Shown here one piece after another: positions 1-64,000 of a stretch of 64,000 nucleotides of DNA. The translations under genes and the position numbers were made by a program. This DNA is from Marinomonas aquiplantarum (lineage in GTDB: Bacteria > Pseudomonadota > Gammaproteobacteria > Pseudomonadales > Marinomonadaceae). The notes under the pieces were generated by a model, which did no database searches, was not told where the DNA came from, and saw only the letters and a list, made by a program, of their open reading frames with translations. The stretch lies in the NCBI RefSeq assembly GCF_003314975.1, contig NZ_QNRF01000005.1, forward strand, positions 1-64,000, given 5' to 3'. How positions within the stretch are numbered: the stretch's first letter is position 1; each line of letters starts with the position of its first letter.

Positions 1-94
1 GGCCAAACAGTGCCATTGGTGGCATTCCACCTAAATGGCTTATGAAGGCAGCTTAGGCTCTACTTTTCACCCCTGTTAAAAATGGGGGGATTAC
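1..94 (+). mobile_element. 3' end of an IS3-family insertion sequence
   Basis: The frame from base 3 to 56 reads PNSAIGGIPPKWLMKAA followed by a stop, which matches the C-terminal end of an IS3-type OrfB transposase. The element ends at base 94 with GGGGGGATTAC (84-94). Read inward on the other strand, this end lines up over about 60 bases with the left end of the IS copy at 6958, sharing GTAATCCCCC, TTTTTAA, AAGTAGA, TAAGCTGC and AAGCCATTT-like blocks. Only the last 94 bases are in the window, so the state of the rest is unknown. It lies in the opposite orientation to the copy at 6958-8103. Confidence 0.75.
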
Positions 95-162
95 AATGGC
101 ATCAAAGCGAGCTTTTTAATTGTTTTTAGAAATGCTTTCGAAAAAGTGTTATTCGCTTCAGG

Positions 163-438
163 CTACGTTTGCTCTGTGTTAATTAATAAATTAGATTTGA
201 GGGTATTGAACTCCTCTTTGTTAATTAGACCCTTCTCAAACAACTCTTTTGCATCTGTCAGCTCTTTCAACTGCTGAGAGGGGCTTCCTTCAGCTTCTTG
301 GGTTGGCGGGGGGCTTTCAGCTGTTTTAGACTGGTCTTGTGTGGCTTTATAAGCTAAGAACCAAAATATAGGTAAGGATATAGGCCAAATAGGTACAATT
401 AATCCTAGAATCAGGTACATCACCGCTTTTATGTTCAT
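163..438 (-). CDS. Small membrane protein with C-terminal SHOCT domain
   Basis: This 91-residue protein has one hydrophobic N-terminal segment (about residues 5-30, rich in Leu, Ile, Val and Trp), a Pro/Ser/Glu-rich linker, and a C-terminal SHOCT-type motif (LTDAKELFEKGLINKEEF, then LKSNLL). SHOCT modules are short oligomerisation domains often found at the end of membrane proteins. I chose the ATG at 438 because the hydrophobic segment begins there and a purine-rich GAGAATAGAG precedes it; a GTG at 504 would add 22 residues. It follows the TraT-like gene on the same strand and may be cotranscribed. Its function is unknown. Confidence 0.6.
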   Translation of the reverse strand: MNIKAVMYLILGLIVPIWPISLPIFWFLAYKATQDQSKTAESPPPTQEAEGSPSQQLKELTDAKELFEKGLINKEEFNTLKSNLLINTEQT

Positions 439-518
439 CTCTATTCTCGTTTCTGTAGTATTTGAAGAAAGTGAGCGATTAGCGATACATGCTATGCTTA
501 TCACTCACTAATAGGCTC

Positions 519-1289
519 TTACATCAACATTTCGGATAAGCTAGATGCCGTTTTATCTTGAACCGCTGGAATAGCTTCTTCGATTTTTAAATTCATTTTG
601 TTTGCTGTCGTTACGATTCGAGTCTTGTGAATTATCCATTTAAAGTTCTCTCCTCGTTTAACAGAGCTTTCTGCCATAGATAACGTTGCTGTATTCGAAG
701 TGGACATACCTGTTGCTGATTTGTTTTGTGTTGAGTTTTCAATTTCATCGCCTTCCAAGGGGCGCTCTCTTAGCTCAATATCCATCACAAAGGTATAGTA
801 AACATCTTCTACTAAGGCATCAGCGAGAAAGCCAGCTGCGCCAGCTACAAGCCCAGACTTCATAGAGTCGCTGCTAGATGATCCTCCAGCGGCGCCAACC
901 ATATAACCTAGAGCAGCTCCTTCGGCAGCTCCTTTGTAGCCTGCAGAGAGAGAACGGTCTGCTTCATCAGCCGTGGTTTTTCCTGCGGAGAGAATTGTTG
1001 CATTTAGCATTAAATTCGCTTCTTTGGGATTATTTGTAACTGTAAAACCTTCTGCACTAAGCTGCTGTTCGATGGTTGTTTGCATTACTTTTCGCATCTT
1101 GTTTCCAGATACGTCTCGAACACGTGTATAAACGATACGTTCTTCTGGTGCTAGAGGATCTAATACCACTGCATAGCTTAATCTGGATTCAACGTCCAAC
1201 TCTCGCTTCTTTAAAGCTGTGTTCATAGAAGAACACCCGAACATAAAAAGAGTTGTTATGATTATGGCGCTTTTAAATATATTTTTCAT
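519..1289 (-). CDS. TraT-like outer-membrane lipoprotein
   Basis: This 256-residue protein has a lipoprotein signal peptide with a lipobox ending FMFGC (Cys19). The mature part follows TraT closely: MNTALKKRELDVESRLS near the start, a glycine/alanine-rich central segment (about residues 115-160: GYKGAAEGAALGYMVGAAGG and AAGFLADALVEDVYYTFV), and the C-terminal TANKMNLKIEEAIP block. TraT proteins of F-type plasmids sit in the outer membrane and give serum resistance and surface exclusion. No conjugation genes are visible nearby, so a role in exclusion is not supported and the lipoprotein may serve envelope protection. It lies in the AT-rich, IS-bounded block, consistent with acquisition. Confidence 0.85.
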   Translation of the reverse strand: MKNIFKSAIIITTLFMFGCSSMNTALKKRELDVESRLSYAVVLDPLAPEERIVYTRVRDVSGNKMRKVMQTTIEQQLSAEGFTVTNNPKEANLMLNATILSAGKTTADEADRSLSAGYKGAAEGAALGYMVGAAGGSSSSDSMKSGLVAGAAGFLADALVEDVYYTFVMDIELRERPLEGDEIENSTQNKSATGMSTSNTATLSMAESSVKRGENFKWIIHKTRIVTTANKMNLKIEEAIPAVQDKTASSLSEMLM

Positions 1290-1413
1290 GGAGGTGTTCC
1301 CTAGTTCTTCCCTTATATGAGGTTTGCTAGTCGAATTTCTTCGACCAATGGGTTACTTTTTTTGAAACACCTAATTGTTATTTATTTATGAATTTTGAAT
1401 AAATAGTAACTAG

Positions 1414-2520
1414 TTACTGGTTTTTTAAATAAGAGTGATGCATCGCGACGATTTCTGATCGATCGGAAATAACAAGCTTCTTTTTGACATTGCTCCAATG
1501 CGAATGCGCTGTACTTTTCGCGATATTGTAAGTTCTTTCAAAGTCGACAACTCTGCCGCCGTTAGCTAGTACTTTTACCAACTGTTGTTCGCGAGATGTT
1601 AAAAATTCTAGCTCCCATATCAGAGATGTATGGCCTTGGACATCATTTGATGCTTCGAGTAACTGAATAAACTTTACTCCAGAGTTTTTTCCTATTAGGT
1701 CCGACTGCTCACCAAGTAATGCACACTTATAGTTCCAGTCACTGGAAGTGAATATTATTTCAGTATTTGTCTTTGGTGTGAGTGATGAAAAGGCTGTTTT
1801 TATACTTTCTCTAATATTTTTTTCCTTAAAGTAGACTGTTTGGTTGCGAAGAGCGATTGGGGCGTTTTTGTTACCTATTAGCTCCTCCATGTGAGAGTTT
1901 GTCGAAACGAGTTTATTCTGTTCATCCATTAGTAAGGATGGTAATTCTTGTTGTTGTACAAAGTAATCCATACCTGGTGATGATGCTTGGGACGCCCTAA
2001 ACCGTTGGCCTAATTCCCATACCTCTCGCAACTTTGGCTGCAAGTAGGTTAGGAATGATAATTTGTCGTTAAGGTCTTCTTCGGAGGTGTTTTTGAAAAG
2101 TAGGTTGAGTGATATCCAATGGTTTTCACAAGAATATAGTTCAAGAACTATGGCATCATTAATGTCTTGAGGTTGTAGCCATTTCCAAAAAACGGATTTA
2201 GAAAGTTCTTCAATAGGGAGATGCTTAGCCATGTTATATGGTGTAAATGGGTGATGCTTTAACTCAATTAAAGTCCACGGATCTATATGAATATACTCGT
2301 TAATATAAGAATATATATCCTCTTTTTTTAGTCCAAATATTAAAGGGCTTTTTAGGTCTATATTGACCTGGTTTGGTACTACTATTCTAGAATTTTTCTT
2401 CTCTCTTAACGTTATGAAGCCACTTTTCGACTTAGTTCTATTACATAGTATTTCTATTAAATACTCCCATTTATTTTGGTTTATAATTGTTTCATATAGT
2501 GGTGATAGTATGTCTTTCAA
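1414..2520 (-). CDS. LuxR-family transcriptional regulator
   Basis: This is a 368-residue protein. The last ~65 residues form a LuxR/GerE-type helix-turn-helix, starting LTSREQQLVKVLANGG and including STAHSHWSNVKKKL and SDRSEIV. The region before it (about residues 180-290) looks PAS-like, and the N-terminal part could be a GAF-like sensor, but I cannot assign a ligand. It does not show the conserved Trp/Tyr/Asp pattern of the acyl-homoserine-lactone domain clearly enough to call it a quorum sensor. It lies 49 bases downstream of a GNAT acetyltransferase gene on the same strand, so the two are probably one operon, divergent from a radical SAM gene. Confidence 0.75.
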   Translation of the reverse strand: MKDILSPLYETIINQNKWEYLIEILCNRTKSKSGFITLREKKNSRIVVPNQVNIDLKSPLIFGLKKEDIYSYINEYIHIDPWTLIELKHHPFTPYNMAKHLPIEELSKSVFWKWLQPQDINDAIVLELYSCENHWISLNLLFKNTSEEDLNDKLSFLTYLQPKLREVWELGQRFRASQASSPGMDYFVQQQELPSLLMDEQNKLVSTNSHMEELIGNKNAPIALRNQTVYFKEKNIRESIKTAFSSLTPKTNTEIIFTSSDWNYKCALLGEQSDLIGKNSGVKFIQLLEASNDVQGHTSLIWELEFLTSREQQLVKVLANGGRVVDFERTYNIAKSTAHSHWSNVKKKLVISDRSEIVAMHHSYLKNQ

Positions 2521-2569
2521 ATTAAAATCCTTATAATATTAGGTTATGGTGGCGTATAGCCACCACTTT

Positions 2570-3151
2570 TTACCTCCTTATAATTAGAGCTCCATTATTT
2601 TCGCTATCTACACATGGAAAGTAATTTTCCATTTCACACAATACTTCAAAACCATTTTTTTGGTATAAGTAGAGCTCGGGGTCTAGAGAAAATCCGTTTT
2701 TGCGTCGGCTGTTTATATACTGAGTTATGTCTCCACCTGTTTTAAATTTCCAGCCTTTAAAACCAGGTACTCGACTTCCTAACGCTAGCATATAGCAAGT
2801 TCCTGAACTTATGAATTTATCATAAAAATAATCGATAATTAAGTTGGATACACCATTTTTTACTCCAGACATTCCTATGCCATATATTATATGTCCATCC
2901 GGCTTATGCGTTCTTTTAATAAAACCATTATCTGTCTGAATGTCCCAGTTGTGACAACTCATACGACTGACTCTCTGAACTGCTGCATAACCAACAATTT
3001 TCTCCTGGTGAATAACAATGACATTGCCTTCTGGAAACGTTTTGTAGCGCGATTTTATAATACTTAAATCTGCTCCCTCACTTCCCCAAACGTTTGTTTC
3101 GAGGGATTCTACCGCTTTAAAGTGACATGGTTTCAGTAACTCAATTTTCAT
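2570..3151 (-). CDS. GNAT-family N-acetyltransferase
   Basis: This 193-residue protein starts MKIELLKPCHFKAVESLE and has the strand pattern of a GNAT fold, including GNVIVIHQEKIVGYAAVQRVS (strands 2-4). The usual acetyl-CoA loop is replaced by GIGMSGVKNGVSNLIIDYFY, followed by YMLALGSRVPGF and a C-terminal YLYQKNGFEVL block. The substrate is unknown. An AAGGAG-like site (complement of atctcctttt) lies before the ATG. It heads a likely operon with the LuxR-type regulator and is divergent from the radical SAM gene across a 206-base AT-rich spacer. AHL synthases also use a GNAT-like fold, but no LuxI signature is visible. Confidence 0.65.
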   Translation of the reverse strand: MKIELLKPCHFKAVESLETNVWGSEGADLSIIKSRYKTFPEGNVIVIHQEKIVGYAAVQRVSRMSCHNWDIQTDNGFIKRTHKPDGHIIYGIGMSGVKNGVSNLIIDYFYDKFISSGTCYMLALGSRVPGFKGWKFKTGGDITQYINSRRKNGFSLDPELYLYQKNGFEVLCEMENYFPCVDSENNGALIIRR

Positions 3152-3357
3152 AAATATCTCCTTTTTTGTGAGTATTTAATATGAGGTCACTAAAAAAATT
3201 AGTCACTATAATGCTTTAATAACGTTCTAATAATAAATTTTAGATTCGATATCTTTTAACTTTATTAAAACCATATTAGAACTTTATAAAACGCTTATCG
3301 TGTTTTTTAAATTAAATGATTTGATAATTATACCTTCATCAATGTAAGGGTATAAAT

Positions 3358-4392
3358 ATGAAATTAGTAGATGGTTATCCATGCGAGAAATCGGTAGATA
3401 TTAAATATTCACCGTACTTAAAAAAATCAATTTATCAAAATACTATGGTAGTGCCTGGTGGAGGTTGTGCTTACTACCGTTCTAAAAAAGGAGATGCTTG
3501 TACATTTTGTGCTTTTCCTGGATTGACAAGAGACGTCATAAAAGGTGCCGGATATGAAGATTATTATGGAAGCTGGAAATTAGATTCAGAGACTTATATA
3601 AAAATGTTTGATTCACTTTTTGACTACAGTGAGAAAAGTGAAAGGTTGGCTATTTTCAATGGTGGAAGCTTTTTTCCAGAATCAGAGTTACCTATTGGCT
3701 TCCAAGAATACGTTTATAATAGAGTGTCTCACAGTAAAAAAACCAAACAGCTTCTTGTCGAAGCATATCCTAACTTTATTTCTAGAAAAAAATTGGAAAA
3801 TGCAGTTGATCAGCTAGGAGATAAAACTTTGATGGTAGGAATCGGTCTAGAAAGTTCAAATGACATCGTGAGAAATAATATTATGAATAAGGGGATCGAT
3901 TTAGGGCGATTTGAACGTAAAGTTAAAATGATGAAGGAGGTAGGAGTGGTAAGCTATGTCTATGTATTCTTGAAGCCACATTTACTAAATGAGGCCCAGG
4001 CTTATCACGACGTAATTAACACTCTTGAGTACTTATCGAGTATTGGTGTTGACGAAATCGCTCTGTCTTGTGCATTTGTATCGCCTGGAACACCATTGGA
4101 GAGAATTTATGATAGAGGTGACTTTAGAACGCCTTGGCTTTGGACCATTATTAAAGTGATTGAACAAGCAAAACAGAATCGATGGCCTGTTACGATTGGC
4201 GGTTTTGATGACAACCCGCCACCAAAAGCAATCCCGTCAAATTGCAGTAGTTGTGATCCAATTGTTCTGGATATTATTGAATCATATAGACGAACAGGAG
4301 AGTTTACTATGGAATCTGCGCCACTGTGCTCCTGTTATCCCTCCTGGGAGGAGGAGATGTCTAATGACCCAATGATTAAACGGATTTTATAG
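3358..4392 (+). CDS. Radical SAM protein with atypical Cx10CxxC cluster motif
   Basis: This 344-residue protein carries GGGCAYYRSKKGDACTFCAF at residues 34-53: Cys37, Cys48 and Cys51 form a Cx10CxxC motif rather than CxxxCxxC. Downstream are IFNGGSFFPE (GGE-like strand 2), LLVEAYPNFIS, and VGIGLESSNDIVRNNIMNKG, which match the SAM barrel of the RaSEA/Elp3-like branch. The C terminus has four more cysteines (296, 299, 324, 326; CxxC then CxC), which may bind an auxiliary Fe-S cluster. It is divergent from the GNAT-LuxR gene pair. The reaction is unknown; tRNA modification or small-molecule synthesis are both possible. Confidence 0.75.
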   Translation: MKLVDGYPCEKSVDIKYSPYLKKSIYQNTMVVPGGGCAYYRSKKGDACTFCAFPGLTRDVIKGAGYEDYYGSWKLDSETYIKMFDSLFDYSEKSERLAIFNGGSFFPESELPIGFQEYVYNRVSHSKKTKQLLVEAYPNFISRKKLENAVDQLGDKTLMVGIGLESSNDIVRNNIMNKGIDLGRFERKVKMMKEVGVVSYVYVFLKPHLLNEAQAYHDVINTLEYLSSIGVDEIALSCAFVSPGTPLERIYDRGDFRTPWLWTIIKVIEQAKQNRWPVTIGGFDDNPPPKAIPSNCSSCDPIVLDIIESYRRTGEFTMESAPLCSCYPSWEEEMSNDPMIKRIL

Positions 4393-4443
4393 CGCCATTA
4401 CAACGAGCCCCGCTTGAGCAAGCTCTATGTTTAGGCGGGCCTT

Positions 4444-5955
4444 TTAATGGCTCAGCATTGAACGATTTATTAGGTGTAGTTGAGTTGCAGATGGTTCTTT
4501 GATGTAGAGCTCTATAAACGTGTCCGTATAGACATCGTAATCTTGTTTTGCACTTAAGCCGAACATGTCTTCGCATGAGAACCATATATCGAATTTATGC
4601 TTTCCGCTTTCTAATATGTCGCTAGCTAAGAAGCTTTTATGTTTTTGCATTCCAACTTTTTCTGTTTCGTAGAAAAGAGTCTTGTCATCTAGAGATATGT
4701 TAAATCTACAATCTTTGCTCCAATATGGATTGATGGCATTCCAGATAGTTTGATATCTGGCGTCAAAAACATACTCTCCAGATTCGTTTAAGGTTAGAAA
4801 ACCAGAGTAGTGAAATCCTGTGTTTTTGTTTGCTAACGTATTTAACGTGGTTGAGTTTAACTTTTTTGAGTAGTAATAGAAACGGGCGTTTTCGTTATGT
4901 ACATACTCAGCGACTTTGACGCCTGACTTTGATTTCGGGGGCTTTTTTGATTTCTGTACAAGTCTAAAAACATCGACTTTTAGTCCTGTCCTGTAGACTG
5001 CGGAATCTACATTATTGTTTAGCAGAACATCATTGTTAGAGTTGCCTGAAGGTGTTTTGGCATGGTTGATAACTGCTTTTTCTAGTATGGGGGACTCATT
5101 TTGAGCTTGACGGCTTGTACTATTGGGAGAGATCGAGCTATCTACTTGGTTTTTTATTAGTGGCTTGGCATCGCTCGCTAGATTGCCTTTTGACGTATTG
5201 AAAGAAGCCTGCTCTGCCGTTTCTTTTTGATGTTCTTTGAGTGGCAGGTTTTCAACCTTATTGCTTTTATTTGTATTATTGATTAATAGATAACCGACAA
5301 GAGCGGCTAAAATGAGTACGCTGAATAGGAGTGTATTCGAAGTATTGGTGCTTTTATTAAAAAAGAACTGCACTGTGTTATTCGGGCGCGTCGATTCTTT
5401 ATCATTAACTTCGTGCGAAGTATCACCAATCGTCTCAGCTTCGTAATTGTGATTGCGGTCGCTCTCTATACTACTTGTACTTTTCTCGTTTTTTGACATT
5501 ATGCTTTCAGAGCTTTCAGAGCTTTCAGAGCTTTCAGAGCTTTCAGAGCTTTCAGAGCTTTCAGAGCTTTCAGAGCTTTCAGAGCTTTCAGAGCTTTCAG
5601 AGGTACGTTCTAGAGATTTCTTGTTTTGTTTCTTTGCATCTTTCTCTTTTTTTACCAGTTCGTGATATACCCTTTTCCATTCATCTGCTAGTGCGCGAGT
5701 TTGGCATAACTGTTCCAAAATAAGAAAGAATGTCTTCCTAAAAGGTTCAGATGGTATAATTCCTTTATCTTCCCACTGTTGCAGATTTTTGTAATCTATT
5801 GTTGAATTAGGTGCGAGCTTTTTATAATAATCGGCGGCGGCCTCTCGGCTTTTTACCAAGTTAGACTTTACTCGGATCTCTTTGATCAACTCACCAAGCC
5901 TAGTTGCATTAGGCGCTTCAGTTAGATGATTTACACCGTTTTCAATGTCAAACAT
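4444..5955 (-). CDS. Membrane-anchored HTH protein with Ser-Glu-Ser repeat linker and PA14-like domain
   Basis: This 503-residue protein has an N-terminal XRE-like helical region (about residues 17-85, with LGELIKEIR and LQQWEDKGIIPS). A charged stretch and about eleven Ser-Glu-Ser repeats follow, then one transmembrane helix (TLLFSVLILAALVGYLLI). An outer, Asn/Ser-rich linker leads to a C-terminal beta domain. That domain contains GLKVDVFRL, YSGFLTLNESGEYVFDARY, CRFNISLDDKTLFYE and SGKHKFDIWFSC, a layout like PA14 carbohydrate-binding modules. The topology (cytoplasmic HTH, one TM, outer domain) recalls RodZ or ToxR. It starts 5 bases after the upstream membrane-protein gene and is cotranscribed with it. 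The function is inferred only. Confidence 0.6.
   Translation of the reverse strand: MFDIENGVNHLTEAPNATRLGELIKEIRVKSNLVKSREAAADYYKKLAPNSTIDYKNLQQWEDKGIIPSEPFRKTFFLILEQLCQTRALADEWKRVYHELVKKEKDAKKQNKKSLERTSESSESSESSESSESSESSESSESSESSESSESIMSKNEKSTSSIESDRNHNYEAETIGDTSHEVNDKESTRPNNTVQFFFNKSTNTSNTLLFSVLILAALVGYLLINNTNKSNKVENLPLKEHQKETAEQASFNTSKGNLASDAKPLIKNQVDSSISPNSTSRQAQNESPILEKAVINHAKTPSGNSNNDVLLNNNVDSAVYRTGLKVDVFRLVQKSKKPPKSKSGVKVAEYVHNENARFYYYSKKLNSTTLNTLANKNTGFHYSGFLTLNESGEYVFDARYQTIWNAINPYWSKDCRFNISLDDKTLFYETEKVGMQKHKSFLASDILESGKHKFDIWFSCEDMFGLSAKQDYDVYTDTFIELYIKEPSATQLHLINRSMLSH
5502..5600 (-). repeat. 9-bp tandem repeat (AGCTTTCAG) inside the HTH membrane protein gene
   Basis: Ten perfect copies of AGCTTTCAG run from 5511 to 5600, preceded by one copy with a changed first base (5502-5510). 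On the coding strand each copy encodes Ser-Glu-Ser. Because the unit is 9 bp, gain or loss of copies keeps the reading frame, so the linker length can vary without breaking the protein. Confidence 0.95.
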
Positions 5956-5960
5956 GCTTT

Positions 5961-6686
5961 TTACAGCTCAATATTTCGAAAGGTAACTTGTCTACTTTTA
6001 CCATCAAAACGGATGTTCAAATAAAGTGCCCTTACTAATGTTGAGTCTGATAAAGCTTTTGTCTCAAAAGACACTTGAAGAGTTGCTTTTGATTGAACAG
6101 GGAAGGAAATACCGTTGTAACCTAAATGACCGTAAGATTGAGTGCCAATAGTAAAATTTGTAACATTTGCTCGGTTGTTAGCGTTATCAATTAAGTAGGA
6201 TGATTTGCCATATTTTAAAACGTCATCTTTGCCTGAATTGTATAGATCTATATGGCAAGTGATTTTAGTGCCTGACTTAGAACATTTATCGAGTTTAAAT
6301 TCTATCCCAGACTGCTCTACAACTCGCCCAAAGTAATACCCTTGCTTAAATTTGAACAGAGGAGCAAACGTATACTTAGGCGCGCTGAATTCGCTTCCTA
6401 TTAACAGAAAGGCAAAAAGTCCGATTAATGAAGCGACATAAAATCCGATAGAAGTACTTTTTCTTGCGACGCCAAATGCTGTTTTCTTGCCTAAATATGC
6501 AATGAATACAAAGAGTAAGGTGGCTATCAAAACTAAGAACGCTCTATAAGAGCCAACACCGCCACCGATAGATTGTACTAAAAACTCACTGATATTCGTC
6601 TCAGAATTGATCATTTGAAAGAATGTGAGCCAGGTAACGATAAGGGTTGGTACAAGTATTACGAAAAAATTGAGCGCTTTACGCAT
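5961..6686 (-). CDS. Membrane protein of unknown function, partner of the HTH membrane protein
   Basis: This 241-residue protein has three hydrophobic segments in its first 110 residues (ALNFFVILVPTLIVTWLTFF, AFLVLIATLLFVFIAYLG, IGFYVASLIGLFAFLLIG). A beta-rich domain of about 125 residues with two cysteines (CSKSGTKITC) follows, probably exported. I chose the ATG at 6686 because AAGAGGA lies 5 bases before it; upstream in-frame codons to 6779 lack such a site. The next gene follows 5 bases after its stop. A 14-bp perfect inverted repeat lies about 95 bases upstream. I do not recognise the family. Confidence 0.55.
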   Translation of the reverse strand: MRKALNFFVILVPTLIVTWLTFFQMINSETNISEFLVQSIGGGVGSYRAFLVLIATLLFVFIAYLGKKTAFGVARKSTSIGFYVASLIGLFAFLLIGSEFSAPKYTFAPLFKFKQGYYFGRVVEQSGIEFKLDKCSKSGTKITCHIDLYNSGKDDVLKYGKSSYLIDNANNRANVTNFTIGTQSYGHLGYNGISFPVQSKATLQVSFETKALSDSTLVRALYLNIRFDGKSRQVTFRNIEL

Positions 6687-6779
6687 TGTAGTCCTCTTTA
6701 TGCATACGTGTGAGAGATGAAGATTGGATTCATCATTGAAATTGCTTTTATATATTCCTACCTTCCTTATTCCGTACAA

Positions 6780-6816
6780 ATTAACATCATTTTGTTACAT
6801 TGAAAATGATGTTAAT
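6780..6816. promoter_or_regulatory. 14-bp perfect inverted repeat, candidate operator
   Basis: ATTAACATCATTTT (6780-6793) and its exact reverse complement AAAATGATGTTAAT (6803-6816) flank a 9-base spacer. The site lies about 95 bases before the start of the 241-residue membrane protein gene. There is no T-run typical of an intrinsic terminator after either arm, so an operator for this two-gene operon is the better reading. Confidence 0.5.
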
Positions 6817-6957
6817 GAAGAAAGTATCGGCTTCTTTTATCAAGCCCTCTGGTTAATTTTCTGTAGAGCGTTGTGCAAATTCATCATATACTCCCCTGAA
6901 GACTAACTAATTTAGGAGTATAAGATGTCTTAGTTTGATAATGTTTCTATATCAAAC

Positions 6958-8103
6958 GTAATCCCCCTTTTTTAATGGAAGTTATAAGTAGAACTTAAGC
7001 TGCTTTTAACAGCCATTTCGGTGTAATCCCATCAATTACGGTATTTAGCTTTTCATTGTTGTACATTCATAACCACTGAGTGGCAAGAAGTTGGACATGC
7101 TCTAGATTCAAATTGATGAAGGTTGAGTTATTCATGCCTTGCCGTTCGATTAAAATGCTCGATATAAGCATTTTGAGTTTTGAATAAATAATAGGGGGAT
7201 CTCTCTCTTCGCTACCTAATTAACAAGTTGCCCAGATATAAATTCTGGATCGTTATCACATCGGATTTCCCTCGTCATTCAATGACTTGTTCAAGAGATC
7301 GAATGACCCTTGAACTTGCTAAAGACAGCCCAACCTCAATAGCGAGTTCTTCTCGATTATAATCATCAAGCACACTAAAGGTTCTCAGTTTACGACCACC
7401 AGATAATCCATCACTCATCAAGTCGATTGACCAAACTTTATTCGGTGCCATAGGCACACTTAATGTGTCTGGCTTATTTCGCTGTATCCGATGACGATTA
7501 AGTTCTCGATAAAGTCGGTAAACGCGTTTGCGGTTCCAACTGTCGCCTTTTACATTATGAAGGTAGGGCTATACAAAGACCAAAGCCTCATGGTTTATTT
7601 GCTTGAGTAGGACGGAGTAGCCAATCTGCAATAAGCTCATTTTCAGATGAAAGCTTTCTTTGATATCGATAGCACGTCTCACTGATGCCCATACAAACCC
7701 AGGCAAGACGAATCGATATCTCATGCTGATCGATGACGGTCTTTGTCATCTCTCCGCATTGAGATGGCTTTATCACTTTTCCTCAAGCGCTTCCTGACGA
7801 ATCTCAGCTTTGAGTTGTTCTTCCGCATACATTTTTTTAAGACGTGTATTTTCTGCTTCAAGTTCCTTTAAACGTTTCATTATAAAGGCATCCATGCCGC
7901 TGTATTTTGCTCGCCATTGAGACAGAAGTAGGGTTAATGCTGGGTTCTCATGCCAAATCGGGAGCAGACACTCCCGCTTCATGTTGTTTTAAAATATATA
8001 TAATCTGGCCTTCGGAAAAACGTGACTTTCTCATAGATAGCTCCTGATTTTTATATCATAAAACTCTCTACTCAAAATCCTAATTATTTTTCTGAGGGAT
8101 TAC
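6958..8103 (-). mobile_element. Decayed IS3-family insertion sequence
   Basis: The ends are GTAATCCCCC (6958-6967) and, inverted, GAGGGATTAC (8094-8103), that is GTAATCCCTC read inward. A 4-bp direct repeat AAAC flanks the element on both sides (6954-6957 and 8104-8107), the signature of one independent insertion. The 1146-bp interior holds OrfA and OrfB transposase frames that are both broken. The left end is homologous to the IS end at bases 1-94. The insertion point coincides with the stop codon of darP. Confidence 0.85.
6995..8034 (-). pseudogene. Broken IS3-family transposase (OrfA/OrfB)
   Basis: OrfA begins at 8034 after an AGGAGCTATCT site as MRKSRFSEGQIIYILKQHEA but shifts frame near 7955. 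It continues in another frame as WRAKYSGMDAFIMKRLKELE and LKKMYAEEQLKAEI. OrfB fragments follow: 7776-7588 (SIRLAWVCMGISETCYRYQ), 7457-7275 (the rve/DDE region NKVWSIDLMSDGL and FSVLDDYNREELAIEV), and a C-terminal piece ending ITPKWLLKAA with a stop at 6995. Several frameshifts and stops separate these pieces, so no full transposase can be made. Confidence 0.85.
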
Positions 8104-8630
8104 AAACCAAGACGCTTTTCTTCGGTTTCGCGTAAAAAGCGGAAGAGTTTTTTACGATTGGTTGTTTTGCCTTCTTGTGACATTTCTTTTTGCGATTGAC
8201 GAATTAACTGTCGCAGCAGTTGGATGTCTTCGATTTCAGGGTGATCAGCTAAGTAGTTTGATAGTTCTTCTTTGCTGTTTTCACCGATTAAGGCATCACG
8301 TTTTATTTCCAGTTGATGGAAGAGTTTGTTGTAGGCCGCTGATGTCGAATCAAATAGCGCTATGCGTTGATCAATGGCTTCGTAGTCTTCCGTACGCATC
8401 ACTTTACCAATGTACTGTAAATGCCTTCTGGTGGCTTCGTGGTGCTTGATACGATCTGCTTCGGCAAGAGCATCTCTTAGCGTGTCAGACATTGGAACTT
8501 TCTTTTGCTGATTCTTACTAAGCTTCAATAGCTTTTTACCGATCTCTTGCAAAGCTTCCATTTCGCGCTTGATCTGAGTTTTGCTCTTAGGGGTGTCTTC
8601 TTCGTTTTCGAATTGATCAAAATCTGTCAT
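8100..8630 (-). CDS. darP: Ribosome biogenesis factor DarP (YjgA)
   Basis: This 176-residue protein of the DUF615 family has MTDFDQFENEEDTPKSKTQIKREMEALQEIG at its start (acidic, then basic), an EADRIKHHEATRRHLQYIGKVMR core and a C-terminal KLFRFLRE segment. DarP associates with the 50S subunit during assembly. It starts 6 bases after mgtE ends, so it is the last gene of that operon. The stop codon TAA is formed at the junction with the IS3-family element. Removing the IS and one AAAC copy would give one extra codon (Ile) and then TAG, so the protein lost only one residue. Confidence 0.9.
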   Translation of the reverse strand: MTDFDQFENEEDTPKSKTQIKREMEALQEIGKKLLKLSKNQQKKVPMSDTLRDALAEADRIKHHEATRRHLQYIGKVMRTEDYEAIDQRIALFDSTSAAYNKLFHQLEIKRDALIGENSKEELSNYLADHPEIEDIQLLRQLIRQSQKEMSQEGKTTNRKKLFRFLRETEEKRLGL

Positions 8631-8636
8631 GGGAAC

Positions 8637-9986
8637 CTATACAAGAAAAATAGTCGCGAGTCCGAGGAAGGATAAAAACCCAACCACATCGGTCACGGTA
8701 GTCAAAATTACACTGCCCGCTAAAGCGGGATCGATACCAATCTTTTTTAAGAAGATTGGTAATAATGTACCTGTTGTTGCTGCAAACAATAGATTAATAA
8801 TGGTCGCGCCTGCAATGATATAGGCAATCTTGATGTTGTCAAACCAGATGGCCGTTAAGGCTGCGATAACACTGGCCCAGAGTAGGCCATTAATCATGCC
8901 GACAATTAATTCTCGATTAAGCAGCCATTTGGCGTTGGTTGAGCCAATTTGGTTGAGTGCGATGCCGCGAATGACCAAGGTGAGTACTTGAGAGCCAGCA
9001 ATGCCGCCCATGCTTGCCACAATGGGCATTAGAATCGCCAAGGCAACCACTTGATCTAATGTGTTTTGAAAAAGCCCAATGACATACGAGGCAATAAACG
9101 CGGTAATCAGATTAATACCAAGCCAGACTGCACGTCGTTTAGTGGTTTTCAAAATGGGAGAGAAAGTATCTTCATCATCGTCGAGGCCTGCCATACTTAG
9201 CATGGAGTGCTCGGCTTCATCACGAATAACGTCGACTACGTCATCTATGGTGATACGACCTAATAGCTTCTTACTGTCACCATCAATAACAGGAGCGGAT
9301 ACTAGGTCCATTTTTTCAAATAATTGTGCGACTTCACTAGCGGGTGTATCGGCATTAATGACAGTGCAGTCGGTGTCCATAATATCGCGAACTGTGTCTT
9401 CAGGGTCACTGACTAACAGTTTGGTCAAGGTTAAGGTGCCGAGTAGGCGATCAGATCGACTGACGACCAGCAGATTGTCTGTCATATCCGGAAGACTGGA
9501 GTGACGACGTAAATAGCGGAACACAATATCAACCGTAATATTGGGTCGAATGGTAATGGTGTCTGTGTTCATCAAGCCGCCGGCAGAGTCTTCCGAGTAG
9601 CTCAACAGTGCTTCTACTCGGGTTCTGTCCTGGGCGGTCATGGAAGACAGAACTTCTTTTACAACAGTTTCTGGTAAGTGTTGTAATAAATCGGCTAAGT
9701 CATCGCTTTCAAAGTGCTCGGATACGGCGACTAATCGCTCGGTATCCATTTCTTTCATGAATTGCACACCAATGTCTTCGCTTAGATATTGGAGTACTTC
9801 ACCTTCGTTTTTTGAATCAATCAGCTCCCAAAGCAGTTTACGTTCTTTCGGTGGGGAGGATTCAAGTAAGCGAGCAACATCTTGTGCAGGAAGCGCACCG
9901 TTAAGTAAATAACGAATCTGCATCGTCGCCCCAGATTCGAGGGACTCCGTAACGGTTTGCAGATGACTTAACGTTTTCTCAGACAT
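8637..9986 (-). CDS. mgtE: Magnesium transporter MgtE
   Basis: This 449-residue protein has the full MgtE layout: an N-terminal superhelical domain (residues 1-130), two CBS domains (about 135-255, with SEDSAGGLMNTDTITI and VIDGDSKKLLGRITIDDVVD), a plug helix, and five membrane helices in the last 170 residues. The pore segments PIVASMGGIAGSQ and GIDPALAGSVILTTVTDVVGF are intact. It forms a homodimeric Mg2+ channel in the inner membrane, gated by Mg2+ binding in the cytosolic domains. It follows npr by 6 bases in the rpoN-ptsN-npr-mgtE-darP run. Confidence 0.95.
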   Translation of the reverse strand: MSEKTLSHLQTVTESLESGATMQIRYLLNGALPAQDVARLLESSPPKERKLLWELIDSKNEGEVLQYLSEDIGVQFMKEMDTERLVAVSEHFESDDLADLLQHLPETVVKEVLSSMTAQDRTRVEALLSYSEDSAGGLMNTDTITIRPNITVDIVFRYLRRHSSLPDMTDNLLVVSRSDRLLGTLTLTKLLVSDPEDTVRDIMDTDCTVINADTPASEVAQLFEKMDLVSAPVIDGDSKKLLGRITIDDVVDVIRDEAEHSMLSMAGLDDDEDTFSPILKTTKRRAVWLGINLITAFIASYVIGLFQNTLDQVVALAILMPIVASMGGIAGSQVLTLVIRGIALNQIGSTNAKWLLNRELIVGMINGLLWASVIAALTAIWFDNIKIAYIIAGATIINLLFAATTGTLLPIFLKKIGIDPALAGSVILTTVTDVVGFLSFLGLATIFLV

Positions 9987-9992
9987 CGAGTG

Positions 9993-10262
9993 TTACTCGT
10001 CTTCGCCAAAACGATTGTTAATTAATTCAATAACGGCCTTGATCGCGTCTTCTTCATCTTCGCCATTGGTTTTGACCAGAATTTCGGTGCCTTTTCCAGC
10101 CGCTAGCATCATCATCGCCATGATGCTTTTACCATCAACGTTACGACCTTCCTTTTCAATGGTAATGTCGCACGAAAAGCGCGAAGTGGTTTCAACGAGT
10201 TTGCCGGCGGCGCGAGCATGCAGGCCAAGTTTGTTGATGATGGTGATACTTTCTTCCTGCAT
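9993..10262 (-). CDS. ptsO: Phosphocarrier protein NPr (HPr-like)
   Basis: This 89-residue HPr-family protein has the active histidine in KLGLHARAAGKL (His16) and the second-site region GKSIMAMMMLAAGKG. It carries phosphate from EI-Ntr to PtsN in the nitrogen PTS branch. It starts 10 bases after ptsN. In many gammaproteobacteria rapZ lies between ptsN and ptsO; it is absent here. Confidence 0.93.
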   Translation of the reverse strand: MQEESITIINKLGLHARAAGKLVETTSRFSCDITIEKEGRNVDGKSIMAMMMLAAGKGTEILVKTNGEDEEDAIKAVIELINNRFGEDE

Positions 10263-10272
10263 GCTGTGCTCC

Positions 10273-10722
10273 CTAAATTAATGATTCAAAGCTGGTGTAT
10301 AAATCTTCATTGGTTTCTGCTGCGCGCAATTTGCTTAGCGCTTCTGGAGACTGAGCCAGTTCAGCAATTTGTGCCAAGGTGGATAAATGCAGGTCACATT
10401 CATTCGGTGGCACGATGAGAGCAAAAATCAAATCAACAGGTTGTTTATCGATTGAATCAAAGTCGATCGGCGTTTGCAGTGACATCACAACAATGGCGGT
10501 GTGATTGGCGGATTCCAAACGACAATGAGGAATAGCAATGCCGTTACCAATGCCGGTACTGCCCAGTTTTTCACGACCTAATAATGCGTCATACACGGCT
10601 TCATTATCACAGTGCAGGCGATTAGAAGTGATTTCGGCCAAACTTTCTAGAACACGTTTTTTGCTGACAATGTCTTGTTTCGCAAGAACGAGTTCGGCTT
10701 TTACTAGTGAGTTTAATGGCAT
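10273..10722 (-). CDS. ptsN: Nitrogen-regulatory PTS protein EIIA-Ntr
   Basis: This 149-residue EIIA-Ntr protein has the phosphorylated histidine in GIAIPHCR (His66), preceded by REKLGSTGIGNG. It takes phosphate from NPr and regulates potassium transport and other targets by its phosphorylation state. It begins 16 bases after the rpoN stop. The hpf gene that usually sits between rpoN and ptsN is missing. Confidence 0.95.
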   Translation of the reverse strand: MPLNSLVKAELVLAKQDIVSKKRVLESLAEITSNRLHCDNEAVYDALLGREKLGSTGIGNGIAIPHCRLESANHTAIVVMSLQTPIDFDSIDKQPVDLIFALIVPPNECDLHLSTLAQIAELAQSPEALSKLRAAETNEDLYTSFESLI

Positions 10723-10738
10723 GATAACTTTATACCTG

Positions 10739-12226
10739 TTAAATCAATCTTTTACGTTCATTTGAAGGAGGGATATTCATCGCCTCACGATATTTCGCAA
10801 CGGTACGTCGCGCAACCTGAATGCCTTGATCGGCCAAAATAGTGGCCAATTTGTTGTCGCTTAACGGCTTTTTAGCTGGTTCGTCCGCAACCAATTTTTT
10901 AATCATAGCTCGAATTGCTGTAGAAGAACATTCACCACCAGAAGCGGTATTAACATGGCTGGAGAAGAAGAATTTCAGCTCAAAAATACCTTTAGGGGTG
11001 TGCATGTATTTTTGCGTAGTCACCCGTGAAATGGTGGACTCGTGCATGCCTACTTCTTCTGCAACATCATGAAGAACCATGGGCTTCATGGCTTCTTCGC
11101 CCAACTCAAAGAAATCAATCTGTCGACTAACGATACAGCTAGCCACTTTTAGTAAGGTTTCATTACGGCTTTGTAAGCTTTTCATGAACCATTTGGCTTC
11201 TTGTAGGGAGTTCTTAATATAGGTTACGTCTTCAGCAGTTGAAGCTGTGCTGGCCATTGCTGAATAAGTTTCATTGATTTTGATCGGCGGTAGGGCGTCA
11301 TTATTCAGCTCTACTTGCCAAGTGCCGTTACGTTTTTTGACTGAAACATCTGGAATTACATAGTCTGTATCGTCTTCATCAATCACAGAGCCAGGTCGAG
11401 GGTTAAGCTGCTGGATGAGGTGAATGACTTCTTTTAATGCTTCGTCTTTTAATTTGGTTTTACGACTTAGTTGTACAAAGTCTCGACTGCCTAATAGAGG
11501 TAAATAATGGCTAATTAGGTTCTGAGTGCTTTTATACAGAGGGTGATCTTGAAATGCTTCAAGTTGAACCAGCAGACAATCACGTAAGTCGGTAGAACAG
11601 ACGCCAATTGGGTCGAATCTTTGTAGTCTATGTTGTACGGCGTGAATTTCATCCAGCTCAAGTTCTTCAAGATCCACACTTAAAGACTCTAAAATGTCTT
11701 CTAGGGTGGTACTTAAATAACCATCAGGTTGAACGCAATCGACAATGGCGTAAGCAATTTCTAAGTCGCGATCTGACATGTGAGTGAGATTCAGTTGCCA
11801 GATTAAATGGTCTTGAATACTTTCAGCCGGTGCGTTACGGCTTTCAAAATCCATATCATTGTCAAAACTATTGGAGTCACTGACGGCCGCAGAACTTTGA
11901 TAGGTGTCATCCCAATTACTGTCAATAGACAGTTCTTCAGGAATGCTTTCAGTCCACTCAGATTCTAAACGCGCTTCTTCGCCTGACTCATGATCATTGG
12001 TGGTACTGTCCTTGTTTGTCTCTCTATCCGTTTTCGCTTCAATGCTCGTTGTATCAGCCGATGTAGCTTCATCATCGTCTAGTTCGAGTAGGGGATTAGA
12101 CTCAAGGAATTCGTGAATTTCTTGCTTTAAATCCAACGTCGAAAGCTGCAGCAAGCGGATGGCTTGTTGCAGTTGTGGGGTCATGGTTAATTGTTGACCG
12201 AGTTTTAGCTGTAAAGACTGCTTCAT
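10739..12226 (-). CDS. rpoN: RNA polymerase sigma-54 factor
   Basis: This 495-residue protein has all three RpoN regions: the Gln/Leu-rich activator-interacting region I (MKQSLQLKLGQQLTMTPQLQQAIRLLQLS), an acidic region II (about residues 50-120), and the core-binding and DNA-binding region III ending in the RpoN box ARRTVAKYREAMNIP. It directs transcription from -24/-12 promoters with AAA+ activators. It is 75 bases downstream of lptB, as in many proteobacteria. Confidence 0.97.
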   Translation of the reverse strand: MKQSLQLKLGQQLTMTPQLQQAIRLLQLSTLDLKQEIHEFLESNPLLELDDDEATSADTTSIEAKTDRETNKDSTTNDHESGEEARLESEWTESIPEELSIDSNWDDTYQSSAAVSDSNSFDNDMDFESRNAPAESIQDHLIWQLNLTHMSDRDLEIAYAIVDCVQPDGYLSTTLEDILESLSVDLEELELDEIHAVQHRLQRFDPIGVCSTDLRDCLLVQLEAFQDHPLYKSTQNLISHYLPLLGSRDFVQLSRKTKLKDEALKEVIHLIQQLNPRPGSVIDEDDTDYVIPDVSVKKRNGTWQVELNNDALPPIKINETYSAMASTASTAEDVTYIKNSLQEAKWFMKSLQSRNETLLKVASCIVSRQIDFFELGEEAMKPMVLHDVAEEVGMHESTISRVTTQKYMHTPKGIFELKFFFSSHVNTASGGECSSTAIRAMIKKLVADEPAKKPLSDNKLATILADQGIQVARRTVAKYREAMNIPPSNERKRLI

Positions 12227-12301
12227 GGAGCAACTCTGTCTGTTTTATTAAATTGGAACGAGTTGTGCATACTACTCCCTTTCTACAACAATGATAAGGG
12301 G

Positions 12302-13027
12302 TTACAGGCGGAAGTCGTCGCCTAAATAGACTTTTTTCACTTGTTCATTATTGATAATGTCGCTGGCCTCACCAGAGGCAATAATATAACCGTTGCCTAC
12401 GATATAGGCTTTATCACAAATGTCCAAGGTTTCTCGAACATTGTGATCGGTAATTAAAACGCCAATGCCGCTGTCCTGTAAATGCTTAATGATGAGTTTT
12501 ATATCACCCACAGAAATAGGGTCGACACCAGCAAAAGGTTCATCTAATAGTATGAACTTGGGGTTCATGGCTAGGGCTCTAGCGATTTCTACGCGTCGAC
12601 GTTCGCCACCAGACAGTGCCATGCCTAGATTTTTCCGAATGTGTGTAATATGAAATTCTTCTAAAAGAGATTCCAGTCTTGCTTTTTGTTCGGCTTTACT
12701 GAGGCCTTTACGGGTTTCTAAAATGGCTGAAATATTGTCTTCTACCGACATTTTTCGAAAGATAGAGGCTTCTTGTGGTAAATAACCAATGCCTTTTTGT
12801 GCGCGAACATGCATGGCATCTTGGGTGATGTCTTGGTCGTCAATGAAAATCCCGCCCGCATCGTTTGCGACCATGCCTACTATCATATAAAAGCAGGTTG
12901 TTTTACCGGCGCCATTTGGCCCTAATAATCCAACGGCTTGTCCTGACTCCACGGCGATCGAGACATCTTTTACCACAGGTCTCTTTTTGTAACTTTTGGC
13001 TAGGTTTTTTGCTTCTAGTCTTGCCAT
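12302..13027 (-). CDS. lptB: LPS export ABC transporter ATPase LptB
   Basis: This 241-residue ABC ATPase has Walker [10 protein letters not shown], signature [16 protein letters not shown], Walker [14 protein letters not shown] and the switch histidine in [12 protein letters not shown]. It powers LptFG to extract lipopolysaccharide from the inner membrane. It follows lptA by 3 bases in the lptC-lptA-lptB run. Confidence 0.97.
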
Positions 13028-13030
13028 GAA

Positions 13031-13537
13031 TTATTTTGCCTTGGCTGCTTGTGGTTTTAGGGTCATGGTGACACGACCTTGATCTTTTTTCTCAGCGGTA
13101 AAAGTGCCATCTTGGATCATATATAGAATGTAATCCGCCGAGATTGAGTTTTGCATGCGGCTTAAGTAGCCGTCCCCTATGATTTCAAGCTTGCTTTCAT
13201 CTGTCGCGTAGTGAATTTCATTGCCTTTACTGATGACAATATTGCCACTCCAATCAACTTGTTGGCTAAATTTAGCAGGCTTGCCTGAGGCTTCAAGACT
13301 ACTGAATCTCTGTGTTGTCGGGTCACTAGTGACTTTTAAATATTGAGCTTGAATTTCGATAGAGCCTTGTTTAACGAACACGTTGCCCTTGTAGATGGCT
13401 TGGCCGGTATTTTGGTCAAAAGAGGCTTCATCTGCCTGAATTTCTAATGGTTTTTCGATGTCATTAGGAAGGGCCAAGGCATATTGACTCAGGGCGAATA
13501 GGGTAATTAAACCTGTGGTTTTAGTGAATCGTTTCAT
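13031..13537 (-). CDS. lptA: Periplasmic LPS bridge protein LptA
   Basis: This 168-residue protein has a signal peptide (MKRFTKTTGLITLFALSQYALA) and an OstA/LptA beta-jellyroll domain (IEIQADEASFDQNTGQAIYKGNV). It forms the periplasmic bridge carrying LPS from LptC to LptD. Its start lies inside the end of lptC (17-base overlap), indicating translational coupling. Confidence 0.93.
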   Translation of the reverse strand: MKRFTKTTGLITLFALSQYALALPNDIEKPLEIQADEASFDQNTGQAIYKGNVFVKQGSIEIQAQYLKVTSDPTTQRFSSLEASGKPAKFSQQVDWSGNIVISKGNEIHYATDESKLEIIGDGYLSRMQNSISADYILYMIQDGTFTAEKKDQGRVTMTLKPQAAKAK

Positions 13538-14099
13538 AATTTCCTCGTACAGATCCCGTCATAATGACTTCTTCTGAATTGATATAGGTCGTAATGGTGC
13601 CCGCGGAAGTCTTACCTTGATTCGATGTAAGGGTCGCATTTCCTTGGCTAGTTAATGATTTGTCTTGATCCAAATAATGAATGGTATCGGCGTTTAATAA
13701 AACGTCCTCGGATCCTTGGTATTTTTTTACCGCCGTCACGTTGTCGGTTAGCAAGATGTCGTTACTGCCATCTTCTATTGCTCCTTGTCGTGCCTCTGCG
13801 TGCCAGCTACCTGATGTTGAATAGCGGTCAACATTAGGCTGTTCTAACAGTGTCTTGGCTGCTTGGATGTAGTGCAGTGTTTGTTCAGCATGGATGGTCT
13901 CAATGAGTTTTCCCTGAGGATCAAACCGTTGCGCGGTAACTTCTGTAATAAAATAGTCAGGGGTGCTGCTCAGTGAATCGGTAGAGAGCAGATTCACTTT
14001 TGGGGCCGCTTGATACCAAAACAAAGCCAGTGCAATGACAGCAAATGCTGCCATTAAAACGACAATGCGAAAGGATTTGTTAGAATGTTGCGAAGACAT
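13521..14099 (-). CDS. lptC: LPS export protein LptC
   Basis: This 192-residue protein has a single N-terminal membrane anchor (IVVLMAAFAVIALALFWYQAA) and a periplasmic LptC domain (PDYFITEVTAQRFDPQGKL, LEQPNVDRYS). It receives LPS from LptB2FG and passes it to LptA. Its ATG shares one base with the stop of the upstream exchanger gene (TAATG). The kdsD and kdsC genes that often sit between that exchanger and lptC are not here. Confidence 0.92.
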   Translation of the reverse strand: MSSQHSNKSFRIVVLMAAFAVIALALFWYQAAPKVNLLSTDSLSSTPDYFITEVTAQRFDPQGKLIETIHAEQTLHYIQAAKTLLEQPNVDRYSTSGSWHAEARQGAIEDGSNDILLTDNVTAVKKYQGSEDVLLNADTIHYLDQDKSLTSQGNATLTSNQGKTSAGTITTYINSEEVIMTGSVRGNYETIH

Positions 14100-15097
14100 T
14101 AAATGGGTCCACTGGTACTAAGTATGATTAAGTATAAAGCGTAAGAGGCCAGTAGTGGTAGACCTACCCATCTTGGAATGCTGCTATTTTTGGCTTTTTT
14201 GAAGAGAATGATCGCAATGACCAGTGCGAACGTGAGGCCAAGAGTCCAAGGGTAGTCGCGGGTTAAAATGCTATGGTCAATAAGGCCGGGGGCAATCAGT
14301 GCTGGTAAAGGCAACACGGTCGCTAGATTAAAAATATTCGAGCCTAAAATGTTGCCTATGGCAATATCATGATGCCCCTTTCTAACGCTACTGATGGAGG
14401 CTGCCAGCTCTGGTAGGCTAGTACCAATGGCGACAATGGTCAAACCAATGATCAATTCGCTGACGCCAAGCTGAGTGGCAATGCCAATCGCTCCCCATAC
14501 CAGTAACTTGGAGCTGCCGATTAGGACGGCTAAGCCCATTACCGCAATGATTAATGACATGCCAACGGAGCTGCCATCATCTTCGGGTAATTCTTCGACT
14601 AGTTCGCTGGATAAATCTTTACCGCCGCGCAATAAAACGAAAAGTATGGCGATGAACGCCGTGATGAGAATTATGCCATCCCACACGCCCAAAAACTGAT
14701 CATAAATTAAAATGCCGGTAAGCAGTGTAATGCCTAAGACTAGAGGGGCTTCTTTTGTGGACAAACCGGGTGCGACAGGAATGGCTGAGAACAGTAAGCT
14801 GGCTCCTAGTACAAGAGCGATATTGGCAATATTGGATCCGAGCACGTTGCCAACGGCAATTTCTGGCGCTTGATCAAGGGCGGCAATGGCTGACACCACC
14901 ATCTCAGGAGCGGAAGTGCCAAGGGCAACCAGAGTGATACCGATAATAATTGGACTAACATTCATTTTCTCAGCGACGAGTGCAGAATGTTCGATGAATT
15001 TGTCAGAGCTAAGAACTAAAAGAATCAGCCCAGCAATTAGGGCAGCAGAAAACAACAGCATGATGAAGGTATTACTCATAATTTCAGGAGCTACCAT
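14099..15097 (-). CDS. yrbG: CaCA-family sodium/calcium exchanger YrbG
   Basis: This 332-residue membrane protein has ten or so hydrophobic helices in two inverted halves. Each half carries an alpha repeat: VALGTSAPEMVVSAIAALDQ with GNVLGSNIAN, and VAIGTSLPELAASISSV with GNILGSNIFN. These are the ion-binding signatures of the K+-independent Na+/Ca2+ exchanger family. An internal ATG at 15079 (MSNTF) is an alternative start. It heads the lptCAB-rpoN run and is divergent from mlaF. Confidence 0.92.
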   Translation of the reverse strand: MVAPEIMSNTFIMLLFSAALIAGLILLVLSSDKFIEHSALVAEKMNVSPIIIGITLVALGTSAPEMVVSAIAALDQAPEIAVGNVLGSNIANIALVLGASLLFSAIPVAPGLSTKEAPLVLGITLLTGILIYDQFLGVWDGIILITAFIAILFVLLRGGKDLSSELVEELPEDDGSSVGMSLIIAVMGLAVLIGSSKLLVWGAIGIATQLGVSELIIGLTIVAIGTSLPELAASISSVRKGHHDIAIGNILGSNIFNLATVLPLPALIAPGLIDHSILTRDYPWTLGLTFALVIAIILFKKAKNSSIPRWVGLPLLASYALYLIILSTSGPI

Positions 15098-15227
15098 TTA
15101 ATGAGGTTTAGCGTTTAAATTCAAGGCTTGACCTAGGAAACAAATTGTATTTAAGCGTGTGAGATTTTATTTTTAAAAATGCAATGATAGTATCAGTCGA
15201 TATTCGCTAGGGAATAAGGGTGTATTA

Positions 15228-16022
15228 GTGGTTGATGCTTACATAGAAGTTCATGATCTTAGTTTTTACAGGGGAGACAGAGCCATTTATGAAAATGTCT
15301 CTTTGACTATCCCAAAAGGCAAGGTGACCGCCGTGATGGGCCCAAGTGGCACAGGGAAGACAACCTTATTGAGGTTGATTGCTGCTCAGTTATCACCTGA
15401 TCAAGGACGTATTTTAGTGGCTGGTGAAGATGTGCACCGCTTATCAAGAAAAGATTTATACAAAGTCCGCAAAAAAATGGGCATGCTGTTCCAAAGCGGT
15501 GCTTTGTTTAGCGATATGTCAGTGGCTGAAAATATTGCTTTTCCTTTAGAAGAACATACTCAACTAAGCCGATCCAAAATAGAGAGCATTGTGCTGGATA
15601 AACTGCACAGCGTGGGCCTACGTGGTGCTGCCAATTTAATGCCGTCTGAGTTGTCAGGTGGCATGGCACGACGTGTCGCTTTGGCCAGAGCCATTGCATT
15701 GGACCCTGATTTGGTAATGTATGATGAGCCTTTCACTGGGCAGGATCCCATCTCTAAAGGTGTGTTGGTGAAATTGATTCGTCAGTTGAATGATGAAGCT
15801 AACATTACCTCTGTTTTAGTCTCGCATGATGTCGAAGAGTCTTTATCTATTGCTGATCATGTTTGCATCTTGGCAGGTGGCCATGTCATTGCCGAGGGCT
15901 CGCCTGAAACAATTCAAGCGTCAACTGACCCGCAAGTGATGCAATTCCTTCGTGGTGAGCCTGATGGCCCCGTACCATTTCATTATCCTGAGACCTCAGA
16001 GAGTCAAGGAGGACCCAGATGA
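15228..16022 (+). CDS. mlaF: Phospholipid transport ABC ATPase MlaF
   Basis: This 264-residue ABC ATPase has Walker [10 protein letters not shown] (residues 38-46), signature [16 protein letters not shown] and Walker [14 protein letters not shown]. With MlaE, MlaD and MlaB it moves phospholipids between the outer and inner membranes. The start is a GTG preceded by an AAGGG site. Its end overlaps mlaE by 4 bases. Confidence 0.96.
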
Positions 16023-16801
16023 ATCTGTTAGTGGGGTTGGGAGCTTGGTTTTTAAACTGGCTTGAAGCCGTTGGTCGTGCAGGAATATTTCTCGCTCAGA
16101 GTGTGTTGCGCATGCCCGTACGCTTTAGAGAGTCAATTCGACTTTTGATCCAGCAGCTTTACGCAGTTGGTGTGTTGTCACTGGTGATTGTGGTGGTGTC
16201 AGGCGCCTTTATCGGCATGGTGCTCGCTTTGCAGGGTTACAGTATTTTATCAAAGTTCGGCTCGGAAGAGGCAGTAGGGCAGTTGCTCGCCTTATCTTTG
16301 TTGCGAGAGTTGGCGCCTGTGGTCACGGCGCTATTATTTGCTGGTCGAGCCGGTTCCTCTTTGACTGCCGAAATTGGCTTAATGAAAGCCACGGAACAGT
16401 TATCCAGTTATGAAATGATGGGGGTAGATCCCCTAAGACGAATCATTGCGCCGCGTTTCATTGCAGGGGTGATATGTTTGCCTTTACTCAGCATTATCTT
16501 TTCGGCTACAGGGATCATTGGTGGGTTGCTGGTATCCGTTGGCTGGTTAGGTGTTCATGATGGCGCGTTTTGGTCTTTGATGCAGCAATCTGTGTATTTC
16601 GATACTGATATTATGAATGGCTTTATTAAAGCGTTATGTTTTTCCGTCGTAGTGACTTGGATAGCAGTTTATCAGGGCTATGAATGTGTGCCGACTTCCG
16701 AAGGAATAGGCAAAGCAACCACTCGTACAGTGGTATTAGGGTCATTAGCCATTTTGGCATTGGATTTTGTTTTAACGGCAGCCATGTTTGGGGATTTTTA
16801 G
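16019..16801 (+). CDS. mlaE: Phospholipid transport permease MlaE
   Basis: This 260-residue MlaE/YrbE permease has an N-terminal amphipathic helix, then five to six membrane helices. The conserved [42 protein letters not shown] motif region sits at about residues 95-140. It forms the membrane core of the MlaFEDB complex. It overlaps mlaF and abuts mlaD. Confidence 0.95.
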
Positions 16802-16802
16802 G

Positions 16803-17264
16803 ATGAGAAGTAAGCGTACTGAGTTATTGGTGGGTTGTTTTATATTGTTAGGTATCGCGGCATTTGTATATTTGGCGGTGCAAGTAAGTGGTTTGGCTTT
16901 TTCTGCGCAAAAAGACACTTACCAAATAGTGGCTCGATTTGATGACATTGGTGGTCTGACTAGCCGCTCTAAAGTCACCATTGCTGGTGTGACTGTGGGT
17001 ACCGTTGAATCCATCTCATTCGATAAAGAATTGTATATGGGCCTAGTTAAAATGAACATCAATACCGATGTTGATAATATTCCAACAGATAGCTCGATTG
17101 CGATTTTAACCAGTGGTTTGTTAGGTGAAAAATACCTAGGTATTACCATTGGTGCGGATGAAGAAGTGTTGCAAGAGGGTGACGAAATATTTGATACGCA
17201 ATCCGCTTTAGTACTTGAAAATTTGATTAGTCAGTTCCTGTTTAAATCAGGTGACTCGGAGTAA
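16803..17264 (+). CDS. mlaD: Phospholipid-binding MCE protein MlaD
   Basis: This 153-residue protein has one N-terminal membrane anchor (TELLVGCFILLGIAAFVYLAV) and an MCE domain (residues 40-115: ARFDDIGGLTSRSKVTIAGVTVG, TSGLLGEKYLGITIG). MlaD hexamers form the periplasmic pore of the Mla complex. I chose the ATG at 16803 (MRSKRTELLVG) because it matches the family start and follows GGGGATTTTTAGG; an upstream in-frame ATG at 16788 overlaps mlaE. Confidence 0.94.
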   Translation: MRSKRTELLVGCFILLGIAAFVYLAVQVSGLAFSAQKDTYQIVARFDDIGGLTSRSKVTIAGVTVGTVESISFDKELYMGLVKMNINTDVDNIPTDSSIAILTSGLLGEKYLGITIGADEEVLQEGDEIFDTQSALVLENLISQFLFKSGDSE

Positions 17265-17270
17265 ATAGTT

Positions 17271-17891
17271 ATGTTTAAAGTGTTTTCTAGCGTGTTTTTG
17301 ATGCTTTCTCTTTTGTCGATCAGCCAAGCTTGGGCGAAAGATGAAGAAGGCGCAAGAGACGCTGTGATTAAGGTTGTTGAAGCTTTCCGTGAGGACATCG
17401 TTCAGGACAAGGCATTTTTAGCTGAAAATCCGTCAGTATTAGCTGAGCGAGTGGATCGGATTTTGGCGACAGTCGTCGACTTTGACGACTTCTCTCGTAA
17501 AGTCATGGGCAAATATTATCGCCGAGCAACGCCTGAGCAAAGAGAGCGTTTTGCAACGGTGACAAAGGATACCTTACTGCGTACCTACGGAGCGTCACTG
17601 TTAGAATTGGATCCTGATAAGATTAATGTCCAACCGTTGGGGCCACAAGGTCGTGGCCGTGTAACCAAAGTCAATGTGGACTTTCAAATGGCCGACGCTG
17701 GACTGTTAAACATTGTCTTCTATATGGAAGAATCTAAACAACAGCAATGGTTGCTAAGTAATGTGGTGATCAACAATATTAACTTTGGACTGACCTTTCG
17801 TAGGCAGTTTGGTGTGATGATGGAGCAGAACCAAAATAATATTGAACAGGCGATTGACGCTTGGAAAGCATCTCTAGCCAAACAATCCTAA
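17271..17891 (+). CDS. mlaC: Periplasmic phospholipid-binding protein MlaC
   Basis: This 206-residue protein has a signal peptide (MFKVFSSVFLMLSLLSISQAWA) and a Tol_Tol_Ttg2/MlaC domain (VDRILATVVDFDDFSRKVMGKYYR, ERFATVTKDTLLRTYGASL). It shuttles phospholipids between MlaA at the outer membrane and MlaFEDB. A strong terminator follows, so the operon ends here and mlaB is not part of it. Confidence 0.94.
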   Translation: MFKVFSSVFLMLSLLSISQAWAKDEEGARDAVIKVVEAFREDIVQDKAFLAENPSVLAERVDRILATVVDFDDFSRKVMGKYYRRATPEQRERFATVTKDTLLRTYGASLLELDPDKINVQPLGPQGRGRVTKVNVDFQMADAGLLNIVFYMEESKQQQWLLSNVVINNINFGLTFRRQFGVMMEQNQNNIEQAIDAWKASLAKQS

Positions 17892-17917
17892 ATCGCAGAC
17901 ATAAAAACGCCTTCATG

Positions 17918-17953
17918 AATCCGCTCCCAGTGAATGAGAGCGGATTTTTTTTT
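17918..17953 (+). terminator. Intrinsic terminator after mlaC
   Basis: AATCCGCTC (17918-17926) pairs with GAGCGGATT (17938-17946) across an 11-base loop and is followed by a run of T. It closes the mlaFEDC operon. The next 220 bases up to the OmpA-like gene hold no gene I can support. Confidence 0.9.
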
Positions 17954-18171
17954 CGTCTTGATATAAGCTGGCTGCTTACTTCTTTGGCTTATAAAGTGCT
18001 ATGGCTTGGTGTGATTCATGATGTGCTTTGTAGGGTGTTTCGAGTGGTTGGGGATTTAGTTGATATTCTGATGATAGGTTGCAGGGAGATCTTAAATAAT
18101 GCGTGTGGAATCGCCACAGAGACCAATCCTTTAAAGTGGAATGAGCCTGTTATGAGGGATGAAGGAAGGTT

Positions 18172-18831
18172 TTAGTTTTTGCGGTTGTATGCCGTGTTAG
18201 TGCTTTGATCAACACTGTAGATGGTCCAGCGTTGGTTAGCAAATTGCTGTTTTGCAAAAACTTCCGCGACAACACGGCGGTTTTGGCTGCGGCCTTCGGT
18301 TGTTTCATTCGTAGCAATAGGGCGAGTTTCGCCATAGCCAACGCCTTTTACTCGATCAGCTTTGATACGGAAACTGTCAACCAAAACATCGGCAATAGCA
18401 GAGGCGCGTTTCTGAGACAGAGCGCGATTTGATTCTGCGGATCCTAGGCTATCCGTGTGACCTTCAATAACCACAGTGCTGGTTGGGTGTTCACGAAGGA
18501 ATTTTGCAAGGTCTTTTAGTTCGGAATAGAAACGAGGTTTGATGTTGGCTTTGCCAGAATCAAACAATATGTTTAGTTCAACCGAGAGTAATTTGGAGCT
18601 TTGATTTGGGCAGCCTTCATTGTCTATGGCTGAGCCAATAGGTGTATCAGGGCAAAGGTCTCGAGCGTCAATCACGCCATCACGATCGGTATCTGCAAGA
18701 CGAGCCTTTACATTTGACGCATACAGACTTTCGGCTGTGGCGAAATGACTAAAGGCAAGCAGGCTGGCTGCAATGCTGATGTGTTTGAACAATGACGTCA
18801 TGAATAATTGGCTCTTTATACAACTTACCAA
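18172..18831 (-). CDS. OmpA-family peptidoglycan-binding protein
   Basis: This 219-residue protein has a signal peptide, then a calcium-binding thrombospondin type-3-like segment (DTDRDGVIDARDLCPDTP, about residues 47-64). A C-terminal OmpA domain follows (LNILFDSGKANIKPRF, VVIEGHTDSLGSAESNRALSQKRA, VGYGETRPIATNETTEGRSQNRRV). The NxxLSxxRA and GR-xxNRR peptidoglycan-contact residues are present. It lacks an outer-membrane barrel, so it probably anchors the envelope from the periplasm or outer membrane. It faces the mlaC end convergently. Confidence 0.88.
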   Translation of the reverse strand: MVSCIKSQLFMTSLFKHISIAASLLAFSHFATAESLYASNVKARLADTDRDGVIDARDLCPDTPIGSAIDNEGCPNQSSKLLSVELNILFDSGKANIKPRFYSELKDLAKFLREHPTSTVVIEGHTDSLGSAESNRALSQKRASAIADVLVDSFRIKADRVKGVGYGETRPIATNETTEGRSQNRRVVAEVFAKQQFANQRWTIYSVDQSTNTAYNRKN

Positions 18832-18930
18832 CTAGCTTAAGTCAAAAAACAACCAGTAGCTATGGGGTTTTTGTATCTTTGTTTTATTAAATTGCTTAAT
18901 TGTAATTTTCTGTTAAGAAGAAGCTGGTTT

Positions 18931-19353
18931 TTACCAGCTTCCTGTATTTTTCATGGAGGCCCAAGGTTCAGCAGGCTCTAACGATCCATCCTTTTGCAGT
19001 AGTTCAATTGAGATGTTGTTAGGGTCTTTGATGAAAGCCATATGGCCATCTCTTGGTGGTCGTAAAATGGTTACACCCATGTTCTGTAGGTTTTCACATA
19101 CTTGGTAAATGTTGTCGACTTCAAAGGCTAGGTGGCCGAATTGATCACCGCCTGAGTAGTTTCTATCATCCCAGTTGTGAGTCAGCTCAACTTCGGGAGC
19201 ACCTTGTTCTGTTGCGTAATAGATAAGTGAAAACTGGCCCTTTTCACTGTCCATACGACGTGTCTGTATCAAACCTAAGCCTTGTGTGTAGAAGGTGTGG
19301 CTTTCCTCTGGCTTGTCTGTTCGTATCATCGCATGTAGGTAACGAATCGACAT
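18931..19353 (-). CDS. gloA: Lactoylglutathione lyase (glyoxalase I)
   Basis: This 140-residue protein has the two beta-alpha-beta-beta-beta modules of glyoxalase I. The likely metal ligands are His7 (RYLHAMIR), the Glu in PEVELTHNW, the His in FGHLAFEVDN and the Glu in ISIELLQ, in the same order as in E. coli GloA. It converts the hemithioacetal of methylglyoxal and glutathione to S-lactoylglutathione in the cytosol. It is monocistronic as far as can be seen. Confidence 0.9.
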   Translation of the reverse strand: MSIRYLHAMIRTDKPEESHTFYTQGLGLIQTRRMDSEKGQFSLIYYATEQGAPEVELTHNWDDRNYSGGDQFGHLAFEVDNIYQVCENLQNMGVTILRPPRDGHMAFIKDPNNISIELLQKDGSLEPAEPWASMKNTGSW

Positions 19354-19440
19354 TATTCTCTCCTTTTGATTTCTGCTTGCTTGGCATTATGGCAATAAGA
19401 TTGAATAAATACAAAAAGTTAAGGTGAACTTACACGCTTT

Positions 19441-19767
19441 TTACTCATCTTCCCATACCCAGCGTAAGGGTTCACCAAAGTCATCATAAATCACTTTTTT
19501 CTTTGGTTTGTTATTGTTTATTTTGGCTGTGGATGGTGGTGAGGGCGGACGCTTTTTCTGTTGAATGGCAGCGACAACATGATTTAGTGGTGTTCGGTCT
19601 TGTCTTGGTTCACTAAAGCCGATGTGACTCGTGTTATACTTGCCATCAACAAGACCTGATTCGCCCATGTCGACTTGTTGGATTTCTCCTTTGGCTTTGA
19701 TAAATTCCTCGACCAAAGACTCGAGTTCTTGTCGTGTCTCTTTTTTTGTGGTTTTAGGTTTTATCAT
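19441..19767 (-). CDS. Small charged protein of unknown function
   Basis: This 108-residue protein has an N-terminal helical stretch (RQELESLVEEFIKAKGEIQQVDMG), a Pro/Lys-rich middle (KKRPPSPPSTAKINNNKPKKK) and an aromatic tail (DDFGEPLRWVWEDE). The EEF-x-KG-x-IQ pattern loosely resembles segments of small RNA-polymerase-associated or phage proteins, but I cannot assign it. It is divergent from yejK with a 95-base gap. Confidence 0.6.
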   Translation of the reverse strand: MIKPKTTKKETRQELESLVEEFIKAKGEIQQVDMGESGLVDGKYNTSHIGFSEPRQDRTPLNHVVAAIQQKKRPPSPPSTAKINNNKPKKKVIYDDFGEPLRWVWEDE

Positions 19768-19862
19768 GGCGCTTATATTATGGAAAATCCTATTGTTAAT
19801 AAAGGTGTTACAGGTTTAATGAAAAAGTCATTAAACATTCATATTAAACGTAGAGGTAGCTG

Positions 19863-20891
19863 GTGTCTATTAGCAACTTAATTGTGCATGAAATTCAAAA
19901 GCACGAAGGCGAACGTAAGGCCATTTTAATTGCGCGTCCGAATGAAAACCCAGTAGACAGTCAGGCGGAGGCCTTGTCGGCACAAGTAACCAATTTATTT
20001 AACCGATCTGGTATGAATACGGGGCGCTTTGCCAATCCTCAAGGCAGTGAGGAGGGGTCTCAGTTACCTGGTTTGTTGTATAAGCATTTTAAAGATAATG
20101 ATTTTGCCGACTTTGCTGCGTTCACCAAAGATTGCGCTGCCGAATATTTAAAACATCTAGAAGCGGTGGAAGAGGCGGAAGGAGGCTTGTTATGGTTTAA
20201 CCATTATGAGCTTCATGATACGCATTTTTTATACATTGTTATGTTGAAGCGTAAAAAGGGTATTGGCCTTGGTGCAGATTTAAGTTTGTCTCAGATTGAA
20301 CAAATCGAGATGGAAAAACTGCATATGGCATTGCGTATCAATTTGACGGCTTGGCAGTCTGGAGATGAAGGGCGCTATATTGCTTTTCGTTTTGGTCGTG
20401 CTCCTAAATTTGAAAGTGAATATTTTACCCAGTTCATTGGTTGCGATGAACCGAAAGCGGCGGCGAAAGAGACTCGTAAGCTAGTAGATTTAACCTCTGC
20501 ATTTTGTCAAGCTGAGGGGATTCCTTCTAAGCAGGCGAATGAATTTAAGAAAGTGGTTTCTGAACATTGTCAGTCGAAAGCGGAAGAGCGTGAACCGCTA
20601 GAAATCAAAGACATTGCGTCACAAGTAGAGTCGCGTTTTTCGGTTGAGCAAGCCAATAAATTCTTAGAGATTGCAGATTCTGATAGTTTTAAAATGGAGA
20701 AAGAGATCTTCGTTGAAAAAGCGGCATTGAAAAAATTGACACGTTTATCAGGCAGCTCTCGTGCTTTAACCTTAAGTTTTGATAGTGATTTATTAGGTGA
20801 GTCTATCGAGTTTGATGCAGACTCAGGCTCTCTTGTGATTAAAGAGTTACCAAAGAGTCTGCTTAAGCAGTTGCAGGCTATTTCGAACTAA
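19863..20891 (+). CDS. yejK: Nucleoid-associated protein YejK (NdpA)
   Basis: This 342-residue protein of the 37-kDa nucleoid-associated family has an N terminus with NLIVHEIQKHEGERKAILIARPNE, a middle block EAEGGLLWFNHYELHDTHFLYIVMLKRKKGIGL and a C-terminal DSDSFKMEKEIFVEKAALKKLTRLSG block. The start is a GTG preceded by AGAGGTAGC. It binds the nucleoid and has been linked to topoisomerase regulation. It is monocistronic. Confidence 0.93.
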   Translation: MSISNLIVHEIQKHEGERKAILIARPNENPVDSQAEALSAQVTNLFNRSGMNTGRFANPQGSEEGSQLPGLLYKHFKDNDFADFAAFTKDCAAEYLKHLEAVEEAEGGLLWFNHYELHDTHFLYIVMLKRKKGIGLGADLSLSQIEQIEMEKLHMALRINLTAWQSGDEGRYIAFRFGRAPKFESEYFTQFIGCDEPKAAAKETRKLVDLTSAFCQAEGIPSKQANEFKKVVSEHCQSKAEEREPLEIKDIASQVESRFSVEQANKFLEIADSDSFKMEKEIFVEKAALKKLTRLSGSSRALTLSFDSDLLGESIEFDADSGSLVIKELPKSLLKQLQAISN

Positions 20892-20932
20892 AGAAAAGCT
20901 TGTTTGCTTGCATGGTTAGCAGATAGGAAGCC

Positions 20933-21583
20933 TTATGAATTAAGGTTTAATAAGGCTTCTAGCTGCTTCATGTTGTCAAACACTTCCGTTGCGCCAGCCG
21001 CCAGTTGCAATTCTGCTGGTACCGTTTCGCTGAAAGCAAACACGCGCATGCCTGCAGCTCGCCCGGCGCGAATGCCTGCCACTGAATCTTCAATAACAAT
21101 GCAATCTTCAGGAGCAACTCCAACGGCTTTTGCGGCTTTTAAATACAGGTCCGGTGCTGGTTTGCCGTGCTCAACGTCTTCTACACAAAAGCGTGTGCTG
21201 AAACGTTCAGCAAGTTCAATTTTATTAAGCTTGAAGTTCATTTCTTGGCGTCTGGCGTTGGTTGCCATGGCAATGGGCGTTTGAATTTTGCTCAATAGCT
21301 CAGTCACACCTTGAATGGGTTCTAATTGCTCTTCCATTAATGCCTGAAATTTGTCGCGATATTCTGCGTCAAAATGAGTGGGCAGAGCTTTGCCAAGCAT
21401 GGCTTCAGCGTTACGAAGGTTTTCTTGATTGGTGAAACCGGTAAATTTATCGTGCAGTGTCTGATCATCCAACTCTAGTCCTTGCTCTTTTAGCATGGCG
21501 CGCAATAAATCGTTTGAAAGATTTTCCGTATCGACGATAACACCGTCGCAGTCAAATAAAACAGCCTTGTAAGAATACGTCAT
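20933..21583 (-). CDS. HAD-superfamily phosphatase (beta-phosphoglucomutase-like)
   Basis: This 216-residue HAD hydrolase has motif I DCDGVIVDTE (nucleophile Asp), motif II ATNA, Lys in HGKPAPDLY and motif IV IVIEDSVAGIRAGRAAGM. The helical cap (residues 18-80) marks subclass I, as in sugar-phosphate phosphatases and phosphoglucomutases. The substrate is not predictable. It faces yejK convergently. Confidence 0.88.
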   Translation of the reverse strand: MTYSYKAVLFDCDGVIVDTENLSNDLLRAMLKEQGLELDDQTLHDKFTGFTNQENLRNAEAMLGKALPTHFDAEYRDKFQALMEEQLEPIQGVTELLSKIQTPIAMATNARRQEMNFKLNKIELAERFSTRFCVEDVEHGKPAPDLYLKAAKAVGVAPEDCIVIEDSVAGIRAGRAAGMRVFAFSETVPAELQLAAGATEVFDNMKQLEALLNLNS

Positions 21584-21812
21584 AAAACAGCTTGTTGGGT
21601 TATGAATGTATGCTGATGATAACGAATTTGCGTGTTATGAAGAAAGTAGAACAGAGTAATAAGCGTGCATTGATTGAGAAAAGGTTATAAAAGAAAAAAA
21701 CGGACAAGAAAGGAAGGGAGGGGTTTTATTATTTTTCTCCCCTTAAGAGAAAATATCTAAGGTATAATCGTACGCTAAGCGTTTGTTATACTGAGGTTGG
21801 CCTAAGCGGCTA

Positions 21813-22001
21813 TTAGCTAGCTTGGCTTAGGGTTTGTGAACGAAGGCTCATCTTCTTGATAGAGCGTACAGTGGCTTTAAAGAAAGCAATAACAGCTTTA
21901 GCTTGACGAGCGCGTTTTTGACGACGAGCGTGGTCTTCAACTGTAGTGTCTTTGTAGCCCCATTTAGCAAGTAGTGCTTCGTATTGTTTTTGAGAATCCA
22001 T
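21813..22001 (-). CDS. Small basic protein of unknown function
   Basis: This 62-residue protein reads MDSQKQYEALLAKWGYKD and then ARRQKRARQAKAVIAFFKATV, a strongly basic helix. I chose the ATG at 22001 because AAGGAGAG lies 6 bases before it; the longer frame to 22103 has no such site. It stands alone between two rightward or convergent units. No family is recognised; the basic amphipathic helix could bind nucleic acid or membranes. Confidence 0.55.
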   Translation of the reverse strand: MDSQKQYEALLAKWGYKDTTVEDHARRQKRARQAKAVIAFFKATVRSIKKMSLRSQTLSQAS

Positions 22002-22152
22002 GAATCTCTCCTTAATTAAGTTGGTTTTTGAAAAATGTTGTTTTATTACAACAAGAGTTATATTAGTTAAGGCTGACCAATTGAACAAACGATCCTTTTT
22101 CACTCTATAGTTGAGTTTTTTTCACCTTTAATAAATTGTAAGGAAAATTGTC

Positions 22153-22629
22153 TTGTACCAAGCATTATCTCTGTTTTCAAAAAGTTGGATTTTTAAGCGT
22201 CAAGATCCAAAAGTAGCGCCAGAAGATTTGGCGCAGATCCACTTTTTGACAGAATCAAAAGCAGAGCAAATTTGGCGTGATTACATCAGTCAGGAGCAGC
22301 TTCATCCTGATCTTTTTACGGAGCAAGATTGGCCCAAGAAAACGCCTGAAGGTATTGAAATCAATAAGGCTCAATGGGAAAAGGCATGGGATGGCGAAGC
22401 GCCAGATTTACCCGAAGAAGTGTTGGCTCATTGCAATCATTGGGGGGAAGACACCACAGTGTATTTTTGTTGCCATAACGAGCAGATCTTTGAGCTTACT
22501 TGGGGTGTGTTTAAGCGTACATGGAAGGCCTTTTTGTTTTTAGATAATGGTCCGATTTTAGTCGGTAAAAAGAAGAAGCAGGCTTTACAGTTTCACTCTA
22601 ATGGCTGGGTGAATTTATTGTTGAGATAA
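22153..22629 (+). CDS. DUF2947-like protein
   Basis: This 158-residue protein is rich in Trp: SKSWIFKRQDPKVAPEDLAQIHFLTES, IWRDYISQEQLHPDLFTEQDWPKK, and HWGEDTTVYFCCHNEQIFELTWGVFKRTWKAFLF. This resembles the DUF2947 family of marine gammaproteobacteria. The start is a TTG with AAGGA nine bases upstream. The function is unknown. Confidence 0.65.
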   Translation: MYQALSLFSKSWIFKRQDPKVAPEDLAQIHFLTESKAEQIWRDYISQEQLHPDLFTEQDWPKKTPEGIEINKAQWEKAWDGEAPDLPEEVLAHCNHWGEDTTVYFCCHNEQIFELTWGVFKRTWKAFLFLDNGPILVGKKKKQALQFHSNGWVNLLLR

Positions 22630-22662
22630 ATTAACTGGATGAAATATAAACAGTTCGAGAGA

Positions 22663-22691
22663 GCATTAATGTAATTTAATTACATTAATGC
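22663..22691. terminator. Inverted repeat between convergent genes
   Basis: GCATTAATGTAA (22663-22674) and TTACATTAATGC (22680-22691) form a perfect 12-bp hairpin with a 5-base loop. It lies between two converging genes, so it probably acts as a bidirectional transcription stop, although it is AT-rich and lacks long T-runs. Confidence 0.5.
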
Positions 22692-22740
22692 TTGGTGTTT
22701 TGCTGGGAGCGTTCATTAAGTCGGTCCTTTGGGTTTATTT

Positions 22741-23466
22741 TCATTGCTCATTACCTCGCTTGCGACTGTTTAAGCAAGCCTGATTAAATGCTTGGTAATA
22801 ACTTAGCAAATTTTCACTTTGCTGAGTGTATCCTAAGCTATCTAATAGCATGGCGGTGACTTCTGCGGTAGCAAACTGCATGTCATGTTTTGAGTGCCTG
22901 ACTAAGAAGGAACGCTGTGCTGCTTGATTGATTTCAAAATGCGGAATGTGCTTGAGCCATTCGCTTTGATGGAACATCTTACTGGCTTGTTTCCAGGTGC
23001 CATCAAGAATCACAAAGGTGTGTGGTTTATCTGTCTTCTCCTCTGTTCTTACGAGTTCTAATTGATTTCTTACGGTTCTTTCTTGTTGCTGGGCTGTTTC
23101 TGTATTGGGAAACAAAATGGTGCAGCTTTCTTTACGCTCATCTAGAAGATTGAGAAGGGCTGGTTCGGGCTCTGTTCTGCTCCACATAAATGCTTGAGTC
23201 TGATTTGGGAAAAGGTCTGCGATTAAGCGTCCACTATTAGTGGGTTTGTGGATTTCGTCTCGATGGTAAAGCAGAATGAACTGAAGGGCGCTGTTTTGCG
23301 CTTGTCGGTGGTCACAAAAGCAGGCGAATTTCGCCATTAAGCAACAGGCGCATCGCTTGGCGTTTGAGCCTCGTGCTAAAAAAGGTCTCATAGCTTTGGC
23401 TTGGCTGTCTTCTCGTAATTGGTCGACAGCGTGTTTTGGAAACAGTCTGGTCATTGTTGTCTTCAT
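22741..23466 (-). CDS. DTW-domain tRNA-uridine aminocarboxypropyltransferase
   Basis: This 241-residue protein has a zinc-ribbon-like cysteine cluster CACCLMAKFACFCDH (residues 38-52), the conserved LLYHRDEIHKPTNSGRLI, and the family motif LDGTWKQASKM (DxTW). Members (TapT/YfiP) transfer the 3-amino-3-carboxypropyl group of S-adenosylmethionine to uridine in tRNA (acp3U47). Which paralogue this is cannot be told from sequence alone. Confidence 0.85.
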   Translation of the reverse strand: MKTTMTRLFPKHAVDQLREDSQAKAMRPFLARGSNAKRCACCLMAKFACFCDHRQAQNSALQFILLYHRDEIHKPTNSGRLIADLFPNQTQAFMWSRTEPEPALLNLLDERKESCTILFPNTETAQQQERTVRNQLELVRTEEKTDKPHTFVILDGTWKQASKMFHQSEWLKHIPHFEINQAAQRSFLVRHSKHDMQFATAEVTAMLLDSLGYTQQSENLLSYYQAFNQACLNSRKRGNEQ

Positions 23467-23734
23467 TTTTTGGGTAGGGCGTCATTATGGTTTTTTTGAG
23501 CATAATGTCTATGGGCGTTTTGGTTATTAAAAATGCCATCTGGTGTTATTGTCATGTTGGTCTGTAATGTATAAATTTGTTAATAAAATTGGCGAATTTA
23601 CACTTTGCTGAGAATAGCTTTAAACAAATTATGCAAATACAGAGGAATGAATTGGAAGCTTCTTTTTAGCGCTGTTCGTGGCCTCTTTCTCACGCTAAGG
23701 TGTGAGATATTATTTTGGTACTACTGAGTTATTT

Positions 23735-24499
23735 ATGAGTCGTTATATCTCTCCCGTGTTGTATGTTCTTCTGATGTTAGTGGGATGTATGGCATTTGTT
23801 TCAATTGCTGGTGTGCGAGTGGGGATCTTCGAACCACTGACAGGTTTTTCCATGTTGCGTAAAAGTGTCTATGCTTCATTGGTATTATCGTTATTGGCTA
23901 TTGTTTCATTGGGCGCTTGTCGTAAAGAAAAAAACATCGGTAGTCAGCGTTTCTTTTTTTTAGTACTCATTGTGTCTCTCGTCTACAGTTTTATGTGGAT
24001 CGGCTTTTATTTACACCGTTCTGGCTTGCCTTCCATCAATGACATTTCTACTGATACTGAGATGCCACCTGCCTTTTTAAATGTAAATTTCATCCGTAGC
24101 TCCAATGAGAACGACCTCGCTTATAATCTAGATTGGGCGCCCATACAGAAGAAGTACTACCCAGATGTTCAGCCTGTATTCACGCAAGAAAGTAAACAGC
24201 AGGTTTATTATGTCGTGGCGGATCTAGTAGAGGATAGGGGCTGGGAAGTGATTGCCAAATACCCCGCAGCGGGTGTTGTTGAGGCAACGGCACGAACACC
24301 AATATTTGGCTTTCGCGATGATGTTGTTATTCGTATTTTGCAAGTTGGTGATGGTAAGGTTCGAGTGGACATGCGTTCGTGTTCACGTGTTGGTCGAGGG
24401 GATTACGGTGTTAACGCTCAGCGTATTGAATCCTTTATGACGGATTTAAACACTCGCCTTGAACGATCTGCTATGCCTAATGTTAATTCTGTTCGATAA
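23735..24499 (+). CDS. DUF1499 membrane protein
   Basis: This 254-residue protein has three N-terminal membrane helices (PVLYVLLMLVGCMAFVSIAG, ASLVLSLLAIVSLGA, FFFLVLIVSLVYSFMWIGFYL). A soluble DUF1499 domain (residues 105-250) follows, with VVADLVEDRGWEVIAKYPAAGVVEATA, GFRDDVVIRIL and VRVDMRSCSRVGRGDYGVNAQRI. The function is unknown. A GTG at 23702 would add 11 residues; neither start has a clear ribosome binding site. The 235 bases before it hold no gene. Confidence 0.75.
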   Translation: MSRYISPVLYVLLMLVGCMAFVSIAGVRVGIFEPLTGFSMLRKSVYASLVLSLLAIVSLGACRKEKNIGSQRFFFLVLIVSLVYSFMWIGFYLHRSGLPSINDISTDTEMPPAFLNVNFIRSSNENDLAYNLDWAPIQKKYYPDVQPVFTQESKQQVYYVVADLVEDRGWEVIAKYPAAGVVEATARTPIFGFRDDVVIRILQVGDGKVRVDMRSCSRVGRGDYGVNAQRIESFMTDLNTRLERSAMPNVNSVR

Positions 24500-24589
24500 T
24501 AATTTCGCTTTTTTGCATTGAAAATCTGCTCGTCATTGAAAATCAGATAGGCTAGGCTTTGATGATTATTCAGTAAAGGGCATGGTGAC

Positions 24590-25177
24590 GTGAGTCTTCG
24601 ACAGCAACAAAAGCAACACACTCGATCCAAAATCAAAGCCATTGCGAAGCAGGCTTTTCTCTCTCAAGGTATTGCCGCCACAAGTACTCGTTATTTAAGT
24701 CAGCAGGCGGGCATCGCAGTAGGCACCTTGTTTGTGCATTTTCCCGATAAGCTGGCCTTGGTGAAGGATATCTTTTTTGATGAAATGGATGTTGCACTAA
24801 GGTCTGGTGCTCAAGCCCAATCTCATTGTGTATCACCAATTGAATATCTATCCCAGATGGCACAGGTCTTGTTCCATTTCTATGACGAATACGCGGAGTT
24901 TACCCGAGAAGTCTTGCTAGACAGCGTGGTAACGGGCGGCTTTCACACTAATCAAATTGCGATCATCTCCGAAGGTATAGTAAAACGCTTCCAGCAAGTG
25001 GGTGTAGACGAAAAAACGGCACACATTTTTGCTGAAAATATGGTTGCAAATTATTGGTTCGTCTTGTTGGAAAGTGTGCCAAAAGGGCAGCTCGGGCAGG
25101 CTGCCATGGGGCGCTTGAAGACCTTGAATTTACCCTTTGAAATCTCTTATCAAAACGCCGCAAAGAAAGCCCAATAA
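24590..25177 (+). CDS. TetR-family transcriptional regulator
   Basis: This 195-residue protein has a TetR-type HTH in its first 60 residues (KIKAIAKQAFLSQGIAATSTRYLSQQAGIAVGTLFVHFPDKLALV) and a helical ligand-binding domain after it. The start is a GTG preceded by AAAGGG. No adjacent transporter or enzyme gene on the other strand suggests its target; it follows the DUF1499 gene by 90 bases. Confidence 0.85.
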   Translation: MSLRQQQKQHTRSKIKAIAKQAFLSQGIAATSTRYLSQQAGIAVGTLFVHFPDKLALVKDIFFDEMDVALRSGAQAQSHCVSPIEYLSQMAQVLFHFYDEYAEFTREVLLDSVVTGGFHTNQIAIISEGIVKRFQQVGVDEKTAHIFAENMVANYWFVLLESVPKGQLGQAAMGRLKTLNLPFEISYQNAAKKAQ

Positions 25178-25217
25178 GGTCATTAAGTTCTCTTTTTTAG
25201 CCAAAAAAACGATCAGA

Positions 25218-26975
25218 CTAGTTAAGGTTGTTGGCTTTTCGAAAAGGACCTTGATAGTCAAATAATCGTTCTGTGACTTGCCAGTGTTGCTTGTTCTTTT
25301 TTGCGATCACGAAGTCGGGGGTAGGCAAGTAGTCGACAAAGCGTGCTACTTGTTCCGCTTTGTCAAAGTCTATAGTCTGGCTTGCGTTAGCGATACGACG
25401 GCCAAATACATCATTAAAACTTTGACGAGATTTTTTATAATCAAAGCGAAAGGTTTCCGACAGGGTTAATCCATCCTCATCATGGTAAGTAATTTTCACG
25501 CTGTTGTCTGAGGCCTGAATGGTTGGGCTAATACCAGCGCAGCGCAGCACTTTGTTGTCCTTTAGGTTTAATGCTTTTCGCAGTAGGTCATCCGGGTCAA
25601 TCAGCTTTTCTTGGCAATGTTGACAGTGTCGAGCGGCAATGTCGTTTTCTTCATTGCAATGAGGGCAGCGTTTAAATCGGAACCGATACGAACATTGTTC
25701 TTCACCATGAGGTGTTTCAATCAGTCCGTGGCAACGACGCCCAAAGTGTTCGATGATATTGCCATCGGCGTCTTTTCGCCCCCAAAAGGTATTGGCAAAA
25801 TCACATTCAGGACAATGAATTTGCACGGCAACGGAATCGGCAGTTGGGCGTTTTTCGCCTATCTCTGGCTGGAAAATATTGTAGCCGTTGTTCGTGTAAT
25901 CCAGTACCAAACAATCTTTCTTACCTGGGCTTAAACGCAAACCTCGTCCAACAATCTGCTGAAATAAGCTGATGGATTGTGTCGGCCGTAAAATGGCAAT
26001 GACATCTACATGTGGCGCATCAAACCCAGTGGTCAACACAGACACATTGATAAAATACTTTATCTCTTTGGCTTTAAAGGCCTGTACCAGTGAGTCCCTG
26101 TCTTTATTATTCGTCTTTCCCGTGATGAGGGCAGTTTGATCAGCAGGTAAATAGCTGACGATTTCTTTCGCATGGTCTATGGTGGCGGCGAAGATCATTA
26201 CTCCTTGACGGTCTTGGCTTAGTTGTAGGATCTGTTCACTGATCGCTTGTGTGACGCGTGGGTGTTTGTGGATGAGCTCATTGAGGGCGATATCGTCTGT
26301 ACTGTGTTCACCATCGAGGCTTTCTGTTAATAGGTTAAAATCATAGTGAGCAATGGCGGCGTCGTAATGAATTGGGGGCGTTAAGTAGCCCTTTTTGACC
26401 ATGTGTTGTAGTGGTAATTCGTATATACACTTTTTAAAAAAGGCGTCTTGGGTTGGGCGTGCGTAACCGTGGTAATGTTGTTCATAAATCCAGCTGCTGC
26501 CGAGTCGATAAGGTGTTGCGGTTAGGCCAAGAATTTTTACCTTAGGGTTGAGGGCTTTGAAATGCGCGATGGTGCTTAAATATTGGCCGTCATCGTCTTT
26601 GCCGATACGGTGGCACTCGTCAATAATGACTAGGCTGATCGCTTGATCAAAGCGGTCTAGATTGGCGGAAATGGATTGGATGCTAGCAAAGATGGTTTTC
26701 TCGTGTTGGTTTTTTTGCTTTAAACCTGCTGAATAAATACCAGCGGGGCTGCCTGTTGCTACAAATTTAGCGTGATTTTGTTCAACCAATTCTTTTACAT
26801 GAGCAAGGCAGATAACGCGGCCTCTTGCCAGTCGACTTAACTCAGCAATCACTAAGCTTTTACCGGCGCCAGTTGGCAATACAATGACAGCAGGATCATC
26901 GGAGCGACGAAAATGCGCTAGTGAAGACTCAACGGCTTGTATTTGGTAATCGCGAAGTTGAAAAGCTGTGCTCAT
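25218..26975 (-). CDS. radD: DNA repair helicase RadD (YejH)
   Basis: This 585-residue superfamily 2 helicase has Walker A LPTGAGKSLVIAELSRLARGRV, DEAD-like box IIDECHRIG, motif III LGLTATPYRLG, and motifs V/VI TTGFDAPHVD and QQIVGRGLRLSPGK. It ends in a Cys-rich zinc region (CPECDFANTFWG; CPHCNEENDIAARHCQHC). Length and order match E. coli RadD, which aids double-strand break repair with RecA. It converges on the TetR gene. Confidence 0.93.
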   Translation of the reverse strand: MSTAFQLRDYQIQAVESSLAHFRRSDDPAVIVLPTGAGKSLVIAELSRLARGRVICLAHVKELVEQNHAKFVATGSPAGIYSAGLKQKNQHEKTIFASIQSISANLDRFDQAISLVIIDECHRIGKDDDGQYLSTIAHFKALNPKVKILGLTATPYRLGSSWIYEQHYHGYARPTQDAFFKKCIYELPLQHMVKKGYLTPPIHYDAAIAHYDFNLLTESLDGEHSTDDIALNELIHKHPRVTQAISEQILQLSQDRQGVMIFAATIDHAKEIVSYLPADQTALITGKTNNKDRDSLVQAFKAKEIKYFINVSVLTTGFDAPHVDVIAILRPTQSISLFQQIVGRGLRLSPGKKDCLVLDYTNNGYNIFQPEIGEKRPTADSVAVQIHCPECDFANTFWGRKDADGNIIEHFGRRCHGLIETPHGEEQCSYRFRFKRCPHCNEENDIAARHCQHCQEKLIDPDDLLRKALNLKDNKVLRCAGISPTIQASDNSVKITYHDEDGLTLSETFRFDYKKSRQSFNDVFGRRIANASQTIDFDKAEQVARFVDYLPTPDFVIAKKNKQHWQVTERLFDYQGPFRKANNLN

Positions 26976-27060
26976 GGTTAGATTATCTAGGTGTGTTAAT
27001 CGTGTGGCTACAGTATGATAGCCAAATTGGCAATTTTGCCTGTTTAAAAGTGATTAATCT

Positions 27061-27753
27061 ATGCCTCTTGAAACTTTATCCGCGCCTACCTTGTACGTTG
27101 AGAATTCGATTCCGACGTTTAGTCGGGAGGAGCCTTTTGCCAATGTCTTGATGGATTTACAAACTCAGGGTTGGAGTGTGCAAGACCATTTTTTTTCCGA
27201 TGATTTTACTCAAGCTCTCATGGTTGAGGCGCATAACATTAATAATGCTGACATGTTGCAGGCGGGTATTGGTCGTAAACAAGATCACCAAGTGATGTTG
27301 GATGCTCGTCGTGATTATATTCAATGGATTGACCCTGATCGTCCGGTGCGTCGAGATTTTTTAAAGGTGATGGAAGAGTTGCGAGTGGCGTTGAATCGAC
27401 GACTTTTTCTGGGCTTGTTTGATTACGAGGCGCACTTTGCACGATATGAAAAAGGCGCGTTTTACGAAAAGCATCTTGACGCTTTTAAAGGCCGCAGTAA
27501 TCGAGTGCTATCGACGGTTTTGTATTTGAATGAGGATTGGCAAGATCAAGATGGTGGTGAATTTGTGCTTTATGACGAGCGAGAAGCCGATCAAGAGTTA
27601 GGGCGATTTTACCCACAAAAAGGTCGCCTGGCCATATTTCTAAGTGAAGCATTTCCTCATGAAGTGTTGTCGGCCAATCGAACTCGCCACAGTATTGCAG
27701 GCTGGTTTCGTATTAATAATTCCACTGGCCAAATAGTCGATCCCGACCAATAA
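27061..27753 (+). CDS. 2-oxoglutarate/Fe(II) prolyl hydroxylase (PHD2-like)
   Basis: This 230-residue protein has the iron-binding HxD...H triad in YEKHLDAFKG and FPHEVLSANRTRHSIAGWF, with the 2-oxoglutarate Arg after RH. The strands VLSTVLYLNEDW and GGEFVLYDE complete the double-stranded beta helix. It is like the Pseudomonas prolyl hydroxylase that modifies EF-Tu; whether this one does is inferred. It is divergent from radD. Confidence 0.85.
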   Translation: MPLETLSAPTLYVENSIPTFSREEPFANVLMDLQTQGWSVQDHFFSDDFTQALMVEAHNINNADMLQAGIGRKQDHQVMLDARRDYIQWIDPDRPVRRDFLKVMEELRVALNRRLFLGLFDYEAHFARYEKGAFYEKHLDAFKGRSNRVLSTVLYLNEDWQDQDGGEFVLYDEREADQELGRFYPQKGRLAIFLSEAFPHEVLSANRTRHSIAGWFRINNSTGQIVDPDQ

Positions 27754-27829
27754 GTTCTTTCCTCTGTTATGGTTTTAATCCATTGCCATTTTTTGTGTCA
27801 ATAAACTCGAAAAATGGCAAATAAATCTC

Positions 27830-27835
27830 TATAAT
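27830..27835 (+). promoter_or_regulatory. Probable -10 element upstream of trhO
   Basis: TATAAT matches the consensus and lies 57 bases before the trhO ATG; the -35 region 17 bases upstream (TCGAAA) is weak. Confidence 0.45.
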
Positions 27836-27891
27836 GCGCGCCGTTAATCATTGCTCTGGTTTTACGTTCCAGACCGCATAGGAGAAAAAAT

Positions 27892-28887
27892 ATGTCAAAA
27901 GTCGTTGTATGTGCCCTTTATAAGTTTGTCGAACTTCCGCATTACGAATCCATTCGTGAACCCTTGTTAAACGTCCTAGAAGACAACCAGATTCGTGGCA
28001 CCTTGTTATTGGCAAGCGAAGGCATCAATGGCACCGTTGCTGGCTCGCGTGAAGGGATTGATACCCTGTTAGCTTGGCTTGACCAGCAGCCTGGTCTGGA
28101 AAACATAGTCACAAAAGAGTCTTATGACGAAGACATGCCGTTTTACCGCACTAAAGTAAAACTGAAAAAAGAAATCGTTACCATGGGAGTGGAAGGGATT
28201 GATCCAAAACGCGTGGTCGGCACTTATGTGAAACCGCAAGATTGGAATGATCTGATTTCAGACCCCGACGTCATGCTGGTTGATACCCGCAATGATTATG
28301 AAGTACAGATAGGTACGTTTAAAAATGCAGTCAACCCAAAGACTGAGACTTTCCGTGAGTTTCCATCTTATGTAAAAGACAACATGGATCCTAACAAACA
28401 GAAAAAAGTCGCCATGTTTTGTACCGGTGGTATTCGCTGTGAAAAATCCACTGCCTACATGCTTGAACAGGGTTTTGAGGAAGTGTATCACCTAGAAGGT
28501 GGCATTCTTAAGTACTTGGAAGAAGTGCCAAAAGAAGAGACTATGTGGGAAGGTGAATGCTTTGTGTTTGATAACCGAGTGTCGGTAAATCATGATTTGG
28601 AAAAAGGTGAGTATGACCAATGTCACGCTTGTCGTATGCCAATTACCGAAGAAGAGAAGCAAGACGAGCGTTTCCAGCAAGGCGTCAGCTGTGTGCACTG
28701 TTTTGACAAGTATACCGATGAGCAGCGTCAGCGTTTTATTGAACGTGAGCGTCAAGTGCAATTGGCTCGCCAGCGTGGCGAAGAGCACATCGGAGCAGAA
28801 GTATTAGATGCTGTTGAGAAGCATCGCCAAGAAAAGGCCGCTGAGAAAGAGCGCCAGCGTAAAATCCGCGAAGCCAAAGCGAACTAA
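27892..28887 (+). CDS. trhO: tRNA uridine(34) hydroxylase TrhO (YceA)
   Basis: This 331-residue protein has an N-terminal acylphosphatase-like domain ([18 protein letters not shown]), a central rhodanese domain with active Cys177 in [12 protein letters not shown], and a C-terminal zinc-like cluster ([21 protein letters not shown]). It performs oxygen-dependent hydroxylation of U34 in tRNA, a step to 5-methoxyuridine. Start ATG follows AGGAG. Confidence 0.94.
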
Positions 28888-28912
28888 ATAGAACGCATAT
28901 CGGCACTCATTG

Positions 28913-28946
28913 AATAGGCTTACTCATCTGTGTAGGCCTATTTTGT
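28913..28946 (+). terminator. Intrinsic terminator after trhO
   Basis: AATAGGC (28913-28919) pairs with GCCTATT (28936-28942), followed by TTGTTT. A moderate hairpin ending the trhO transcript. Confidence 0.6.
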
Positions 28947-29087
28947 TTCTGCCAAACGCTTGATCTTTAAAGTGAACTTTTTTGCTTTCAAGATAAAATT
29001 GTTAGCATGGTAAGGTCGAACAATGGTTTCGAAATTGCTCTGACTACCGTACAATAAAAAATCGCTTTTCATTAGCCAGAATTCATC

Positions 29088-31400
29088 ATGAGTTATCAAG
29101 TTTTAGCACGTAAATGGCGTCCTCAGACCTTTCTTGAAATGGCAGGGCAAGACCATGTTCTCCAAGCATTGGTAAACGCTTTGCGTCAGCAACGTTTGCA
29201 TCATGCTTATTTGTTTACAGGGACTCGAGGGGTTGGCAAAACCACCATCGCACGTATCTTTGCTAAGTGCTTGAACTGTGAAACTAACGGTATTTCGCCC
29301 GAACCTTGTGGTACTTGTGACAGCTGTCGCGAAATTGCCGAAGGTCGCTTCGTGGATTTAATCGAAGTCGATGCGGCGTCTCGAACCAAAGTAGAAGACA
29401 CTCGAGAATTACTGGAAAATGTACAATACGCACCAACCCGTGGCCGTTTTAAAGTCTATCTGATAGACGAGGTCCACATGCTGTCAACGCACTCGTTTAA
29501 CGCCTTGTTAAAAACCCTTGAAGAGCCGCCAGAGCATGTGAAGTTTTTATTGGCCACGACGGATCCACAAAAATTGCCGGTGACCATCCTTTCCCGTTGT
29601 TTGCAATTCAACTTGAAAAACATGTCACCGCAGCGAGTGGTGGATTATCTGCAGACAGTATTAAACACGGAGCAGGTGCCATTTGATCAGCCTGCTTTGT
29701 GGCAAATTGGTCAAGCCGCCAATGGCAGTATGCGAGACGCTTTAAGTCTAACGGACCAAGCCATTGCTTTTGGCGATGGCGGTATTTCCGAATCCGGTGT
29801 GACGGCCATGCTAGGCTTGGTTAATCAAGCTCAAATTTTAGATTTGCTGGAATGCATTGCTGCAAAAAATGCGGCTGATGTGCTGTCTCGTATTGAGGCT
29901 TTAGCCGATTATCAGCCAGACTTTGTTGCCATTTGTGGTAGCTTATTGGATACCTTGCATCGAGTGGCGATAGAGCAACAAGTGCCAGGTGCCTTGGCTG
30001 ATCAATTAGGTGATTTAGCCCGCATCCAAAACATTGCTCAAACCGTCAGCCCTGAAGAAATTCAAGTGATGTATCAGAGCTTGTTAGTGGGGCGTCGAGA
30101 TCTGCATTTGGCGCATTCTGCGCGTGCTGGTTTTGAAATGCTTATGCTGCGGTTAATTGCTTTCCGTCCTGCGCCACCTATGACCATGAGTCATCAAGCG
30201 CCACCGCTCGTCGTGGATGACGCGGAAAAAAAAACACCGGAAGTTGAGTCAGTCAAGACATCTGAAAGCACCTTAGAATCGACTGGCGTTGTTGGGGCAG
30301 AACCTTTAGCTGATGAGGCGATATCTGTTGATGAGAAAGTACAAAGTGAAGTGCTGTCTTCGTCGGCTCAAGTGGATTCATCATCCACAAGTTTGAGTGC
30401 GGATGAGCGACCCCCTTGGGAAGAGGCGTTAGCGGACGAAGTCGTTGATGAGGTGGCAGACGATAAATTAGCACCTGTGTCAGGTTTTACAGCAGAGCAG
30501 CAAACGTCAGAAACACAGCAAACAGATACAAGGCTTGAGTCAGCACTTGCTTCAGAGGAACCTGCAGTGGTCAGTTCTGATCATACTCGTGATGAGCTCG
30601 AAGCATCCAATGAGATGAAGCATGAGCATGAGGCATCAGTCGACCATCAAGCGCCACAGAAGGCTGTGAACGACTCCCAAGCTGACCTTGATTCAGAGCA
30701 AAATGCCCCCAAAATGTCAGAGCGAGCGGCAGCACGAGTAGAATCCTTGCTGGAAACGTCTCATAACGCATCAGAGTCGGTTGATGATGAAGAGGAAGAC
30801 GAAGAAGAAGCGGAAGAGCGAGCTATTGCCGATGTGGCAGACCCGTTTAATCCCGCGGCGGACCTCGTTGAAGCATTAGCGTCTGATGTGGTTGAGGCTG
30901 AGCCGGAATTGGCAGAGAAAGATTCCACTGACCCTAGATTGGCCAAAGTGCCAGATACCATTGCTCAACCCGCTTTAGGGATGCCATTGCCTGAGTTGAA
31001 TCATTATAATGAGCTAACCATGCAAATTTGGTGGCTGGTGGCACCACGTTTGCCTTTGAGAGGCTTGGTGCAGAATATTTTGATGAACTCCAGTATGGTA
31101 GATGCCAGTGATCAGGGTATTCGATTACAAGTGCCACTTGAATATGGGCACATGCTAAACCAAGTTCGTTATGAACAAATTCAAGGCGCACTGAGTGATT
31201 TCTTTGCCATGCCAGTGCCCTTGATCATTGATACTGTAGAAGAGACCGAAGGGGTGACTGCAGAAGAGTTCGCCGCCAGTAAACGTGCAGAAGCTTTGCA
31301 GGTTGCGATTCAACACTTAAATTCACATCCAGTTGTGCAAGCCTTGTCCAGTACGATGGGCGCACAGTTGGTTTATGACTCAGTAAAAGTTAAAGCTTAA
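29088..31400 (+). CDS. dnaX: DNA polymerase III subunit gamma/tau
   Basis: This 770-residue clamp-loader subunit has Walker [10 protein letters not shown] (residues 45-53, Lys51), zinc cysteines at 64, 74, 77 and 80, a DEVHML Walker B, and sensor 1 [11 protein letters not shown]. Domains I-III end near residue 370. A long acidic, low-complexity linker (about 375-625) precedes the tau-specific C-terminal domain that binds the polymerase alpha subunit. A run of nine A lies at 30226-30234, right after domain III; slippage there would give a gamma-like short form. ybaB and recR follow as one operon. Confidence 0.96.
30226..30234 (+). promoter_or_regulatory. A9 slippery run in dnaX, candidate gamma frameshift site
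   Basis: In frame it reads GAA AAA AAA ACA (codons 380-383) and includes the A AAA AAA slippery heptamer. A -1 shift would read AAC ACC GGA AGT and then TGA, giving a product of about 386 residues that holds domains I-III only. I see no strong downstream hairpin; the upstream GTGGA is a weak Shine-Dalgarno-like element. Confidence 0.55.
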
Positions 31401-31414
31401 TAATTTGGAGAGAA

Positions 31415-31744
31415 ATGATGTTTAAAGGTGGTATGGGCAACATGATGCGCCAAGCGCAAAAGATGCAAGAGAACATGCAGAAGGCGCAAGAAGAAATTGC
31501 CAATATGGAAGTAGAAGGCCAAGCGGGTGCTGGTTTAGTAAAAGTCGTGATGACAGGTCGTCATGATGTGAAACGCGTTTCTATCGATGATTCGTTGTTT
31601 GAAGACGATAAAGAAATGCTGGAAGACTTGATTGCCGCTGCAATGAACGATGCGGTTCGTAATATTGAAACTAATCAGAAAAACAAAATGGAAGAAGCGA
31701 CAGCTGGTATGTCTCTTCCACCAGGCTTCAAAATGCCTTTCTAG
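31415..31744 (+). CDS. ybaB: YbaB/EbfC nucleoid-associated protein
   Basis: This 109-residue protein has the YbaB/EbfC core: [51 protein letters not shown], then a C-terminal PPGFKMPF tail. It binds DNA as a dimer. It sits between dnaX and recR, the conserved context. Two ATG codons in tandem follow GGAGAGAA; either could start it. Confidence 0.93.
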
Positions 31745-31755
31745 GAGCTGACCTC

Positions 31756-32349
31756 TTGTTTAGTCCTCTTATTTCGGAACTGATTGAGTCCTTGCGTTGT
31801 TTGCCCGGTGTTGGGCCGCGCTCGGCTCAGAAAATGGCGTTATACTTGTTAGAGCGTGATCATCAAGGGGCCGATAAATTGGCCAGTTCACTTCGCGAGG
31901 CGTTGGATAAAGTCGGTCGCTGTGGTAGTTGTCGTACTTTAACGGAAGAGTCTGAGTGTGATATTTGCCAAGATCCAGAGCGCGATGAAAAGCGCTTATG
32001 TATCGTTGAAACACCAGCGGATGTTGTCGCTATTGAATCGGCAGGATCGTATCGTGGGCGTTATTTTGTCTTGCTTGGGCATTTGTCTCCGATTGATGGT
32101 ATCGGACCGGAAGAGTTAGGACTGGATCGTTTGGAAACCTTGGTGGTTAACAACGAAGTAGAAGAAGCCATAATTGCAACGAATTCCACAGTAGAAGGCG
32201 AGGCGACTTGTCATTATATTGCGGAAAAACTCAAAACATTGAATATTAATGTAAGCCGCATTGCCCATGGTGTGCCCATGGGTGGTGAGCTGGAATACGT
32301 TGATGGCAATACTCTGGCCTTAGCGTTAGAGGGACGGAAGACACTCTAA
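31756..32349 (+). CDS. recR: Recombination protein RecR
   Basis: This 197-residue protein has an N-terminal HhH motif ([18 protein letters not shown]), a four-Cys zinc finger ([16 protein letters not shown]) and a Toprim domain ([17 protein letters not shown], then [15 protein letters not shown]). It works with RecFO to load RecA at gaps. The start is a TTG preceded by AGGAG 8 bases upstream. Confidence 0.95.
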
Positions 32350-32350
32350 A

Positions 32351-33493
32351 ATGAATGAGCATGATGAGGCGTTGAATATTGTGTGGGTCGCGGACAATGC
32401 GTCCTTAGCCAGTTGGTGTGACTATTGGGCTGAATTGCCCGTGATTGCGGTGGATACTGAATTTATTCGTCGTACAACGTATTTTCCGATTACAGGTCTA
32501 ATTCAGATCAGTGAAGGGGAAAAGGCGGTTTTAATTGACCCTTTAAGCATTGATGATTGGTCACCATTGAAGGCCTTAATGGTGAACTCTGCAGTGATGA
32601 AAGTGTTTCATGCTTGCTCTGAAGACCTAGATGTCTTTGATCGTCTGTTGGGGGTTCTACCCACCCCATTTTACGATACACAAATAGGCGAAGCCTACGC
32701 CAGTGCGCAATGGTCATTGAGTTATGTGAAATTGATTCATGAATATTTACGCATTGAAGTGGCAAAAGATGAAACTCGTTCAGATTGGACGCAACGCCCA
32801 CTAACCGATGCGCAAAAACGTTATGCGGCATTGGATGTGGTGTATCTTGCAAAGGTTTATCCGATGCAGGTCGCTCGCCTTAAAGACAAGAAAATGCTCG
32901 AATGGGCTCTAGAAGATTGTGAAACGCTCAAGTGGCAATACCAGATGAACTCAGATCCAGAGCAAAACTGGTCTGGTGTGAAGACAGCGTGGCGCTTATC
33001 TCCTGAAGGTTTGACCTTGTTACGCCTGCTGTTCATCTGGCGTGATGAGCAAGCCCGAAAAGAAGACGTGCCTAAAGGGCAAATTCTGAAAGATCGCACT
33101 TTATGGTCGATTGCTAAAATTCTGCCGACGCATCATAAAGCGATTTCTACTGCCGAGGAAATTACAGGCCGTCAACAGCGTTTGTATGGTGAAACCATCC
33201 TTGAAAAAGTCGCGATGGTGAAAGAGCTGTCTGCTGATGAATATCAGATGCCATTGGAGGCGCCTTTACCCTCTCAGGCGGGTGAATTAACGAAAGCGGT
33301 GAAAGCATTTGTTCGTGGTCGAGCAGAAACCATGGGCGTGGCACCAGAAGCCATGATGAAGCGCAAGCTGTTAGAACCTGTGGTGCGCCATTTGTTTGAT
33401 GGTTCTGCGATTGATTGGCAAAACCCAGCGATGACAGGTTGGCGTCAAGATGTCATTGTGAACCCAATTTTAGATAAATTTAAATCGTCCTAA
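32351..33493 (+). CDS. rnd: Ribonuclease D
   Basis: This 380-residue DEDDy exonuclease has motifs VDTEFIRR (Exo I), [12 protein letters not shown] (Exo II) and [13 protein letters not shown] (Exo III), followed by an HRDC domain (about residues 215-295). It trims the 3' ends of stable RNAs. It starts one base after recR ends and is followed by ycgL and ycgN as in pseudomonads. Confidence 0.93.
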
Positions 33494-33522
33494 TCGACCA
33501 TAATAATGGTCAAGAGAAAACT

Positions 33523-33816
33523 ATGAAACAGCAATTGATTATTGAAGTGTTCCATTCATCAAAGCGAGAAGGTATGTATCTTTTCGTAGAGAAAGCCGTG
33601 GGTTTGTCGAAAGTGCCTGATGAGCTGATGGAGCGTTTTGGCAAAGGCGTCAGTGCCATGACGATGCTACTCACACCAGAAAAGAAGTTGGCACGGGCGG
33701 AAGCGCAAAAGGTCATGGATGAAATTCGTGAAAAGGGTTTCTACTTACAATTACCGCCAGTGAAAGATGACTATTTGTTGGATCTGTATAAAACCCCAAC
33801 GGAAGCTGTTTACTAA
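33523..33816 (+). CDS. YcgL-domain protein
   Basis: This 97-residue protein matches the YcgL family: [47 protein letters not shown] and GFYLQLPP. The function is unknown; its place between rnd and ycgN is conserved in related genera. Confidence 0.88.
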
Positions 33817-33818
33817 CT

Positions 33819-34298
33819 ATGATCGCAAAGCGTTATGAACCTTTTTGGAAAACGGTGCCATTGGAACAAATGTCGTCGGATCAATGGGAATCCATTTGTG
33901 ATGGTTGTGGAAAATGTTGCCTGCAAAAATTGCAAGATGAAGACACGGAAGAGGTGTATTACACCAATTTGTCTTGTCAGCAGCTCAATTTAACGACTTG
34001 TCAGTGTAATGTTTACGAAACAAGACAGACTAAAGTGGCCAGCTGTATTACGCTGACACCAGATCAGATCGATGAGTTTCATTGGTTACCTGACACCTGT
34101 AGTTATCGAGTGTTAAACGAAACCAAAGACTTGCCAAGTTGGCATCCTTTGGTGGTTGGTAGTCATAAAGAAATGCTCCGTCAGGGGCTAACCGTCCAGC
34201 ATTATGCTGTGAATGAGCAATCGGTAAAAGAAGAGGACTGGGATACCCATATTATAAAATGGGTACACGGCATGCCCGAACCTTATGACGTAAGTTAA
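33819..34298 (+). CDS. YcgN-family cysteine cluster protein
   Basis: This 159-residue UPF0260 protein has a cysteine cluster (CDGCGKCCLQKL near residue 28, then SCQQLNLTTCQCNVYETRQTKVASC) that probably binds zinc or Fe-S, and a C-terminal SWHPLVVGSHKEM block. Its ATG lies 2 bases after ycgL ends. The function is unknown. Confidence 0.88.
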   Translation: MIAKRYEPFWKTVPLEQMSSDQWESICDGCGKCCLQKLQDEDTEEVYYTNLSCQQLNLTTCQCNVYETRQTKVASCITLTPDQIDEFHWLPDTCSYRVLNETKDLPSWHPLVVGSHKEMLRQGLTVQHYAVNEQSVKEEDWDTHIIKWVHGMPEPYDVS

Positions 34299-34347
34299 TC
34301 CGATTGGTTGGTCAATAGCAGCAGTGTGATTCAAGGAGTTCGCAGAC

Positions 34348-36195
34348 GTGAAGTGGTTGAAGTTAAGTACAGTGTTGTTATTGGCCTCATTAACTTTTTG
34401 GGTGCCTCTTGCGAAAGCTGACGCGCAATTTCGAGTCATTGTCGATGCGTCTGGCAGTATGCTCATCAGTGATCCAGATAAACTCACCTCCGAGGCATTG
34501 CGCCTTATATCGAATCTTGCACCAGATGAAAAAGCGACTTTAGGCATTTGGTTGTTTGGGGAAACACCGCGTGTGCTGGTACCTGAAGCACCAGTGAATA
34601 TTCAGACTAAGGCTCGAGTAGCCAGTTATGTTAACAGTTACCTGACCCAAGACGTTAAAACCGATCTTGAAGCCATTATTAAGTTATTGCTCGATACCCC
34701 GGATGCGGGTGGTTTAGAGCCAGGTTTTGATCGTCATTGGATTCTCGTCACCGATGGTATGGTGGACATTAGTTTAGACGAAGCAATAAACAAAGCGTCT
34801 CGCGATCGCATACTCAATGAACTGTCACAGCAACTTGAGCTGTTGGATATCCATCTGCACACCATCTCCATGACAGGTTATACCGATAAAGCGTTATTAG
34901 AAAACTTGTCTCTTCGTACCAATGCAACTCACACAGAAGTGGCCGTACCGGTGGACTTGTTAGACACGTTTGACCGTATTTTCTCGCAAGCTTCACCTTC
35001 CGATGAATTGCCTTTGAACGGTAATCAGTTTGTGGTGGATGAAGCCATCGATGAATTAACCCTTGTAGTATTTCATGAAAAAGGCGAATTACCCGAGGTG
35101 GTTTTACCTGATAACTCGTTACTGCCGATTAAAGGGGGCTTTAATGTGTCGGTGTCGTCGGCGGACCATTACACCTTAATCAGTGTACAGGATCCTTTAC
35201 CTGGTACTTGGCAGGTGAAAAATGTCGACTTATCGCGTAGTAGCGTTCGTGTCATTACCGATTTGAGTGCGCGAGCAACGAAAATCTCCCCCGTCATTTT
35301 TGTAAACGAAGAGATTTATTCCTCTATCGGTATTTTCTTAGAGGGTGTGTTAATGCAAGACCCGCAGTTATTGGATTTAGTGAATGTTAAGCAAACCCTG
35401 TATCGTTTGAGTGGAGAGCAAAAAGAAGAAGTCTTGTCTTACGATGTGCCTAAAGCCAACGACCAATTTAAAATTCGCTTGGCAGGGATTGGCCTAGCAG
35501 GCAATTATGAACTGGTCAGTGAAGTGGATGGTCAGACATTCAAGCGTCAGCTGAGTCAGTTCTTTACTGTGCATCCAGCGATTGAGTTTGAAGGCTCAAC
35601 ACCAAGCGATAATCTGGTTGCCTTTACGGCTACACCGGTGAACTTAAAACTCAATCTATTACGCTCTAGTGTCGTGTTGGAGTTTACGGATAAAAAGGGT
35701 GGTAAACGTACCGAAGAGATGCCTTTGATCGGTCAGGGATATTGGGAAAAAGTCATGCCTGTGTCTCCGGATGATCATGTGGTGGTGCGTGCCAAACTGT
35801 CTGGTGTAACTCAAGCAGGTTTACGATTTGAATATCAAACACCAGAATGGCACTTTGATCGCCAAGGCGAGGCTGGTGCGACGGTTGGTGTCGGTGAACA
35901 AGCTGCGAATAGTTTATTGCTCTCGCCATCCAATTCGACTAATCGAGAAGTGATGCCTGTGGTGGTTGCACCGGCCATTTCCGTAGTCGAAGAGAATGGA
36001 GAGCCAGTAGAAGAATCGGTTGATGCTGAACCGACTGAATTGCCTATCACAGAAACAGAAGACGTGATGGATGAAGTAGACACCATGACACCGACCGATT
36101 GGATTATGTATGCGGCATTAAATGTTGCTGGATTGGCGGTGATTGTGGCGGGTGTATTGTTGTATCGACGTATTCGTAAGAGTGCGTCCAAATAA
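34348..36195 (+). CDS. VWA-domain membrane protein
   Basis: This 615-residue protein has a signal peptide (VLLLASLTFWVPLAKA), a von Willebrand A domain with the MIDAS motif DASGSML at residues 33-39 and ILVTDGMVD near 135, and beta-rich regions after it. A C-terminal membrane helix (MYAALNVAGLAVIVAGVLLY) comes before a basic tail. It is therefore a periplasmic protein tethered to the inner membrane. The start is GTG with AAGGAG 9 bases upstream. Its partner is unknown. Confidence 0.8.
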   Translation: MKWLKLSTVLLLASLTFWVPLAKADAQFRVIVDASGSMLISDPDKLTSEALRLISNLAPDEKATLGIWLFGETPRVLVPEAPVNIQTKARVASYVNSYLTQDVKTDLEAIIKLLLDTPDAGGLEPGFDRHWILVTDGMVDISLDEAINKASRDRILNELSQQLELLDIHLHTISMTGYTDKALLENLSLRTNATHTEVAVPVDLLDTFDRIFSQASPSDELPLNGNQFVVDEAIDELTLVVFHEKGELPEVVLPDNSLLPIKGGFNVSVSSADHYTLISVQDPLPGTWQVKNVDLSRSSVRVITDLSARATKISPVIFVNEEIYSSIGIFLEGVLMQDPQLLDLVNVKQTLYRLSGEQKEEVLSYDVPKANDQFKIRLAGIGLAGNYELVSEVDGQTFKRQLSQFFTVHPAIEFEGSTPSDNLVAFTATPVNLKLNLLRSSVVLEFTDKKGGKRTEEMPLIGQGYWEKVMPVSPDDHVVVRAKLSGVTQAGLRFEYQTPEWHFDRQGEAGATVGVGEQAANSLLLSPSNSTNREVMPVVVAPAISVVEENGEPVEESVDAEPTELPITETEDVMDEVDTMTPTDWIMYAALNVAGLAVIVAGVLLYRRIRKSASK

Positions 36196-36212
36196 GAGTG
36201 ATATAAGCGAGC

Positions 36213-37007
36213 ATGTGTGAATTGTTAGGCATGAGTGCCAATGTGCCAACGGATATCTGTTTTAGTTTTTCTGGGCTAAGAGCCCGTGGCGGTCGTACTG
36301 GGCCTCATAAAGATGGCTGGGGAATGGCCATGTATCGCGACGGTGATGTATGGGCTATTCATGACCCTAGGCCGAGTGCAGATTCAGACATGGCAGAGGT
36401 AATGAGTCATACGTCACTGAAGTGTGACATAGTGATTAGTCATATTCGTCAAGCAAATGTCGGTGCTGTGTGTTTGCTTAATACCCATCCGTTTAGTCGT
36501 TTGTTGTGGGGCAAGACATGGTCTTATGCTCACAATGGTCAATTGGAGTCAGCTGAGAGTTTGGCGGTCGAAAAAACACACCCATTGGGCAGTACCGATT
36601 CTGAACGGGCTTTTTGTTGGATTATTGAACAACTTCAATGTCGCTTTGATAGCCTTGAGCCTGAGCTTGAAAGCTTATCGCAAGCCTTATCTGAATTGGC
36701 TTTGCAGTTAAAAGAGCGTGGCGTATTTAACATGATGCTGTCGGACGGCAAGCGACTCTACTGTTTCTGTACAACCAAGCTGCATTGGATTACCCGCCGG
36801 GCTCCCTTTAAGAAAGCCAGTTTGTCCGATGAAGACGTTATTGTGGATTTCCAAGAAGTGACCACAGATAAAGACGTGGTGACAGTCATTGCAACTCAGC
36901 CGTTAACACAGGACGAAACCTGGCAACAAATGCAAGAAGGTGAGTTGTGTGTGTTTGATGGTGGTGAAGTCGTCTGTCAGATAAAAAGCCCAGCATCAGC
37001 CGCCTAA
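36213..37007 (+). CDS. Class II glutamine amidotransferase (YafJ-like)
   Basis: This 264-residue protein starts MCELLGMSANVPTDICFSF; removal of Met exposes Cys2 as the N-terminal nucleophile. It continues with HKDGWGMAMY, ISHIRQANVG and THPFSRLLWGKTWSYAHNGQL, the Gln-binding elements of class II amidotransferases. No synthase domain is attached. It follows the VWA gene by 17 bases. Confidence 0.88.
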   Translation: MCELLGMSANVPTDICFSFSGLRARGGRTGPHKDGWGMAMYRDGDVWAIHDPRPSADSDMAEVMSHTSLKCDIVISHIRQANVGAVCLLNTHPFSRLLWGKTWSYAHNGQLESAESLAVEKTHPLGSTDSERAFCWIIEQLQCRFDSLEPELESLSQALSELALQLKERGVFNMMLSDGKRLYCFCTTKLHWITRRAPFKKASLSDEDVIVDFQEVTTDKDVVTVIATQPLTQDETWQQMQEGELCVFDGGEVVCQIKSPASAA

Positions 37008-37103
37008 GCGTCCACTTTGGTGATCGCCATGATCAGGAACTTTTTATTTGATCACTAATAACTGGTATCCTTGCGGCATTTGAGCAGTAACAGAGTAATC
37101 AGA

Positions 37104-37349
37104 ATGATGAATGACAATGAAGTAATCAACACATTAGAAGAGCTGGAAGCCTTTGTATTGGCCGTTGAATCTGGTGGCATGGGGTTAAACAATGTTGCTG
37201 GATTGGCGCTGGCGACCAACAACAGTAATGGTCGTCCTTTTGTGGCTGTTCTGGATGATAACCAGCAGCTTTTATTAGGGCGTTGGGTGTCTAGTGACGT
37301 ATTTGAAAATGGTAAAGACATTGTTCGCTATGGACCACGTAAGCACTAA
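37104..37349 (+). CDS. Small conserved protein of unknown function
   Basis: This 81-residue protein reads MMNDNEVINTLEELEAFVLAVESGGMGLNN, then VAGLALATNNSNGRPFVAVLDDNQQLLLGRWV. The start ATG at 37104 has a second ATG after it; an upstream TTG at 37071 is less likely. It ends before a strong bidirectional terminator. I do not recognise the family. Confidence 0.6.
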   Translation: MMNDNEVINTLEELEAFVLAVESGGMGLNNVAGLALATNNSNGRPFVAVLDDNQQLLLGRWVSSDVFENGKDIVRYGPRKH

Positions 37350-37397
37350 ATCCAGTATATAACTCAGTGCACTTTCTGCCGTTTGTCTGAGAGAATA

Positions 37398-37436
37398 AAA
37401 AATCCCCGCTTAGGTTTAGCTTAAGCGGGGATTTTT
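37398..37436. terminator. Bidirectional intrinsic terminator
   Basis: AAAAATCCCCGCTTA (37398-37412) pairs perfectly with TAAGCGGGGATTTTT (37422-37436) around a 9-base loop. A T-run follows on each strand, so it can stop both the rightward small-protein transcript and the leftward cysK transcript. Confidence 0.95.
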
Positions 37437-37466
37437 GTTTGGTTTAAGTCAAAGACGTTGCAAGGC

Positions 37467-38432
37467 TTATTGAACTAATTCGTTGTCGCTGAATTCACCT
37501 TCAAATAAGGCGGTTGATAGATAACGTTCACCTGAGTCAGGCAATACCACAACGATTTTTTTGTCTTTGTAAGCTTCTTGCTGGCTTAAACGCTCGGCGG
37601 CCACAACGGCGGCACCACATGAAATGCCGCATAAAATGCCTTCCTCACGCATTAGGCGTTTCGCCATCGCAATGGCATCATCATTGTCTACTTGTTCAAC
37701 TAAATCGACCATCGACAAATCTAAGTTTTTAGGCACAAAGCCCGCTCCGATGCCTTGGATCTTGTGAGGTGCTGGCGTAGGTGTTTCACCCTTTAAGGTT
37801 TGAGTAATGACTGGCGAGCTTGTGGGTTCAACCGCCACACTGGTAATGGCTTTACCTTGCGTGTTCTTGATGTAGCGACTCACGCCTGTGATGGTGCCAC
37901 CGGTGCCAACGCCTGCAACAAACACATCAATGTCTCCATTGGTATCCTGCCAGATTTCTGGCCCAGTAGTTTGCTCATGAATTTCTGGGTTGGCGGGGTT
38001 GTCGAATTGTTGTAACAGCACGAAATTATCGTCTTGGGCGATTTCTTGTGCTTTCTCAATCGCTCCCTTCATGCCTTTCGCAGGCTCGGTTAAGACAATG
38101 TTAGCTCCCAGAGCTTTCATAACTTGACGGCGCTCTAGACTCATACTGGCAGGCATCGTAATGGTGATGGGGTAGCCACGAGAGGCAGCTACAAAACACA
38201 ATGCAATGCCAGTGTTACCACTAGAGGGCTCGACGATGGACTTGCCTTCGGTCAGCAGACCTTTCTTTTCTGCGTCCCAAACCATGTTCGCGCCAATACG
38301 GCATTTTACAGAAAAAGCAGGATTACGAGATTCGAGTTTTGCGAAAATGTTGCCATTACCAATGCGATTTAAACGTACAAGCGGTGTATTGCCAATGGTA
38401 AGCGAGTTATCTTCAAATACTTGATGAGACAT
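37467..38432 (-). CDS. cysK: Cysteine synthase A
   Basis: This 321-residue fold-type II PLP enzyme has Lys43 in [11 protein letters not shown] as the Schiff-base lysine, the substrate loop [13 protein letters not shown], and the phosphate-binding GTGGTITG. It makes cysteine from O-acetylserine and sulfide. Length and motifs fit CysK rather than CysM. Confidence 0.93.
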
Positions 38433-38589
38433 AGCATTATCCTTTTTTCGTCTTTATGAATCGGGTAGATTTGTTTCACTATAACCTCTTCATTGGGATT
38501 AATGTTAGAATTTCCAACTATATCGATAGAATACGGAGCGCCTCACTTTTTTTTGCGCTCCTAACACCCTAATCAATTAGGATACTTCT

Positions 38590-41500
38590 TTGGAAACCAT
38601 GGAAAATCATCTTGTGATGACGCGAGATCGTCATCGTATTAGTCGTAAGCAAGAGCAAATTCAAAAGCGCCAAAAAGACGGTCAGCCATTCGATAAATTA
38701 TCTAATGAATTGACGGACTTAATCGACACTTCAAAAGCCCGCTATCAGTCGCGGCTGGCCGCTATGCCGACCATAACTTACGATGAAAGTTTGCCTGTCG
38801 CCGCTCGAGCCGACGAAATTATTAACGCCATTCAAGAACATCAAGTGGTGATCATCGCCGGTGAAACGGGCTCAGGTAAAACCACCCAATTACCGAAAAT
38901 GTGTTTGCAAGCTGGTCGTGGTCGAGCTGGGCTCATTGGTCATACTCAACCAAGACGAATTGCTGCGCGCAGTGTGGCCGAGCGTATTTCCGATGAGCTT
39001 AACGTTGACCTCGGTGAGCAGGTGGGTTTTCAGGTTAGGTTCAGCGATGAAAGCTCTGATAATACCTTAATTAAACTGATGACTGACGGTATCTTGTTGG
39101 CTGAAATACAACAAGATAAACGTCTTTATAAATACGACACCATCATCATAGATGAAGCCCACGAACGCAGTCTGAATATCGACTTTTTGTTGGGCTATCT
39201 CAAACAAGTGTTAGCTGTGCGTCCAGATCTTAAAGTGATTGTGACGTCGGCAACCATTGATGTAGAGCGTTTTTCTCAGCACTTTGACAATGCACCAGTG
39301 ATTGAAGTGTCCGGACGAACTTACCCTGTGGAAATTCGTTATCAGCCGTTATTGAGTAAAGCGGATTCTGATTTAGACGAAGACCAGAGTATGGAGCAGG
39401 GTGTATTGGATGCGGTGGAATTACTCATTGCAGAAGAAAAAACGTCTGGTTATCGCGGTGCCGGGGACATCCTCGTCTTTTTACCGGGTGAGCGGGAAAT
39501 ACGAGAGACCGCGGAGATTCTTCGACGCGCGGAACTTAGATCAACCGAAGTCCTGCCTTTGTATGCTCGTCTGACGGCCAGCGAACAACAGCGCATTTTT
39601 AAGCCTCATTCAGGGCGACGCATTGTGTTGTCGACTAACGTGGCGGAAACGTCTTTGACTGTCCCTGGCATTCGTTATGTGATTGACCCAGGTTTGGCAC
39701 GCATCAGTCGTTACAGTGTTCGCTCGAAAATACAGCAATTGCCCATTGAAAAGATCAGTCAAGCCAGCGCCAATCAAAGGGCGGGACGTTGTGGTCGAGT
39801 TGCGGACGGTATTTGTATTCGGTTGTACGATGAAGCGGATTTTGCCAGTCGAGCGGAGTTTACCGACCCTGAAATTTTCCGAACTAATTTGGCCTCGGTT
39901 ATATTGCAAATGGCGAACTTAAAACTCGGCGCCGTTGAAAAATTTCCATTCGTTGAAATGCCTGAAAAACGCATGATCAACGATGGTTACCGAGCGTTGA
40001 CCGAACTCGGAGCGCTGAAAAAAGATCGTCTAACGCCCATTGGTCGACAACTGGCCAAATTACCCATTGACCCGAAACTGGGGCGAATCTTAATCGCCGC
40101 CGAACGACATGGGGTATTAGCGGATGTCGCGATCATTGTCAGTGCCTTGTCCATTGCTGACCCGCGGGAGCGACCTCAAGACAAGAAGGCGCAATCAGAT
40201 CAGGCCCATGCGCAAGACAAAGATGAAGACTCGGATTTTGCCGTCTTTTTGAATTTGTGGGAACGGTATGAAGGTCAACGTCAGGTTTTATCACAAAACC
40301 AATTACGACAGTTTTGTCGTAAGCAGTTTTTGAACTTTATGCGCATGCGAGAATGGCGAGACATTCATCGTCAAATTATGATTGCCTGTAAACAGTTAGG
40401 CTTTAAAGATCGCGCCAGCGATGCTCGAAATTATGAAGCCATCCACCGCTCGTTACTCGCAGGTCTGTTTACTCAGGTAGCGAATAAAATGGACGACAGT
40501 AAAGAAATGCTGGGTTGTCGTTCACGCAAATTGTCTATCTTCCCAGGGTCTATGTTATTCAAAAAACCACCGCAATGGGTCATGGCAGCGGAATTGGTGG
40601 AAACCAGTAAACTGTATGCTCGTGTAGTGGCGCGTATTGACCCTATTTGGATTGAAGAATACGCCGCGCCATTTGTTAAGCGTCAGTACCTTGACCCTCA
40701 CTTTGAGGCCAATCAAGGTCGAGTCATGGCCAATGAGCAGGTGTCGTTATACGGTTTGATCATAGTTGCGAAGCGTCGTATTGATTATGGTCACGTGAAC
40801 CCTGAAGAAGCCCGTGAGATTTTCATTCGTACCGGTTTGGTTGAGCGTGAGCTGCGTTCCAAACAGGCTTTTTATCGACACAATAAAGCCCTGATTGATG
40901 ATCTGGAAACACAAGAGGCGAAATTACGTAAACGCGATATCTTAGTCGATGACGAGGCGGTATTTAACTTCTACAATCAACGTTTACCAGACACAGTTCG
41001 CAATCTGAAAAGCTTAGAGCATTTTGTTAAGACACACCCTGATGCCTTGATGATGACGAAAGAAGATCTCATTAATCAAGAAGTCGTTTTGGATGAGGTC
41101 GCTTTTCCTGATTCGTTTGGTTTGAACGGTGTGGCGCTGCCCATTGATTATAAGTTTGAGCCGGGTAAGGCAACCGATGGTGCTACTTTGAAAGTGCCTG
41201 TGGGATTACTGCGTCAGTTAAGCATTGAAGACTTGGGTTGGGCCGTACCTGGCTACATCAAAGAGCGTTGTGAAGCGCTAATTCGTGCGCTGCCAAAAGC
41301 TTTACGTCGTCGCTTTGTACCAATTCCTCAGTTTGTTGACCGTATTTACCCGAATTTATCGAAAGAGAAAGGCGATTTACTTGAGCAATTAAGCTTGCAG
41401 ATTAAGCGTGAAACCTTGATTGATATTCCATTGAATGAGTGGAATGCGGAAAAGCTTGAATCTCACCTAACGTTGCGTCTGGAAGTGGTGGATGAACGTG

Positions 41501-42471
41501 GCAAGGTGTTAGGTAGTGGTAAAGACTTGGCAGAATTGCAGAGTCAATTCAGTGACCTTGTAGAAGAAAGCTTTGCTAAGTTCGGCACTAAAGCGCACGA
41601 AGCGGACGATCTGACTGAGTGGCCGGAGCAAGGCATCCCTGAGCGCCAAGAGATTAAACAAGCTGGCATTAAAGTCACGGCGTTTCCAGCGCTAGTCTCT
41701 CAAGGTGAAACTGTTTCATTGAAAATGTTCGATGATCAAAGTACGGCGACCGAAGCGCATCGTAAAGGCGTGATTACCTTACTCAAGCTGACTCTAAGCA
41801 AAGAAGTGCGCTATCTCAAAAAGAACTTGCCGCAATTAAAAGAGTCTATGTTGATCTTTTCGCCCTTGGGGCCGAAAGAGTCCTTATTGGGCGATTTGCT
41901 TAGTGCCATTTTGGATAAAGTCTTTCTTGATGGTCGTCCTTTACCACGAGCAAAGCAAGATTTTGAACATTGTGTTACAGCAAATAAGAGTCATTTGATT
42001 GCAATGGGTAATGAGATGGCGACGCAATTATATCGTGTACTGTCTTCCTATCAAGGTGTCGCAAAACGCATGAAAGGCAGTATTCCTTTGCCATGGTCTC
42101 GAATTTATGGCGATATTCAGTTCCAATTAAAGCAACTTATTTATCCTGGTTTTATTGGTAATACGCCTTTGTTCTGGTTGGGGCAATTACCAAGGTATTT
42201 CAAAGGCATTGAAGTACGTTTAGAGCGTTTTCAAAACCATTTGAACAAAGAGAACCAGTTCGTGTCTGAACTAGAAGGGTTGTGGCAAACCTATCATAAG
42301 CAGAAAAAGGCTCATGATGAGAAAGCCTTGTATGATCCAGAACTAGTCAAATACCGTTGGATGTTAGAAGAGTATCGTATTTCTTTGTTTGCTCAGTCGG
42401 TTGGAACCTTAGAGCCTATTTCAGCAAAACGCCTTGCGAAACAATGGCAAAACGTCAAAAAATTGGTGTAA
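38590..42471 (+). CDS. hrpA: ATP-dependent RNA helicase HrpA
   Basis: This 1293-residue DEAH helicase has Walker A GETGSGKTTQLPK, DEAH box IIDEAHERS, SAT in VTSATID and motif VI QRAGRCGRV. The helicase-associated and OB domains come next, then the long HrpA-specific C-terminal half (about residues 640-1293, DUF3418). It acts on mRNA and ribosomes. The start is TTG, 8 bases after AGGA; an ATG at 38599 would shorten it by 3 residues. Confidence 0.95.
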   Translation: METMENHLVMTRDRHRISRKQEQIQKRQKDGQPFDKLSNELTDLIDTSKARYQSRLAAMPTITYDESLPVAARADEIINAIQEHQVVIIAGETGSGKTTQLPKMCLQAGRGRAGLIGHTQPRRIAARSVAERISDELNVDLGEQVGFQVRFSDESSDNTLIKLMTDGILLAEIQQDKRLYKYDTIIIDEAHERSLNIDFLLGYLKQVLAVRPDLKVIVTSATIDVERFSQHFDNAPVIEVSGRTYPVEIRYQPLLSKADSDLDEDQSMEQGVLDAVELLIAEEKTSGYRGAGDILVFLPGEREIRETAEILRRAELRSTEVLPLYARLTASEQQRIFKPHSGRRIVLSTNVAETSLTVPGIRYVIDPGLARISRYSVRSKIQQLPIEKISQASANQRAGRCGRVADGICIRLYDEADFASRAEFTDPEIFRTNLASVILQMANLKLGAVEKFPFVEMPEKRMINDGYRALTELGALKKDRLTPIGRQLAKLPIDPKLGRILIAAERHGVLADVAIIVSALSIADPRERPQDKKAQSDQAHAQDKDEDSDFAVFLNLWERYEGQRQVLSQNQLRQFCRKQFLNFMRMREWRDIHRQIMIACKQLGFKDRASDARNYEAIHRSLLAGLFTQVANKMDDSKEMLGCRSRKLSIFPGSMLFKKPPQWVMAAELVETSKLYARVVARIDPIWIEEYAAPFVKRQYLDPHFEANQGRVMANEQVSLYGLIIVAKRRIDYGHVNPEEAREIFIRTGLVERELRSKQAFYRHNKALIDDLETQEAKLRKRDILVDDEAVFNFYNQRLPDTVRNLKSLEHFVKTHPDALMMTKEDLINQEVVLDEVAFPDSFGLNGVALPIDYKFEPGKATDGATLKVPVGLLRQLSIEDLGWAVPGYIKERCEALIRALPKALRRRFVPIPQFVDRIYPNLSKEKGDLLEQLSLQIKRETLIDIPLNEWNAEKLESHLTLRLEVVDERGKVLGSGKDLAELQSQFSDLVEESFAKFGTKAHEADDLTEWPEQGIPERQEIKQAGIKVTAFPALVSQGETVSLKMFDDQSTATEAHRKGVITLLKLTLSKEVRYLKKNLPQLKESMLIFSPLGPKESLLGDLLSAILDKVFLDGRPLPRAKQDFEHCVTANKSHLIAMGNEMATQLYRVLSSYQGVAKRMKGSIPLPWSRIYGDIQFQLKQLIYPGFIGNTPLFWLGQLPRYFKGIEVRLERFQNHLNKENQFVSELEGLWQTYHKQKKAHDEKALYDPELVKYRWMLEEYRISLFAQSVGTLEPISAKRLAKQWQNVKKLV

Positions 42472-42529
42472 TAAAAATTGGCTAGAATGTAAAACCTAGT
42501 CTAGATTTCCACTTACAGGGATAAAAATA

Positions 42530-43423
42530 ATGCTTAACCGTATCAATGTCTTGTTGTTTGGCTTAATCATGATGTTGGCTCAATCCGTTTGGGCGGCGAC
42601 TGAGGAAGACCCGTGGGAAGGGTTTAATCGGGCGATGTTCTCCTTCAATGATGCGGTGGATGGTGCGGTACTAAAGCCATTAGCAAAAGGCTATAAAGCG
42701 GTAACGCCATCGCCAGTGCAAAAAGGCGTGAGTAATTTTTTCTCCAATTTAGGCGAAATCGGTAACATCACCAATAACCTGCTGCAAGGTAAATGGGATC
42801 AGACAGCATCGTCTACTTGGCGATTTATCATCAATAGTACGGCCGGTTGGTTTGGTATTTTTGATGTTGCCAGTGAATTAGGCTTAAAAGAATACGATGA
42901 AGACTTTGGTCAAACCCTAGCCTATTGGGGCGTGTCGTCGGGGCCTTATCTTGTCTTGCCTTTCTTCGGTCCATCCACCGTCCGAGATGGAACGGGTAGG
43001 GTGTTTGATATGACCTATGATGATGGTATCAGTTATTTGTCATTGAATTCTGATGAAAGAACTGGCTTGTTCGCGTTGGATGTAGTGGAAACCCGAGCGC
43101 GATTATTAAATGCTGAATCAATGATCTTTGGAGATCGATACAGTTTTATTCGAGATGTGTATTTACAGAACCGTACTTATGAAATTTATGATGGCAATAT
43201 TCCTCAAAAGCCGGAATCCGATCGCTTTAACGATGCTGATGGTAGCTGGGAAGAGGACGATTCTAGTTGGGGCGCTGAAGACGATTCTAGTTGGGGCGCT
43301 GAAGACGAATCCAGTTGGGGCGATGAAGGCGAATCCAGTTGGGGTGATGAAGACGAATCTAGCTGGGGTGATGAAGATTCTAGTTGGCAAGAAGACAATG
43401 CAGGGAGTAGCTGGTCGGAGTAA
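42530..43423 (+). CDS. mlaA: MlaA-like phospholipid transport protein without lipobox
   Basis: This 297-residue MlaA/VacJ protein has the core DPWEGFNRAMFSFNDAVD, GVSNFFSNLGEI, WRFIINSTAGWFGIFDVA, DFGQTLAYWGVSSGPYLVLPFFGPSTVRD and VVETRARLLNAE. MlaA sits with porins in the outer membrane and passes mislocalised phospholipids to MlaC. The signal peptide ends SVWA-ATEED with no cysteine, so it should be cut by signal peptidase I and not lipidated. An acidic Trp-repeat tail (residues 243-282) is added at the C terminus. It is unlinked from mlaFEDC. Confidence 0.9.
   Translation: MLNRINVLLFGLIMMLAQSVWAATEEDPWEGFNRAMFSFNDAVDGAVLKPLAKGYKAVTPSPVQKGVSNFFSNLGEIGNITNNLLQGKWDQTASSTWRFIINSTAGWFGIFDVASELGLKEYDEDFGQTLAYWGVSSGPYLVLPFFGPSTVRDGTGRVFDMTYDDGISYLSLNSDERTGLFALDVVETRARLLNAESMIFGDRYSFIRDVYLQNRTYEIYDGNIPQKPESDRFNDADGSWEEDDSSWGAEDDSSWGAEDESSWGDEGESSWGDEDESSWGDEDSSWQEDNAGSSWSE
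43256..43375 (+). repeat. 24-bp tandem repeat in the mlaA tail
   Basis: Five 24-bp units encode (D/G)(D/E)SSWG(A/D)E. The first two units are identical at the DNA level (43256-43279 and 43280-43303) and the other three differ by point changes. A sixth, partial unit (DSSWQED) follows. Confidence 0.9.
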
Positions 43424-43438
43424 TGAGGAGCGACCAAT

Positions 43439-44470
43439 ATGAGCCGAAAACCTACTTCAATCAATTTTTGGTTCAATGACGACTACTTTCGAGAAGTCAT
43501 ACTTAAAGGATTTTTGTGTGTTATTGGTACGGCCAGTGCCATTCTGATTGTACTCAATCTGTTTGTTGGTCAGACCATACTGGCGATATTGGAAATTGTG
43601 TTACTCGTGTTTACCGTGAGTGTTTGGTTTATGCCCAGACACTGGCGTCTTTTTAAATGGGCGGTGCTTTTCTACGTCGCCTTTCTTTTCAGTGGCATTA
43701 TTGCCGCCATCGCTTTTTCCCCTTTATTTTCTGGGCGACAGGTATGGGTATTGATCTTTCCTGTTGCGTCATACTTGATGTTAGGTCGGCGCATTGCTGT
43801 GTCGCTCAGTGCTATATGTTTAGCTATGGTTTCAGCCATCATTATTAATCGTTTTGAGGGCGAATACGAAAGTTACATGCGCGGTATTCTGATCAATTTA
43901 GTGCTTGCTTATGCTTTTATTTGGGGTTTGAGTCACGGCGCGGAAATAGTCATTAAGCGCATACTGGCGGCACTTAGAAAAATTGCTTCCACAGACCCTT
44001 TAACCGGGTTATCGAATCGAAGAAACATTGATGCAAAATTTAACAGCGCATTGCAAAGTAAGCTCAGTTCTTCAGGGGGCTTGGGTTTTATTTTGATCGA
44101 TCTGGATCATTTTAAAGAGGTAAATGATACCTATGGTCACGATGTTGGTGATGCCTTGCTGGTGGATTTTGCGGCGCGGCTGCGATCCTTTAGTGAAGCA
44201 GATCACAGTTTATACCGGTTAGGCGGTGAAGAGTTTTGTGTTTGGCTGCCACACCTGACTAGTCAATCTTGGGCTGAGGCTTTTTGCCAATACGTTCATG
44301 ACACCCCGTTTGTCTTTCAAGGGCACACAATACATTATACGGTTAGCATTGGCTTGGTCACCTCGGAGCAAACTACCGAGACCTTCCAGCGCCTGTATTC
44401 TTTGGCCGATACCTGTTTGTATCAGGCCAAAGATGCAGGGCGAAATAGAGTGGTGATTAACTCGCTATAA
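43439..44470 (+). CDS. Membrane-bound diguanylate cyclase
   Basis: This 343-residue protein has five to six membrane helices in residues 20-175 and a C-terminal GGDEF domain with DPLTGLSNRRNID, LIDLDHFKEVNDTYGHDVGD and the active-site LGGEEFC. GGEEF is a catalytically competent variant, so it should make cyclic di-GMP. The inhibitory RxxD site is replaced by SEAD, so product inhibition is probably lost. It follows mlaA by 15 bases. Confidence 0.88.
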   Translation: MSRKPTSINFWFNDDYFREVILKGFLCVIGTASAILIVLNLFVGQTILAILEIVLLVFTVSVWFMPRHWRLFKWAVLFYVAFLFSGIIAAIAFSPLFSGRQVWVLIFPVASYLMLGRRIAVSLSAICLAMVSAIIINRFEGEYESYMRGILINLVLAYAFIWGLSHGAEIVIKRILAALRKIASTDPLTGLSNRRNIDAKFNSALQSKLSSSGGLGFILIDLDHFKEVNDTYGHDVGDALLVDFAARLRSFSEADHSLYRLGGEEFCVWLPHLTSQSWAEAFCQYVHDTPFVFQGHTIHYTVSIGLVTSEQTTETFQRLYSLADTCLYQAKDAGRNRVVINSL

Positions 44471-44486
44471 AAGTCACTATGTCTGC

Positions 44487-45587
44487 TTACTGAAGGGTCA
44501 CTCTTAATAGTTTTCCAGAGTCGGTTCCTAAATACAGAATCCCTTGAGTGTCTTGAGCGATGGAACGCAAGCGTTCATTCAAGTCTTCAAGATAACGGGT
44601 TTCCTTGGTGGAACCATCTTTTTCAACGTGAATTTTGTTTAAGTGCCTCAAGGCGAGAGCGGTAGACAAAAAGTCACCATTCCAATTTGAAAACAATAGT
44701 CCTTGATATTTGATTAAACTACTGGGCGCGATGGAAGGAATATACACCTTAATCGGGCTATTAATGCCGTCTTTTTCTGTGCCTTCACCGACGCTTACAG
44801 GTCCCCAGTATTCTTTGCCATAAGAGACAATTGGCCAGCCATAATTGGCGCCAGGGCGGATCAAATTGATTTCATCTCCACCTCGTGGACCATGTTCATT
44901 TGACCATAGTGTTTGGGTGTTATTGTCATAAAACAAGCCTTGTGGATTGCGATGACCATAACTCCAGATCTCATTGCGTATGTTGGCATGAGAGACAAAC
45001 GGGTTATCGGCTGGAACCTTACCATCCAGATTTAAGCGAATGATGCTGCCGGCATGATTACGAAGGTCTTGAGCGTTTTTTCGAACACCACGATCGCCAA
45101 TGCTAAAAAACACATGTTGCTGGTCATCAAAGGTAATGCGACCACCATAGTGCTTGCTGGTGGCACTGGCAGAGCGGCTGACCAATAAGTCTTGCCAATT
45201 GATCAAACGGTTATTGTCTAACTGAGCTCTTGCTAAGGTTGTGACAGAGCCGGCTTCGGTTGGTTTTGCATAGGTAAAGTACAACCAACCATCTTGTGCG
45301 TAATTAGGCGATCTGGCCACATCCAGTAAACCACCCTGACCACGGCTATCGATTTTAGGTAGATTAGTAAGAGCCTGCTTTTGACCATTGTTTAGGTTGA
45401 CCTTGTACGCCTCACCCTGTTTGACGGTAATGATGGCAAATTGGTCATCAAGCAGGCTAATGCCCCAAGGTATGCCGTTAAATTCGGCAACTTGCGTGAC
45501 ATTAAGGTGCTGATCATCGCGAGACACGTCGTTAGCGTATCCGTTAAGCGATAATAAGCTGATAAAAAGCATGATCCAATATTGCAT
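44487..45587 (-). CDS. PQQ-dependent sugar dehydrogenase-like protein
   Basis: This 366-residue protein has a signal peptide (MQYWIMLFISLLSLNGYA) and a six-bladed beta-propeller of the GSDH family: WGISLLDDQFAIITVKQG, GGLLDVARSPNYAQDGWLYFTYA, GRITFDDQQHVFFSIGDRG, NEIWSYGHRNPQGLFYD and NEHGPRGGDEINLI. It is like YliI/Asd, soluble aldose sugar dehydrogenases of the periplasm. The true substrate is not known. Confidence 0.85.
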   Translation of the reverse strand: MQYWIMLFISLLSLNGYANDVSRDDQHLNVTQVAEFNGIPWGISLLDDQFAIITVKQGEAYKVNLNNGQKQALTNLPKIDSRGQGGLLDVARSPNYAQDGWLYFTYAKPTEAGSVTTLARAQLDNNRLINWQDLLVSRSASATSKHYGGRITFDDQQHVFFSIGDRGVRKNAQDLRNHAGSIIRLNLDGKVPADNPFVSHANIRNEIWSYGHRNPQGLFYDNNTQTLWSNEHGPRGGDEINLIRPGANYGWPIVSYGKEYWGPVSVGEGTEKDGINSPIKVYIPSIAPSSLIKYQGLLFSNWNGDFLSTALALRHLNKIHVEKDGSTKETRYLEDLNERLRSIAQDTQGILYLGTDSGKLLRVTLQ

Positions 45588-45755
45588 TTGGCCCCCTGAA
45601 GATTTTCGATCAGTATATAGAAAATAGTCAAAGAAACCGCACTAGGAAAGCCATTTCCTTTAGTATTGCTGATTGCTTACCTAGTTTGATGAAGTGTTCA
45701 GAACCCCGTCCATTATCGAATAAAAGCGTGACAATTTGGTCATAATTGCGGCCAA

Positions 45756-46268
45756 TTAGCCAAAATAACGTTCACCTTGTGCAACATTGCGAGTGACCAC
45801 GGCATTGGCGGCAATAATGGCGTCATCTCCTATGTTAATGCCAGGGAGGACCTTGGCACCACCGCCGATCCACACCCGACTGCCAATATGGATAGGGCGA
45901 GCAAAACATTCTCCAGCGGCGCGTGCGGCGGCATCACGGGGGTGATCTACTGTATACAGATGCGCGGCTGGACCTATTAAGACGTGGTCGCCAATGTGGA
46001 TGGGAGCGCTATCAAGAAGTACGCATTGAAAGTTAATGTACACGCCTTTGCCCAAATAAATTTGGCTACCATAATCACATTGAAAGCCGGGTTCTATGAT
46101 TACTTGTTCAGACTGTGCGAAGAGGCGAGTAATGTGTTTGAGATTGCCTTTACTGGGATGTGCGTTGTATTTAGCACAGGCAAGGCGAGCGGCTTCTCGC
46201 TTGAGACGAAGGTCTAAATCTAAGCTGTTGTAGTGTTCGCCGTTAATCATTTTTTCAAATTCTGTCAT
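45756..46268 (-). CDS. Sugar O-acetyltransferase, maltose acetyltransferase type, shortened C terminus
   Basis: This 170-residue protein has the Maa/NodL N-terminal domain (MTEFEKMINGEHYNSLDLDLRLKREAARL) and a left-handed beta-helix with hexapeptide repeats. The catalytic His lies in YTVDHPRDAAAR, and the acetyl-CoA loops GSRVWIGGGAKVLPGINIGDDAIIAANAVVT are present. The family normally ends with a GNPAR-type motif. Here a TAA follows ERYFG, and the frame after it reads LAAIMTKL, resembling the lost tail. I chose the ATG at 46268 to match the family start. Confidence 0.8.
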   Translation of the reverse strand: MTEFEKMINGEHYNSLDLDLRLKREAARLACAKYNAHPSKGNLKHITRLFAQSEQVIIEPGFQCDYGSQIYLGKGVYINFQCVLLDSAPIHIGDHVLIGPAAHLYTVDHPRDAAARAAGECFARPIHIGSRVWIGGGAKVLPGINIGDDAIIAANAVVTRNVAQGERYFG

Positions 46269-46320
46269 CGCACCTAAACCCGAGCTGGTTTTATCTTGTA
46301 TTGCTTGTAAAGCAGGCATA

Positions 46321-46346
46321 AAAAACGCGACCTAGGTCGCGTTTTT
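46321..46346. terminator. Palindromic terminator after transaldolase
   Basis: AAAAACGCGACC followed by its mirror TAGGTCGCGTTTTT forms a perfect 26-bp palindrome just past the end of tal, with T-runs in both directions. Confidence 0.85.
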
Positions 46347-46375
46347 GGAATATGACTACTTAACGACAAAGCGTC

Positions 46376-47326
46376 TTATAGCATAGAAGCCAAAGTGTCT
46401 TCCAACTTGCGTTGGTCAACGGCAAAATTACGAATGCCTTCAGATAGCTTCTCAGTCGCCATAGCATCTTCGTTCATTGCCCAACGGAAAGCGGCTTCGG
46501 TGATTGGAGCCGGTGCGGCTTTCACGTCAGAGGTTGGCACCAACTTACGCTCTAATGTGCCTTCGTCTTTCTTCAATTCTTCTAGCAAAGCTGGGCTAAT
46601 GGTCAAACGATCACAACCAGCAAGCTGCTCGATTTCGCCGATGTTACGGAAGCTTGCGCCCATCACAACGGTTTTGTAACCGTGTTGCTTGTAGTAGTTG
46701 TAGATTTCTGTCACAGACACAACGCCTGGATCCGTTTCTGCAGTGTAATCCTGGCCAGTTGATTTTTTGTACCAATCTAGGATACGACCCACGAAAGGTG
46801 AAATCAGGTAAACACCAGCTTCAGCACAAGCTTGTGCTTGAGCGAAAGAGAAAAGCAATGTTAGGTTACAGTTGATGCCTTCTTTTTCTAGCTCTTCTGC
46901 TGCTTTAATGCCTTCCCAAGTTGACGCCGCTTTGATCAATACACGGTCACGAGACACGCCCGCTTCTTCGTACAGAGCGATCAACTTACGAGCTTTAGCA
47001 AGCGTTGCGTCTTTATCAAAAGATAAACGCGCATCAACTTCGGTAGAAATACGGCCAGGAACGTATTTTAAGATTTCTGTACCAACGATCACTGCAAGCT
47101 TGTCACCTGCGTCTAGAATTTGTTGTGCTTTATCATCGCTTTGAGTCTTTGCCCAAGCAACCGCTTGCTCAAGAAAAGGAGCATATTCAGGAATTTGAGC
47201 GGCTTTTAGCATTAGAGATGGGTTAGTGGTCGCATCTTCTGGCAAAAAGTCTTTGATTGCCGTGATGTCACCTGTATCGGCTACAATGGTCGTGAACTCT
47301 TTTAATTGAGATAACTTGTTGCTCAT
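46376..47326 (-). CDS. tal: Transaldolase
   Basis: This 316-residue TalB-type transaldolase has the Schiff-base Lys132 in [11 protein letters not shown] and the family motif [10 protein letters not shown] near residue 33. It transfers a dihydroxyacetone unit between sedoheptulose 7-phosphate and glyceraldehyde 3-phosphate in the pentose phosphate pathway. It follows dusA by 5 bases, so the two are probably cotranscribed. Confidence 0.96.
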
Positions 47327-47331
47327 TGCTC

Positions 47332-48369
47332 TTATCCTTTGTGTTGATGATGTTTGACCAAATCAATGGCCTCTAATAATACATTAACGTTTGCGTCGGC
47401 TTTATGACCATTTTCGGAAAGATAGCGACGGAATTGTTTACCGCCTGGCTCACCTTGGAAAATGCCAAGAATATGACGCGTTAAATGAAGCAGTCGTTCC
47501 CCTCGTGCGAGTTGTTCCTCAACATAAGGCACAAATGCTTCCAATGCTTGATATCTGTCTGTTACCAATGGCGTATTGCCATAGATGGCTTGGTCTACTT
47601 GACTTAATAACCAAGGGTTGTGATATGCCTCACGGCCAATCATCACACCATCTACTTTTAGCAGATGTGTTTGGCATTCCTCTATGGTTTTAATGCCACC
47701 GTTAATGATGATTTCAAGGTCTGGAAAATCTTCTTTTAGCTGATGAACATAATGGTACTTAAGAGGCGGAATCTCTCGATTTTCCTTAGGACTCAAGCCC
47801 TGTAAAATGGCATTACGTGCATGCACAATAAAGGTGTTTACTCCGGTGGTAGCCACATCGCCCACAAAATCACGTACCACGCTGTAATCTTGTTGTTCAT
47901 CCAAACCGATACGATGCTTAATAGTCACCGGAATGTTGCAAGCGTCCTGCATTGCCTTCATAGCGTCTTTAACTTTGTCAGGATGCGCCATCAAACAAGC
48001 GCCAATCAAACTGTTTTGTACGCGGTCACTCGGACAACCCACGTTCAAATTGACCTCGTCGTAGCCAAACTTTTCCGCCATGGCTGCGCATTGACCTAAA
48101 TCTTTAGCGTTGGAGCCGCCTAATTGTAATGCAATAGGGTGTTCACAATCGTCATAACGTAAAAAACGTTCTGGATTATTGCCTTTTAATAAAGCCCCAG
48201 ATGTCACCATCTCAGTATAAAGCAAAGTGTTCTTCGTCAAGGTGCGCGCAAACACCCGATAATCAGACGTAGTCCAATCCATCATGGGTGCGACGGAGAA
48301 TCGTCTATCCACTGTATCCTTTGTATTGTCTGGCTTAGAGGCTATAATGTCAGTGTTTTCGTTTAGCAT
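47332..48369 (-). CDS. dusA: tRNA-dihydrouridine synthase A
   Basis: This 345-residue flavoenzyme has the Dus signature [19 protein letters not shown] at residues 22-40, catalytic Cys112 in [10 protein letters not shown], and FMN contacts NGGIKT and [10 protein letters not shown]. It reduces U20 in the tRNA D-loop. The 5' end of dusA is a known attachment site for integrases, and an integrase gene lies divergently 157 bases away. The first ~20 residues ([20 protein letters not shown]) may have been reshaped by the insertion. Confidence 0.93.
48250..48300 (-). other. Presumed attachment site (attL) in the 5' end of dusA
   Basis: The codons for [15 protein letters not shown] lie here and correspond to the conserved stretch used by dusA-associated integrases. 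The exact crossover cannot be seen because I find no second copy inside the window. Confidence 0.4.
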
Positions 48370-48526
48370 TTATATGGTCAATTTGGGTCAAAAATAGGCG
48401 TTTTAAGGAGTCTGGTGCTAACAAAGTGCTAAAAATATTTTTTTAGCACTCGCCTGTACCAAGCCTTCTAAAATACCTTAAATAATTATGGTTCCCAATT
48501 ATGTCATAAAATTACAGGATTGTGAT

Positions 48527-49669
48527 ATGGCTAGTTTCAGGAAGAGAAAAAAGAAAGATGGAACAGACGTAGTTTATGCCCAAATTCGGATCAAAAAGCA
48601 GGGCAATGTTGTATTCAGTGAAAGTGAGGCATTTGAAGGTCGTAATGCTCAGCGTGATGCGGAATTGTGGGCTAATGTTCGTGAATCTGAAATCAAGCGT
48701 AGGTTAGATAGCGGCAAATCACTCGTTCAGTTATCCGTTGCTGAAGGTATGTCACGTTATTTGGCTGAGCATGAGAATGCGCCAAACCCTCTTGGTAAAA
48801 CCAAACACAACACCATGCTTTTAATGAGTAAAGAAGCGATGTTGGGGGAGGTGGCTTTGTCTGAAATAAAAGCCGCTGACTTATTGCTCTATTTTCGAAA
48901 GCGTTATCATGAAGATGGTGCGGCCGCGGCAACGGTTATGCAGGATGCGAGTTATATTCGTGTTTTAGCCAAATATGCCCGCGTAGCTTGGTCTATCCCC
49001 ATTGATTTGCAAGAAATTGATGATGCTGTTGACCTTGGCGGTAAGATGGGAGTGATTGACCGATCGACTCAGCGCACACGACGACCAACTCTGGATGAGG
49101 TTAAGGCAATTTGTTCTTACAGTGGAAGAACCAAGACTGGCCGTGGCTGCAATACTAAGCATGTCACACCATTGGAAGATGTTGTGTTGTTCGCTATTTT
49201 TTCGACAAGGCGTTTAGGTGAGATTTGCCGTATGGAGTGGAATGATGTCGATTTTGAGGAAGGGACTGTCGAAATCAAAGACATGAAGCACCCAAGAAAA
49301 AAGAAGGGCAATAATGTTATTTTGCATTTGCCAGGTAGGGCGCTCGAAATCATTAAACGACAACCAAGAGCGGAAAATGAGCCTCGCATTTTTCCCTATC
49401 ATGAAAGAACCATTGGTACGGCCTATCAGCGCGCGTGTAAGTTTGCCGATATTGAGGATTTAACTTTTCATGATCTGCGCCATGAAGGGGTTAGTCACTT
49501 GTTTGAGCTAGGTTACTCCATTCCTCAAGTGAGTATGATTTCCGGCCATCGGTCTTGGGCGAACCTTTCTCGGTATACTCATTTAGGCAAGTTGGACAAG
49601 TTTGATAAATATGATGGTTTTGAGTTTGTGAATGGCCTCGGAGAGGCCGGCTTGGTTAAGCCGACATAG
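48527..49669 (+). CDS. Tyrosine integrase next to dusA
   Basis: This 380-residue tyrosine recombinase has a basic N-terminal arm-binding region (MASFRKRKKKDGTDVVYAQIRI), a core-binding domain, and catalytic residues in FSTRRLGEICRMEW (Arg), FHDLRHEGVSHL (His-x-x-Arg) and SGHRSWANLSRYTHL (His and Tyr). I chose the ATG at 48527, preceded by ACAGGA. Its place directly outside dusA, divergent from it, fits the dusA-associated integrase group. Its last 14 bases overlap prtN tail-to-tail. Confidence 0.9.
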   Translation: MASFRKRKKKDGTDVVYAQIRIKKQGNVVFSESEAFEGRNAQRDAELWANVRESEIKRRLDSGKSLVQLSVAEGMSRYLAEHENAPNPLGKTKHNTMLLMSKEAMLGEVALSEIKAADLLLYFRKRYHEDGAAAATVMQDASYIRVLAKYARVAWSIPIDLQEIDDAVDLGGKMGVIDRSTQRTRRPTLDEVKAICSYSGRTKTGRGCNTKHVTPLEDVVLFAIFSTRRLGEICRMEWNDVDFEEGTVEIKDMKHPRKKKGNNVILHLPGRALEIIKRQPRAENEPRIFPYHERTIGTAYQRACKFADIEDLTFHDLRHEGVSHLFELGYSIPQVSMISGHRSWANLSRYTHLGKLDKFDKYDGFEFVNGLGEAGLVKPT

Positions 49670-50018
49670 CCTCTCGTTGTACGCGTCGGCCCCGTCTTAC
49701 AGGGCCTTCTTTCGTCAGGTTTTGTTTTTTGCTTTGTTTTGCCGCAATAGGCGCTTTACCACTTAGCAGTAAGGCGCGTTGTTTGGCTTCTTCACGCGCT
49801 TTGTCCAATGCCTCGGCCAAATCTTCTAGATGAATGATGTAGGGGCTCTTCTGTGATTTACTCATTCGAAAGGCTGGTATGGGAAGCTCTCCAATATTAG
49901 CCGCTTTATTCGCCTCATGTAGCGTTTTGAAGTTAGTGTAATGCAATGCTTCTTCAAGCTTTACGGCCGCTCGTCCTTCAAATTCAGCCATGAGTAAAAA
50001 TAGTGTTTTTGAGCTCAT
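49656..50018 (-). CDS. prtN: PrtN-like pyocin activator protein
   Basis: This 120-residue protein matches PrtN: KTLFLLMAEFEGRAAVKLEEA, ANIGELPIPAFRMSKSQKSPYIIHLEDLAEALDKAREEA. PrtN activates pyocin genes in Pseudomonas and related proteins occur in many prophages. I chose the ATG at 50018 because GGAGAAGGAAC precedes it. It is the last gene of the leftward csrA operon. No P-box or tailocin genes are visible in the window. Confidence 0.8.
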   Translation of the reverse strand: MSSKTLFLLMAEFEGRAAVKLEEALHYTNFKTLHEANKAANIGELPIPAFRMSKSQKSPYIIHLEDLAEALDKAREEAKQRALLLSGKAPIAAKQSKKQNLTKEGPVRRGRRVQREAMSA

Positions 50019-50029
50019 GTTCCTTCTCC

Positions 50030-50455
50030 CTAGTTTAATAGACGTGGTGGAACGTCTATCCACGTGCTTTTGAATTTTCCCGCATGCTTTGGGTCTTCCT
50101 GACGAACGCATTGTTTATAGCCAATCTGGTTAGCCCCAAATTTACGTGCGATTGCGCTGAATTCATTACAGCGCTTTGGGTCGCCATAAAGCGGTGATAT
50201 CTGCTTTGGCGTAAGGTTGGTCATGTAATGGCTGACCAATTCATTCAACGCATTTTGATAGGGCTCTTCTGGAATCTCACCAATATTGGCAAGGATTTTT
50301 ACCGCAATATCAACCTTGCTTAATCGTCTGTCGAACTTCCATTTTGAGACCATTTCTTTTGCTGCTTTGGCTCCCGCTTTTTCAATGTTAGCGAGGCGTG
50401 TTTTGGCTTGTTTTTCTGCCAGTTCTTTTGATACTCCAAATACGGCAAAGCTCAT
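50030..50455 (-). CDS. Phage-type protein of unknown function
   Basis: This 141-residue protein is rich in Lys and Ala, with KELAEKQAKTRLANIEKAGAKAAKEMVSKWKFDRRLSKVDIAVKILANIG and a C-terminal RCNEFSAIARKFGANQIGYKQCVRQ block. The start has a strong site, GGAGGATGAT. It lies between the coiled-coil gene and prtN in one operon. I do not recognise it. Confidence 0.65.
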   Translation of the reverse strand: MSFAVFGVSKELAEKQAKTRLANIEKAGAKAAKEMVSKWKFDRRLSKVDIAVKILANIGEIPEEPYQNALNELVSHYMTNLTPKQISPLYGDPKRCNEFSAIARKFGANQIGYKQCVRQEDPKHAGKFKSTWIDVPPRLLN

Positions 50456-50467
50456 ATCATCCTCCTT

Positions 50468-50932
50468 TTACGCAACCTGTTGCGCTGTTTTGATGACGGA
50501 CATGGCTAATTCATAGCCGTGGTAACCCTTGGCGAACACGCTTCTTTGTTGGGTGTCTAGCTCGCCATGTTGGTTGTAAGGGTTGCGCCAGTATGTTGGG
50601 TCGGCATATTGAGCCAAGATGGCTAAGGCTTTGCTGTTATCAATGTCTGCATGTTCATTAAGAAGCTGACTGATGCGAGCATTGGCAGAGTTCAGTTGCT
50701 GCTCAAGTTGGTTAATGGTGCGTTGCAGGTTCTCGTTATGCAGTTTCACTCGATAATTTTCTGCAGCGGCACGAGCTAGGTTATCCCGCATGCTGTCAGA
50801 CATAGAGGCGATTGTGCATAGACTCTCGTAGCCGTTAATGGCTTCGATAAGCTGTCGAACGGTGATGGGATGACTGTTTTGGTCGTGGCCTGCTATTAGG
50901 TCTTCTTGCCAGTTATATTGATTAGTATTCAT
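50468..50932 (-). CDS. Coiled-coil phage-type protein of unknown function
   Basis: This 154-residue protein has a central coiled coil (NYRVKLHNENLQRTINQLEQQLNSANARISQLLNEH) between an N-terminal VRQLIEAINGYESL and a C-terminal aromatic part (YADPTYWRNPYNQHG, FAKGYHGYELAM). The ATG is preceded by AAGGAGATACC. It follows the csrA-like gene in the leftward operon. The function is unknown. Confidence 0.65.
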   Translation of the reverse strand: MNTNQYNWQEDLIAGHDQNSHPITVRQLIEAINGYESLCTIASMSDSMRDNLARAAAENYRVKLHNENLQRTINQLEQQLNSANARISQLLNEHADIDNSKALAILAQYADPTYWRNPYNQHGELDTQQRSVFAKGYHGYELAMSVIKTAQQVA

Positions 50933-50985
50933 GGTATCTCCTTGTGTGGCTAACAGCGATTTAATGATGCATCCATGCTCATTTT

Positions 50986-51294
50986 TTAGTGTGCCAAGCT
51001 GGCGATGGCGCCGGATTGTTCGGCTTTGATTTTTAGGTAAATTTCTTCGCGATGAACGGCAATATCACGCGGTGCGGTGATACCAAGACGAACTTGCATG
51101 CCTTTTACGCTCAGAATTTCCACGCTGATGTTGTCGCCAATGTTGATGGCTTGCCCAACTTTGCGAGTTTGGGTGAGAAGGGTGGGGGTTGCAGTACGAA
51201 TGCGGATTAGATTGCTTTTGATGCCAGAAACCGTCACTTCGATTTCATCGCCAATCATGATGGTTTCGCCAATGCGTCGAGTCAGAATTAACAT
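50986..51294 (-). CDS. csrA: CsrA-like RNA-binding protein with internal duplication
   Basis: This 102-residue protein holds one and a half CsrA units. Residues 1-38 are a CsrA beta1-beta4 segment ([35 protein letters not shown]). Residues 39-102 are a complete CsrA-like unit ([47 protein letters not shown]). T5-R6-R7-x-G9 aligns with T43-R44-K45-x-G47, an offset of 38. Chromosomal CsrA is about 60 residues. Only the second unit has the beta5 VHREE RNA-contact residues (Arg82). It heads a leftward operon from its own TTGACA promoter. Confidence 0.85.
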
Positions 51295-51304
51295 AATTTC
51301 CTAT

Positions 51305-51375
51305 CCTTTTGGTTGTATTGATAGGATTAAATTACAACCATAAGTGGTTTTGTGTCAACACCTAAAAGTTGTAAA
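51305..51375 (-). promoter_or_regulatory. csrA operon promoter with CI/Cro-like sites
   Basis: Read leftward, TTTACAACTTTTA (51375-51363), -35 TTGACA (51358-51353), an 18-bp spacer and TAATTT (51334-51329) are followed by ATACAACCAAAAGG (51318-51305). The same blocks occur in the same order at the cro promoter. Confidence 0.65.
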
Positions 51376-51401
51376 ATTGTTTGTTTGATTGCTGAGCGCA
51401 T

Positions 51402-51428
51402 AAAAAAGCCCGCTAATATGCGGGCTTT
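51402..51428 (-). terminator. Intrinsic terminator after the CI-type repressor
   Basis: AAAGCCCGC (51405-51413) pairs with GCGGGCTTT (51420-51428) around a 6-base loop. Read leftward it ends in a T-run, closing the repressor transcript before the csrA promoter. Confidence 0.9.
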
Positions 51429-51444
51429 AGTGAGACAAAAAAAA

Positions 51445-52092
51445 TTAAAATTTTACTTTTGCTTCGGTGACAACACCGACTATGCGGCAGTTTCCATTGA
51501 TTTCAATTGATCGATATTCTGGATTCAGTGGTTTCAAATACTTATGGCCAGCATCAATAACAAGTTTTTTGAAAGTGACCTCATCAGTCCCTTCTAGCTT
51601 AGCTATAACTAGGCTGCCATTATCAGCTGCAATATTGGGATCGACTAGTATCAAATGACCTTCGGGGATGCTTTGGCCAGAGCTTGAAGTCATGCTATCG
51701 CCAACCACTTTTAACCAGAAAGCGTTTTCACTGGCCGAGCTAGGCGATTCTTGCCATTCGATATCATCACCTAAATCTCTGTAGTCTACAGCTTCGCCCC
51801 ATGAACCTGCTTGCACGTGGCTTATAACAGGGAGCTTCTTAGAAGGAAAGCCAAATGGAGCAGATGTCACATTACTGGACGACTCGTCAGAGTTAGCGAC
51901 AATTCCAAACTGAAGCCATTCTGGTGAGCACTCTAATGCATTTGATAATTCCAAAAGCTTTCTGGGGTTGTGTGTTCTCCCATCTTCAATTTTCTGAAGA
52001 GACTGTTGGCTAATGCCCACCACTTTTGCAAGTTCTGCTTGCGTAAGTTTTAAGTGTGTTCGCTGTTGTTTTACTCGTTCTGCAATTGTCAT
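51445..52092 (-). CDS. CI-type phage repressor with S24 peptidase domain
   Basis: This 215-residue protein has an N-terminal XRE HTH (KLTQAELAKVVGISQQSLQKIEDGRTHNPRKL) and a C-terminal S24 domain. The cleavage site is Ala95-Gly96 (VQAGSWGE), the catalytic Ser133 lies in GDSMTS and Lys165 in VIAKLEG. It should be inactivated by RecA-stimulated self-cleavage after DNA damage. It is divergent from the Cro-like gene across a 115-base operator region. Confidence 0.92.
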   Translation of the reverse strand: MTIAERVKQQRTHLKLTQAELAKVVGISQQSLQKIEDGRTHNPRKLLELSNALECSPEWLQFGIVANSDESSSNVTSAPFGFPSKKLPVISHVQAGSWGEAVDYRDLGDDIEWQESPSSASENAFWLKVVGDSMTSSSGQSIPEGHLILVDPNIAADNGSLVIAKLEGTDEVTFKKLVIDAGHKYLKPLNPEYRSIEINGNCRIVGVVTEAKVKF

Positions 52093-52134
52093 TTTAAACC
52101 AAGCATCATTTTACGTGTTAATCATAAATCCATA

Positions 52135-52195
52135 TTTACAACTTTTAATGTATTTGACAAACAATAATATGTTGTTATTAAATACAACCAAAAGG
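52135..52195 (+). promoter_or_regulatory. cro promoter with putative operators
   Basis: TTTACAACTTTTA (52135-52147), -35 TTGACA (52154-52159), a 16-bp spacer, -10 TATTAA (52176-52181) and ATACAACCAAAAGG (52182-52195). The TACAAC-bearing blocks are candidate CI/Cro sites because they recur at the csrA promoter. Confidence 0.6.
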
Positions 52196-52207
52196 TGTGG
52201 AGGATAT

Positions 52208-52408
52208 ATGTCTGCTATACAAAAAGCTGTAAATATTATTGGGACTCAAACAAAAGTCGCTCGATTAATTGGTGTTAAGCAAGCCCATGTTTGGAATTGG
52301 TTGCGTCTACACAAACGTGCTCCTGCTAAATACATTCGCCGCATATCAGAAGCGACAGAGGGAAAAGTGAGTGTTGATGAGCTTCTTCAAGACCATGAAT
52401 CACTCTAA
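52208..52408 (+). CDS. Cro/YdaS-like regulator
   Basis: This 66-residue protein is a single HTH: MSAIQKAVNIIGTQTKVARLIGVKQAHVWNWLRLHKRAPAKYIRRISEATEGKVSVDEL. It matches the YdaS/Cro group. I chose the ATG at 52208 because GGAGGATAT precedes it. It is the first gene of the rightward early operon, opposed to the CI-type repressor. Confidence 0.85.
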   Translation: MSAIQKAVNIIGTQTKVARLIGVKQAHVWNWLRLHKRAPAKYIRRISEATEGKVSVDELLQDHESL

Positions 52409-52467
52409 TACTTAGTTTATTGCTCGATTTTTAAGCAAACCACGTTTGAATGAATCAGGAGAAAACA

Positions 52468-52755
52468 ATGAGTGAACACAAAAGTAGAGCCAGAAAAATC
52501 CTTCCAGCGCCTGATATCACCAGTGTTGTTGGCGATATCAGTGAGCTTAAAAAGGCTTGTGATGTCGCTTTAGCGTCACTTGAGTATTCAAACTTACAAG
52601 GCACGCATTTTTATCAGCACCTTGTGAGTACGAAAGAGGCAACTGAATTAGTTCTTCAAGGACTTTCTTTTAACTACATAACGCCTCGTGTCTTCGATCA
52701 CGTCTGGGATGGAATCCTCACCAAGAAAGACATTGCAATGAACCGTAGGGATTAG
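52468..52755 (+). CDS. Phage early protein of unknown function
   Basis: This 95-residue protein reads MSEHKSRARKILPAPDITSVVGDISELKKACDVALASLEYSN, then THFYQHLVSTKEATELVLQGLSF. The ATG follows AGGAGAAAACA, a leader repeated before the next two rightward genes. Its last 108 bases overlap a converging frame on the other strand. The function is unknown. Confidence 0.65.
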   Translation: MSEHKSRARKILPAPDITSVVGDISELKKACDVALASLEYSNLQGTHFYQHLVSTKEATELVLQGLSFNYITPRVFDHVWDGILTKKDIAMNRRD

Positions 52756-52938
52756 CTCGTTATTTATAAGGTCGTAGGTGACGGCTGCAACAATAAAGCC
52801 ATCTGGTGCATCCAGTTCCCGCTCTTCTTCTGGAAGATTAATCACTTCTAAGAAGCGAGGTATGGGGCCTGAAACACCTGAGAGTCTTTTGGTGATGTGT
52901 TCGCTATCTCCGATTTTTTTAAGAAGCACAATATCCAT
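52648..52938 (-). CDS. Possible antisense-encoded small protein
   Basis: This 96-residue frame reads MDIVLLKKIGDSEHITKRLSGVSGPIPRFLEVINLPEEERELDAPDGFIVAAVTYDL and looks like a real protein by composition. The ATG at 52938 has AAGGA upstream. It overlaps the end of the rightward gene by 108 bases and fills the gap before the next one. No family is recognised. Confidence 0.5.
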   Translation of the reverse strand: MDIVLLKKIGDSEHITKRLSGVSGPIPRFLEVINLPEEERELDAPDGFIVAAVTYDLINNELIPTVHCNVFLGEDSIPDVIEDTRRYVVKRKSLKN

Positions 52939-53036
52939 ACGCATTCCTTGCATGTGTAGTAACGGAATACTCAATTTAGAACATTACATACGTGGCTTCA
53001 AGTGAAGGGCACGTTTAGTTATTTCAGGAGAAAACA

Positions 53037-53288
53037 ATGAGTAAGCATAAGTGCAGTTTAGGCGAAGTGCAGGAGTCTCTTTCTAAGTTAAGAGTGCAGC
53101 TTTGGGCAACCTCTGGTCATTTAAGTCATGCTGGTTTAAGTGAAACCCATGCATCTCGTCAATTAAACGCAACTGGCGAAATGCTTGATCAACTTCTTGA
53201 GCTGTTATCAAGGGTTCCCATTCCAACCGAAGTCTTCAATAACGAAGGCGTGGGAATGGCGACCGAAGTAGGGCATACGTCTAATTAA
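53037..53288 (+). CDS. Phage early protein of unknown function
   Basis: This 83-residue, mainly helical protein reads MSKHKCSLGEVQESLSKLRVQLWATSGHLSHAGLSETHASRQLNATGEMLDQLLELLSRV. The leader CACGTTT-n-TCAGGAGAAAACAATGAGT is nearly the same as the one before the gene at 52468. The function is unknown. Confidence 0.65.
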   Translation: MSKHKCSLGEVQESLSKLRVQLWATSGHLSHAGLSETHASRQLNATGEMLDQLLELLSRVPIPTEVFNNEGVGMATEVGHTSN

Positions 53289-53298
53289 GGAGAAAACA

Positions 53299-53742
53299 AT
53301 GGATCACATTGACCAAGCGATATACGACACAGTCCATAACTCTGGGATGGGGGCGAAAGCCATCGCGCCGCTGATGGGGGTAGGGCATCAGGTTCTGATC
53401 AATAAGGCCAACCCGCAATCAGAAACCCACAAGCTCACTTTGCGCGAGTCGGTCGCCTTGCAACTGATTACCGGCAATCATGCTATTCATCGTGCCATGG
53501 GTATTGAGCTGAGTGTTCAGGCGGAAGAACGAGGGCCTGTGTTGGGCATCTTAGAGTCGGCCTTTAAAGCGGGCAAAGAGCATGGCGATGTGGTTCAGGC
53601 GATTTATAAGTCGTTAGAAGACGGCCGAATGACGATGCGCGAGCAAGAGGAATGTCAGCGGGAAATCACTGAAGCCATTGAAGCGTTAATGCAGCTTCGT
53701 GAATCGGTGCTCAAACACAGTATGAAGCAAATGAAAGGTTAG
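53299..53742 (+). CDS. CII-type phage regulatory protein (CP76 family)
   Basis: This 147-residue protein matches phage regulatory CII proteins of the CP76 type: DQAIYDTVHNSGMGAKAIAPLMGVGHQVLINKANPQSETHKLTLRESVALQLITGNHAIHRAMG, then a helical C terminus. Such proteins help choose between lysis and lysogeny. It precedes the replication gene by 5 bases. Confidence 0.82.
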   Translation: MDHIDQAIYDTVHNSGMGAKAIAPLMGVGHQVLINKANPQSETHKLTLRESVALQLITGNHAIHRAMGIELSVQAEERGPVLGILESAFKAGKEHGDVVQAIYKSLEDGRMTMREQEECQREITEAIEALMQLRESVLKHSMKQMKG

Positions 53743-53747
53743 CTGCC

Positions 53748-54488
53748 ATGAGTATGGAATTAATGGTTAAGGCCATGAAAACCAAGGTAGGTAACCCACT
53801 TCGCAAACTTGTGCTTATTAAACTCGCTGATAATGCAAATGATCAGGGTGAGTGTTGGCCAAGTTATCAGTACATCGCAGATCAATGTGAAATTGGTAAG
53901 CGAACCGTGATCAGTCACATTGATTCATTAATAGAGTCTGGCTTGCTAACGAAAACCATTCGAAAAGGCGCCAAAGGAAATTCATCTAATGTTTATGTAC
54001 TGAATCTTGACGCCAAGCCAGTAAACAATGGGGGTGCAAATGCTGCACCCCCTAGTGCAAATGTCGCACCCCCTAGTGCAAATGCTGCACCCCCTAGTGC
54101 AAATGCTGCACCAGGGGGGGGTGCAAATGCTGCACCCAGAACCAGTCACTTTCTTGAACCAGTCAAAGAACCAGTCAACTCTTTGGTCGTTCCGCCCAAA
54201 CGCAAAAAATCAAAACGGGCTTCTGGCGTTCCCGATGAATTTCTCGTTGACCAGCGGATGCTCGATTGGCTAACCGAAAACCAAATCATCACCGACTGGC
54301 GAACCGAGACCAATAATTTCTTGGACCATCACCGAGCCAAGGGCTCAACCATGGCGGACTGGGTGGCCGCATGGCGAACGTGGATGCGCAATTCCATGAA
54401 GTTCGCCACAGGGCGACCGGCACCGCCGCACTCAGCCAAACAGCAAGTTCACGACAGTTTGTCGAATATCCACGATACCGACTGGTAG
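53748..54488 (+). CDS. O-like phage replication protein with embedded iterons
   Basis: This 246-residue protein has an N-terminal winged-helix (HTH_36) domain (LRKLVLIKLADNANDQGECWPSYQYIADQCEIGKRTVISHIDSLIESGLL). A repeat linker SANAAPP (about residues 92-130) follows. The C-terminal DnaT-like part (FLVDQRMLDWLTENQIITDWRTETNNFLDHHRAKGSTMADWVAAWRTWMRN) probably contacts the host helicase machinery. The linker DNA carries five palindromic iterons, as the lambda O gene carries the lambda origin. The ATG at 53748 follows AGGTTAGCTGCC. Confidence 0.82.
   Translation: MSMELMVKAMKTKVGNPLRKLVLIKLADNANDQGECWPSYQYIADQCEIGKRTVISHIDSLIESGLLTKTIRKGAKGNSSNVYVLNLDAKPVNNGGANAAPPSANVAPPSANAAPPSANAAPGGGANAAPRTSHFLEPVKEPVNSLVVPPKRKKSKRASGVPDEFLVDQRMLDWLTENQIITDWRTETNNFLDHHRAKGSTMADWVAAWRTWMRNSMKFATGRPAPPHSAKQQVHDSLSNIHDTDW
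54034..54177 (+). repeat. Iterons and direct repeats, probable replication origin
   Basis: Units start at 54034, 54055, 54076, 54097 and 54121: GTGCAAATGCTGCAC, with the second carrying one swap (GTC for GCT). Spacing is 21, 21, 21 and 24 bp. Each holds the palindrome arms GTGCA/TGCAC. Three AACCAGTCA direct repeats follow at 54140, 54157 and 54169. Confidence 0.75.
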
Positions 54489-54497
54489 GAGCGAAGC

Positions 54498-54851
54498 ATG
54501 TACGATTTGTTTGATGAATTCCCAACCCCAGACGCCGCGTATTTTGAGGCCGCCAACCACGCCCACGACCTAGCGCACTGGCAACCAAGCCACTGTGCCG
54601 TTTTCGAAGCGGGGCGGCGAGTTGGCTTTGCTAAGCTGCGTCGACGTGACACCGGAGCAGGCAAGCGAGCCTTCACCAAAATCTACCAAGACGTGTGCAA
54701 AGCGTGTTTGCGTGGTGAGCGATTCAAACGTGTTGTCATCGAAGCGCCCAGCTTTGGTGAACAACTGACAGAGCAAGAATTACTGCAACGCCGAGTGATC
54801 GGCCGTGAGCGGGTTGGTCAATTGAAAAGCTTGTTAAGGGCTACGACATGA
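54498..54851 (+). CDS. Phage-type protein of unknown function
   Basis: This 117-residue protein reads MYDLFDEFPTPDAAYFEAANHAHDLAHWQPSH, then a basic region (AGRRVGFAKLRRRDTGAGKRAF) and KRVVIEAPSFGEQLTEQELLQRR. It starts 9 bases after the replication gene and overlaps the next by 4 bases. Its GC content is higher than that of the genes to the left. The function is unknown. Confidence 0.6.
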   Translation: MYDLFDEFPTPDAAYFEAANHAHDLAHWQPSHCAVFEAGRRVGFAKLRRRDTGAGKRAFTKIYQDVCKACLRGERFKRVVIEAPSFGEQLTEQELLQRRVIGRERVGQLKSLLRATT

Positions 54852-55096
54852 GCACAGAAAACCTCATTCGATACCACTTTGACGATGGCTCTGAAATCAC
54901 CGCGAGCTGGCGTGAAGCACCGCGTGACTGTAATTACATTTACTTTTTTAAGGGAGCCTACGCCTTCCTCAAAGTGAATGATCAAGGGTTATGGAAATTA
55001 GTGGATGTTGAGTTTCAAGAATGGGAGCAGATCACTAACCCCATTCGAATTACAGAGATTATGAAGAACGCTTACCCACGGCCTTCGGGGGTTTGA
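54848..55096 (+). CDS. Phage-type protein of unknown function
   Basis: This 82-residue protein reads MSTENLIRYHFDDGSEITASWREAPRDCNYIYFFKGAYAFLKVNDQGLWKLVDVEFQEW. It is mostly beta by pattern. It overlaps the upstream gene by 4 bases (ATGA), indicating coupling. Confidence 0.6.
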   Translation: MSTENLIRYHFDDGSEITASWREAPRDCNYIYFFKGAYAFLKVNDQGLWKLVDVEFQEWEQITNPIRITEIMKNAYPRPSGV

Positions 55097-55113
55097 GAAA
55101 TAGGAGCTAAGCA

Positions 55114-55422
55114 ATGAAAAAGCAGAAATATAAACATTGGGAAAACACACCTAGCCAGCGATTTGTAAAGTGGTTATGGAATCGCTTTGGCGTGGCAGAT
55201 CGCATGCATCTAATTGCCGCAGCGATGCACGCAAGAATGGAGCAGGGAAGTTTAATGAACAAAGTGGAAAAATTGGAAAGGGAGCTTGAAAAGGAAAAGA
55301 TCAAGCACCCTAATTTAGAGATTACGGCAGAAGAAATCGAAAAAATAGAGCATCAACGGCTTAGGGCTTACCTATGGCGAACCCAGCGCCGCTTTTGGAA
55401 AAAAGAAGATACTCGGGAATAG
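55114..55422 (+). CDS. Basic coiled-coil protein of unknown function
   Basis: This 102-residue protein has WENTPSQRFVKWLWNRFGVADRMHLIAAAMHARMEQG, then a charged coiled coil (MNKVEKLERELEKEKIKHPN, EIEKIEHQRLRAYLWRTQRRFWKK). The ATG follows AGGAGCTAAGCA. The function is unknown. Confidence 0.6.
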   Translation: MKKQKYKHWENTPSQRFVKWLWNRFGVADRMHLIAAAMHARMEQGSLMNKVEKLERELEKEKIKHPNLEITAEEIEKIEHQRLRAYLWRTQRRFWKKEDTRE

Positions 55423-55429
55423 GTTGCCG

Positions 55430-55693
55430 TTAATCCTCTTCGAATATGAACTCCCAGCCATGTTTCTCTTCTTTCAACAAAAATTCTAAGTCGTCGAAAG
55501 AAAGGTGGCGAGCCGTGGCTGGGGTCCAGTGAAATTTCTGGACTAAATAGAAGTGAATAGCGTCTAAGCCTTTGTGTGCTTTGTAGTTTTCACGTTTTGC
55601 GATTGCATCGCCGAAAGCTTCTATTTGGAAGTGTTTTTCTGCTTGAGCTTCATGACGGAATTGCATTTTGCGGGACTCGGTTGCTGATCTCAT
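55430..55693 (-). CDS. Small helical protein of unknown function
   Basis: This 87-residue protein reads MRSATESRKMQFRHEAQAEKHFQIEAFGDAIAKRENYKAHKGLDAIHFYLVQKFHWTPATARHLSFDDLEFLLKEE. I chose the ATG at 55693, 8 bases after AAAGGATG. It is the only leftward gene in this stretch, so it has its own promoter, perhaps shared with the divergent gene at 55793. Confidence 0.6.
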   Translation of the reverse strand: MRSATESRKMQFRHEAQAEKHFQIEAFGDAIAKRENYKAHKGLDAIHFYLVQKFHWTPATARHLSFDDLEFLLKEEKHGWEFIFEED

Positions 55694-55792
55694 AAATATC
55701 ATCCTTTGACGTTATGTGAAGTAACAATCTAACCAAAATAGTAACAAGGTTTCAAACCACTCAACCACGTTTTAAATAGGAACAAAAAAACC

Positions 55793-56323
55793 ATGCGCTG
55801 GCTAGACCGGGACAAACCAAACACACTGGGCGCGCTAGGATGGCGGATCATCAATGACCAAATTACCTACCTGACCGCCAGCTCAGCTGATGCAGGTTGG
55901 ACAGGCGTGGGCAACACAGGGCGCATTTGTGAATCTCTACAAACGGGCGTGGTGCCAAGCTTTCAGGGCGGTGGGGAAAGCAACGCCGCCATGATGCGAC
56001 AAATCCGCATGCTGTCAGCCAAAGACAAAGGCTTTGCTTGGTTGTTTGCTGACTTATCCCGCATGCAAAAGCTTTGCTTATTCGCTGCGGTGTTGGCCGA
56101 AGGACGCAAAACCACACAAGGCAAACCGCTAAGCAACGCGCGCATTGCCGCTAGCTTGCCCGTCTTTTCTGCCGAGCTGCGCATTGGCCCAGCACACAAA
56201 AGCATGAGTGAAAAGACCTTCGCCAACAACGTAGCAGAAGGGCGCAAACGCTTTATCAAACGGCTTGAAAAAGAGCTGATCAGCCTAGTAAGGAACAAGC
56301 AAACCACCAAGGCCATTGCATGA
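55793..56323 (+). CDS. Integrase-coupled protein of unknown function
   Basis: This 176-residue protein has RWLDRDKPNTLGALGWRIINDQITYLT, LSAKDKGFAWLFADLSRMQKLCLFAAVLAEGRKT and a basic C terminus (NVAEGRKRFIKRLEKELISL). It overlaps the following integrase by 4 bases (ATGA), so the two are translated together. A small recombination accessory is possible but not shown. Confidence 0.6.
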   Translation: MRWLDRDKPNTLGALGWRIINDQITYLTASSADAGWTGVGNTGRICESLQTGVVPSFQGGGESNAAMMRQIRMLSAKDKGFAWLFADLSRMQKLCLFAAVLAEGRKTTQGKPLSNARIAASLPVFSAELRIGPAHKSMSEKTFANNVAEGRKRFIKRLEKELISLVRNKQTTKAIA

Positions 56324-57480
56324 CCAAACGCTCTGCCAAAACCATCACAGATGCTTCCATCCGAGCCGCCCTAAAGAGCAACAAAACCTACCTATACGAC
56401 ACCCGCCGCGTGGAGTTTTACATCAACGCCGCGCGCACCGGTGGCACTTTTTACGACGTGGTCTACAAAGGCAAAAAGCGCCAGCGTACCAAGCTCGCCA
56501 AGTGGCCAGCGGTGACCGCGAAAACACTCTTTGCTGAACTTCCTGCCATACGTGCCAATGCGTTGGCTGATCGGCAAGCCAGCCTCACCGTTGCCACCTA
56601 CCAAACCGGCGGCGAAGTCTTACTCTGGTTCATGCAGCACATAGACGCCGACAAAACCTACTCAGAGTCCTACGTGGCCACCGCGTCCAGCTACATTGGT
56701 AACCACTTACTCGCCGTACTTCATGACTACCGCATTAGCGACATCAACAAAGCCTTGCTGTACAAACAGCTCTACATGCCCATGCAAAAGGACTACGCGC
56801 TGTCTACCATAAAAGGTGTGCTGGGCACCTTAAAAACCGCCTTTACCCGCGCCAGCGAACTTGGCCTGATCAGCACCAACCCCACCAAACACATCACTTT
56901 CAGCAGTTTTACCACCACCCAGCCAGACAGCAAGCCCGGTAAACTCAAACCGCACGACTTGCCCAACCTAGTGGCCGCCATAAACCGACAGCCTCACATG
57001 AAGCGCGTTTTCTTCATGACCCAATTACTCCACGGCACTCGCATAGGCGAAACCTGCCTCGCCAAATGGTCGCATTTTTCCTCCAACATGTTGGAATGGT
57101 ACCTGCCCGCCGAGAACACCAAAAACGGCAACGAACACCGCTTGCCCATCACCCAACAGGCCATGGACCTCATCGCCAGTTTGCCCAAGCAAAGCGACTA
57201 TGTATTCAGCGCCAACGGCACCAGCCCAATCGCCAAGCGCACCGTAGAACGCTGGTACCAAAGCCTGAGCGACGACGTGGGCATTAAGTTCACCAGTCAC
57301 GACATACGCAAACTCGCCCGCGACTGCTGGCAAGACATGGGCATCGACTGGGTAATAGGGGAAATGCTACTCAACCACGAACGGGACGGACTGGACAAAC
57401 GCTACATGCACACCCATTCCAGAGAACAGATGCGCAAAGCGTTGGGGGAGTGGGGGAGGAATATGATTTTAAGAGAATAG
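56320..57480 (+). CDS. Second tyrosine integrase
   Basis: This 386-residue recombinase has an N-terminal arm domain (YLYDTRRVEFYINAARTGGTFYDVVYKGKKRQRTKLAKWPAV), a core-binding domain, and catalytic residues in LLHGTRIGETCLAKW (Arg), FTSHDIRKLARDCW (His-x-x-Arg), MLLNHERDGLD (His) and KRYMHTHS (Tyr). All expected residues are present. It is GC-rich with many GCC and ACC codons, unlike the dusA-side integrase. An AT-rich repeat array follows. Confidence 0.92.
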   Translation: MTKRSAKTITDASIRAALKSNKTYLYDTRRVEFYINAARTGGTFYDVVYKGKKRQRTKLAKWPAVTAKTLFAELPAIRANALADRQASLTVATYQTGGEVLLWFMQHIDADKTYSESYVATASSYIGNHLLAVLHDYRISDINKALLYKQLYMPMQKDYALSTIKGVLGTLKTAFTRASELGLISTNPTKHITFSSFTTTQPDSKPGKLKPHDLPNLVAAINRQPHMKRVFFMTQLLHGTRIGETCLAKWSHFSSNMLEWYLPAENTKNGNEHRLPITQQAMDLIASLPKQSDYVFSANGTSPIAKRTVERWYQSLSDDVGIKFTSHDIRKLARDCWQDMGIDWVIGEMLLNHERDGLDKRYMHTHSREQMRKALGEWGRNMILRE

Positions 57481-57670
57481 ATTAATGTTAAAGCTAATAA
57501 ATTAATAGATTAATGGTCTTATTATTAAGGCTATTAAGTTAATATTTTAGTGTGTTGATGGATTAATATTAAAGCTAATAAGTTAATATTTTAATGGTCT
57601 TGTTATTAAGGCTATTAAATTAATAGATTAATATTAAAGCTAATAGCTTAATAGATTGATGTTAAATGAA
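57481..57670. repeat. AT-rich repeat array after the second integrase
   Basis: The block ATTAATRTTAAAGCTAATA occurs at 57481, 57562 and 57627, and TTAATGGTCTTRTTATTAAGG at 57510 and 57591, giving an 81-bp period for the first two copies. The 57671-57847 stretch is AT-rich without a recognisable gene. The array could hold integrase arm sites or an attachment site. Confidence 0.7.
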
Positions 57671-57865
57671 GTGAAGTTGGTTTTTTAATATTATTAATTA
57701 AAATAATGTATTGAAATCAATGGCTTGTGTTTTATTTTTTTGTTAAATGGTTAATTTTGTGTAAGATTTAATTAAAAGTTTTTTTAATATCATTGCGGAT
57801 TTTTTGTTTTGAATGTATTATTTTAGAAATAATATTTTGGATTTATATTGTGTGAGGTCAGAGGA

Positions 57866-58186
57866 TTGAAATCTTTTAAATTCATTAACGAAGCAGCAAA
57901 AAAAGAGTTCAAAAAGTTACCTAAAGAAATTCAGGTGGAATTTGGTGCCAGTATCAATGCAGTTCAACAAGGAGAGGATCCGCTTACCGATTTTGAGCAC
58001 ATAGGTAAAAGTGTTGGTAAAGGCGCGATAGAGCTAAAAATAAATGGCAGTCCAGCATTTAGATCTATCTACTGTGCGAAATATAACGATACAGTATACA
58101 TATTACACTCCTTCTCGAAAACGACTAATGGAGTGGATAAGAAAGCTATGAAGACTGCCAAAGAGCGCTACAAGTTAATTAATTAA
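57866..58186 (+). CDS. RelE/HigB-like toxin (Gp49 family)
   Basis: This protein of about 106 residues reads SFKFINEAAKKEFKKLPKEIQVEFGASINAVQQGEDPLTDFEHIGKSVGKGAIELKI, then FRSIYCAKYNDTVYILHSFSKTTNGVDKKAMKTAKERY. This matches the phage Gp49/HigB-type mRNA interferase group. The start is uncertain: TTG at 57866 or TTG at 57848. It is convergent with the antitoxin-like gene, with 7 bases between their stops. Confidence 0.8.
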   Translation: MKSFKFINEAAKKEFKKLPKEIQVEFGASINAVQQGEDPLTDFEHIGKSVGKGAIELKINGSPAFRSIYCAKYNDTVYILHSFSKTTNGVDKKAMKTAKERYKLIN

Positions 58187-58193
58187 GCGCTAC

Positions 58194-58523
58194 TTATGCA
58201 GCGCTTAATTCTTTGGTTGTGCATTTGAATGTAACAGTTTTATCTTTCTTGATTTTCATGGAAGGCTTGATTTGGTAGCCAACTTTAGCCAAAAATCGAA
58301 TCAGCTTGTCTGCCGAAAATTTAGATACCTTCCCACTGGTAAGCTCACTGACTCTTGGTTGTGGTATATCAAGTGCTTCCATAATATCAGCCGTGGTCCA
58401 TTCTTGAGCTTTGAAATAATTTCTGAGCACTAGCACCATGTCTGCACGGAACTCAAGGTCAGCAGCTTCTGCTGGATCATCTACAATGGCTTCGAATATG
58501 TTGGAGTAATGTAATTTTTCCAT
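58194..58523 (-). CDS. XRE-family antitoxin (HigA-like)
   Basis: This 109-residue protein has an HTH (EWTTADIMEALDIPQPRVSELTSGKVSKFSADKLIRFLAKVGYQIK) of the group paired with Gp49-type toxins. It probably neutralises the toxin and represses its own promoter. A 42-bp perfect palindrome lies 20 bases before its start. It faces the toxin tail-to-tail rather than following it in an operon. Confidence 0.82.
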   Translation of the reverse strand: MEKLHYSNIFEAIVDDPAEAADLEFRADMVLVLRNYFKAQEWTTADIMEALDIPQPRVSELTSGKVSKFSADKLIRFLAKVGYQIKPSMKIKKDKTVTFKCTTKELSAA

Positions 58524-58542
58524 AGTGGTAACCTACTAGTCA

Positions 58543-58584
58543 TAAGATACAAATTATACAAAATTTTGTATAATTTGTATCTTA
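58543..58584. promoter_or_regulatory. 42-bp perfect palindrome, antitoxin operator
   Basis: Left arm 58543-58563 (TAAGATACAAATTATACAAA plus one A) is followed with no spacer by its exact reverse complement at 58564-58584. It nests two smaller palindromes built from TATACAAAATTTTGTATA and GATACAAATT with its mirror. This fits a dimeric repressor site upstream of the antitoxin gene. Confidence 0.8.
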
Positions 58585-58671
58585 GATTCTATTGACATAG
58601 CCGTCAATAATTAAGATTAATTTATTTAAATTTATCGAGAGATTGACCCCTCCTAAATCCTGATCTACTAT

Positions 58672-58790
58672 TTCCCTGCACTGGCAAAATCCAGTGTCGG
58701 GATTGAGACCCCGTTTTACAACAGCGGCCTAGAACACGCTCCGCGTGTTTTTTTGTGGCCGAGATTCGCCTGTTATGGTGGGTCTTTGTT
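58672..58790 (+). ncRNA. C4-type antisense RNA
   Basis: Hairpins CACTGG/CCAGTG (58679-58696) and AACACGC/GCGTGTT (58733-58749, followed by T7) are joined by GGGATTGAGACCCC and an outer CGGCC/GGCCG pairing. This arrangement is that of the C4 RNAs of phages P1/P7 and P4-like elements. C4 RNA blocks expression of a downstream antirepressor. The downstream leader carries complementary blocks, and a KilA-N gene follows. Confidence 0.7.
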
Positions 58791-58913
58791 TGGGCAGCAT
58801 TCGTGCTGGCCGTTACCTGTTGGCGGTAGTCTCAACCTGAACTTAGATCCACCACCTTAATTGAGATTGAGACCTTTGTTATGGTGGTCAATGATGACAA
58901 CAGGAGGCCATAG
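58791..58913 (+). promoter_or_regulatory. Leader of the KilA-N gene, target of the C4-type RNA
   Basis: GTCTCAA (58829-58835) can pair with TTGAGAC (58867-58873), and CCACCA with TGGTGG further on. GATTGAGACC and GTTATGGTGG recur from the upstream RNA. The ribosome binding site ACAGGAGG lies 8 bases before the ATG, within reach of the alternative pairings. Confidence 0.55.
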
Positions 58914-59483
58914 ATGGCTCACTTAATGATTGCTTCAAAAGACATCCGTACACTCGACGGATTGTATTCCCTTAATGATCTTCATAAAGCGGCTGGAAGT
59001 GAAAGACGACATTTGCCAGCACAGTTTCTTAGAAATAATCAAACCCGAGAGTTAATAGATGAAATTGAAAACTATGCTAATTCGCATAGTTTAGTAATAA
59101 AGAAAACTCAGGGGAGAAATGGCGGTACCTATGTCTGCAAAGAACTGGTATACGCTTACGCCATGTGGATCAGCCCGAAGTTCAACCTAGAAGTCATCCG
59201 CGCCTTCGACCAATCCCAAACAGAACAACCGCCAGAACCCACCCAACAAAGCCTACCCAATCCCATCCAAGACGACGAAAAACTCAAACTCATTAACGAC
59301 GTGGCCAAATCTTTAGGCATTATCGAAAGCATCGCCGTCGTCTCCGCCACCGACATCATGGACATGGTCCAAACCATCCGAAACTACCAACAACTCGCCA
59401 AAATCCAAACCAACCCCGCATGGGTCGACCAAACCATCGAACGCATCAAAAACGCCACAGGAAAGCACTTCGGGGAGGGTTAG
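58914..59483 (+). CDS. KilA-N domain protein, probable antirepressor
   Basis: This 189-residue protein has an N-terminal KilA-N domain (TLDGLYSLNDLHKAAGSERRHLPAQFLRNNQTRELIDEI, GRNGGTYVCKELVYAYAMWISPKFNLEVIRAFD) and a helical C terminus. Related phage proteins act as antirepressors or host-take-over factors. Its position behind a C4-type RNA supports an antirepressor role. The C-terminal half has a higher GC content than the N-terminal half, suggesting domain shuffling. Confidence 0.8.
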   Translation: MAHLMIASKDIRTLDGLYSLNDLHKAAGSERRHLPAQFLRNNQTRELIDEIENYANSHSLVIKKTQGRNGGTYVCKELVYAYAMWISPKFNLEVIRAFDQSQTEQPPEPTQQSLPNPIQDDEKLKLINDVAKSLGIIESIAVVSATDIMDMVQTIRNYQQLAKIQTNPAWVDQTIERIKNATGKHFGEG

Positions 59484-59495
59484 AACAGAGAAGGA

Positions 59496-59525
59496 CAAGG
59501 GGCGAAAGCCCCTTGGTTATTTGTG
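59496..59525 (+). terminator. Intrinsic terminator after the KilA-N gene
   Basis: CAAGGGGC (59496-59503) pairs with GCCCCTTG (59508-59515) around a GAAA tetraloop, followed by a T-rich stretch. Confidence 0.9.
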
Positions 59526-59533
59526 TTTTTAGG

Positions 59534-60622
59534 TCATCTTTTTTCAAAGCTATCCATGAGCTTTAATTTCTCGACTAATTTTTTTAGAATTTCTTTTCTA
59601 TCGAAGTCTTCAAGATACGTTCTATAGCATCTAAAAGTGTTTTTTAGCTCATTCCATGGAGCAATATCACAATCATTCGTATTTAAGATGCTGTCTGCAT
59701 GATTGCGATCTTCTTCATTTACTATGTTACCGGCATAACAAGATATACGGTAACGGTTTTCATTATCCTCTGAAGACCCAAAAGATAGGGCAATATCTGA
59801 GTTTGAAATCCATGATTGGTAAGCAAACCTCATTACTGGAGAGCCGTCCCAATTGTCTGCTTTGACGTTAATTATAACGCCTAACTCAGTACTTAACTGA
59901 ATTTGTAGTTGCTCTTGAAATGCTTTTAATGATTGATCTTGTAATTGTTGAGCTTCTCTAAATCGAGATAAGTTGGCTATAACATAGTCAATGTTTTCTT
60001 CAGGGTAAGAGGAAGTACTCATTATACTCTCCAGATGTAATAGAAATTCACGTAGCAGAACCGTCCACTTATTGAGTGGTTGCTTAAAAAAATACTCAGC
60101 GAGTCTGTGCTTGATCGAGTCGATAAGACGTGGGTAACTAATACCGATCCATTTATCGAAGTCGGTTGGTGTTGCTCCTGAAGGAGAAAGGACAATGAAA
60201 ATAGCTTCTTTATTCTTAAAGCGCTTTTCTTCGTTTTTAGTGAAATGGTTTTGATAGTCATCAAACGGGTTATTTTGTTCATGAAAAATCTTGTTTTCGA
60301 TTATCATTACCCAGTCTTTACCTTCAAAAATCAAGTCTATACGTTTGTTAGACGATGTTATTACTTCTCTTTCTGGCGGTGTTGATAATGAGCAGCTAAT
60401 CGATTGAAGTTTCTCTGGCAATATATCGACAAGAGCCTCTAGCACTAGTGAACCCAAACCATGTTCGCCATTGTTATTGCAGAAAAATGCTAAAATATCT
60501 GTGGTTGGGTTTTCATAATATCCACGACTACCGATGCTGAAAATAGTGGCCTCTGGTGTATTTGGTTTCGGTAATTGTCTTAATGTATCTAAAAAGCTTT
60601 GTATCTGTTGCAGTGTCGACAT
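59534..60622 (-). CDS. PD-(D/E)XK nuclease-like protein
   Basis: This 362-residue protein has a PD-(D/E)XK core: a conserved N-terminal SIGSRGYYENPTTDILAFFCN, the metal-binding Asp in NKRIDLIFEG, and Glu/Lys in VMIIENKIF, followed by DDYQNHF and IFIVLSPSG. Proteins of this type are common defence cargo of mobile elements. The specificity is unknown. It has a single-gene leftward unit, convergent with the KilA-N gene. Confidence 0.8.
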   Translation of the reverse strand: MSTLQQIQSFLDTLRQLPKPNTPEATIFSIGSRGYYENPTTDILAFFCNNNGEHGLGSLVLEALVDILPEKLQSISCSLSTPPEREVITSSNKRIDLIFEGKDWVMIIENKIFHEQNNPFDDYQNHFTKNEEKRFKNKEAIFIVLSPSGATPTDFDKWIGISYPRLIDSIKHRLAEYFFKQPLNKWTVLLREFLLHLESIMSTSSYPEENIDYVIANLSRFREAQQLQDQSLKAFQEQLQIQLSTELGVIINVKADNWDGSPVMRFAYQSWISNSDIALSFGSSEDNENRYRISCYAGNIVNEEDRNHADSILNTNDCDIAPWNELKNTFRCYRTYLEDFDRKEILKKLVEKLKLMDSFEKR

Positions 60623-60789
60623 ACTTTGTCCTTTTGAAATGCCGTAATTGTTTTATCCTGTTGCTGGTCACTTACACAAGTTGTCAAGATAGCATAAATT
60701 ATTTGACCTCATTTCATTTCCTGTCGAAAAGCAGGAAATCTTTACTGTAACAAAAATTTACTTGGTCATTCCCGCTACTTAAAATTATG

Positions 60790-60805
60790 CTGTATATTTA
60801 TACAG
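60790..60805 (+). promoter_or_regulatory. LexA (SOS) box upstream of umuD
   Basis: CTGTATATTTATACAG is a full match to the CTGT-N8-ACAG LexA consensus and lies 16 bases before the umuD ATG. Confidence 0.92.
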
Positions 60806-60821
60806 TATTTTGGTGTTAATC

Positions 60822-61271
60822 ATGCGTGTGACTTATCTTGGTGTGTCTGAGTCGGCAGCGTTTATCGCGGCCAATAGTGTGCGAATCCCGCTTTATGGCG
60901 ATTCTGTGTCGGCGGGTTTTCCATCACCGGCGCAAGATTTTGTTGAGAAAACGTTGGATTTGAATGATTTGTGTATTGCCGATCCAAATGCCACTTTCTT
61001 TGTACGAGTGAGTGGCGATTCTATGAAAGAGGCAGCTATTTTTCATGATGATGTGTTGGTGGTTGACCGGTCTCTCACGGCCAAGCATGGGGACGTTGTG
61101 ATTGCATGCATTCATGGTGAAATCACGGTGAAGACGCTTGAGCTGAAACCGAATGTGTTGCTTCGCCCGAAGAACAAGGCTTACAAGGCGATTCCCATTA
61201 CGGAGGAATCAGGCTTGGAGATAATGGGCGTGGTGACTTGTGTGGTGCGCAATGTGGCGCGTGGTGTTTAG
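60822..61271 (+). CDS. umuD: UmuD-like SOS protein without UmuC
   Basis: This 149-residue protein matches UmuD: cleavage site Ala31-Gly32 in SAGFPSPAQDFVE, catalytic Ser67 in VSGDSMKEA and Lys104 in EITVKTL. UmuD' normally joins UmuC as polymerase V. No umuC follows; the next gene is unrelated. It may partner a chromosomal UmuC, or act as an antirepressor-like peptidase. The LexA box makes it SOS-induced. Confidence 0.92.
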   Translation: MRVTYLGVSESAAFIAANSVRIPLYGDSVSAGFPSPAQDFVEKTLDLNDLCIADPNATFFVRVSGDSMKEAAIFHDDVLVVDRSLTAKHGDVVIACIHGEITVKTLELKPNVLLRPKNKAYKAIPITEESGLEIMGVVTCVVRNVARGV

Positions 61272-61393
61272 TGTGTACGATTTTTGTACATTTTTATTGG
61301 AATAAGCCATGTTTCATTGATAAGGTAATTTTGAGGCTCAAGGCGTAACGGGTCCGATCTGATGATTTTTAATTTAAAGATGGGAGTTTAAGG

Positions 61394-62251
61394 ATGAAGA
61401 CGTTTGTTACTGCTTTATTGTTGGTGTTTGTTACTGGCTGTAATTCGCAGAGTATGCAAGGTGGCGAGCGCTCAGGCGGTGGGGGAAGCGACCTTTTTTC
61501 GTTTAGTAAGGAGAATGTTGGCGCCATTCGCGTTATTGGCTACAACGTGGAAGGTGGTTATAAGAGTGAGGCCAGTGTGGATACTGTCGTAGAAAATATG
61601 ACTACGATTGGGTATGCGGATATTTGGGCTTTGTCTGAGGTTACGGTCAGTTGGGAAGACGAGTTGTTGGATGCGGTTGGGGATGAATTTACTGCCATTT
61701 CTACCAATGGCGCTATTGATACAACTGATACTCTGATGCTTTTGATTGATACCGGTAAGTTTCGTTTGTTGTCGACTGATGAGTTGTTGGGTTTGAAAAT
61801 TCATCGTTATTCGCGACCACCTTTGGTTGCCACGCTTGAGGATTTGTCTTCTGGAAAGATTTTCCAGATTATGGTTAACCATTTGGAAAGGGGAAATGAA
61901 GAAGGCCGCCATACTCAAGCTAAGAAGCTGAATGCTTATGCGAGTGGTGTTTCTTTGCCTATTATCGCTATGGGTGATTATAACTTTGATTGGGATCTTA
62001 ACCCTGGTAGTGATTATCGCGATGCGGGTTATGACTACATGACGAAAAATGGTGTTTTTAGTTGGGTTAAGCCTGTGAATATGATCAAAACCAGTTGCTC
62101 TCCAGGCTATAACAGCATTTTAGATTTTGCGTTTGTTACGTCGGATGTTGGTGAAGCGGCTTCGGATATTTTGCTTCGAGATGCAGAATATTGTGAAGAT
62201 GATGAAAGCAAGCCTGATCATAGACCTGTTGAGTTATTGTTTAGTCTTTAA
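61394..62251 (+). CDS. EEP-fold (endonuclease/exonuclease/phosphatase) lipoprotein
   Basis: This 285-residue protein has a lipobox ending VTGC (Cys16) and an EEP domain with VIGYNVEGG, ALSEV, MVNHLERG, AMGDYNFDWD and SKPDHRPVEL. All of the family motifs (Asn, Glu, His, Asp-x-Asn, Asp-His) are present, so it should be an active nuclease or phosphatase anchored in the envelope. The substrate is unknown. It is tailed by a terminator at 62265-62285. Confidence 0.85.
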   Translation: MKTFVTALLLVFVTGCNSQSMQGGERSGGGGSDLFSFSKENVGAIRVIGYNVEGGYKSEASVDTVVENMTTIGYADIWALSEVTVSWEDELLDAVGDEFTAISTNGAIDTTDTLMLLIDTGKFRLLSTDELLGLKIHRYSRPPLVATLEDLSSGKIFQIMVNHLERGNEEGRHTQAKKLNAYASGVSLPIIAMGDYNFDWDLNPGSDYRDAGYDYMTKNGVFSWVKPVNMIKTSCSPGYNSILDFAFVTSDVGEAASDILLRDAEYCEDDESKPDHRPVELLFSL

Positions 62252-62264
62252 TGCGATTTAAAAG

Positions 62265-62285
62265 CCACCTTCGGGTGGTTTTTTG
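62265..62285 (+). terminator. Intrinsic terminator
   Basis: CCACC (62265-62269), loop TTCG, GGTGG (62274-62278), then T6. An almost identical terminator lies at 62578-62598. Confidence 0.85.
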
Positions 62286-62312
62286 CTATTGGCAGTGTAA
62301 GGAGGGGTGGAA

Positions 62313-62558
62313 GTGGAGATTCTCTTTTTTATAGTCGTTGTGATTTTGGTTGTCTCTTTTATGGGCAATTCTAATAAATCTAAAGGTTCCAAGCAATCCA
62401 ATGTAAGCATAAAAAAAACACCTTGTACTTATTGTGGTATGACTGGAAAGGTAGAGGAAGTTTATACCGAACGTGATAATCATTTGAGTGGGGCAAGGAT
62501 GGTTGAAAAACGGCGTACAGTTACGTGTCCAAACTGTCTTGGTAAAGGGCATCATTGA
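62313..62558 (+). CDS. Small membrane protein with zinc-finger motif
   Basis: This 81-residue protein has one membrane helix (ILFFIVVVILVVSFMG) and a C-terminal DnaJ-like zinc pair (CTYCGMTGKV and CPNCLGKGHH). I chose the GTG at 62313 because AAGGAGG sits at 62299-62305, 7 bases before it; the in-frame GTG at 62307 is too close. The function is unknown. Confidence 0.65.
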   Translation: MEILFFIVVVILVVSFMGNSNKSKGSKQSNVSIKKTPCTYCGMTGKVEEVYTERDNHLSGARMVEKRRTVTCPNCLGKGHH

Positions 62559-62577
62559 AGTATTAGTAAAATCTAAG

Positions 62578-62598
62578 CCACCTTCGGGTGGTTTTTTT
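62578..62598 (+). terminator. Intrinsic terminator
   Basis: CCACC, loop TTCG, GGTGG (62578-62591), then T7. It repeats the terminator at 62265. Confidence 0.88.
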
Positions 62599-62691
62599 GT
62601 GTTTGATGGATTTGGTTGGCTGGTCATCATAGCGTTGGGGAGATCTACAAGTTAATGTATATACTATGTGTTTTTATGTTTTGAGGGATCT

Positions 62692-63633
62692 ATGGCTTAT
62701 TACTGGGTGAATTTAGGAGATACATTTAAAGAAGTGCTTAAAGGTGAATTTTTGTGGGCGCCAGCGCATAGCTTCACTTCAAAGGGCAATAAAACCGTTA
62801 AGGCTGGCTGGAAAGCTGTGCCTAATGTGGTTAAGGGAGATATCATTTTTTGTTATTGGAAAGGTAATATAATTTACACAGCAATAGCCAAAATGGATGC
62901 ATATGAGTCAATTAAGCCCTCTGCAGCAGTTTTTTCTAAATGGCCAATGGATGGTTACAAAATTGATGTGGACCTTCTTGAACTTGATCATATGGTTTCT
63001 ATCGATTCATTTAGAGATACCATTTACGATCTATATAATGACTACTGCGTTCCTAAGCTTTTAAATTCAGTTAAAAAGGTTTCTGAGAACTATATGATCT
63101 CAATACCTGATAGTGCTGCAAATATAATTCTCCAGGAGCTTGGTGATGCTGTTTTTGATTTAGAGTTTAAAGCTCAGAAATATAGTCCTAATCTTTTCGC
63201 AAAAAAGGAAACAAAGACTAAAAAGTCGGTTGATCGGACCGTGAAAGAATCCATTGTGAAGTCAAGAGTTGGTCAAGGGCAATTTCGTAAAGATGTTTTA
63301 GCTTTGTGGGATAACACTTGCCCTGTTACTGATATCAAGATGCCATCACTTTTAGTTGCTTCACATATCAATCCATGGAATTCCTCTAATAATGAAGAAA
63401 GATTAGATGCTTACAATGGGTTACCTTTGTCTCCATCAATCGATAAGCTGTTTGATAAAGGCTATGTGTCGTTTAGCAATGATGGTCATTTACTTAAAAG
63501 CGATAAAATAGACGATACGTCGCTTAGATTATTGGGGATTGACCCTGAAATGAAAATAAGTGGTCTGACTGAAAAGCACGCTTATTACCTTGCAAAACAT
63601 AGAGAACTATTCAAGTTCGAAGCAAAGGATTAG
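62692..63633 (+). CDS. EVE-like/HNH endonuclease
   Basis: This 313-residue protein has an N-terminal EVE/PUA-like domain (AYYWVNLGDTFKEVLKGEFLWAPAHSF, VVKGDIIFCYWKGNIIYTAIAKM). Its C-terminal HNH_2 domain has FRKDVLALWDNTCPVTDIKMPSLLVASHINPWNSSNNEERLDAYNGLPLSPSIDKLFDKGYVSF. EVE-like plus HNH proteins act as modified-DNA restriction enzymes. The ATG at 62692 follows GAGGGATCT. The next gene starts 4 bases on. Confidence 0.82.
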   Translation: MAYYWVNLGDTFKEVLKGEFLWAPAHSFTSKGNKTVKAGWKAVPNVVKGDIIFCYWKGNIIYTAIAKMDAYESIKPSAAVFSKWPMDGYKIDVDLLELDHMVSIDSFRDTIYDLYNDYCVPKLLNSVKKVSENYMISIPDSAANIILQELGDAVFDLEFKAQKYSPNLFAKKETKTKKSVDRTVKESIVKSRVGQGQFRKDVLALWDNTCPVTDIKMPSLLVASHINPWNSSNNEERLDAYNGLPLSPSIDKLFDKGYVSFSNDGHLLKSDKIDDTSLRLLGIDPEMKISGLTEKHAYYLAKHRELFKFEAKD

Positions 63634-63637
63634 GTTG

Positions 63638-64000
63638 ATGGAAAATTTTGATTTCATTACTTTTGTTGTTTCGGCAACCATAGCTGCGGTAGGGGTTTTT
63701 GTAGCGTTCCTGGTTTGGCTTCAAAGTCGAAAAGACGCAAAGCTGGCAAAAGAAACGGCAGAATTTACAAGAAAAACAACTGAAGAGGCGGCTAAGCATG
63801 CAAAAGAAACCGCGGTGATGTCTGTGAAACCTCACTTATCAATTGTGTCATATAGAGACCAACCAAAATTTACTGCCACACTGGAAAATAATGGCTTAGG
63901 GCCAGCAATGATTAACAGTTTTGATGTTTATCTTGATGGGGAATTGGCTTCGGGTAATGAGAGTCATCATGCTTTAGAGGTTGCTATTCAGGAGCTTGAT
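63638..64000 (+). CDS. Membrane-anchored coiled-coil protein, cut by window end
   Basis: The frame is open for 121 codons to the window end. It begins MENFDFITFVVSATIAAVGVFVAFLVW (one membrane helix) and goes on with a coiled coil (SRKDAKLAKETAEFTRKTTEEAAKHAKETAV). A beta-type segment follows (VKPHLSIVSYR, FTATLENNGLGPAMINSFDVYLDGE). It starts 4 bases after the HNH gene, suggesting a two-gene unit. The rest is outside the window. Confidence 0.75.
   Translation, partial: MENFDFITFVVSATIAAVGVFVAFLVWLQSRKDAKLAKETAEFTRKTTEEAAKHAKETAVMSVKPHLSIVSYRDQPKFTATLENNGLGPAMINSFDVYLDGELASGNESHHALEVAIQELD

Follow-up and report, generated by a model that had tools for sequence, protein, structure and literature searches.

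We describe a csrA gene in a prophage of the Marinomonas aquiplantarum genome (50986..51294, minus strand) whose 102-residue product consists of a partial CsrA unit joined to a whole one. Ordinary CsrA is a dimer whose chains exchange beta1 and beta5, giving two five-strand sheets and two RNA sites; each site combines the beta1 of one chain with the beta5 of its partner. We consider it fairly probable, with the help of a predicted fold, that the prophage protein is a single-chain pseudo-dimer that has kept one of these two RNA sites and is made when the CI repressor releases. Coordinates refer to the window, the whole stretch of 64,000 nucleotides that was analysed.

Layout of the two-unit csrA gene

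The reading frame translates through to its stop with no internal stops and the whole protein matches the CsrA profile PF02599 in two stretches (Pfam, E 3.9e-32), scoring 110.4 bits against a gathering cut-off of 27. A preliminary description of this DNA had read the protein as a 38-residue partial unit ahead of a whole CsrA unit and had proposed a profile search for two CsrA hits in one protein; two were found, both above the cut-off, bearing out this layout. On the basis of PF02599 and the structural model, unit 1 (residues 1-38; 51181..51294, minus strand) comprises beta1-beta4 without beta5 and the helix and unit 2 (residues 39-102; 50989..51180, minus strand) comprises beta1-beta5 and the helix. 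In a genome profile search unit 1 alone (51190-51294) matched profile positions 1-35 of 53 with an E of 4.0e-11 and 45.1 bits, and unit 2 alone (51025-51168) matched positions 5-52 with an E of 3.7e-20 and 74 bits. As each unit separately exceeds the curated cut-off the two-unit layout is not a matter of chance. Just 13 of 38 residues (61 of 114 nucleotides) are identical between the units, which points to an old relationship and no fresh duplication. CsrA chains are given as about 65-75 residues in passages of PMC7366521, a single-unit length from which this protein of 102 residues and two units departs.

The gene is preceded by a ribosome-binding leader, AGGATAGGA (51299..51307, minus strand), in which two GGA motifs can be read. 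An identical ATG start with a conserved AGGAYAGGA just 5' of it is common to the window's gene and the other five prophage genes compared, and despite this shared start the DNA above AGGAYAGGA is of two different types. GGA motifs are frequent in leaders generally. With two of them overlying its ribosome-binding site in 6/6 prophages, the sequence makes it possible that the two-unit CsrA controls its own translation. A hairpin in the leader was unsupported (z of -1.0, -0.2, -2.7 and +1.3 in four leaders) and a promoter scan flagged no site upstream of csrA.

Conservation and selection in Marinomonas prophages

Six distinct genes lying in or near Marinomonas have the two-unit layout, those of the window, Marinomonas sp. 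TW1 (G036), genome G032, M. rhodophyticola KJ51-3 and the IMG/VR contigs L083 and L084. The TW1 gene encodes a full-length homologue 91% identical to the window protein. Across the six genes dN is below dS in 15/15 pairs for unit 1 and in all 14 pairs with a defined dS for unit 2 (one dS is undefined), dN/dS does not exceed about 0.36 in either unit (dS approaches saturation in the distant pairs), and third codon positions hold the largest share of the changes in every one of the 15 pairs. Both units are thus under purifying selection and unit 1 is therefore a working part of the protein. A PHROGs scan of five Marinomonas-type sequences gave no further named family.

Two-unit proteins on phages, plasmids and in other genomes

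Beyond these six the layout recurs in four Xanthomonas/Stenotrophomonas sequences, in Pseudomonas phage vsMR (a record marked UNVERIFIED), and in genomes G381 and G185, making 13 two-unit sequences in five groups. With PF02599 stretches counted at E up to 0.1, two were present in 3/3 scanned Xanthomonas/Stenotrophomonas plasmid proteins and in each of vsMR, G381 and G185. The preliminary description would have been undermined had homologues lacked the first 38 residues; these are present in all 13. Our 13-row alignment stands without L099 (99.1% to L098), L101 (100%), the window's own copies (L004, L005, L006, L012, L082 and L116), L013 and L077 (the L080 gene), L076 (as L014) and L096 (as L075).

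The only invariant columns among the 13 rows are M1, L2, I3, L4, T5 and R6, I14, A74, P75, V80, R82, E83 and E84. These include both halves of the predicted intact RNA site, beta1 of unit 1 (MLILTRR; 51274..51294, minus strand), which reads MLILTR at 6/6 positions in 13/13 rows, and the beta5 region of unit 2 (IAVHREE, residues 78-84; 51043..51063, minus strand), which holds V80, R82, E83 and E84. The model strand corresponding to beta1 of unit 2 (residues 40-45; 51160..51177, minus strand) is degenerate, there being no invariant column at residues 39-47. Its agreement with MLILTR, counted in the window, M. rhodophyticola, Xanthomonas and G381 and thus apart from vsMR and G185, is 3/6, 3/6, 0/6 and 0/6 respectively. 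Folding alone would not explain the difference between the two beta1 strands, because both would occupy the same kind of place. The residues taken to form the RNA site are L4, T5 and R6 of beta1 and V, R, E and E of beta5; the full set is present once, in beta1 of unit 1 and beta5 of unit 2. Some of these roles are described in passages of PMC3791407. One functional RNA site is what the sequence, set against the known dimer, would predict. By profile and site residues the window protein belongs to the CsrA family, while departing from the single-unit length and probably from the dimer.

The Xanthomonas/Stenotrophomonas plasmid proteins (e.g. WP_041854964.1), annotated as 'carbon storage regulator' with no mention of two units, have the same layout in 113-116 residues from the MLIL start but, unlike the window protein, show a longer link, a degenerate beta1 of unit 2 and a C-terminal tail. 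On Xanthomonas citri plasmid plB (L146 3001-3634) the two-unit csrA directly adjoins an ordinary single csrA. In G185 (L049 996-1352) the joining strand PKEVRVVTIELGG looks part beta5-like and part beta1-like, and might record the way in which the fusion came about.

Survey matches were mostly classed by matched range and some by reading the sequence. The layout was found in 3 of 48 genomes of the genus (G000, G036 and G032), where a further match (G015 C84) covers unit 1 only and contains a stop, and in at least four (G000, G036, G381 and G185) of the 390 genomes of the order, 242 of which had a match. G267 at first seemed full-length and proved to have just one unit, with a reading frame upstream of it. 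In the class (369 genomes, 269 with a match) only the window's own gene was two-unit among the matches listed, a call made apart from two with wide ranges (G118 and G464), and in the family of G381 the figure was 1/44 at E up to 1e-15. Query A3 returned 2 loci from 137 candidates among genome contigs and 3 loci, one of them the window's own, from 176 candidates among viral contigs. In the viral contigs query P0001 found six loci (the window's own and five single-unit), the G381 query 11 that were all single-unit, the vsMR query none, and the Xanthomonas query 13 of which none was two-unit and one was cut by a contig end. At E up to 0.01 there were 86 phage records, one of which, vsMR, covers at least 80% of the query. 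Among plasmids tblastn gave 204 records. In 21 of them the match spans at least 80% of the query, and some of the 21 are single units that align across a gap; in a Spongiibacter hit the frame has a stop within a single unit. The Xanthomonas query gave 27 plasmid records, and the 14 covering at least 80% of it comprise 13 from Xanthomonas and one from Stenotrophomonas (sequences retrieved for six of the 14).

Predicted fold of the single chain

An AF2 prediction on five rows folded the single chain into nine strands and a C-terminal helix with a pLDDT of 85.3 and a pTM of 0.71; the five models had pLDDT values of 85.3, 83.7, 80.1, 77.9 and 37.2. Strands were placed at residues 2-7, 11-14, 18-26 and 29-35 in unit 1 and at positions including 40-45, 49-53, 56-64 and 80-82 in unit 2, with block means that lie between 81 and 91 for unit 1 and, as far as residue 90, between 85 and 93 for unit 2. 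As a control one lone CsrA chain (L007) was modelled from an eight-row alignment (pLDDT 72.6, pTM 0.50) and gave strands only at 11-14, 18-26 and 29-35, with residues 2-5 helical and both beta1 and beta5 unformed. Since the lone chain leaves them unformed, formation of beta1 and beta5 appears to depend on a partner, and on the evidence of the models the two-unit chain appears to hold that partner inside itself.

Residues 38-95 of the model align with the CsrA protomer 2bti_A over 58 residues (rmsd 1.3 A) and 51 of the 64 residues of RsmN (4kji) align across residues 1-86 (rmsd 2.3), in a list in which four unrelated beta proteins outscore CsrA. The RsmN alignment, for which ranges only are considered, is as would be expected if beta1-beta2 of RsmN lay on unit 1 of the model and beta3-beta5 on unit 2. 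CsrA chains lead a PDB fold search (E 0.006-0.05). In BFVD (query model m46e4e07d9209) the single-chain fold is matched at E up to 0.001 by ten viral proteins that are unnamed or uncharacterised (81-160 residues, 14-29% identity), alongside one match named 'Carbon storage regulator', and with these ten further matches the fold class could be larger.

Proposed mechanism and alternatives

According to passages of PMC3791407 the sheets of RsmA are ordered beta5A-2B-3B-4B-1A, such that beta4 of one chain adjoins beta1 of the other, and the short turn of the fusion would join just such a pair, beta4 of unit 1 and beta1 of unit 2, strands that neighbour each other across the RsmA dimer. In the single-chain pseudo-dimer unit 1, with its beta1-4, would stand in for the dimer partner and its beta4 would lead through the short turn into beta1 of unit 2, its dimer pairing strand. 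Beta1 of unit 1 and beta5 of unit 2 would then form one complete RNA site, and the second site would be lost because unit 1 is without beta5 and unit 2 has only a degenerate beta1. The preliminary description had raised the idea of a built-in half-dimer; the single-chain model favours this and refines it to a self-contained pseudo-dimer, likely with one RNA site. Passages of PMC3791407 describe CsrA as a dimer whose two RNA sites cooperate on tandem GGA motifs (avidity). A one-site CsrA would bridge no two GGA sites; we infer that the monomer binds single GGA motifs near ribosome-binding sites, where it would block ribosome binding, and that a chain closed on itself would not exchange with host CsrA proteins.

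Another possibility is that unit 2, which is a complete CsrA by profile and whose beta1 in Marinomonas retains TRK, dimerises normally with itself or with a host CsrA, leaving unit 1 as an appendage that alters RNA spacing or recruits CsrA into a divalent or higher-order form. Heterodimer signals between plasmid RsmQ and host Rsm proteins, described in passages of PMC9928087, would fit this, but we hold it to be unlikely: beta1 is invariant in unit 1 but degenerate in unit 2 of the other groups, and AF2 confidence for unit 1 is similar to that for unit 2. A change in RNA spacing had also been put forward in the preliminary description, and the likely presence of one RNA site speaks against a spacer between two sites.

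The location in a prophage and three other csrA-like genes in the host genome, all on other contigs, would suit a dominant-negative protein that mixes with host CsrA to give defective dimers. However, the composite RNA site is conserved in fully canonical form, which is unexpected for a mere poison, and the satisfied swap strands would argue against mixing, leaving this quite improbable. Nor did we find evidence that the protein poisons host CsrA, an idea raised in the preliminary description. We give practically no weight to a sequencing or assembly duplication, the artefact that the preliminary description had allowed for, or to a decaying gene. The 13/38 identity of the units, the six distinct genes in separate records and the purifying selection on them rule out this reading, and nothing was found in its favour. 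A long phage CsrA of ordinary kind with a tail, as in phrog_5527, was excluded by the second CsrA stretch.

Relation to known CsrA proteins

The homodimers CsrA, RsmA and RsmE (PF02599), members of a family that binds ANGGA RNA, share fold elements and the beta1 and beta5 RNA-site residues with the window protein, but they have two chains and two sites where the window protein has one 102-residue chain and probably a single site. A rearranged CsrA is also found in RsmN/RsmF of Pseudomonas aeruginosa (4kji, 4k59), where one chain supplies both the beta1 and the beta5 contacts to a given RNA. It achieves this by means of an extra helix that separates beta2 from beta3, and it remains a dimer with two sites (passages of PMC3791407), whereas in the window protein a second partial unit would replace the partner; the model has no RsmN-type helix between strands 11-14 and 18-26 or between 49-53 and 56-64. 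The phrog_5527 regulators (123 positions) are long phage CsrA-like proteins too and differ in having one N-terminal CsrA stretch and a C-terminal part matching phrog_9165 (70 positions). Their example from P. aeruginosa phage vB_Pae_BR228a (L044 1552-1920) is a CsrA of 123 residues with this same C-terminal match. Mobile elements also carry the CsrA homologues RsmQ (plasmid) and RsmM (phage). For RsmQ the model given in passages of PMC9928087 is a homodimer, unlike the probable single-chain form of the window protein, and RsmM is named as a phage allele in passages of PMC7366521, a paper from whose main text the words 'tandem' and 'fusion' are absent. In the open-licence PMC literature we found no published account of the two-unit layout.

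On balance the evidence leaves it an even question whether prophages, phage and plasmids carry a class of mobile-element CsrA that does without homodimerisation, monovalent and orthogonal to host CsrA, and switched on by loss of CI in the Marinomonas prophages. If true, a natural one-site single chain would reveal what one site does alone, with no need for engineered heterodimers, and how phages or plasmids run a translational regulator of their own without cross-talk with the host. The two-unit CsrA would also be a ready single-chain scaffold for structural work.

Prophage surroundings and putative control by CI

The phage-borne location given in the preliminary description holds, the two-unit csrA sitting in a prophage with surroundings shared among six prophages. 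The IMG/VR prophage contig L006 is the same DNA and is identical over the stretch it covers. Upstream of csrA lie a CI-type repressor gene with helix-turn-helix and peptidase S24 domains (Pfam; 51445..52092, minus strand) and a Cro/YdaS-like gene (52208..52408, plus strand; PF15943, with a P22_Cro match below its cut-off and the start placed by eye). Downstream is a gene for a 154-residue protein (50468..50932, minus strand) with no convincing family in Pfam or PHROGs. The order repressor, csrA, 154-residue gene is kept in 6/6 prophages, the window and five relatives, with extra DNA separating repressor from csrA in TW1 and G032. The 154-residue gene follows csrA in all six, directly adjoining it in four and lying about 1.1 kb away in L081 and L083, and its product is a possible partner of the two-unit CsrA. 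Further along are a gene for 141 residues (50030..50455, minus strand; matched in TW1, L083 and L084, with no match in G032 and L081), a PrtN/excisionase-like gene (49656..50111, minus strand; PF11112, phrog_1300) matched in the window, TW1, G032 and L083, and a tyrosine integrase gene (48488..49669, plus strand; PF00589) beside a tRNA-dihydrouridine synthase-like gene (47332-48369, by eye). This pair of integrase and chromosomal neighbour occurs in the window, TW1 and G032.

An operator-like region upstream of csrA (51305..51373, minus strand) contains TACAACTTTTA at 51363-51373 and ATACAACCAAAAGG at 51305-51318, and within the 64 kb window exact copies of both occur only here and at the cro start, where a motif scan placed the matching operator-like motifs (52137..52195, plus strand). 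A TTGACA upstream of csrA was noted by eye at 51353-51358. A first operator pattern that we tried was no better than chance. In four prophages sharing a repressor type, scanned over 11.5-20 kb, TTAAGTTTTCCTAA-like sites with at most two mismatches lie only at cI/cro and csrA in 4/4 loci; there are none in the window or L084, a pair with 80% identity between their repressors. The motif type follows the repressor type.

Alignment of the DNA upstream of csrA with the cro region of the same prophage beat all 300 shuffles, which moved two-base blocks and are a crude control, in 5/6 prophages, with scores against shuffle maxima of 60 and 40 in the window, 63 and 47 in TW1, 55 and 48 in M. rhodophyticola, 56 and 50 in L083 and 53 and 49 in G032. 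Operator-like motifs common to cI/cro and csrA are thus found in five of the six and are weak in L084, whose score against its own cro region (32) is below the shuffle maximum of 36; its csrA region matches the cro region of the window at 48 against a maximum of 39. From the motifs that csrA shares with cro and their tracking of the repressor type we infer that csrA probably belongs to the CI regulon, being repressed by CI and made on induction. The two-unit CsrA would then appear early in prophage induction, once the CI repressor lets go.

A second tyrosine recombinase (56320-57480) is encoded in the same prophage, is matched in 5/5 relatives compared and is followed by AT-rich repeats (57477-57695). 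Within a helix-turn-helix gene (53748-54488) five 21-nt repeats (54030-54137) encode a repeat of the NAAPPSA type.
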